DNA of 48,660 nucleotides from Bacteroidota bacterium. GTDB taxonomy: Bacteria > Bacteroidota > Bacteroidia > Bacteroidales > Paludibacteraceae. The number at the start of each line of letters is the position of its first letter. Position 1 is the first letter of the stretch. A program made the position numbers and the translations under genes. The notes under the pieces were generated by a model. The model saw only the letters and a list, made by a program, of their open reading frames with translations. It was not told where the DNA came from and made no database searches. Of this stretch, positions 1 through 48,660 are shown piece by piece. Where the stretch lies: assembly GCA_030706465.1 (NCBI GenBank), contig JAUZOM010000006.1, positions 1-48,660 of the forward strand. Direction: 5' to 3'.

Positions 1-1
1 A

Positions 2-328
2 TGTGGCACTTGCCGGAAAGCAGAGAAATGGATGAAATCGAACGGTATCGATTATACCTATCGCCCCATAAAGGAAGAAAATCCGACGAGAGAAGAACTG
101 AAGTTATGGATTCGCAAGAGCGGACTTCCTGTTTCTAAGTTTTTTAACACAAGTGGATTGCTCTATAAAGAACAAAACATGAAGGACAAAGTGAAAGTGT
201 TGTCTGAGGATGAACTGATTGATATCCTGGCTTCGAATGGGTTAATGGTAAAACGCCCGATTTTGCTGGAAGGCGAGACTGTTTTACTTGGCTTTAAAGA
301 GGAAGAATGGGAAACCCTTTTGAAGTGA
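2..328 (+). CDS. ArsC/Spx-like thioredoxin-fold protein (arsenate reductase family), 5'-truncated by window edge
   Basis: Frame 2 reads CGTCRKAEKWMKSNGIDYTYRPIKEENPTREELKLWI..., with a CxxC-type N-terminus and the ArsC-like pattern; open to the window edge, stop at 326-328. Confidence 0.85.
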   Translation, partial: CGTCRKAEKWMKSNGIDYTYRPIKEENPTREELKLWIRKSGLPVSKFFNTSGLLYKEQNMKDKVKVLSEDELIDILASNGLMVKRPILLEGETVLLGFKEEEWETLLK

Positions 329-346
329 AAAGCTAAAGGAAGGTAA

Positions 347-1366
347 TCAATTATTCGTGCAATTCCTGCACATATCGAATAGCTTCCTATCCCGAAGAAT
401 CCTACTTCTGAAATCGAAAGCTTTATTGTTTTGCCAACAATCCAAAAATGAATTGTCAACGATATTTCCAAAAGAATATGCGGACGATTTATCAAAACAA
501 CAAGGTAAAACATCCCCTTGTACATTCACTACCGCACCACTCCACAACCTCCAGCAACGATTGTTTTGATGTCCTTTAATTTTAAATTTACCGTCTTTTC
601 CTTCCTTATAACGAGCATACCGTTTTTTCGTTGTCAATAGTTCATTCCCATTTTCGAAATCATAGAGTTGGGCTGTTTTGAAAGTCAAACGATCGACCTG
701 TAAAGTCTTAGCCAAATTTTGCATTTCTTTCATTTGATGTTCATTGGTCTTTAATACTAAAAATTGAATTTCAATGAAAGGTGTTATTGATTTCAGTTCT
801 TTTTTACATTGAACAAGCTGTTTGATACCATCAATGGCTTTTTGCAGGTTGCCTCCGACACGATAGGTTTCGTAAACTTGCTGAGTGCTCCCATCAATCG
901 ATACGATCAGCTTATCCAAGCCTGAAATAATTATTTCCCGGGCAACCTTTTCATTCAGGAATTGTCCGTTTGTGGAAGTTGAAGAGTAAATATTAGCCTC
1001 ATGAGTTTGTTTAATCAGCTGAAATAATTGTTTGTTGAGGAATGGCTCTCCCTGAAAATAAAGAATCACATGATGTAGGGTAGGCCCCAATTCAGCCAAT
1101 AATTTTGTGTACAGAGTGCAATTAAAAAATGTTTTTTCGGTCTTTAAAGCATTACTTTTCCCCACCGGGCATTCCGGGCAGCGTAGGTTACAAAAGTTGG
1201 TGGTTTCTATTGAAATAAAAAATGGATATATATTCTTTCTCTTTTGAATTTTAAAAAATGAAAGCAGGTATGAATTAACCAGTTTTAATCCGTTAATTAT
1301 TTTAGGAATAGATAAATAACGGATTGGGACAATCAGGAGCTGAATTTTAAGATAGAGTAGTTTCAT
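347..1366 (-). CDS. Radical SAM/SPASM domain protein
   Basis: 339 aa; CNLRCPECPVG (CxxxCxxC) radical SAM motif and C-terminal cysteines CCFDK / MCRNC typical of SPASM. Confidence 0.88.
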   Translation of the reverse strand: MKLLYLKIQLLIVPIRYLSIPKIINGLKLVNSYLLSFFKIQKRKNIYPFFISIETTNFCNLRCPECPVGKSNALKTEKTFFNCTLYTKLLAELGPTLHHVILYFQGEPFLNKQLFQLIKQTHEANIYSSTSTNGQFLNEKVAREIIISGLDKLIVSIDGSTQQVYETYRVGGNLQKAIDGIKQLVQCKKELKSITPFIEIQFLVLKTNEHQMKEMQNLAKTLQVDRLTFKTAQLYDFENGNELLTTKKRYARYKEGKDGKFKIKGHQNNRCWRLWSGAVVNVQGDVLPCCFDKSSAYSFGNIVDNSFLDCWQNNKAFDFRSRILRDRKLFDMCRNCTNN

Positions 1367-1494
1367 TAAAATTTTAAGAGATAAACAAAAGGACTAATAA
1401 CTTGTTATTGAATGCATAGAGTCTTTTCTTATACGGTATTAACAAAAAATGTCAAAATCGATTACAAAGTAAGCTAAAATTCGTTGAAAGATTG

Positions 1495-1502
1495 TATATT
1501 TG
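1495..1502 (+). promoter_or_regulatory. Bacteroidota-type -7 box TATATTTG upstream of the TPR lipoprotein gene
   Basis: Match to the TAnnTTTG consensus about 55 nt upstream of the ATG. Confidence 0.5.
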
Positions 1503-1557
1503 CGCTCTGAATAATCAAAATAGAAATTATATAATTTATTACTAAAAAAACAACGTT

Positions 1558-3261
1558 ATGAAAAAGCAATTATTTTTCGCGGTTTCGATGGTGTTTGCGT
1601 TAGTCTTGAGTTCCTGTAGCAAAGACTTGACCGCATTAGATCCTAGCTTATTTAAATGTAATCCCAATCCACTTGAAGTAAAAGGGGGAAAAGTTGATGC
1701 TACTGTTACAGGAACCTTTCCTGTTAAGTACTTTAATAAGAATGCTGTAGTTACTGTCACTCCTGTTTTAAAATTTGAAGGAAAAGAAGTTAAAGGTACA
1801 CCCGTTGTTTTTCAAGGAGAAAAAGTGAAAGGAAATGATCAAACTATAGCCTATAAGACAGGTGGAAATTATTCATTAAAGGCGTCGTTCGATTATGTTC
1901 CGGAAATGATAAAATCTGAACTCTATCTTGAATTTAGTATCGCCCAGAAGAGCAAAACTTATCAAATTCCAAGTGTTAAAGTTGCTGATGGCGTTATTGC
2001 TACTTCCCAATTAGTTTCGACGAATCCATCCGAATTAACTTCCGTAATTATACCGGATAAATTCCAACGTGTTATTCAACAACAACAAGAAGCCGATATT
2101 ATGTTCCTGATACAACAATCAAAGCTTCGTAAGAGTGAAACTAATTCAGCAGACATGATTTCACTGACTAAGAAAATCAAAGAAGTAAAAGAAACACCAA
2201 GCGAAAAAGTTTCCTCTTTTGATTTATCTGCTTATGCTTCTCCGGAAGGCCCTTTGAAACTGAATACCAACTTAGCCGAAAGTCGTGAAAAAGTTACGGC
2301 AGACTTTATGAAAAAGGCTATGAAAAAACTGAAAACCAGTATAAATCTTAATTCCAAATTTACACCGGAAGATTGGGCCGGATTCCAGGCATTAATGGAA
2401 AAATCGAATATTCAGGATAAGCAGGTTATTTTACGTGTCTTGACAATGTATAACGACCCTGAAGAACGTGAACGTCAGATTAAAAATCTTTCTGTAGCTT
2501 TCAAACAAATCGCTGAAGAAATTCTTCCTCAACTACGTCGTTCTAAATTGAAATTGACTGTAGATGTTACCGGTAAATCGGATGAAGAAATTGCAAAACT
2601 GGCAAAAGATGATGCTTCAAAACTAACGGTTGATGAGTTGCTTTATGCAGCCACATTAACCAATGATTTGAGCGAAAAGGCTACAATTTATCAAAAAGTA
2701 ACTGAACTTTTCCCAACCGATGTACGTGGTTTTAATAACTTAGGTTCAGTGAAATACCAACAGGGTAATGTTGAAGATGCTTCACGGTACTTTGCAAAAG
2801 CATTGGAAATCGATCCAACATCAGCCGATGTGAATTTTAATGCCGGTTTAGGCTCTTTGGCAAAAAATGATTTAGGAAAAGCCGAAGAATACTTTGGAAA
2901 AGCAGCCGGAACAACAGGTAACGTTGGTCAGGGATTGGGTACAATCAATATAATCAGAGGTGATTATTCTAAAGCAAAGTCTTATTTTGGCTCAACAGCA
3001 ACTAATAATGCAGCATTATTACAAATTCTGAATGCCGATTACAGTGGAGCCCGTAATACCTTGTCAGCTGTTGCAAAACCAAATGCAACAACTTCATATC
3101 TCGGAGCCATAATCGGGGCACGTACCAATGATCGTGATGCAGTTTACAGCAATTTAAAAAATGCCGTTAAACAAGATGGATCATATGCTTCGAAAGCAGT
3201 TAAAGACATTGAGTTCTCAAAATTTGCTACTGATGAGACATTTCTTTCAATTGTGAAGTAA
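1558..3261 (+). CDS. TPR-containing lipoprotein with an OmpA-like YASPEG segment
   Basis: 567 aa; lipobox LSSCSKD; SAYASPEGPLKLNTNLAESREK segment; TPR repeats NNLGSVKYQQGNVEDASRYFAKALEIDPTSADVNFNAGLGSL. Confidence 0.75.
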   Translation: MKKQLFFAVSMVFALVLSSCSKDLTALDPSLFKCNPNPLEVKGGKVDATVTGTFPVKYFNKNAVVTVTPVLKFEGKEVKGTPVVFQGEKVKGNDQTIAYKTGGNYSLKASFDYVPEMIKSELYLEFSIAQKSKTYQIPSVKVADGVIATSQLVSTNPSELTSVIIPDKFQRVIQQQQEADIMFLIQQSKLRKSETNSADMISLTKKIKEVKETPSEKVSSFDLSAYASPEGPLKLNTNLAESREKVTADFMKKAMKKLKTSINLNSKFTPEDWAGFQALMEKSNIQDKQVILRVLTMYNDPEERERQIKNLSVAFKQIAEEILPQLRRSKLKLTVDVTGKSDEEIAKLAKDDASKLTVDELLYAATLTNDLSEKATIYQKVTELFPTDVRGFNNLGSVKYQQGNVEDASRYFAKALEIDPTSADVNFNAGLGSLAKNDLGKAEEYFGKAAGTTGNVGQGLGTINIIRGDYSKAKSYFGSTATNNAALLQILNADYSGARNTLSAVAKPNATTSYLGAIIGARTNDRDAVYSNLKNAVKQDGSYASKAVKDIEFSKFATDETFLSIVK

Positions 3262-3281
3262 TTAACTAAATGATATTTTTA

Positions 3282-3317
3282 AAAGTCCGATGCAGACATT
3301 GCACCGGACTTTTTTTG
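3282..3317 (+). terminator. Rho-independent terminator
   Basis: aaagtccg-atgcagacattgcac-cggacttttttt hairpin plus T tract. Confidence 0.8.
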
Positions 3318-3463
3318 TTCCCCTACTTGCTACGCATCAGTTATTTAACGAATAAGATTAATAATTCCTACTGATTGATTATTAAATCAAGATTTTTCAC
3401 AGATTTAATGAACATTATAAGATATTATTCTCAACAACATTTTCATTTTCGGGCATTTAACTG

Positions 3464-3471
3464 TATCTTTG
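3464..3471 (+). promoter_or_regulatory. -7 box TATCTTTG upstream of rsfS
   Basis: TAnnTTTG consensus 37 nt before the likely ATG. Confidence 0.5.
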
Positions 3472-3507
3472 TAACCATTTTAAAAATTAAAATAATTGGA
3501 TAACAGA

Positions 3508-3867
3508 ATGCAGGAAAACGAACAAATTGTAAATAAAATTGTTGAAGGAATACAGGAACGAAAAGGGAAAAACATAGTAGTTGTTAACCTTGAAAAATTG
3601 CAGGAAGCTCCTTGCAGTTATTTTGTAATTTGTGAGGGAGATTCGAATATACATGTTAATGCCATTGCACAATCAATTAAGGATTATGTGCGCGAACAGA
3701 TTCAAGTAAAACCATACGCAACGGATGGTTTTCTTAATTGTGAATGGATTGCGATGGATTATGGCCAAATTATTGTACATGTATTTCAACGTTCCACAAG
3801 AGAATTTTATGATATCGAACATTTGTGGTCCGATGCTGATTTGAAGAAATTGGAGGATGTTCTCTGA
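3508..3867 (+). CDS. rsfS: Ribosome silencing factor (Iojap family)
   Basis: IVEGIQERKGKNIVVVNLEKLQEAPCSYFVICEGDSNIHVNAIAQSI...; ATG at 3508 preferred over TTG at 3496. Confidence 0.93.
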   Translation: MQENEQIVNKIVEGIQERKGKNIVVVNLEKLQEAPCSYFVICEGDSNIHVNAIAQSIKDYVREQIQVKPYATDGFLNCEWIAMDYGQIIVHVFQRSTREFYDIEHLWSDADLKKLEDVL

Positions 3868-3958
3868 TTTCTTTTTGATTAATATAGTCTTATCAAAACC
3901 AAGGAATGAGTTTTTTGTTTTATATATAAGTAAACAACAAGATAACAATAGGAAAATA

Positions 3959-6100
3959 ATGGAAAATAAAATCCCGAATCAGAATCCTGTTAAGCCAACG
4001 GGTAAATTCCCCAAATTCAATATTTCATGGATTTATGGTATCATCATTTTAGTTTTGCTTGGTTCTTACTTTTTTAATGAGAACACACCAACTAAAGAAG
4101 TCCCATTTACTACTTTTAAGGAGTATGTTAAGCAAGGAATGATAGCTAAAGTAAATGTATATAATTCCAAAAATGTTGTAGAAGCACAATTAATTGATTA
4201 TTCTAAAGTCTCCGCTGATACAGTTGCTTTAAGAAAAATTTTTGGGGAGAAATACAAATTATTGGCTTTAAACCCTAAAGTCCTGAAGGATTCGTTAACA
4301 AAGAGAGATACGCAAACCCTGAAGAAGGTTTATGGAGATAAATATGACGCTTATGCAAAAGAGCGTCTTATTACCGTAAGCGTTCCTTCTGAAGAATTTT
4401 CAAGATTTATACAGACTGCAGAAGATAAATACGGATTTAAGGGAAGTGTAGAGTATAAGGAAAGCAGAAATTATTTTGATGTTTTCTTATATAGTATTCT
4501 GCCATTTCTTCTATTAATTTTATTTTTTGTGTTTATGAACCGCAGAATGTCCGGACAAATGGGCGGAAGTGCCGGGGGGGGTATTTTTAATGTGGGAAAA
4601 TCAAAAGCCCAACTCTTTGATAAAGGCGATACCTCGAATAAAATAACGTTTAAAGATGTGGCAGGACTGGCTGAAGCAAAACAGGAGATAGAAGAAATTG
4701 TTGCATTTCTTAAAAATCCATCAAAATATACGGAGTTAGGTGGTAAAATACCTAAAGGAGCCTTACTTGTAGGTCCTCCGGGAACAGGAAAAACATTACT
4801 GGCAAAAGCAGTTGCTGGTGAAGCTGATGTTCCGTTTTTTTCGATGTCAGGATCTGATTTTGTGGAAATGTTTGTGGGTGTAGGAGCTTCGCGAGTTCGT
4901 GACTTGTTCCGTCAGGCAAAAGAGAAGGCTCCCTGCATAATATTTATAGATGAAATAGATGCTGTTGGCCGTGCTCGCGGTAAAAACCCGAACATGGGAA
5001 GTAATGATGAGCGTGAAAATACGTTGAACCAATTGCTTACCGAAATGGATGGATTTGGTTCGAATAGCGGTGTGATAATTTTAGCCGCCACTAACCGGGC
5101 GGATATTTTGGATAAAGCTTTGCTTCGTGCCGGACGTTTCGACCGTCAGATTCATGTTGATTTACCGGATGTGAATGAAAGAAAGCAAATTTTTAATGTT
5201 CATCTTCGTCCAATAAAAATAAACGAGACGGTTGATGTTAATTTCCTTGCAAGGCAGACTCCGGGATTCTCTGGGGCTGATATTGCAAATGTATGTAACG
5301 AGGCAGCTCTGATTGCAGCCCGGAAGAATAAAACATTTGTAGAAAAGCAAGATTTTCTGGATGCGGTTGATCGAATTGTCGGAGGCTTGGAAAAGAAAAC
5401 TAAAATCACAACTGTAGCTGAAAAGAAATCAATAGCTTATCACGAAGCAGGTCATGCAACCATTAGTTGGATGCTGGAACATGCCAACCCCTTGGTTAAA
5501 GTAACAATTGTACCAAGAGGGGAAGCGTTGGGAGCTGCCTGGTACTTACCGGAAGAACGGCAGTTAACAAACAAAGAACATATGTTGGACGAAATGTGCT
5601 CTACGTTAGGTGGTCGTGCAGCAGAAGAAGTGTTTTTGCATCAAATGTCTACAGGGGCTATCAATGATTTGGAACGTGTTACTAAAAGAGCCTATGCTAT
5701 GGTTGCTTATTTTGGGATGAGTGACAAATTAGCCAATATGAGCTACTATGATTCAACAGGAAATTCGGATTACGGGTTTACAAAGCCGTACAGCGAAAAA
5801 ACGGCTGAATTGATAGATTCTGAGGCTAAAAATATTGTGGCCGTTGAATATGAACGTGCAAAGAAAATACTGGATGATCATGCTGCGGGACACAATGAAT
5901 TGGCAGAATTATTGATTGAAAAGGAAGTTATATTTGCAGAGGACCTGGAAAGAATATTTGGAAAACGTCCATGGACCTCGAGAAGTGATGAATTGATGGC
6001 TCAGAATGGTGAATCAGAAAAATTGGAAGAATCAAATCCTAAGATCGAGGAACCAACAGAGGCGGTATCAACTCAAAGCAAAGAAGAAAATGCCGACTAA
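3959..6100 (+). CDS. ftsH: ATP-dependent zinc metalloprotease FtsH
   Basis: Walker [14 protein letters not shown] zinc motif, TM segments; ATG at 3959 preferred to the ORF start at 3857. Confidence 0.97.
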
Positions 6101-6728
6101 TTCGTCCCGTCATATAATTTTGCAGAAAATAGTGGAAGCCAGTAAAAGACGGCTTCCACTTGCAAATATTACAAGTGCAGATCAGGATGAAATTTACAGG
6201 CCAATCCTTCCAGATGCTATAACCTGTTTCAAAAATGAACTGGAAGCAATCAAAGGACAATGTATCCTTTGTGAAGACGAATTGGCCTTATATACAAAAC
6301 TAAGATTGTTTATTCTAAAAAACAATTTCTCTTATCTTTATTGCCTGGATTCATACATAGCAGATCGGCTTAAAGTATATGATATACCGTTTTCAAAAGC
6401 TGAAACTGACTTTGAAAGTATGGAAGCTGGAGTTACAGGATGTGAGTTTTTAGTGGCGCGAACCGGAAGCGTATTAGTCTCGGCTGCATCAAAGTCAGGA
6501 AGACAAATGAACGTATTTCCACCTGTTCATATTGTATTAGCACATGTATCACAACTTGTACATTATCCGGAAGACGCTTTAGTTGCCATCCAGAAGAAAT
6601 ATAGAGCATCTCTGCCATCATCCATATCAACCATTACGGGTCCCAGCCGGACAGCAGATATTGAAAAAACGTTGGTTCTTGGTGCACATGGTCCAAAAGA
6701 ATTTGTGGTTTTTCTATGCAAAGAATAA
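6090..6728 (+). CDS. LUD domain (LutC/YkgG family) protein
   Basis: [14 protein letters not shown]...; EAGVTGCEFLVARTGSVLVSAASKSGRQMNVFPPVHIVLA typical of YkgG/LutC; start overlaps the ftsH end by 11 nt. Confidence 0.85.
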   Translation: MPTNSSRHIILQKIVEASKRRLPLANITSADQDEIYRPILPDAITCFKNELEAIKGQCILCEDELALYTKLRLFILKNNFSYLYCLDSYIADRLKVYDIPFSKAETDFESMEAGVTGCEFLVARTGSVLVSAASKSGRQMNVFPPVHIVLAHVSQLVHYPEDALVAIQKKYRASLPSSISTITGPSRTADIEKTLVLGAHGPKEFVVFLCKE

Positions 6729-6906
6729 AGTTTTGCTACCTTTGTGTTGTCTAATCTTATTCTTTCTCACAATTATCGAAATCAGTAATTTTGAACATTG
6801 AAATATCTGTTTTGATATAATTTTTATCCGGAATTAAATAAAAATTTCCTATAATAATTTGTCGATTCGGTAAATCTATTTTGTTTAATCATTCAAAAAC
6901 ATTTAA

Positions 6907-7809
6907 ATGAAACTATTTAATTCGATCCTTTATTCATTAGTATTAACAGTTACTCTTTTTTCATGTGCTCCAATTTATAAATGCGGAGAACCCAAACCAG
7001 CAAAGAAACTATTTCTTCCCAAAGCAATACTTAACGTCATAAATGAAAGAGATTCATTGTGTTCCACTTTATCAGCAAGAAATAATGAAATTTATAACCT
7101 TAAGAAAGATACTACAAACTTAAATAAGGATATAATGAATCTTGAAAAACGATATAGTGATTTGACGAATGACAAATTATCGCAATCAGAACAATTTAAT
7201 GCTGCTTTGAAAAAAAAGACTGATGAGTTAAAACAAAAATCAGATGAATTAATAGCCAAAGAAAAACTTTTGAGTGATAGGGAAAGTGCTTTAAATGACA
7301 TGAGAAAAATCATTGCGCGTCAGGACTCAATAACTGGTCGTTTAAATAAGATACTGCGTGATGCTCTATTAGGTTTTAAATCGGATGAGCTTTCTGTAGA
7401 AATAAAAAATGGTAAAGTTTATGTTTCTATGTCTGACAAACTACTTTTCAAATCCGGAAGTGCAGCTATTGAAGCAAAAGGGATTGATGCCATTAAAGTC
7501 CTTGCAGATGTGTTGAATAAAAATAATGACATTGATATATTAGTTGAAGGCCATACAGATAATATTCCTATTAAAACGGCCCAATACCATGACAATTGGG
7601 ATTTGAGTGCAGCCAGGGCCATTTCTATTGTTAGAATATTGACCGATGATTACAAAATACAGCCAACACGTCTAACAGCGTCAGGGAAGGGCGAATTTAC
7701 ACCTCGGGCCTCTAACGCAACCCCTGAAGGAAGAGCTCGTAACCGAAGAACCGAAATTATTTTGTCTCCTAAGCTTGATGAGCTTATGAAGCTACTCAAA
7801 ACTAATTAA
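6907..7809 (+). CDS. OmpA-family peptidoglycan-binding lipoprotein with coiled coil
   Basis: Lipobox LFSCAP; coiled-coil stretch; OmpA motif LVEGHTDNIPIKTAQYHDNWDLSAARAISIVRIL. Confidence 0.88.
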   Translation: MKLFNSILYSLVLTVTLFSCAPIYKCGEPKPAKKLFLPKAILNVINERDSLCSTLSARNNEIYNLKKDTTNLNKDIMNLEKRYSDLTNDKLSQSEQFNAALKKKTDELKQKSDELIAKEKLLSDRESALNDMRKIIARQDSITGRLNKILRDALLGFKSDELSVEIKNGKVYVSMSDKLLFKSGSAAIEAKGIDAIKVLADVLNKNNDIDILVEGHTDNIPIKTAQYHDNWDLSAARAISIVRILTDDYKIQPTRLTASGKGEFTPRASNATPEGRARNRRTEIILSPKLDELMKLLKTN

Positions 7810-7856
7810 ATATATTCCTGTTTTTTATACTTGCATTCTAATACTATTGAATATTC

Positions 7857-8681
7857 ATGAATAACTTTGTAAAACGAACGCTGAGCGGATTTCTTTTTGT
7901 TTTGCTGATTGTGGGTTCGATATTGCTAAGTAGCCTTACTTTTGCTCCTGTTTTTGCATTCATCTGTGCTTGGTCAGTTTACGAATTTCATAAGTTGTCA
8001 AATAAGCAGCCAACAGTAATGGTAAATCCATTGATAGGCTTAATTGGTGGTGTGTTACTTTTTCTTTGTTCTTATTTATATGCCTCGGGGATATGGCGTT
8101 ATCCTGTTTATTCTATATATGGCTTTTATATAGTATTGGTTTTAATCTCTGAATTGTATCGACGGAAGGAAAATCCGCTTCATAATTGGGCTTATTTTAT
8201 TTTGGGTCAGATTTTTATTGCTCTTCCATTCTCAATATTGAATTTTATCCTGTTTATTGATAAGTGGCAACCTCTTCTTCTTTTAGCAGTCTTTGTTACT
8301 ATTTGGGTCAATGATACGGGCGCTTATCTTACAGGTGTTACATTTGGAAGACATCGTTTGTTTGAACGGATTTCGCCCAAAAAATCGTGGGAAGGTTTTA
8401 TAGGTGGAGCATTGGCAGCTTTACTTTCGGGTTATGTGTTTTCATTGTTTATTCCTCAGATAAGTTTATTTAACTGGTTTATCTTCTCCGAAATAATTGT
8501 GATTTTCGGCACTTTTGGGGATTTGATAGAATCATTAATGAAACGAACTGTTGATGTTAAGGATTCGGGAAATGTGATACCAGGGCACGGTGGTCTGCTT
8601 GATCGGTTTGACAGTATGCTTTTGGCTGCACCTGTTATTTTCATATATTTGAGTTTCTTATTTAATCAGGTCCTCAAATAA
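7857..8681 (+). CDS. cdsA: Phosphatidate cytidylyltransferase
   Basis: Multi-TM; SPKKSWEGFIGG and GDLIESLMKRTVDVKDSGNVIPGHGGLLDRFDS CdsA signature. Confidence 0.94.
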   Translation: MNNFVKRTLSGFLFVLLIVGSILLSSLTFAPVFAFICAWSVYEFHKLSNKQPTVMVNPLIGLIGGVLLFLCSYLYASGIWRYPVYSIYGFYIVLVLISELYRRKENPLHNWAYFILGQIFIALPFSILNFILFIDKWQPLLLLAVFVTIWVNDTGAYLTGVTFGRHRLFERISPKKSWEGFIGGALAALLSGYVFSLFIPQISLFNWFIFSEIIVIFGTFGDLIESLMKRTVDVKDSGNVIPGHGGLLDRFDSMLLAAPVIFIYLSFLFNQVLK

Positions 8682-8733
8682 CTGATTGAATTGTCGGAAA
8701 GAAAGTATGAACTCTTTATAATTTAGAAATACT

Positions 8734-9900
8734 ATGGAATTTGATTTTGAAGAAATACGTTGTTATAAGAACGAAGAAGTTCATGACGTTTTGGAACGTC
8801 TAAGTAGTGAAAAGCAATTTATGAAGGTATTAAGTACTGTCTATCCGCTTTTACCTAAAGAATTTATTAAACAACGGTTGATGGGTTTTCAATCCAGTTA
8901 TGCTTTTCAAAAGGAAATGGTTTATCCTTTTTTGCAATATTTGGAAGCAAATATGACTTTAGGGATAAAACTAAACGGACTTGAGAAAATTGATATTTCA
9001 AAATCATATTTGTATATTTCAAACCATCGTGATATTATTCTCGATTCTGCTTTTCTTTGCGGTAAATTTATTGAAAGAAATATGGATACAGTCCAGATTG
9101 CGATTGGAGATAATTTGTTGATTTACCCATGGATTAAAGATTTGGTGCGCGTAAACAAAAGCTTTATCGTAAAACGAGGTTTAAGTGCCCGTCAGATCTT
9201 GGAAAGTTCAAAATGCTTGTCAGCTTATATTGCCCATGTTATTGATGGAAACCAATCCATATGGCTTGCACAACGAGAAGGACGTGCCAAAGACTCAAAC
9301 GATCGAACCCAGGAAAGTTTATTGAAAATGCTCAATATGTTTGGAACGGGCAGTTTTATTGAAAATCTTACCAAATTAAATATTTGCCCGTTAAGTATTT
9401 CATATGAATATGACCCCTGTGATTTCCTCAAGGCAAAGGAGATGCAACAGCGGCGCGATGATGTAGGTTTCAAAAAGAATCCCCAGGATGATTTACTTAA
9501 TATGAAAACGGGTGTTATGGGCTACAAGGGCAAAGTTGTTTATGAAATAACCGGGGATATAAGTAATGAATTGAAAATAATTGCAACTGAAACTTCCAAT
9601 AGAAATGAGCAGATAACTCTCGTTGCCGAATTGATTGATAAACGTATACATGCTAATTATACTATATTCGCAAATAATAAAATAGCCTATGACATACTTA
9701 AAAACTCGAGGTTGTTTTCAAGTGAGTATACGCAGAAAGAGGAAACGGATTTTGAAAAATATTTATCCTTGCAAATTGGGAAAATAGATCTGGAAAATAA
9801 AGATGAATCGTTCTTAAGGGCGAGGTTGCTCGAAATGTATGCCAATCCACTTATAAATAAGCTTAATACCTCCTCAAACTATTTAGAGGAGGGTGAATAA
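8734..9900 (+). CDS. 1-acyl-sn-glycerol-3-phosphate acyltransferase-like (PlsC domain)
   Basis: SNHRDIILD (HX4D) and REGRAKDSN motifs. Confidence 0.8.
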   Translation: MEFDFEEIRCYKNEEVHDVLERLSSEKQFMKVLSTVYPLLPKEFIKQRLMGFQSSYAFQKEMVYPFLQYLEANMTLGIKLNGLEKIDISKSYLYISNHRDIILDSAFLCGKFIERNMDTVQIAIGDNLLIYPWIKDLVRVNKSFIVKRGLSARQILESSKCLSAYIAHVIDGNQSIWLAQREGRAKDSNDRTQESLLKMLNMFGTGSFIENLTKLNICPLSISYEYDPCDFLKAKEMQQRRDDVGFKKNPQDDLLNMKTGVMGYKGKVVYEITGDISNELKIIATETSNRNEQITLVAELIDKRIHANYTIFANNKIAYDILKNSRLFSSEYTQKEETDFEKYLSLQIGKIDLENKDESFLRARLLEMYANPLINKLNTSSNYLEEGE

Positions 9901-9910
9901 TTCGTAAATA

Positions 9911-9948
9911 AAAAAACGTGTTCTAAATCTTGGAACACGTTTTTTTTG
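9911..9948 (+). terminator. Bidirectional-looking Rho-independent terminator
   Basis: aaaaaacgtgttc-taaatcttg-gaacacgttttttttg. Confidence 0.88.
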
Positions 9949-9980
9949 TTTGTTTAACTCCATTTTATCGCAATAACCGT

Positions 9981-11372
9981 TTAATAACCAAGAATTTTCA
10001 ACATCGATTTGTAACTTTGCTCTTTCGCAAACAATTTTGTAAAATACTCACCATCTTCATCCTGATCAATAATAACCAATTTTGGAGCAGGGATTAAACA
10101 ATGTTGGATGCCTCCAAATCCACTAAGTGATTCCTGATATGCCCCGGTATGGAAGAAGCCAATGTATTGTTCACAATCGTCATGCATTTTAGGCAGAAAG
10201 ACTGCATTCGAATGAACTTCTGCATTATAAAAATCTTCACTGTCGCAAGTTAAACCTCCTAAATTTACCCGCTCATATTCAGAATCCCAATTGTTTATTG
10301 CCAGAAAAACGTAACGCTGGTTGATAGCCCAGGTGTCTGGAAGAGTCGTCATAAACGAGCTGTCAATCATATTCCAGAGTTCGCGGTCGTTTTGCTTTTT
10401 CTGATTCACAATTGAATAAAGCATAGCACCACTCTCTCCAACCGTATAAGAACCGAATTCGGTGAAAATATGAGGCTCAGGGACTCCATTCTGAGTACAA
10501 ATTGTTTTTATTTGTGCCACAATTTCTTCGGCCATATATTCATAATCATATACCATATCCAAATGTGTTTGGATTGGAAAACCTCCACCAATATTTAAAC
10601 TGTCTAATTGAGGGCATTTTTTCTTTAATTCGCAATACAGGTTTACGGCTTTGTTTAACTCATTCCAATAATATGCCGTGTCTTTCACGCCGGTGTTTAT
10701 AAAGAAGTGCAACATCTTCAATTCAACCTGGGGGTTATTTGCAATATACTTCGTATAATAAGGAATGATATCGTTATAGCGTATACCTAGGCGAGATGTA
10801 TAGAAATCAAACTTAGGTTCTTCTTCGGCTGCAATACGAATGCCTACTTTAAATTTAATATCAAAGTCTTTTAGAAATAAGTCTAATTCAAACTTATTAT
10901 CAAGTATAGGAATAACATTTGTGAATCCCAGACGCATTAAGTTTTGAATGTTTTCAACGTATTGAGGACGTTTAAATCCATTACATAGAATAAAATTATC
11001 CGACTTAAGTAACTTTTGTTCATACAATGACTCCATTATGTTGATGTCAAAAGCTGATGATGTTTCAATATGTACGCCATGTTTCAGCACTTCTTCCAGC
11101 ACAAATGAAAAATGGGAACTCTTGGTACAGTAGCAATAATTATAATCGCCTTCATAATCTACTTTAGCCATTGCAACATTGAACATTCGACGTGCTTTAT
11201 GAATATTCTCTGCTATTTTAGGTAAATAAGAGATCCGTAAAGGGGTGCCATATTGCTTTATAATGTCCATTAAAGGGACGCCGCACCATTCCAATTCATT
11301 TTCAACAATGTTGAATTCTTCATTTGGAAATTCAAAACTTTGTTCAATAAGGTCTTTATATTTGTTTTTCAT
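9981..11372 (-). CDS. PLP-dependent decarboxylase (Orn/DAP/Arg decarboxylase family 2, arginine-decarboxylase-like)
   Basis: Fold III decarboxylase motifs: NYCYCTKSSHFSFVLEEVLKHGVHIETSSAFDI, LNIGGGFPIQ, CDSEDFYN. Confidence 0.8.
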   Translation of the reverse strand: MKNKYKDLIEQSFEFPNEEFNIVENELEWCGVPLMDIIKQYGTPLRISYLPKIAENIHKARRMFNVAMAKVDYEGDYNYCYCTKSSHFSFVLEEVLKHGVHIETSSAFDINIMESLYEQKLLKSDNFILCNGFKRPQYVENIQNLMRLGFTNVIPILDNKFELDLFLKDFDIKFKVGIRIAAEEEPKFDFYTSRLGIRYNDIIPYYTKYIANNPQVELKMLHFFINTGVKDTAYYWNELNKAVNLYCELKKKCPQLDSLNIGGGFPIQTHLDMVYDYEYMAEEIVAQIKTICTQNGVPEPHIFTEFGSYTVGESGAMLYSIVNQKKQNDRELWNMIDSSFMTTLPDTWAINQRYVFLAINNWDSEYERVNLGGLTCDSEDFYNAEVHSNAVFLPKMHDDCEQYIGFFHTGAYQESLSGFGGIQHCLIPAPKLVIIDQDEDGEYFTKLFAKEQSYKSMLKILGY

Positions 11373-11938
11373 ATTTCTTCTTTAATAAAAAAGTATTTTA
11401 ATGTAGATAGGTTGGATTGGATAATTAATATTGAACTAAGTGAGTTAGATTGAAATAAATTGCAAGAAAAAGTCTGCAAAAATAGTTATTTATTTTAAAC
11501 TTTATGTGTGATAACTGATAATTTTAAAATTATTGACTTATTATTAGTTTCCTGTCCGCTTACCCAACGAATATTCAAGTGAGTTTGTTCTGCGTTTTTT
11601 AAACAAAGTAATCGAAATAGTGTATGAGCAATCTTATTTTTCGATATAGATGTTTTATCTGAGTAATAAGATTGATGCCTCGAGTGAAAATAAAATTAAG
11701 GTGAAGTTTGGTATTATCCCTAAAATAAATTGTGACCGGTTATCCCTGATTTCTTGAATAAAGAAGCTTTCTATTTTTAATACGGTTCTGCTCTTTTTTT
11801 GTAAAAGTAGCTATTTCTGCCACCTATCCATTACCACCTTTCCTTTTATTTAGGTTTACCGTATATGCTAATAATAAGAGTTCGGGTCATTTAATAATTT
11901 ATTTCAGAATAATTTAAACAGAATAAGAAAAACACTGT

Positions 11939-11946
11939 TATATTTG
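11939..11946 (+). promoter_or_regulatory. -7 box TATATTTG
   Basis: TAnnTTTG about 59 nt upstream of the ATG at 12005. Confidence 0.5.
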
Positions 11947-12004
11947 CATGAATAGAAATTCTGGAGATATCGTGCACCGATTCCTGTATAATTGAAAGAA
12001 CAAC

Positions 12005-12802
12005 ATGAGAAGTAATGTTTTAATTAAAACTGTATTGTTGGCGACAATACTCTTTGTTTCTGCCATAGATACATGGGGAGAATCCAGATTCTTATTTGTA
12101 AATGCTGGCAATGATCCGGCTTCCACTGTAAGGCTGGATGCAGACATTTCATTGAGCATGCACATAAAACTTCACCCATCGGATGTTTTCTCGTTAAATG
12201 AATCAACTAATGGCGTGATTCTCTCTAAGAAAAGAACCTATGCCGGAATGACCGAAACAGTTACTCCGGGCCCAACAATTACACTTACGGATGTTACCAA
12301 TCCGACATTGAATACCGTTCCGGGAGTTCCTGTATGTCAAACTTTAAATATTAGTGGCGTAAATTTAAGTGTAGATTTAAAGCTTACCATTTCAGGTGCA
12401 GATGCCGGACTATTTTCACTCTCACAATACTCAGTCACGGAATCGGCAGGAAATGTGCCCAATACGGAAGTGACTATTACGTATACACCGGATAACCCGG
12501 GAACAAACACAGCAATATTGATGCTGTCGAGTAATGGGGCAATGTCTGTAGGCAGATCATTGACCGGTATTGCAGCAATCGCGACTGACGTTAGTACAAA
12601 CAAAGCTTCTTTCGGGGTTATTTCAGAAAACGGCAGTATTCATTTTAGGGCAACTGCAGGTGAAACTGTAGAAATTTACAATGCCATAGGCCAACAACTG
12701 CTTCACAAGCTCACTGTGGAAGGTGTAAATACGATTCCTGTTTCTGCCAGGGGTGTTGTACTTGTAAAGATTGGTAGTCGTTTTGCTAAAGTAATTTTGT
12801 AA
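12005..12802 (+). CDS. Secreted Ig-like protein with candidate T9SS C-terminal sorting domain
   Basis: N-terminal signal peptide; Ig-like LNISGVNLSVDLKLTISGADAGLFSLSQYSVTESAGNVPNTEVTITYTP; C-terminus VEIYNAIGQQLLHKLTVEGVNTIPVSARGVVLVKIGSRFAKVIL. Confidence 0.65.
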   Translation: MRSNVLIKTVLLATILFVSAIDTWGESRFLFVNAGNDPASTVRLDADISLSMHIKLHPSDVFSLNESTNGVILSKKRTYAGMTETVTPGPTITLTDVTNPTLNTVPGVPVCQTLNISGVNLSVDLKLTISGADAGLFSLSQYSVTESAGNVPNTEVTITYTPDNPGTNTAILMLSSNGAMSVGRSLTGIAAIATDVSTNKASFGVISENGSIHFRATAGETVEIYNAIGQQLLHKLTVEGVNTIPVSARGVVLVKIGSRFAKVIL

Positions 12803-12823
12803 CTCATAAAAGATACTTGTTTA

Positions 12824-12858
12824 TAAAAAGAGCTGTCCGATAGGGCAGCTCTTTTTAT
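12824..12858 (+). terminator. Rho-independent terminator
   Basis: aaaaagagctgtccgatagggcagctctttttatat. Confidence 0.85.
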
Positions 12859-12904
12859 ATATGATCCGGATAAAACTATCCGTGCCGGGAACGAGTGTCA
12901 CACG

Positions 12905-13843
12905 CTATTGAAGACGATGAGCTTTTGTAACCGCTTCGATATTTTGTCTCAGCTTTGTATATCCAACCCGTTTAATGGCTGAATGGGAAAACGTTTGGGC
13001 GAACTCTTTCTCTGTAAGTTGTTTCCAGGTGTCGGTTCCCCATTCCAATACCTTATCAATTGGTGACAGTCCGTCTTGGCTATATGGCTTGGCCCACCTA
13101 GCATTCCAGGGGCATACATCCGCACAAATGTCACAACCCAGGGCATTGCCAGAGAGGACCGCTTTAAATTCGGGGGGTATTTCGTCTTTGCTTTCGATGG
13201 TGAGATACGAGATGCACCGGCGGGCATCCAATGAACCGTTCTGTAATGCATTTGTCGGACAAGCATCGATGCATCGCATACAGGTACCACAGCGGGCCAT
13301 AACGGGCATGTCGTATTCCGTTTCAATATTCAGCATTAAAATACCAATAAATGTATAGGATCCCAGTCCGGGATGAATCAACTGGGTGTGCCTGCCAATC
13401 CATCCTAAGCCGGCACGTTCGGCCCAACGACGTTCGAGGACAGGGGCCGAATCGACGAATGAATGTTGGACATTGGTATTTACACTTTCAGTGCCGTAAG
13501 TCTCGCAGATTTTTTGTTCCAGTTCAAATAGTTTGGTTTTTAATACCAAATGATAATCGGTAGCTGCGTACGCATATTTTGCAATCTGCGGCGCAACCGG
13601 GTTCTGTTTCTGCGATGGATAGTAATTCATTAAAACCACGACTACCGACTTACAGCCGGGGACAAGCATGCGAGGATCGGTACGTTTGTCAAAGTTTCGT
13701 TCCAGATAATGCATATCACCCTGCATTCCACTGGCGAGCCATTGTCGTAAAAAAGCCGCATCCTCCGTTAGCGCTTCTGCCCGGGCTATGCCGCAAGCAT
13801 CAAACCCCAATGAAAGAGCGAGTTGTTTTATGGTGACAGTCAT
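12905..13843 (-). CDS. queG: Epoxyqueuosine reductase
   Basis: Two 4Fe-4S motifs CGTCMRCIDACPTNAL and CDICADVCPWN; N-terminus GFDACGIARAE. Confidence 0.94.
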   Translation of the reverse strand: MTVTIKQLALSLGFDACGIARAEALTEDAAFLRQWLASGMQGDMHYLERNFDKRTDPRMLVPGCKSVVVVLMNYYPSQKQNPVAPQIAKYAYAATDYHLVLKTKLFELEQKICETYGTESVNTNVQHSFVDSAPVLERRWAERAGLGWIGRHTQLIHPGLGSYTFIGILMLNIETEYDMPVMARCGTCMRCIDACPTNALQNGSLDARRCISYLTIESKDEIPPEFKAVLSGNALGCDICADVCPWNARWAKPYSQDGLSPIDKVLEWGTDTWKQLTEKEFAQTFSHSAIKRVGYTKLRQNIEAVTKAHRLQ

Positions 13844-13878
13844 CTGAATTTTACGAATTAGTGCAAATTACACGAACC

Positions 13879-15018
13879 TTATAAATTCTTTTCAATTGCT
13901 TTCCTTAATTCGTCTTTTCCAAGGCTGCGGGCAATAATGTTTCCTTTCCTATCCATTAAAAAAGTAGTTGGGATGGACGAAATATTATAGGAGGAAACGT
14001 AATTTGTGTTGGGACCGTTTAAATCACGGACACATATCCAGGGGATATTTGCAATTGATTGCTGCCAGAGTTGCTTGTTTTGATCGAGTGAGATCTGATA
14101 GATTTCAAATCCGCGTTTGTGATATTGGTTATACAATTCACGTAGAGCGAAAGTGTAGTCAATGCTTTGCCGTGATTCGTATGCAGAGAAATCAATTAAT
14201 ATAACTTTACCGATTAAGGCAGATAGCTTTCGCTCAACGTTATTTTTGTCTGGTAAGATAATATTGATATAGCCGGTTCCCCGTGTGGCCAATATCTCAT
14301 CCCATGCTTCTTTCTCTCTGGCTTTCCGATCAGAACGAATAGCATCCAGTACCAATGCATAAAGATTTTTGCTCCTTTCGTATTCGGGCATAAACGTATT
14401 ATATGCAGTAGCTACTGCGGCACAATAAGGTCTGTCTGATTTAATGTAAGGTGAAAATAGATACGTGTCATTAACCTTCTGGTAGATGGCAAAATAGGCA
14501 GCGGCAGAACGTGGATTTTGAAGAATCATTTTCCGGGCCATTTCTTTATGAACATCAATGTCTTTTTCTATGGCAGCGATTTTAGAGTTTCGTTCGGTTG
14601 CATCCATGTTTGCTGTTAATTCATTGGCTAACCGTTGAATATTCATTACCGATTTGCGCAAAACCTGAATCTGATTGGAGGTTGTTGAACCTGTCAATTT
14701 ATAATCGGAAGCGAAATTAGCTGACTGAGCATTAATGTTTATTTCTTCGCAGGAATCTACAGCAAAAGTAATGATTTTATCGTTCAGGCGTAAGCGATAG
14801 AAATCAGGATATACGGGACGCTTGGATTTAAATTCAAATGAACCGTTGGACCGTACCCTAACAGAATCGAGGATCGTAGTTTTAAGTAACCCGCTATGTT
14901 CAAAATAAAGCATCTCGCCTTTGGCGTTTTTTACCGTGCCGCTTATATAGAATTTGTTATGCTGTTTACAAGAAATCATTCCTACTAAAATCAGCAATAC
15001 AATCAATGTCTTTTTCAT
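13879..15018 (-). CDS. TlpA/AhpC-like thioredoxin-fold lipoprotein with DUF4369-like N-terminus, lacking CxxC
   Basis: Lipobox GMISCKQ; FYISGTVKNAKGEMLYFEH; thioredoxin core VILIDFSAYESRQSIDYTFALRELYNQYHKRGFEIYQIS and SSIPTTFLMDRKGNI. Confidence 0.8.
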   Translation of the reverse strand: MKKTLIVLLILVGMISCKQHNKFYISGTVKNAKGEMLYFEHSGLLKTTILDSVRVRSNGSFEFKSKRPVYPDFYRLRLNDKIITFAVDSCEEININAQSANFASDYKLTGSTTSNQIQVLRKSVMNIQRLANELTANMDATERNSKIAAIEKDIDVHKEMARKMILQNPRSAAAYFAIYQKVNDTYLFSPYIKSDRPYCAAVATAYNTFMPEYERSKNLYALVLDAIRSDRKAREKEAWDEILATRGTGYINIILPDKNNVERKLSALIGKVILIDFSAYESRQSIDYTFALRELYNQYHKRGFEIYQISLDQNKQLWQQSIANIPWICVRDLNGPNTNYVSSYNISSIPTTFLMDRKGNIIARSLGKDELRKAIEKNL

Positions 15019-15084
15019 GGTAATGAGATTGATTCTTAAATCCCCTAAAATGGTTTTATGCCTTTTAGGGGATTCTGGAGTTGT

Positions 15085-15591
15085 TCAGTTTGTTTTAAAA
15101 TCGTATTTTACAAGCGATAATTGTTCGTTTGCCTCAACAATTTTATTTTTAAGACTTTCTTTGTAATGTTTCAATTTTGATTGCAATGCGGTATCACCCA
15201 CTGCCAACATCTGGATGGCTAAAATAGCCGCATTGAGTGAAGCGTTAATGCCAACAGTTGCTACGGGAATTCCCGGAGGCATTTGTACTATTGCCAGTAA
15301 GGCATCCATTCCATCGAGAGTTGCATTAATTGGCACCCCAATAACAGGAATTGATGTCATAGAAGCTATGACTCCCGGTAAATGAGCAGCCATCCCTGCA
15401 GCCGCAATGATTACTTCGATCCCGTTGGCCTGAGCATTCGTCGCAAATAATTCGACTTCACGCGGAGTCCGATGAGCCGAAAGGGCATTCATTTCGAAGG
15501 GAACTTCAAACTGATTGAGAAGCTCAGCTGCTTTTTTCATAACAGGCAGATCGGAAGTACTGCCCATGATAATACTTACTTTGGCTTTCAT
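15085..15591 (-). CDS. purE: 5-(carboxyamino)imidazole ribonucleotide mutase
   Basis: VSIIMGSTSDLPVMKKA, SAHRTPRE, AAAGMAAHLPGV motifs. Confidence 0.96.
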   Translation of the reverse strand: MKAKVSIIMGSTSDLPVMKKAAELLNQFEVPFEMNALSAHRTPREVELFATNAQANGIEVIIAAAGMAAHLPGVIASMTSIPVIGVPINATLDGMDALLAIVQMPPGIPVATVGINASLNAAILAIQMLAVGDTALQSKLKHYKESLKNKIVEANEQLSLVKYDFKTN

Positions 15592-15705
15592 AAACTTTTA
15601 ATTGTTTAATTATTGATTCGTAGAGATATAAGGTAAGCTCAGCAGGGTAAGATCAAAACCCGGTAAGGAATAGTTACTTTGCCTTAAATCTGAACTTAGT
15701 TTACC

Positions 15706-16086
15706 CTATGCACCAATCAAGGCTTCATATTCCACTCCTGAAAGCAAGGTGTCTAACTGAGCGACATCGGATACTCCGACTTTAACCATCCAACCTTTAT
15801 CATAAGGGTCTTCGTTAACTAATTCGGGTTTTGATTCCAATTCTTCATTGAATTCCAAAATCTCACCGTCAACAGGTAAATAGAGATCTGAAACAGTTTT
15901 AACAGCTTCTACGGTACCGAATACTTCACCTTCGTTCAACATCTCACCAACAGTTTCAACTTCGATGAAAACGATCTCACCTAACTCACTTTGAGCATAA
16001 TCAGTTATCCCTACATAGGCAATGTCGCCTTCCAGACGAATCCATTCATGCTCTTTTGTGTACTTTAAATTAGCAGGTACATTCAT
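15706..16086 (-). CDS. gcvH: Glycine cleavage system H protein
   Basis: [36 protein letters not shown]; lipoyl lysine motif [12 protein letters not shown]. Confidence 0.96.
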
Positions 16087-16118
16087 AATAATAAGTTTTT
16101 TAAGTTTGTAATATATTT

Positions 16119-17231
16119 CTAAATGTTGTTGATATTCAGCTTGCAGAGAATGGGATAATGATCGGAATATTTTACTTTGTCTGCTTTGTACTGGATCGGT
16201 GTAAAAGCCACCGGATCGTAGAATACATAATCAATCCTGAAATGGTAGTACCGGTCGTTGAAAGTCCACCCTAACCCTAACCCGGTTTCGGCAAAAGTGT
16301 CTTTTAGATTTCCTTTAACCGTAGTATAGGCATAGGAGGTCGGGACATCATTAAAGTCACCACAGACAATTACTTTGTAGGGTGAGCTGGCAATGACCTT
16401 AGCTACAGAATCAGCCTGCAATGCCCGGAGCCGGTAGGCTACAGCCAGTTTATGCGAAAAATGAAGGGTGATCCCGGTAAGTTTTTTTGTGTCAAAATTG
16501 TCTTTCAACGTAAGCGGCATATTTTTATCATGTTCAGTCAACCGGTTCGATTCCAGATGGTTATTGACCAATCGGATGATTTTACCGTTTATATTGATAT
16601 CCGAAAAGATGGAAACATTATAGTTCGAAGGGTAGTGGATTAATTGCCTGTTAGTAATCGGATATTTGGAGAAAGTTGCCACTCCTGAAAGTTGCCAGTT
16701 ATTATTTATATTTTGTTTGTATTGAATATGTTTATAGGGATATTTCTTGAAAATTCGGAATATGTCAGCCTGGGTCAGATATTCTTTATTACTGCTTACC
16801 GTAAATTCCTGTAAACATACAATGTCTGCATCGGTATCCAGGATATATTGAATCACTTTATTCGGATTCCGGCGGGTATATTTTTTTAACTCGCCACACA
16901 CTTTTGTATTGTAAGTAAGCAGCCTGATTGGATTGTTTGTAGGAGGAGTTTCTGTTTTTCTAAAGTGAACCGGACATGTGTTGCTGATCTGGGTGGAAGA
17001 GAGCAGTAAAACGCTTAAAGAAACCAGAAAAAACCATTTACGCGCTAATAACCAAAAAACCGCAAAAGCAATGTTAACGGCTATAATAAAGGGGAAGGCC
17101 AAAGCGAAATAGGCAGGAATAACAAATTTAGCAGGGCTGAAAACCGATCCAAATAAAGTCATGATCATAAAAAGGGCTGCAACTATATTTGAAGCCATCA
17201 ACACCCATTTTACTATTGTTTTTCCAAACAT
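16119..17231 (-). CDS. Membrane-anchored endonuclease/exonuclease/phosphatase family protein
   Basis: N-terminal TM helices; [32 protein letters not shown] motifs. Confidence 0.88.
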
Positions 17232-17272
17232 GATTTTTATTTAATTCATAATTCACAATTTTAAATTATGAA

Positions 17273-18163
17273 TTAGTTCTTTTTCCCTTGATCAAATAAT
17301 CTTTTCTTCTCCTCTGTAGACAGGCTTTCGTAGCCGGATGTTTTAATTTTATCGAGAATCCGATCAATCTCAGCTATTTTACGAGCTTTGTTCATGTTGA
17401 ATTCAGCGTCACTGACAGTTGATCTTCTCCGGTTTGGATTCTGTTTAATCCGTAGTTTGCGGGGACCAAACAAATTGTAGATTGCATCCAAAATACGGTT
17501 CAATCCTTTGGTCAAATCTTTCCCCTGACGCAAAGATACAACAAATAAATAACCTGCCAAAGCACCACCTAAATGTGCCAGTTCACCTCCTCCGTTACTT
17601 GAAGTAATTCCAAATAAACTGGTTAGGACAAAAAATACGGCAATGTATTTTAGTTTAACGCTTCCTAAAAAAAGAACCTGTAACTCCATATTGGGTGAAC
17701 GAAAAGCGGTTGCCACTATAATAGCCATAATCGATCCCGAAGCTCCTAACAATAGGCTTTGATGCAAGGTGGACGAGTAATATGGAAATAGATTAAATGC
17801 GACTGCATAAACAAGTGCCGCCAGGAATCCTCCAATCAGGTATAAACCGACTAATTGCTTTTCGGAAAAGAACATTAAGAATATTCTCCCAAACCAAAAC
17901 AAGGTAAACATATTGAAGAAAATATGCAGAAAGCCTTCGTGCAGGAACATATAGGTCAGGGGGGTCCAGGCCCTGTATAATAGCTGTGTCAAATCTGCCG
18001 GTACTGCCAGGTACGACAATATAAAGTCTCCTGAAATATTGAAAAGCAGGAGCAGAATCAAAATTAATTTCAATAAAATAAATACACTCGCATTGATATA
18101 AATCAATTTAATAAGCGAGCTTCCCTGCTTAAAAGTCTGTTTGATATTATCAAGAATATTCAT
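17273..18163 (-). CDS. Rhomboid family intramembrane serine protease
   Basis: HEGFLHIFFNMFTLFWFG, LLLGASGSIMAI (GxSG), ELAHLGGALAG. Confidence 0.9.
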   Translation of the reverse strand: MNILDNIKQTFKQGSSLIKLIYINASVFILLKLILILLLLFNISGDFILSYLAVPADLTQLLYRAWTPLTYMFLHEGFLHIFFNMFTLFWFGRIFLMFFSEKQLVGLYLIGGFLAALVYAVAFNLFPYYSSTLHQSLLLGASGSIMAIIVATAFRSPNMELQVLFLGSVKLKYIAVFFVLTSLFGITSSNGGGELAHLGGALAGYLFVVSLRQGKDLTKGLNRILDAIYNLFGPRKLRIKQNPNRRRSTVSDAEFNMNKARKIAEIDRILDKIKTSGYESLSTEEKKRLFDQGKKN

Positions 18164-18178
18164 TTTACTATTAACATC

Positions 18179-18976
18179 TTAAAGAGTTTTTTTCTTTTTC
18201 CAAATTAATATCAATATAGTGCCGAACAACATACCGCCCAGGTGGGCAAAATGAGCAACGTTATCGCCTGAAAATTGAGCTACTCCTAAAAACAATTCTG
18301 CAACTCCATAAATGAATACAAAAACCCGGGCCTTGATCGGTATGGGGATAAAAAGTAAAAACAGCCTGACTTCCGGGAAAAGCCAACCAAATGCCAATAA
18401 TAAACCGAACACCGATCCGGAAGCTCCGATCGTGATAAAGGAAGGGGAATCCAGTAACAACCGTTTCATTTCAATGATGGCCGGGGCATCAAACGATCCC
18501 AGGTTCTCCAACCGGAAATAATGGCTTAGAACATCCTGATGTTGCAATAAAACCTGTCCTGAATTTGCACTTATCGCCTCGTTTAATGCGGTAACAACTG
18601 AATGAAATTCAACGGTCCAAAATAACTCTTGCACCAGGCCGGCTCCGACTCCTGTCAGTAAATAATAAAACAAAAAACGCTTCGTTCCCCACAATTGTTC
18701 CAATACTCCCCCAAACATATACAGTGCGAACATATTAAAGAAAATATGCGAAAGCCCACCATGCATAAAACCATAGGTTACAAGTTGAGCCGGATTGAAT
18801 TTGGATGATTCCCAATAGTGCAATCCGAGGATATCGGTAAGATCTACGTTTAAACCCCATTTGGCGAATATGCCCGGTAATACGATGCTGGCTAACCACA
18901 AAATAATATTGATGCCAATCAGGTTTTTAACTACAGGTGGTATTGAGTTCAAAAAAGAAGGTCTGTAATTGTTCAT
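18179..18976 (-). CDS. Rhomboid family intramembrane serine protease
   Basis: HGGLSHIFFNMFALYMFG, ITIGASGSVFGLL (GxSG), AHFAHLGGMLFG. Confidence 0.9.
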   Translation of the reverse strand: MNNYRPSFLNSIPPVVKNLIGINIILWLASIVLPGIFAKWGLNVDLTDILGLHYWESSKFNPAQLVTYGFMHGGLSHIFFNMFALYMFGGVLEQLWGTKRFLFYYLLTGVGAGLVQELFWTVEFHSVVTALNEAISANSGQVLLQHQDVLSHYFRLENLGSFDAPAIIEMKRLLLDSPSFITIGASGSVFGLLLAFGWLFPEVRLFLLFIPIPIKARVFVFIYGVAELFLGVAQFSGDNVAHFAHLGGMLFGTILILIWKKKKTL

Positions 18977-19223
18977 TTTTAAGAATTGAGTAAGGATAAA
19001 TTGTTAATTAGTATATTCTGCCAATGATTTTTTATTAAATTTGAAATTGTCTTTTTCCCCCTGATGAATATAGAGGCAGAAATAATAGATTGAATGTGTG
19101 CAAAATCAGGCTTGAATGCTCTGTTTTGCAACACAAAAGTAATGAAAATAACGCCGAAAACATGTTTTCTAACATAATTTGCGAAAAGATATAAAATAAA
19201 TTGATTTTTTTTAAATTAAGCGC

Positions 19224-19253
19224 TTGTATATTAATTACAATCTACTACATTTG
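19224..19253 (+). promoter_or_regulatory. Bacteroidota promoter upstream of HU gene
   Basis: TTG (19224-19226), 19-nt spacer, TACATTTG (19246-19253). Confidence 0.6.
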
Positions 19254-19303
19254 CAATATCAAAAATCTATGTTTATAGTATCTAATAAAAAAATCAAAAT
19301 CTT

Positions 19304-19576
19304 ATGAACAAAGCAGAATTAATCAATTCCATTGCTGCTGAAGCAGGTCTTAGCAAAATTGATGCAAAAAAAGCTCTTGATGCAGTTATTAAAAGCGTAT
19401 CTGATGCCCTTGTTTCAGGGGACAAAGTTAGTTTAGTTGGTTTCGGTACTTTCTCAGTGGCTGTTCGTTCAGCTCGTCCGGGTATTAACCCTGCTACAAA
19501 ACAACCGATTAATATTGCAGAAAAGAAAGTTGCCAAATTTAAAGCTGGTGCTGAATTTACGGCAGCAATCAACTAA
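19304..19576 (+). CDS. HU family DNA-binding protein
   Basis: MNKAELINSIAAEAGLSKIDAKKALDAVI...VGFGTFSVAVRSARPGINPATKQPI. Confidence 0.96.
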   Translation: MNKAELINSIAAEAGLSKIDAKKALDAVIKSVSDALVSGDKVSLVGFGTFSVAVRSARPGINPATKQPINIAEKKVAKFKAGAEFTAAIN

Positions 19577-19596
19577 GATTTAGTGCATTGTCTTTT

Positions 19597-19630
19597 AAAA
19601 AAGGAATATGTGATCATATTCCTTTTTTTT
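19597..19630 (+). terminator. Rho-independent terminator of HU gene
   Basis: aaaaaaggaatatg-tgat-catattcctttttttt. Confidence 0.88.
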
Positions 19631-19782
19631 GCTTTTAGTGGGTCCTGATTTAGAAAATAAAGAGGCTGATTTTTGTAATGCCATCTCTGATTATAAGATA
19701 GCCCAACCTGTTTTATTATCGGACAGGGACTCATGCCGCTGTAAATAATAGCTTTGCGGATATTCCGGGCATCATAATAACC

Positions 19783-19820
19783 GAATAGGCCAATGTGATG
19801 ATATCGAAATTGGCCTATTC
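19783..19820. repeat. Perfect inverted repeat/hairpin between convergent genes
   Basis: gaataggccaat-gtgatgatatcgaa-attggcctattc; 12-bp perfect stem, no T tract. Confidence 0.75.
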
Positions 19821-19847
19821 AGTTGTGCAAACGATATGAATCAATTA

Positions 19848-29915: not shown

Positions 29916-31868
29916 TTATTTATTCCGGATCAGGTGATGTTTTATCATATAACTTGCGGTTTGTAACATGGAGGCTGAAAATGTTCGTAAGACCTTTGAC
30001 TTGGCCCGATTTTGAATAACGAAGTTTTCGGGATTATTGCTCTTGTATTTATATAATCCTTCCATTTTCGACTTTAAATTATAGGCATAAAAATAGTCTT
30101 TATTGATACAACCCAATCCATTGTCTGCCGAGAAAAACATACAGGTTCGGTTGGTCTTAAATAGATCGACCCCAAATGTATTATTTTCGTACGATTGATT
30201 AAGCAGCCCCATGATGGTAGGAAAGACATCCACCTGTCCCCCCAGTTGCTCGAATTGTTTCGGAGCGTCGGTAAATGCTTTCGAATAGAGGATAAACGGT
30301 ATGTGGTTGTATGAAAGAGGTAGCTCATACGAGTTCGATCCTACTAATTTACCATGATCGGCTAACAGAACGAATAGCGTGTTTTTGAACCAGGGTTGCT
30401 TTTCGGCTTTCTCCATAAACTGACGGATTGCATCATCGGCATAAGCGACAATCTGATATTGTGGATTATTACTCACAGATTTAAATTTGTCGGGTACAAT
30501 GTACGGCGGATGGTTGCTTATTGTCAGGATAGTCGATTGGAAAGGCTTATTGTCTTTTGCCTCCTGATTGATTTTGTCGAAAGCGTATTGGAAAAGGAAA
30601 TCGTCAGCAACCCCAAAACTATTAACCCGCTCGGAGCTGGGGTAATTCTCTTGGGCATAAACTTCTTCAACGCCGTTCTCACGCAGGAAGGCGTTCATGT
30701 TGTCGTATTGTGACTCGTGACTCATAAAAAACATAGTCCTGTAACCTCTTTTTTGCAAGGTATTGGGCAAGCCTTCACAAAGCGGGATATCAACATTTTT
30801 CATGATATTCTGATCGAACAAAGCGGGTAATCCAAACAAGGTGGCTAGCACACCGTGATTGGTATGATTTCCTGCCGAATAAAAATTATCGAAGTAGTAT
30901 GATTTGTTAATCAGTTGGTGTAGATAAGGGGTTATTTCTTTGCCATTCTCTTTTATATCCAATAAATTAGCCGACATTGACTCCATTAAGATTACAACAA
31001 CATTCATTTTTTTTGCTTTCCCGTGGGCTATCACTTCTCTGGTAATTGGCGAGCCTTTATAGGTCTTTCCGCTCAATCCGTATTCTTTCCGGGCCAATAA
31101 GACGGCTTGTTTTTCAGAAACAATCTTGTTGACGCTATAGTGCGATTCTGAATTTTCGATAATATCCCGGCTGAAGTAATAAAGTGGGTTTACCCCCAAC
31201 AGATTCAAAAAAGTGTTGTCGCAAAAATAAGCCTGACTTGATTTTATCGGGTTGTAACCGAATCGCCCTCTGATCCCAAGAATGCAAAGGCTAATAAGGA
31301 CTAATGATAGGGGCAGGTATGTAAAGTAGGATTTGCCGGATATGTTCTGCTGGCTATTCTTCAACAGTCGTTTGCTGATCCTGTTGATTAAATAAACGAA
31401 TAGAGCGACCGAAACGATGAAGAACAAAAAATACATATAATACGATTTTTCCTGTAGAATCATATCGAATGCAGTTCCCCTTTCTTCAGTCCAATTAAAA
31501 ATCGACGCGTTCAGGTGTTTAAAAAAGTAATTAAAGTACGGCGTATCAGCAATTCCAACTCCAAAGACAATGGTATATGTTATAATGTAGAATACATTGA
31601 ATGTGTTGAGCAACCATTTGTTCATTAAATTAAACAAACCAACTGCAGATAAAATGATTAGTGGCAAAGCCGTGATATAGCAAGCTATAACATTATCGAA
31701 CCAAACCCCGCGAATCAACGCCGAAAAAACAAAGCTGAATTTAGAATCAACACCTTGTAGTTGAGCCAGGTTTGTGAGTAAAAGTACGAGACGTTGAGAA
31801 GTCATAAATATCAGTGCAAGGATATGAACTGAAAGAATGTAAGCTAGTGAAGTTTTTATTTTTTTCAT
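29916..31868 (-). CDS. LTA synthase-like sulfatase-fold membrane protein
   Basis: Five-TM-like N-terminus; VVVILMESMSANLLD; NHTNHGVLATLFGLP; LFVLLADHGK. Confidence 0.87.
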   Translation of the reverse strand: MKKIKTSLAYILSVHILALIFMTSQRLVLLLTNLAQLQGVDSKFSFVFSALIRGVWFDNVIACYITALPLIILSAVGLFNLMNKWLLNTFNVFYIITYTIVFGVGIADTPYFNYFFKHLNASIFNWTEERGTAFDMILQEKSYYMYFLFFIVSVALFVYLINRISKRLLKNSQQNISGKSYFTYLPLSLVLISLCILGIRGRFGYNPIKSSQAYFCDNTFLNLLGVNPLYYFSRDIIENSESHYSVNKIVSEKQAVLLARKEYGLSGKTYKGSPITREVIAHGKAKKMNVVVILMESMSANLLDIKENGKEITPYLHQLINKSYYFDNFYSAGNHTNHGVLATLFGLPALFDQNIMKNVDIPLCEGLPNTLQKRGYRTMFFMSHESQYDNMNAFLRENGVEEVYAQENYPSSERVNSFGVADDFLFQYAFDKINQEAKDNKPFQSTILTISNHPPYIVPDKFKSVSNNPQYQIVAYADDAIRQFMEKAEKQPWFKNTLFVLLADHGKLVGSNSYELPLSYNHIPFILYSKAFTDAPKQFEQLGGQVDVFPTIMGLLNQSYENNTFGVDLFKTNRTCMFFSADNGLGCINKDYFYAYNLKSKMEGLYKYKSNNPENFVIQNRAKSKVLRTFSASMLQTASYMIKHHLIRNK

Positions 31869-32061
31869 TTAAAGAAATTGTTGATTCGAATAGTCTTTGT
31901 TGAATATTTCAATCAACTGAATAAAAAGGGGTTATTATAAAAAGAAGTAGAATCCGAAATTAGTTTGCAAAGATAATCATTTTTGGATTTTTTGAAGAGA
32001 ATTGCTCTGACGAAATGATAAAACAATTTCTCATCTCATTTTGGATACAAACGACACATAT

Positions 32062-32105
32062 AGAAAATGGAAAGGCCGGAAATTTTAATTCCGGCCTTTC
32101 CATTT
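32062..32105. terminator. Strong symmetric hairpin, probably a terminator for the minus-strand operon
   Basis: gaaaatggaaaggccggaa-attttaa-ttccggcctttccatttc. Confidence 0.7.
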
Positions 32106-32112
32106 CGTTGGA

Positions 32113-33282
32113 TTATATATTTATAGCTTTCTTCGGTTTCCACAAAAAGCTTCCAATAGCTACTACCACAATAATTCCCGTTAGAATAAACACCCAGATA
32201 TTTGCTCTGCGCGATTGTGCCTCAATAACGTAATTGGCCGGAATCATCCGGTAAGCTGTAAGTTTCCAAACCAAGGTGTCACCATGGATGACAGCATTGC
32301 CGGATTGTATGACTTTACCGGGCATGACTAACTTGTAAGTAAATGACCCGCTGAAATATTTAACGAAGGCCTGATTGTTGAAGTCATTCTCGTATTTTTT
32401 CATGGGGCTGTTTTCCGTTTGCCATAAGGAGGTGAAAGCTTTTGTTTTAAAGTAATTATTCAAGTTCTTCTCCATATTGAAATCTGGTGAATTCTTAGGA
32501 CCTGAATTAAAAATAGTGTCTTTCATTAATTCCAACCGTTTTTTTGAAACAGGTTTGTCTGTTAATTGATCGTAATTATTGATTAATATTTTGTATTCAG
32601 CATTCCAGCTGTTTTGAGCAAACCATTTGTTATAATTGTCTTCAATTTCACCGATATATTCCCGGCTTTCAACACCATTCATACCTTTCAGGATATCGGG
32701 TTTCCCGGTAAACCAGAATTGTGCTTCCTCCCTGCTCATGTATTCTTCAATTGGAATATCAAAATTGAGCTTTATTTTCGGATAAGTCTCCCGGTAAGTA
32801 AAATAAGTATAAAACCACCGGAATTTCTTTTGCAACGAATAGTTAACCTTCAAATTACTCCATTCGTGTGAACGTTTTAGTTTGAACTGATTTGCCAATT
32901 CGCCGACCGATTTATAGTTGTGGCGGGCAAAAACAAGTAAATCAGCAGATGTATTTTCGGTGATACCACGTTTTTGCGGTTCTTTGTTTTGTTTTATATC
33001 TTTCATAATCGAATCCCAAACCAATTTACTTACCGGAAAATCAGATCGCAATTTGGAGTTTTTATACCTCCAGGTAATTTTCCAGGAGGAATCTATTTCT
33101 ACAGGGAAAGGATTGAGTTTTGCGGCAGTATCTCCTGCAAGAAACTGTGGATCGCCACAGGCAGTAAACTCGCGATAGCAAGAACCATCGGGGTTTATGA
33201 CGGTTAACATGTCACTGGGTTGTTTGCATGAAACAACGAATAAAATCGCAACATAAAACAGAAGTTTAGTAGTTGAGTTCAT
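32113..33282 (-). CDS. Lipoprotein with additional C-terminal TM segment, function unknown
   Basis: Lipobox FVVSCKQPSD; C-terminal ANIWVFILTGIIVVVAIGSFLWKPKKAINI. Confidence 0.7.
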   Translation of the reverse strand: MNSTTKLLFYVAILFVVSCKQPSDMLTVINPDGSCYREFTACGDPQFLAGDTAAKLNPFPVEIDSSWKITWRYKNSKLRSDFPVSKLVWDSIMKDIKQNKEPQKRGITENTSADLLVFARHNYKSVGELANQFKLKRSHEWSNLKVNYSLQKKFRWFYTYFTYRETYPKIKLNFDIPIEEYMSREEAQFWFTGKPDILKGMNGVESREYIGEIEDNYNKWFAQNSWNAEYKILINNYDQLTDKPVSKKRLELMKDTIFNSGPKNSPDFNMEKNLNNYFKTKAFTSLWQTENSPMKKYENDFNNQAFVKYFSGSFTYKLVMPGKVIQSGNAVIHGDTLVWKLTAYRMIPANYVIEAQSRRANIWVFILTGIIVVVAIGSFLWKPKKAINI

Positions 33283-33286
33283 GACC

Positions 33287-33691
33287 TTAGTTTGTTATAG
33301 ATTGGGTATATGATTTTAACCGATTGTTTTTTAAAGAGTTTGATTGAAGATGGCAGAGGTAAATTTGCATCAGGTTTACTTCTTTGTTACCTCGATTTTG
33401 AAGGCATAACGAATCAATACCGATCTTGTTCTCAATAAGTTGCCTGGAATAGTCGGATGAAGTAATCGGTTCTGCACCGTTTAGTTGAAACAACAATAGA
33501 CTCAGGAGCAATATTGCTGCTGAACTTGAAATAGCCCGTATCCAGAGAAAAACAGTCGATTTGGAAGTACGTTTTATGTTCATGGTTTCCTTCATGATGG
33601 CGTCTGTAAGCATCGCTGCATCGTGCAATACCGGCTTTTGCCGGCGGATGTTAGTTATCAGGTTATCAAGTTTATCATCTATGTTTTTCAT
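33287..33691 (-). CDS. Small single-TM protein, candidate anti-sigma factor
   Basis: 134 aa directly downstream of the ECF sigma gene; one central TM (FLWIRAISSSAAILLLSLLLFQL). Confidence 0.55.
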   Translation of the reverse strand: MKNIDDKLDNLITNIRRQKPVLHDAAMLTDAIMKETMNIKRTSKSTVFLWIRAISSSAAILLLSLLLFQLNGAEPITSSDYSRQLIENKIGIDSLCLQNRGNKEVNLMQIYLCHLQSNSLKNNRLKSYTQSITN

Positions 33692-33694
33692 AAC

Positions 33695-34240
33695 TTAGTA
33701 TTTTTCCAGTTTTTTACGAATGGCCTGTCTTGCCAGAAACAAATTACTTTTTATTTTCGTTGGCGACAGCCCCGTTATTTGAACGATTTCCGCTATCTCC
33801 AATTCTTCCAGAGAGCGCAGGGTAAATACAATTTTCTGTTTCGGTGTAAGCTCATTAGTAAGTGCATAAATAATTTCGCCAAGCTCCGAATTGATGATTG
33901 TTTGTTCTGCATTATCCGAAGATACCAGTTCCTTTAGCGTTTCATCCTGCGTGTTGTATTGAAACCGGTGTTCCACCGATTTAAGTTTGTCCAGACACAG
34001 ATTTGTAGCAATTGTATACAGCCAGGTGCTGAACTTCCTATCCGGTTGGTAACCGGATAAATTTATCCAGACTTTAATAAATGTTTCCTGAACAAGATCT
34101 TTTGCGTCTTCTTCATTGCACAATATCCTAAATGCCAATGAATAAACCATTGCATGATAGTCTTCAACAATTTTTCGAAATGCTTTATCGTCATTCCGTT
34201 TGCTTAATGCTATCAATTCATTTAAGGCTGATTCATTCAT
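33695..34240 (-). CDS. RNA polymerase sigma-70 factor, ECF subfamily
   Basis: NEEDAKDLVQETFIKVWINLSGYQPDRKFSTWLYTIATNLCLDKL; LTPKQKIVFTLRSLEELEIAEIVQITGLSPTKIKSNLFLARQAI. Confidence 0.93.
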   Translation of the reverse strand: MNESALNELIALSKRNDDKAFRKIVEDYHAMVYSLAFRILCNEEDAKDLVQETFIKVWINLSGYQPDRKFSTWLYTIATNLCLDKLKSVEHRFQYNTQDETLKELVSSDNAEQTIINSELGEIIYALTNELTPKQKIVFTLRSLEELEIAEIVQITGLSPTKIKSNLFLARQAIRKKLEKY

Positions 34241-34419
34241 TGTATATTCATTGCTATGTATATATACGACAAAAGGACTGGTTGGTCGAAAAATATTAGT
34301 CGATTTCTAAAGTTATAACCGGACAGTGGTTCCTGTCGTTACGGAGCAAACAAACAGGCCAATAGACAAAGCCAAAATTAGACTCTGTCAGTTGTGCAAA
34401 CGGTATTAGATTAATCAAG

Positions 34420-34457
34420 AAAAAAGGACAGATTAGAAAAACCTAATTTGTCCTTTT
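34420..34457 (-). terminator. Terminator downstream of M16 peptidase
   Basis: Minus strand: aaaaggacaaattaggtttttctaatctgtcctttttt. Confidence 0.8.
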
Positions 34458-34505
34458 ATCTGACTAGTAACTACTCCTGGTTATAGTCTTATGCTTTTCT
34501 TGCTG

Positions 34506-37214
34506 TCATTTCTTGGTAAAGTCGCCGGCATAGATTAAAACAAATTTATTGACATCAAAGTATTTCTTCAATGCTGCATTTACTTTATTCACATCCAAAG
34601 CTTTTACTTTATTTTCATAATTGGTGTAATCCTTAAATGTTTTGCCTTGTTCCAAATACTCCCTGAATTGATAGGCCAGGAAGTTATCCATGCTTAGATT
34701 GGTCTGGCGGCTTTGCAACCAGGACTTTAGTGAACTGTCAAACTCTTCTTTTGAAAATCCTTTGTCAAGTGCTTTCTGAATTTCTTCTTTTATGGCATTA
34801 TCCATTTTGCCTTTGAAAATGGGGTTGAAAAATGCATATACTCCCCAGTTCCCGGTTGGGTCGAAATGGCTCCCGGATACCCATGATCCGGCACCATAGC
34901 TCATTCCTTCGGCTTCCCGGAGGCGTTGTGGAATCCGGGATGAGAGGAATGCCCCACCGCCCAACAGTTCATTTGCAATATCAACAGCCGGATAGTCAGG
35001 ATTGTTTTCGCCAATTTTCAAGTTCAGATTACCCAAGACTGCTGCATTCGTCTTATCGTTTATTTGTATGGTTTGCGATTGTGATTTTACATCGAAATAC
35101 TGGGTAGCAATTCGTTTAAAGACAACCTGCGGTGTCCAGTTCCCAAACGTGTTTTCGAGGAAGCTTTTGGCAGCCGGCTTGTCTACTCCGCCAACAAAAA
35201 CACTATAGGTGGCTGCACCGCCATAAAACTTCTGGAAATACTCTTTAACGTCTTCTAATTTCAGAGTGCTTAATTGAGCCAGATTTTCATCGGTCGTATT
35301 CGAATAGTAGGGATGCGTTTTGGGATATTTAGCCGTAAGAGCCAACAGTTTTTCATTGGCAACCATTTGCGGTTCGCTTTTATACGTTTCAAATTCGGCT
35401 TTCATTTCTAATTTCACTTTTTCAAATTCCTCCGCATTAAAGGATGGATTCCGAAGAATGTCGTTCAGCATATCCAGTGCATTCTTCAAATTAGCCTTAT
35501 TGGTGCTCAGGTTTATAAACAATCCGTCAACGTTGGCATAGAGATACAGGTTCGTTTTATATTTATCCAACAAATCGTTTATCTGTTGTTTCGATTGGGT
35601 TTTTGTTCCTGTCTTCAGCATTCTTGCCGTCACACTGGCAATGAGTGATTTCCCGCTTAATGAAGACTCGTTGCCCATTCGGATCAACAACCGGGCTTCC
35701 ACTTTATCTCCTTTTGCCGGTTTTTCCAATAATATAAATTTACCACCTGAAGTTAACTTTCCTTCTTCAGCTATTTTTACGATATTATCTACCGAAGGGT
35801 CGAAATTACCGGCGCTTTTGTCCTCCACTTTTCCTTTGTAGTTATTTACCAAAGCAGTGATATCGCCGACTTCAGGTACGCTTGTACGTTGGCTGTTCGC
35901 ATCGGGAATAAATTTTCCCCAGGTTCTGTTGGTCGTCAGGTAATAAGTCTTAGCCGTTTTTTGAATGTCTGCCAACGTCAGTTTTTCCACGTTATCGCGG
36001 TAGACAAAGAATAGCCGCCAGTCGCCGGCACCTATAAACTCGGTTAAGGCAACCGAAAAGTTTACGGTCTTGTTGTAGGTGTTTTCAATGTTTTTGGTTA
36101 ATTCATTCTTGGCTCTTGTCAAATCCTCTTCTGTAAAAGTCATTTCAGGCACTTTATTCATGGTTTCCAAAAATGCGTTTTGAGCAAGGGTTAAGTCTTT
36201 ATCTTTCGGGACTTCACAGGCATAATAGCTAAAGCCGGGGTCTTTCAATGTCTGGGCGTAACCATAAACCGAGCTTGCCAATTTAGCATTAACCAATGCC
36301 TTATAAAGAGCTCCGGAAGGATTATTTGTCAGGATGGATATCAATGCATCGTTGGCTGCATACGCTTTATCGGAGAAGCAAGGCGTATGGTAAGCCATGG
36401 CAATGTATTGAATGTCCCCGTTGCGCCTGAGTTCGACGTACCGTTCACCATCTTGCGGGGGCTCTACCGTATAAGTCGGTTCGATTACGGTGGCAGGTTT
36501 AGGAATCGATGCGAAATACTGTTCAATCCAGCCAAGTGTTTGTTTTTCGTCGAATTTTCCACCGACAATCAAGGTAGCATTATTCGGTTGATAGTACTTT
36601 TGATAAAACTTTTTCAGTCTGACTGCCGGCACTCTTTCTATATCTTCTTTGCTGCCGATGGTTGATTTTCCATAATTATGCCATAAGTAGGCGGTGGATA
36701 ATATTCTTTCCTGAAGTATGGACGACGGGTTGTTTTCACCTATTTCGAATTCATTGCGCACGACACTGAATTCTTTATCCAAATCCGATTGCAGGATAGC
36801 CGAAGTAACCATTCTGTCAGCTTCCATATCCAGGGCCCATTTTAGGTTCTCATCGGTAGCAGGCAGAATCTCATAGTAATTCGTCCGGTCATACCAGGTT
36901 GTCCCGTTTGCCGAAGCCCCTTTATCAGCAATCGCTTTTTTGATATCGGTAAATTTTGAGGAGCGTTTGAACATCATGTGTTCAATCAGATGAGCCATGC
37001 CGGTCTCGCCATATCCTTCATGCCGGGAACCCACGTTGTAAACAATATTCACGACCACATTCGATTGTGATTGATCCGGGATTAAAAGAATTTTTAATCC
37101 ATTGGGCAGATTGTAAGCTTTTACTCCTTCCACTGAAGTTTCAAAAGTACAAGTTTGTGCTTTGAGTAAAGTTACAATACTTAGCGCAAAGCAAAGGAAT
37201 AAGATTTTTTTCAT
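34506..37214 (-). CDS. M16 family metallopeptidase (pitrilysin-like, two-domain)
   Basis: HLIEHMMFKRSSKF (HxxEH); signal peptide MKKILFLCFALSIVTLLKAQ; start placed at 37214 rather than 37361. Confidence 0.92.
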   Translation of the reverse strand: MKKILFLCFALSIVTLLKAQTCTFETSVEGVKAYNLPNGLKILLIPDQSQSNVVVNIVYNVGSRHEGYGETGMAHLIEHMMFKRSSKFTDIKKAIADKGASANGTTWYDRTNYYEILPATDENLKWALDMEADRMVTSAILQSDLDKEFSVVRNEFEIGENNPSSILQERILSTAYLWHNYGKSTIGSKEDIERVPAVRLKKFYQKYYQPNNATLIVGGKFDEKQTLGWIEQYFASIPKPATVIEPTYTVEPPQDGERYVELRRNGDIQYIAMAYHTPCFSDKAYAANDALISILTNNPSGALYKALVNAKLASSVYGYAQTLKDPGFSYYACEVPKDKDLTLAQNAFLETMNKVPEMTFTEEDLTRAKNELTKNIENTYNKTVNFSVALTEFIGAGDWRLFFVYRDNVEKLTLADIQKTAKTYYLTTNRTWGKFIPDANSQRTSVPEVGDITALVNNYKGKVEDKSAGNFDPSVDNIVKIAEEGKLTSGGKFILLEKPAKGDKVEARLLIRMGNESSLSGKSLIASVTARMLKTGTKTQSKQQINDLLDKYKTNLYLYANVDGLFINLSTNKANLKNALDMLNDILRNPSFNAEEFEKVKLEMKAEFETYKSEPQMVANEKLLALTAKYPKTHPYYSNTTDENLAQLSTLKLEDVKEYFQKFYGGAATYSVFVGGVDKPAAKSFLENTFGNWTPQVVFKRIATQYFDVKSQSQTIQINDKTNAAVLGNLNLKIGENNPDYPAVDIANELLGGGAFLSSRIPQRLREAEGMSYGAGSWVSGSHFDPTGNWGVYAFFNPIFKGKMDNAIKEEIQKALDKGFSKEEFDSSLKSWLQSRQTNLSMDNFLAYQFREYLEQGKTFKDYTNYENKVKALDVNKVNAALKKYFDVNKFVLIYAGDFTKK

Positions 37215-37925
37215 TCTGGTGATGGTTTTTAATGGTTTAACAAACTTATATTCAATTTCGTCCGGTAATGAAACTATTAAACTGTCGTGAATAATTAATT
37301 GCAAGAAGGAGCCTGGATCTCTATGAGTTGAAGCCAGCCTGTATTCGAGTGAAAAATACAAATCTCATTCAGCTAAAATCCTTAAATTAAATCAGATGTT
37401 ATAAACTAATCAGATAGTCAGAAGCAAAAATAAGGTTTATAAATTAAACTTAACTATTTATTAATAAAAATTATAACAACGATCTGTATTTGTTAAAAGA
37501 TAATGCAGGCCTTTTTTGTGGTTTTAGAGATGAGTAAAATCCTTATTTTTATTGTCGGATCCTTTTTCTTCAGGATTGGCATACATAAGTAATGCGAACA
37601 CTGTAATGTCGTATTTATAGTTGTCACAATAAGGTATAGAACGCCGATTTACGCTAAATAAGCGGATTAAAGAGGAATTTTATTCGGTAATTCGGAATCG
37701 AAGATCAAGGTAGTGAATGATTTGTTTGTTACAGCTAAGTGGTATACTGTTCGCAAAATGCTGCCCGAAACCAATCCGTTTTTTGTTGAATAATCCGTTT
37801 TAATCAATTAAACCGTTGTAAATGCGCGTTCTGTTTTGATTATCTCAAAGCAACAAGTATTGAGAGGGGTTTTCTTGCGAATTTTGGGAAGGAAGCACTT
37901 TTCTGAAGGTCCCCATCTCTGAACG

Positions 37926-38097
37926 CAGTCTGTGCTCAGTCTTATTCCGGTTTAAGTATAGAGGGGGTTCAGTTAGGGTTCAGTTAGGGTTCAGTTAGGG
38001 TTCGGATAGGGTTCGGATAGGTAAACCTAATCGAACCCCCTCGAAACCCTCTCGAAACTCCCGTTGAAATGTCTCTATACCGAAACTGAAATAAGTC
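37926..38097. repeat. Intergenic 11-bp-repeat palindromic element (element 2)
   Basis: Five contiguous 11-mers at 37966-38020 (ggttcagttag x3, ggttcggatag x2), then opposite-strand 11-mers (gggttcgatta, gggtttcgagg, gagtttcgaga) at about 38027-38063; outer inverted ends ggtttaagtatagag / ctctataccgaaac. Confidence 0.85.
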
Positions 38098-38411
38098 TAA
38101 AGTCCTACTAGAACCAGGAGATGAGCCAGCTATTGGGTGTTACAGGTGGTTTCAAAAACTAAGCTGCCTGAAGTTTACACAGTGCAAAAAGAGTTGCACA
38201 TTTAAATCCGAAAAAGGTAAGTAAAGAAATTCAAAACATGGAATTTACGGTCGATGAAACTCCAATGTATACGGTTAATCGGTGAAACAAAACACAAACC
38301 GTAGGTAAAAGAACAATCAACCTATTAAAACGGGTGGATATCCGATCCGGTATTTTGTATCCGGATTTCCTTCAAATTGAATGATTTTGGTTTTCAATTC
38401 ATTATTATTAA

Positions 38412-40130
<1,719 letters not shown>

Positions 40131-40219
40131 AACCGCATTTCCGAAAGGGGAAGCGGATTGGTTTCGAAGATTCTCTTCCTACAAGGTCTTCGAAAATTAA
40201 GATACAATTTAACAACTAA

Positions 40220-40250
40220 AAGTAGCCCCTCCTCCTCGGGAGGGCCGGGC
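40220..40250. repeat. Short GC-rich palindrome between pyrG and yidC
   Basis: agcccctcctcctcgggagggccgggct; CCCTCC/GGAGGG stem inside AT-rich flanks, no T tract. Confidence 0.55.
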
Positions 40251-40266
40251 TGAATTAATTTTATTT

Positions 40267-42171
40267 ATGGATAAAAATACGATCCTTGGATTTTTACTGA
40301 TCGCACTGATTGTTATTGGTTTTTCGGTGTTGAATAAACCAAGCGAAAAAGAACTGGCTGAAAAGAAACGTTACAACGACTCCATAGCGCTGGTAGAACA
40401 AAACAAAGCCGGGATTACCGCAACTGCCGCAAACGGGGCTGTCTCCAAAGATTCCCTGGTGGCCAACGATTCGACCAAGAAAGTAAACAGCCAGGATGCT
40501 TTTGGCGAATTCAGCGCATCGGCACAAGGTGTGGAAAAATTCTATACCCTCGAAAGCGAACTGGTAAAAATCACGCTTAGCAGTAAGGGTGGTCGAATTT
40601 GCTCGGTTCAACTGAAGAAGTATTCCAAACGGGATTCCTTGAATAATGCACATCCGTTGATTTTATTCGATGAAAAAGAAAGCAACATGGGCTTTACTTT
40701 TGTGACCAGCAACAACCGGGTGCTCAACAGTTCCAACTTATACTTCGAACCTGTATCGGGCGTTACCAAAGATGCGAAAGGGAACCAAACCCTGATCCTG
40801 CGTTTAAAAACCACGGGACAAGCCTATCTGGATTTTGCCTATACACTTCCTGCCGACAATTACATGCTCGGCTTTGGTTTAAAAGCCAACGGGATGAACA
40901 CGGTTATGCCGGCAGGAACCAATTCGTTGGATATGCAATGGGCCTCGAAGATCCGGCAACAGGAAAAAGGCCGCAAATTTGAAGACCGTTATTCGTCTAT
41001 CCAGTATAAATTTGTATCGGATGATGTGGAGAAACTCAGCGAAAGCAAGAACGACGAAAAGAAACTGACCAATAAAGTAAAATGGATTGCATTTAAAGAC
41101 CAGTTTTTCAGCAGTATCTTAATAGCGAACGATGCCTTGAGTTCTACTTCGATGAAGAGTACACTGGAAACCGAAAACTCCGGTTACCTGAAGTCGTATA
41201 ATGCCGAGATGTCGGTTCCTTTCGATCCAAGCGGGAAAGTTCCTACAACTTTCCGTTGGTACTTCGGACCCAACCAGTATAAGATTCTTTCGGCCTACGA
41301 TAAAGGGGTAAAAGCAGATTCTGAATTGTCACTAAACAAATTGATTCCACTGGGATGGGGAATTTTCGGTTGGGTAAACCGGTTTGCCATCATTCCCATG
41401 TTCAATTTATTCAGCCGGTTCATGACAAACTTCGGGTTGATAATTTTATTGATGACGGTTGCCATTAAACTGGTTTTGTTCCCGTTGACCTATAAATCCT
41501 ACATGTCGAGTGCTAAGATGCGGGTACTAAAACCTGAGATTGATGAAATCAATGCACGCATTCCGGCAGAAAAAGCCGCCGAACGCCAAAAAGCAACCAT
41601 GGATTTGTACAGCAAAGTAGGCGTAAGTCCTATGAGTGGCTGTCTGCCAACCTTATTTCAGATGCCGATTTTGTTTGCCATGTTCAGCTTTTTCCCGGCG
41701 TCTATCGAACTCCGTCAACAAAGTTTCTTATGGGCAACCGATTTATCGGCTTATGATTCCATTATGCAATTACCGTTCACGGTTCCGTTTGGTTTTGGCA
41801 GCCATGTGAGTTTATTCTGTCTGTTGATGACAGCCACCAACATTGTCTTCACAAAACTCAACATGACAAATACCGCCACAGCCGATCAACCCGGAGGTGC
41901 CATGATGAAATGGATGATGTACCTGATGCCGCTTATGTTCTTGTTTATGTTCAACAATTATGCTTCCGGACTGAGCTACTACTATTTCATATCCACCCTG
42001 ATATCCATCGGACAAACGTATGTAATACGTTCGACTGTGGACGAAAAGAAATTATTAGCCGAACTTCACGCCAAACGCAACAGCAAAAAGCCGGTTAAAA
42101 AGAGTGGATTTATGGCCCGGTTGGAAAAGATGCAACAAGAGCAACAAAAAGCACTTAAGAATCGCAAATAA
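40267..42171 (+). CDS. yidC: Membrane protein insertase YidC
   Basis: MDKNTILGFLLIALIVIGFSVLNKPSEKE; conserved core PLTYKSYMSSAKMRVLKPEIDEINARIP... and GCLPTLFQMPILFAMFSFFP. Confidence 0.97.
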   Translation: MDKNTILGFLLIALIVIGFSVLNKPSEKELAEKKRYNDSIALVEQNKAGITATAANGAVSKDSLVANDSTKKVNSQDAFGEFSASAQGVEKFYTLESELVKITLSSKGGRICSVQLKKYSKRDSLNNAHPLILFDEKESNMGFTFVTSNNRVLNSSNLYFEPVSGVTKDAKGNQTLILRLKTTGQAYLDFAYTLPADNYMLGFGLKANGMNTVMPAGTNSLDMQWASKIRQQEKGRKFEDRYSSIQYKFVSDDVEKLSESKNDEKKLTNKVKWIAFKDQFFSSILIANDALSSTSMKSTLETENSGYLKSYNAEMSVPFDPSGKVPTTFRWYFGPNQYKILSAYDKGVKADSELSLNKLIPLGWGIFGWVNRFAIIPMFNLFSRFMTNFGLIILLMTVAIKLVLFPLTYKSYMSSAKMRVLKPEIDEINARIPAEKAAERQKATMDLYSKVGVSPMSGCLPTLFQMPILFAMFSFFPASIELRQQSFLWATDLSAYDSIMQLPFTVPFGFGSHVSLFCLLMTATNIVFTKLNMTNTATADQPGGAMMKWMMYLMPLMFLFMFNNYASGLSYYYFISTLISIGQTYVIRSTVDEKKLLAELHAKRNSKKPVKKSGFMARLEKMQQEQQKALKNRK

Positions 42172-42190
42172 GCAATTCGCAAATACCATT

Positions 42191-42234
42191 TAAAGCGCAA
42201 TATGCAAATTTACATTTTGCTTTTGCGCTTTTTT
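42191..42234 (+). terminator. Rho-independent terminator after yidC
   Basis: aaagcgcaatatgcaaatttacattttgcttttgcgctttttt. Confidence 0.75.
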
Positions 42235-42262
42235 CAATCAACTTCTTCAAGCGTAATTTAAA

Positions 42263-43276
42263 ATGAAAAAGTCCGGCATACTACTAATTTCCCTTTTGGG
42301 AATGACCATTTTGCTTGGTTCTTGCAATCAGAAAAGCAAATTTAAGATTGATACTGCCCAAAACCGGATAGCCGTAAAGATACATCGTTTCGATAAAGAT
42401 TTACTGACCCTTGACACCACCAACATGAAAGCCGGGGTAGCCGGCTTATATGCGCGCTATCCGGAATTCCTGCCTGCCTTCACAGCCAATATCCTGGATA
42501 CGGCAGCAACGGATACGGCAGCTGTACGGAACCTATTCCATCAATTCCTTACGGATAAAACGTTTAAACCGGTCAACAAGAAAACCTTGCAGACTTTCGG
42601 CGACGTATCGGATATAGAGAAACAGGTTTCGGATGCGTATACTTACATTCATTATTATTTTCCGGAAGTCAAATTACCCGAAATTTATTTTTATGTTTCC
42701 GGCTTTAACCGGGCTGTCATACTGAATAAAAAGTTTATTGCCCTGGGCACCGATTTTTACTTAGGAAGTAATTTCCCGCCCTACAAAGGGGTGGCCTACC
42801 AATATATGCTCTATACCATGCGCCGGGAATGTGTGGCTACCGATTTGGTCTCGGCAACCCTGTTCCGGATGTTTGCCATGAACAGCTCTGAATACAGGTT
42901 GCTGGATAATATGCTTTTCCGTGGGAAGATCATGTACCTTTTATCTGTTTTCATGCCGAATGAAAAACATGAAGACCTGATGGGTTACAACCAGGCACAA
43001 TGGAAATGGAGCAAGACAAACGAAAAAGAGATTTGGGCTTTTGTTATCGATCAGAAACATTTATTTTCGACCGATGTACAACTCATCAGCAAATACATGA
43101 ATGATGCCCCTTTTACGGCACCTATTTCGCAAGAATCACCCGGAAGACTGGGGACATGGCTTGGATGGCAGATTGTGGAAAGCTATATGAATAAGAATCC
43201 TAAAATCACGCTACCCGAATTAATGAAAGAAAACAATTATCAGAAGATGCTGGAAGATTCCGGATACCGGCCATAA
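42263..43276 (+). CDS. gldB: GldB-like gliding motility lipoprotein
   Basis: Lipobox LLGSCNQKS; IAVKIHRFDKDLLTLDT...GLYARYPEFLPAF; GTDFYLGSNFPPYKG pattern of the GldB family. Confidence 0.82.
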   Translation: MKKSGILLISLLGMTILLGSCNQKSKFKIDTAQNRIAVKIHRFDKDLLTLDTTNMKAGVAGLYARYPEFLPAFTANILDTAATDTAAVRNLFHQFLTDKTFKPVNKKTLQTFGDVSDIEKQVSDAYTYIHYYFPEVKLPEIYFYVSGFNRAVILNKKFIALGTDFYLGSNFPPYKGVAYQYMLYTMRRECVATDLVSATLFRMFAMNSSEYRLLDNMLFRGKIMYLLSVFMPNEKHEDLMGYNQAQWKWSKTNEKEIWAFVIDQKHLFSTDVQLISKYMNDAPFTAPISQESPGRLGTWLGWQIVESYMNKNPKITLPELMKENNYQKMLEDSGYRP

Positions 43277-43306
43277 AAAAAAACCTGCCCGTAAAACGGA
43301 CAGGTC
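43275..43306 (-). terminator. Terminator for ferredoxin gene
   Basis: Minus strand gacctgtccgttttacgggcaggttttttttt. Confidence 0.8.
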
Positions 43307-43329
43307 TAAATTATTAATTGGGGTTCCAA

Positions 43330-43497
43330 TTATGCTGGGTGGATTGCTTCTGAAGGACAAACATCGGCACAAGTGCCACAATCTGTGCAGACATCAGCGT
43401 CAATAACATAAATATCACCTTCTGATATTGCTTCAACCGGACATTCACTGATGCATGATCCACAAGCAATACAATCTTCTGAAATAACGTAAGCCAT
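43330..43497 (-). CDS. 2[4Fe-4S] ferredoxin, 55 aa (not in the ORF track)
   Basis: Manual translation: MAYVISEDCIACGSCISECPVEAISEGDIYVIDADVCTDCGTCADVCPSEAIHPA*; two CxxCxxCxxxCP motifs. Confidence 0.95.
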   Translation of the reverse strand: MAYVISEDCIACGSCISECPVEAISEGDIYVIDADVCTDCGTCADVCPSEAIHPA

Positions 43498-43819
43498 TTT
43501 CGTATTATTTTTTTGTTAGTACTAATTAGTTCTGCAAAAATATAAATTTTTCCATACCAAAAAAAACTTTTATCCTATTTTTTGCAAGCGAGGAGCAAAA
43601 TAGATTCGTTATTCCTTATTTTATCTTTTTTTGAGCAAATTGATATACTTATGTAAAACAGAAGTAAATATAATCATCTTGTTGAAATTATTGTTAAAAC
43701 AAAAACATATTGCTATCTACACTCTCCCTTCCGACACTCATTCATTTTTTAAAGCAGCCCCACGATGTTACAAATATATTAAATTTAAATGAAACTATTA
43801 TTCCAATCAATACTTTTAG

Positions 43820-43827
43820 TACATTTG
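43820..43827 (+). promoter_or_regulatory. -7 box TACATTTG upstream of DUF47/PiT operon
   Basis: TAnnTTTG consensus about 107 nt before the ATG. Confidence 0.5.
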
Positions 43828-43933
43828 CATTAGTTTGAAACATAAAAAAAGTTTTTGCAGGCAGAAATAGAAAGATAGACAAATCACTATAAAACAAACA
43901 ATTAAATTCATAACTTCCACAAAACCATTTTTC

Positions 43934-44580
43934 ATGAACAATTCTTTTTTCAGTAAATTCACGCCAAAGGAGACTAAGTTTTTTCCTATCCTAAAAGAAA
44001 TGGCTGATGTACTATTGGTTGCTTCTGATTTAATTATCGAATGTGTTCAAAACAATGATCACGAAAAAGCAATCGAATACTATAAAAAATCAAAGAACAA
44101 GAAAGAAAAGGAGATGCTTTATCGGGTCGGATTTTTGATGAACTGAATACCACGTTTATCACGCCATTCGACCGGGAAGACATTAACCACCTGGCAGACC
44201 GGCTGGATGATGTAACCGATTACATTAACAGTTGTGCAAAACGTATTGTGCTTTACAATCCGAAACAAATCCCTGAAGCAGCCATAGAAATCTCTAATTT
44301 AATTAAAGATGGTGCCATCTGTATCGGTAAAGCCGTCGATGAACTGGATATCTTAAAAAAGAGCCGGAAAAAGGTCACACAGTATTGTGCCGAATTACAT
44401 GATATCGAGAATAAAGCTGATGACGTTTACGAACACTTTCTGATTGATTTGTTTGAGAATCAAAAAGATGCCGTGGAAATTATCAAACAGAAAGAAATTA
44501 TGTATGAGCTTGAAAAAGCTACCGATGCAGCCGAATATGTAGGAAAAATTATCAAAACTATTATTGTTAAGTACGCATAA
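43934..44580 (+). pseudogene. DUF47 (PhoU-like) phosphate transport regulator, interrupted by one frameshift
   Basis: N-part MNNSFFSKFTPKETKFFPILKEMADVLL... ends at 44146; the other frame continues KEQERKGDALSGRIFDELNTTFITPFDREDINHLADRLDDVTDYINSCAKRIVLYNPKQ... to 44580. Adding one A to the A6 run at 44084-44089 restores about 215 aa. Confidence 0.88.
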
Positions 44581-44591
44581 TAATAAAAAAA

Positions 44592-45629
44592 ATGACGCTC
44601 TTAATAACCATTATAGTTTTAGCGCTGATATTCGATTACATAAACGGTTTTCATGATGCGGCAAATTCAATTGCCACGGTGGTTTCCACTAAAGTACTTT
44701 CACCTTTTCAAGCTGTTGTGTGGGCAGCATTTTTCAATTTCGTAGCATTTTTTATATCGAAATATATTTTTGGTGAGTTTGGTATTGCCGATACCGTTTC
44801 CAAAACAGTAGAAGCAAACTATGTAACCCTTCCAATCGTATTTTCGGGATTAATTGCTGCAATTATCTGGAACCTGACAACCTGGTGGCTGGGAATCCCA
44901 TCATCGTCTTCGCATACATTGATCGGCGGATTTGCCGGGGCAGCCATTGCAGCCTCCGGATTTGGAGCTATTCACAGCAGTACCATTATTCTGATAGCTT
45001 CATTTATTATACTAGCTCCGTTAATCGGTATGTTGACGGGAAACATAATAACTATTATCACCATGTATGTAGCCCAAAAGTCACATCCGCACAAAGCAGA
45101 TAAATGGTTTAAGCGGCTGCAACTTTTCTCATCGGCATTGCTCAGCATAGGCCACGGGTTAAACGATTCGCAAAAAGTTATGGGTATTATTGCCGCAGCA
45201 TTGATCTCATTTTCATCAAAGAATCCGGACGTTCCTAGCTGGATGCGAATGACAGATATACAACATATCAAAGATTGGGTGCCTATCGGCTGTTTCACCG
45301 CCATTGCATTCGGTACCTTGACGGGCGGATGGAAGATAATAAAAACCATGGGAAACAATATTACGAAAATCACTCCGGTTGAAGGATTTTGTGCGCAAAC
45401 AGCCGGAGCACTTACTTTATATTTGACTGAAGTGTTTAAAATCCCGGTGAGTACAACCCATACAATCACCGGTTCGATTATTGGTGTAGGAGCTGTTAAA
45501 CGTCTTTCAGCAGTGCGTTGGGGGGTTACAAAAAATTTAATGGTTGCCTGGGTACTCACAATACCTGTCAGCGCAGCTTTAGCGGCATTCGTTTATTTTT
45601 TGTTTGGCTTAACGCTACACGCCGTTTAA
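44592..45629 (+). CDS. PiT family inorganic phosphate transporter (copy 1)
   Basis: FDYINGFHDAANSIATVVSTKVLSP; SIGHGLNDSQKVMGII; VSTTHTITGSIIGVGAVKR. Confidence 0.95.
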   Translation: MTLLITIIVLALIFDYINGFHDAANSIATVVSTKVLSPFQAVVWAAFFNFVAFFISKYIFGEFGIADTVSKTVEANYVTLPIVFSGLIAAIIWNLTTWWLGIPSSSSHTLIGGFAGAAIAASGFGAIHSSTIILIASFIILAPLIGMLTGNIITIITMYVAQKSHPHKADKWFKRLQLFSSALLSIGHGLNDSQKVMGIIAAALISFSSKNPDVPSWMRMTDIQHIKDWVPIGCFTAIAFGTLTGGWKIIKTMGNNITKITPVEGFCAQTAGALTLYLTEVFKIPVSTTHTITGSIIGVGAVKRLSAVRWGVTKNLMVAWVLTIPVSAALAAFVYFLFGLTLHAV

Positions 45630-45754
45630 AATAAAAGAACTATACCAATTGCAGGAATAAGCCTTTTGAAAAGAAAGCTATAATGCAACTGAATATACAA
45701 TAAGATTATTAAAACAAATATTTTTAAGTCCGTATACTAACTTAAATACAAAAA

Positions 45755-46801
45755 ATGACGCTCTTAATAATTATTATCGCTCTGGCTTTACTTTTCGATT
45801 TTATCAATGGATTTCACGATGCCGCCAATTCCATTGCCACTATAGTCTCAACTAAAGTCCTGACACCATTTCAGGCTGTACTTTGGGCTGCATTTTTCAA
45901 TTTTGTCGCTTTTTTCATAGCCAAGTATGTTATAGGTGAATTTGGAATTGCCAATACAGTTTCCAAAGTAGTCATTGAACAATTCATCACACTGCCTATA
46001 ATTTTCTCCGGAATAGTGGCAGCTATTATTTGGAATTTGGCTACCTGGTGGTTGGGAATACCTTCTTCTTCTTCACACACTTTAATTGGAGGATTTGCCG
46101 GAGCAGCCATTATGTGTACCATGATGCAGAATGGCTATTCTACCCTTGGGGTCGAATCCATTAAGGCAGATGTTATCATCAAAATAGCTTCCTTCATAAT
46201 CTTGGCTCCATTTATAGGGATGGTGATTTCCATGGCGATTACAATTTTTATATTCTATGCCTTCAGAAGAACAAATCCGCACAAAGCGAATGGCTATTTT
46301 AAGCACCTACAATTGGTATCATCGGGATTATTCAGTATTGGTCACGGTTTGAACGATTCACAGAAAGTTATGGGAATCATTGCTGCAGCACTCTATGCTG
46401 CATATACCAAAAACCATATTGATATGGGGATTCACTCTATCGGACAAATGCCGGATTGGGTTGCATTTTCCTGCTTCACGGTAATTTCACTCGGAACTAT
46501 GTCTGGAGGATGGAGAATCATTAAAACAATGGGATCAAGAATTACCAAGGTAACGCCGTTGGAAGGAGTCGCAGCTGAGACAGCTGGTGCTCTGACATTG
46601 TACCTTACCGAAATTCTGAAGATTCCGGTAAGTACCACGCACACCATTACCGGTTCGATTATTGGCGTAGGAGCTGTTAAACGGCTCTCGGCCGTTCGTT
46701 GGGGAGTAACCCGCAGTTTAATGATAGCCTGGCTTCTAACTATCCCTGTCAGTGCAGCCTTAGCGGCATTAATATTTTACCTGTTCGGAGCCATCGTTTA
46801 A
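45755..46801 (+). CDS. PiT family inorganic phosphate transporter (copy 2)
   Basis: FDFINGFHDAANSIATIVSTKVLTP; SIGHGLNDSQKVMGII; VSTTHTITGSIIGVGAVKR. Confidence 0.95.
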   Translation: MTLLIIIIALALLFDFINGFHDAANSIATIVSTKVLTPFQAVLWAAFFNFVAFFIAKYVIGEFGIANTVSKVVIEQFITLPIIFSGIVAAIIWNLATWWLGIPSSSSHTLIGGFAGAAIMCTMMQNGYSTLGVESIKADVIIKIASFIILAPFIGMVISMAITIFIFYAFRRTNPHKANGYFKHLQLVSSGLFSIGHGLNDSQKVMGIIAAALYAAYTKNHIDMGIHSIGQMPDWVAFSCFTVISLGTMSGGWRIIKTMGSRITKVTPLEGVAAETAGALTLYLTEILKIPVSTTHTITGSIIGVGAVKRLSAVRWGVTRSLMIAWLLTIPVSAALAALIFYLFGAIV

Positions 46802-46824
46802 GCATTGAATGAATTCTTATAAGC

Positions 46825-46859
46825 AAAAAGGTTGTTTCACGCTGAAACAACCTTTTTTT
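46825..46859 (+). terminator. Rho-independent terminator
   Basis: aaaaaggttgtttcacgctgaaacaaccttttttt. Confidence 0.9.
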
Positions 46860-46963
46860 ATTTCCAACGTTTATTTTATAATATCATTCCTTCTAACTAT
46901 TGTGCAATTATCAATATTATTGTAAGTTTGTATTTTACTTAACCGACCAATAAAAAATTGTTC

Positions 46964-47656
46964 ATGCATAAACTAACGAAATACATCCTGCCGGCATTGT
47001 TATTCATACTCGTATCAGGCACTGTCTGCAGGGCTGAAGGGAACTTGCCTTATGTTGATCAAAAATTAATTCATTTCGGCTTTTCTCTTGGAATCAATGC
47101 TATGGACTTTGGGGTAACGCCAAGAGACAGTGCCCGGGTTTCGACATTAAAGCCAGGTTTCTCAGTAGGAATTATCAGTGATTTGAGACTAAACCGTTAT
47201 CTAAATTTACGGTTTACTCCTACGCTTCATTTTGGGGAACGCGAATTGCTCTATCCTTTTAAGACCGGTAACTATTCTTCAAATTCAGTGAAAATTTCGT
47301 CTATTCCGATATGCTTGCCGATCTATCTGAAATACAGTGCAGAGCGTACAGGAAATTACAGGCCTTATTTAATATTTGGTGGGGGCGTTTCTTATGATTT
47401 GGGAACAAATTCAAGTTCAGAAAACCCTGTTTTATTAAAACCAATTGATTTTTACACGGAATTTGGTGTAGGTTGTGACATTTATTTTTCCTTCTTTAAG
47501 CTGGCGCCAGAACTAAAATACTCAATTGGTTACAACGACATGTTTACCCCTGCTAACAAGCGTGGGAGCAGCATAAGCAACAACCAGGAAAGATTCTCGA
47601 CGGCACTATCCCGCTTAACATCCAGAATGCTGACTCTGACTTTTAATTTTGAATAA
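46964..47656 (+). CDS. porT: PorT-like outer-membrane beta-barrel protein (T9SS component family)
   Basis: Signal peptide; HFGFSLGINAMDFGVTP...VGIISDLRLNRYLNLRFTPTLHFGER; beta-barrel pattern. Confidence 0.78.
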   Translation: MHKLTKYILPALLFILVSGTVCRAEGNLPYVDQKLIHFGFSLGINAMDFGVTPRDSARVSTLKPGFSVGIISDLRLNRYLNLRFTPTLHFGERELLYPFKTGNYSSNSVKISSIPICLPIYLKYSAERTGNYRPYLIFGGGVSYDLGTNSSSENPVLLKPIDFYTEFGVGCDIYFSFFKLAPELKYSIGYNDMFTPANKRGSSISNNQERFSTALSRLTSRMLTLTFNFE

Positions 47657-47671
47657 GCAATGATAGATAAA

Positions 47672-47708
47672 ACAAAAAGGAACAACTGATATCTCAATTG
47701 TTCCTTTA
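47672..47708. terminator. Bidirectional terminator between convergent genes
   Basis: aaaaaggaacaactgatatctcaattgttccttta. Confidence 0.7.
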
Positions 47709-47712
47709 TGTT

Positions 47713-47991
47713 TTAGATTCCTTCAATCTCTTTAATCACCTTTTCCATGGCAGTTTGCCAGTCGGCAAATAATTTACGAAAATAAGCTTTTACAAGTTTG
47801 GGATTTTGTTTCCCATCTGGACGAATAGTCCGTAAAATATATTCACGATTAAGTGCCATTACGTCAATAACCAGGTTGTCTATTTTCTGTTCATCAACCT
47901 TCTTTGACATCAGGCACCGAAAGTAAATATCGGTTATCAATTCGGATGAAACAAACTGAATGGTCTTTTTTAATTTTCTACGACTTGCCAT
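47713..47991 (-). CDS. Conserved small protein of unknown function
   Basis: MASRRKLKKTIQFVSSELITDIYFRCLMSKKVDEQ...; ATG at 47991 chosen; coherent basic/helical composition. Confidence 0.65.
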   Translation of the reverse strand: MASRRKLKKTIQFVSSELITDIYFRCLMSKKVDEQKIDNLVIDVMALNREYILRTIRPDGKQNPKLVKAYFRKLFADWQTAMEKVIKEIEGI

Positions 47992-48121
47992 GGGACTATT
48001 TTTTTTAATTATCCCCACAAATATAAGCCAATATTATGATAATGCCATCTTTTACTGTAAATTTGCGGAAAAATAATTCATCAACAGTCCCGTTTATATA
48101 AACACACCTATTCATCACCAT

Positions 48122-48660
48122 ATGACTTCAATTCCTGCAAAATTATATTTCTTATTGATTGTCTTAGTTTCCCTGATTGTTTCTTTTGGATTTGTGGCTT
48201 GTAATGACGACATCTATTCTACAAATCCGAAATATAAACTGACCTTTTCGACAGACACCCTGACTTTTGATACCGTTTTTACAACAGTGGGCAGCGCAAC
48301 ATCAAGAATAATGATTTATAACCGGAACAATGTTGCCTTAAAGATAGGTCATTTAGGAGTTGCCAAAGGGAAAGATTCATCGTTTAAAATCAATGTGAAT
48401 GGCAGTTTGAGTACTGACAACCAATTTGACAATATTGAAATTCGTGCGCATGACAGCTTGTATGTTTTTGTTGCCGCAACAGTCAATCCGACCAATATAA
48501 ATTCACCGGTGTTTATTAAGGATTCACTGGTACTTCAGACAAATGGGGTTTCTCAGAATGTAAAACTTCTGGCTTACGGCCAGGATATGAAAATTCTCAG
48601 GAATAAATATATCCTGAATGATACCACCCTGACAGCTGAAAAGCCTTATCTGGTCTATGG
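48122..48660 (+). CDS. Lipoprotein, 3'-truncated by window edge
   Basis: Open from ATG 48122: MTSIPAKLYFLLIVLVSLIVSFGFVACNDDIYSTNPKYKLTFSTDTLTFDTVFTTVGSATSRIMIYNRNN...; lipobox FVACN. Confidence 0.8.
   Translation, partial: MTSIPAKLYFLLIVLVSLIVSFGFVACNDDIYSTNPKYKLTFSTDTLTFDTVFTTVGSATSRIMIYNRNNVALKIGHLGVAKGKDSSFKINVNGSLSTDNQFDNIEIRAHDSLYVFVAATVNPTNINSPVFIKDSLVLQTNGVSQNVKLLAYGQDMKILRNKYILNDTTLTAEKPYLVY

Follow-up and report, generated by a model that had tools for sequence, protein, structure and literature searches.

Several known systems resemble, each in part, the locus described here. RUP, an IS630-Spn1-related MITE of Streptococcus pneumoniae, and the Correia/NEMIS repeats are small non-coding intergenic sequences with terminal repeats like those of insertion sequences, with TA at their ends and with a strong fold-back potential (PMC2229807, PMC3049150). 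The BOX repeats of the pneumococcus and S. suis have a variable number of tandem boxB modules flanked by end modules that are constant, and one internal module can occur with end modules of different kinds (PMC3049150). Foldback transposons (FB, Galileo and Tetris) are described as having inverted arms of tandem repeats of variable length and as being often non-autonomous (PMC4079207, PMC3573991). Template switching can correct quasi-palindromes, a documented process that makes the two arms of a hairpin alike (PMC8794818).

The DNA analyzed was a single stretch of 48,660 nucleotides, hereafter referred to as the window. The original prediction had placed in it five tandem 11-mers, followed closely by opposite-strand 11-mers and enclosed by an outer inverted pair, in an ORF-free gap upstream of pyrG. 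We recovered all of these elements. The five tandem units lie at 37966–38020 exactly as described, the opposite-strand units follow just past the array, and the outer pair consists of GGTTTAAGTATAGAG and CTCTATACCGAAAC (Table 1). The gap lies between an ORF for an M16 peptidase on the minus strand, which reaches 37361, and pyrG, which begins at 38517 and is identified by CTP_synth_N; the two genes are divergently placed. TRF detects a period of 11 at 37965–38014 with 94% matches. The two-unit pattern GGGTTCNNNTAGGGTTCNNNTAGG has four occurrences, all of them within the array, and none was obtained in 100 dinucleotide shuffles. When folded as RNA, the array strand reaches −62.2 kcal/mol, compared with −43.3 kcal/mol for 200 shuffled sequences (z −4.1); folded as DNA, it is also more stable than its shuffles (n = 200, z −3.2). 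The array is real and not a product of chance: as no shuffle reproduces the pattern and dozens of homologous copies exist, the reading of a chance low-complexity tract retains a negligible probability.

Table 1. Position of the palindromic features identified in the window.
Feature	Position	Strand	Description
Candidate left terminal repeat	37586..37611	+	TAAGTAATGCGAACACTGTAATGTCG; resembles the IS630-type ends of congeners
Outer left palindrome arm	37940..37964	+	Ends GGTTTAAGTATAGAG
Array arm	37965..38019	+	Five 11-bp units GGGTTNNNNNA: CAGTTA x3, then CGGATA x2 towards the apex
Palindrome apex	38020..38027		GG-TAAA-CC
Opposite arm	38028..38060	−	Three 11-bp units: CGATTA, TCGAGG, TCGAGA (minus-strand reading)
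Outer right palindrome arm	38061..38095	−	Contains CTCTATACCGAAAC
Second palindrome	25163..25389		AT-rich, 11-bp period; ~100-bp arms, 76% complementarity

Judged by sequence comparison, the array represents a single, worn copy of a high-copy intergenic repeat, present in dozens of copies in the window's genome, that we term family 1. The original prediction had not recognised this high copy number. The array used as a query against its own genome gave 62 blastn matches spread over many contigs, and a three-unit pattern matched 166 times in the same genome. Forty copies, once oriented, follow a common plan: an outer arm, an array of GGGTTNNNNNA units, an apex of the form GG-N4-CC and an opposite arm. 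Every copy forms a long, imperfect palindrome in which the 11-bp unit is strictly kept, with 3–8 units in the array arm and 1–4 in the opposite arm; the stretch equivalent to the outer left arm of the window copy is 11-bp periodic in other copies. Within the unit, positions 1–5 (GGGTT) and 11 (A) are near-invariant and positions 6–10 are variable. The spacing between AGGGTT motifs was 11 in 61 of 63 cases for the part of the window's genome that was sampled; the corresponding figures for the two other genomes that carry the repeat are 32 of 38 and 28 of 30. Copies occupy unrelated intergenic gaps. In Paludibacter sp. STB_57, one of these two genomes, 75% of the loci is coding, yet not one of 47 copies has an overlap with an ORF of 100 aa or longer. 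No gene-length ORF was found across the palindromic core of family 1. A right domain of ~180 bp, ending in ...CCACCTACTTA, is common to the copies of the window's genome; 22 of them can be aligned through to the right end, with a mean column identity of 87%. On their left side, these copies show several alternative domains.

In combining 3–8 units with a conserved right domain, family 1 has the module layout of BOX, a likeness of layout from which we claim no membership. The modules of BOX greatly exceed 11 bp in length. Moreover, they are not described as inverted palindrome arms (PMC3049150). Like foldback transposons, family 1 has long inverted arms that consist of tandem repeats. Foldback transposons are, however, eukaryotic elements with arms of up to kilobases, the Tetris repeats being of ~220 bp, and Galileo belongs to the P superfamily and not to IS630/Tc1.

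The repeat has a narrow distribution. When 48 genomes of the genus were searched with the three-unit pattern, matches were obtained only in the window's own genome (G000, the 166 mentioned above), in Paludibacter sp. STB_57 (G005, 119 matches) and in AM-2014_bin-3998 (G008, 28 matches); there were none in the 45 other congeners or in 392 other Bacteroidales genomes. Homologous elements, the absence of which from related genomes had been proposed as the mark of a chance tract, are thus present in many copies in two related species. A stricter apex pattern was run against 84,980 species genomes, a set that may omit records of the window's own genome, and matched only Paludibacter sp. STB_57 and AM-2014_bin-3998, at the same loci as in G005 and G008, respectively. 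A total of 120 stretches of viral contigs matched the pattern, most of them once, and none of the 80 scanned contained a palindrome with an 11-bp period. No paper dealing with repeats of this kind in Paludibacter, or with palindromes of 11-bp units, was found in the literature searched. The carriers represent a small clade of uncultured Paludibacter-like bacteria. In a pyrG tree the three are monophyletic (support 1.0) and their sister, G016, is without the repeat, which would place the origin of the repeat on one branch, subject to the tree being built on one gene and on incomplete MAGs.

Regarding mobility, IS630-type elements of the congeners end in TAAGTAATARGAATAATATAATGTCG and similar sequences. 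We built an end matrix from these ends and took as cut-off the 99th percentile of random stretches. Among the 40 copies of the window's genome, the left end exceeds the cut-off in 17, the right end in 15 and both ends in 8, when 0.4 would be expected per side; 23 copies are missing a recognisable left end. IS630-like terminal inverted repeats are accordingly a feature of family 1 in this genome. In the window, the top score of the whole 48.7 kb (22.4, the runner-up being 14.1) corresponds to the candidate terminal repeat at 37586, and the feature extends outward beyond the array originally noted; the matrix found no right end for this copy. TA is present at both ends in most two-ended copies, a result that is partly built in, since the matrix itself begins with TA; no empty site came to light. 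One copy adjoins a fragment of an IS630-type DDE_3 transposase. This fragment is all that was found of a partner transposase in the window's genome, with none in STB_57 or bin-3998, and no full-length IS630 transposase of its subfamily was detected in the three carriers; intact relatives of the fragment are present in congeners without the repeat. Mobilisation by an IS630-type transposase is supported in the window's genome and only suggested in STB_57 and bin-3998, because the IS630-like ends are weak and mostly unrecognisable in these two.

Family 1 can be compared with RUP and Correia/NEMIS, being like them intergenic, non-coding and able to fold back, with IS-like ends and, in most of its two-ended copies, TA at the ends. 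It differs from them in length, as its two-ended copies span ~520–740 bp and those repeats ~107–155 bp, and in its core of 11-bp units, tandem arrays not having been described for them. We interpret the array, with its dispersed copies of one layout and variable unit number, their end similarity and their restriction to one clade, as probably the left arm of a worn copy of a mobile element that is non-autonomous, a MITE whose core resembles a foldback. An IS630-type transposase provided in trans would have spread this element into TA sites. If this is so, family 1 brings to the small mobile repeats known from bacteria a foldback-like layout in which the arms consist of short tandem units, and its origin could be placed on the tree, in the carrier clade. 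As a separate observation, the IS630-type transposase is apparently split into two frames at a T/A run at three loci of congeners (L078, L080 and L081), which suggests a programmed frameshift.

A different mover would be implied if the repeat were REP/BIME-like, that is, if a Y1 (RAYT-type) transposase mobilised the intergenic palindrome through its hairpins in single-stranded DNA. Dispersed intergenic palindromes are what such a system leaves, each of the three carriers has Y1_Tnp genes, and many of the palindromes outside family 1 are, as REPs are, without a flanking domain. Nevertheless, the carriers have 7, 10 and 6 Y1_Tnp genes, which is not clearly above the 0–6 of non-carriers, an 11-bp-period palindrome was found at none of 11 carrier Y1 loci scanned, and family 1 has IS630-like ends. 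We consider this origin improbable. The Y1_Tnp counts and the 11 loci do not support a RAYT partner for the palindromes. One of the 11 loci had hairpins of another kind. In STB_57 (L448, 600–1280), a locus with a Y1 transposase contains three copies of a different hairpin, ACAACTCCGTAGGAGTTG, as expected of REP/RAYT.

The location of the array had implied a link to pyrG, which comparison with other genomes did not sustain: congeners conserve only ~140 bp upstream of pyrG, from ~38374, and the copies, as stated above, sit in unrelated gaps. Regulation of pyrG was rejected, as the array is outside this conserved leader and no promoter or terminator signal is conspicuous nearby. In more general terms, the repeat might be a structured regulatory RNA or a transcript-end element (terminator, attenuator or mRNA stabiliser), kept for its effect on neighbour genes. 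The strength of the predicted hairpin and the intergenic position of the copies would agree with such a role. Against it, there is no Rfam match at the array, no site in its surroundings looks like a terminator or a strong promoter, the array is not part of the conserved pyrG leader, the orientation of copies with respect to neighbouring genes is unbiased (12/12/9/6), and covariation in the right domain is close to nil (it is seen in 3 of 24 pairs, with a covariation term of +0.5). A conserved RNA in the right domain is thus not supported. A regulatory RNA is an improbable explanation of the repeat; the copies may have a secondary effect on transcripts.

We then consider the turnover of the units. 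Arrays change faster than their flanks. The two copies with the most similar right domains (97.8%) have the same opposite arm and arrays of 5 versus 3 units, and almost no array string is common to two copies. A change in copy number on one arm, as originally proposed, holds across copies, both in this closest pair and in the unequal ranges of the two arms. The other arm, originally described as drifted, follows a pattern common to the family in the window's genome and is not a local accident. With respect to the likeness of the arms, 34 of 116 right units in STB_57 recur in the left arm of the same copy, versus 14.2 after shuffling; the sharing is marginal in the window's genome (p 0.044), and the bin-3998 copies, a small set, do not show it. 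Subfamily structure or descent could account for part of the signal in STB_57. Native hairpins of STB_57 are more stable than chimeras (−66.1 versus −61.7), the native form being the more stable in 29 of 41 cases, and in the window's genome native hairpins are no better. A strict pairing register between the arms was not supported in the unit-sharing test.

Slippage together with template switching fits the turnover of the arrays. In the mobile element that we favor, replication slippage would alter the array in whole-unit steps, with the arm folding back and pairing again at an offset of one unit, and template switching from one arm to the other would keep the arms of one copy alike. The similarity of the arms within a copy is what is also seen in quasi-palindrome correction, which is, however, a mutational mechanism and not an element family.

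The 11-bp period is not confined to family 1. The second palindrome of the window (Table 1), which the original prediction had not noted, has about a dozen copies in the same genome. Its AT-rich interior differs from that of the array upstream of pyrG, whereas in its outer units it resembles this array. The gap that contains it also contains a 32-bp inverted pair (25670–25701/25864–25895), 91% complementary and 162 bp apart. We performed a sequence-blind scan for palindromes, in which those with an autocorrelation lag of 11 or 22 were counted. It found 17 in 427 kb of the window's genome, 21 in 600 kb of STB_57 and 9 in 158 kb of bin-3998, that is, 47 in 1,185 kb of the carriers and none in 794 kb of the non-carriers G015, G016 and G048; these densities are not genome-wide rates, since the carrier contigs were picked for known family-1 matches. 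The family-1 motif is lacking in 14 of the 47. By blastn, the links of which may be spurious among AT-rich palindromes, three of the 14 join family 1 and the remaining 11 fall into four further groups. Palindromes without the motif, which were not selected for but could cluster with family-1 copies, thus number 14 in 1,185 kb versus 0 in 794 kb, a contrast of modest numbers. When 110-bp windows were analyzed, the lag seen most often among strong self-matches was 11 in each of the three carriers, and this lag was absent in the three non-carriers. The other palindromes of this period in STB_57 showed no obvious flanking domain.

A clade-specific process by which long palindromes, whatever their sequence, are built or maintained in constant increments of 11 bp is a tentative idea that we regard as rather unlikely. 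If true, it would amount to a new repeat-making mechanism and not to one inherited repeat, with unrelated foldback groups sharing about one helical turn. For a worn mobile element, the shared period would reflect either descent with turnover of units or such a clade-specific process, its step being one helical turn. Some plasmid centromeres contain 11-bp iterons, in which a protein reads one face of each helical turn. An array bound in this manner, one face per turn, by a DNA-binding protein that organises the chromosome would account for the fixed 11-bp spacing, for the invariant GGGTT and A, and for a period common to palindromes of different sequence. The unit, however, is not common to the different palindrome groups, nothing comparable is present in three congeners, the arms are inverted and variable, and no candidate protein was identified; a binding array is therefore very unlikely. 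That different palindromes have the same period raises the question of whether arms grow by the helical turn or a protein reads each turn. In STB_57, short-period runs such as TTTGAAAGGTTTGAAGAG and GTTGATTAGTTAATTGG (L249, ~363; L259, ~2414; L263, ~13939) adjoin some palindromes or lie in their neighbourhood, at 400 bases or less.
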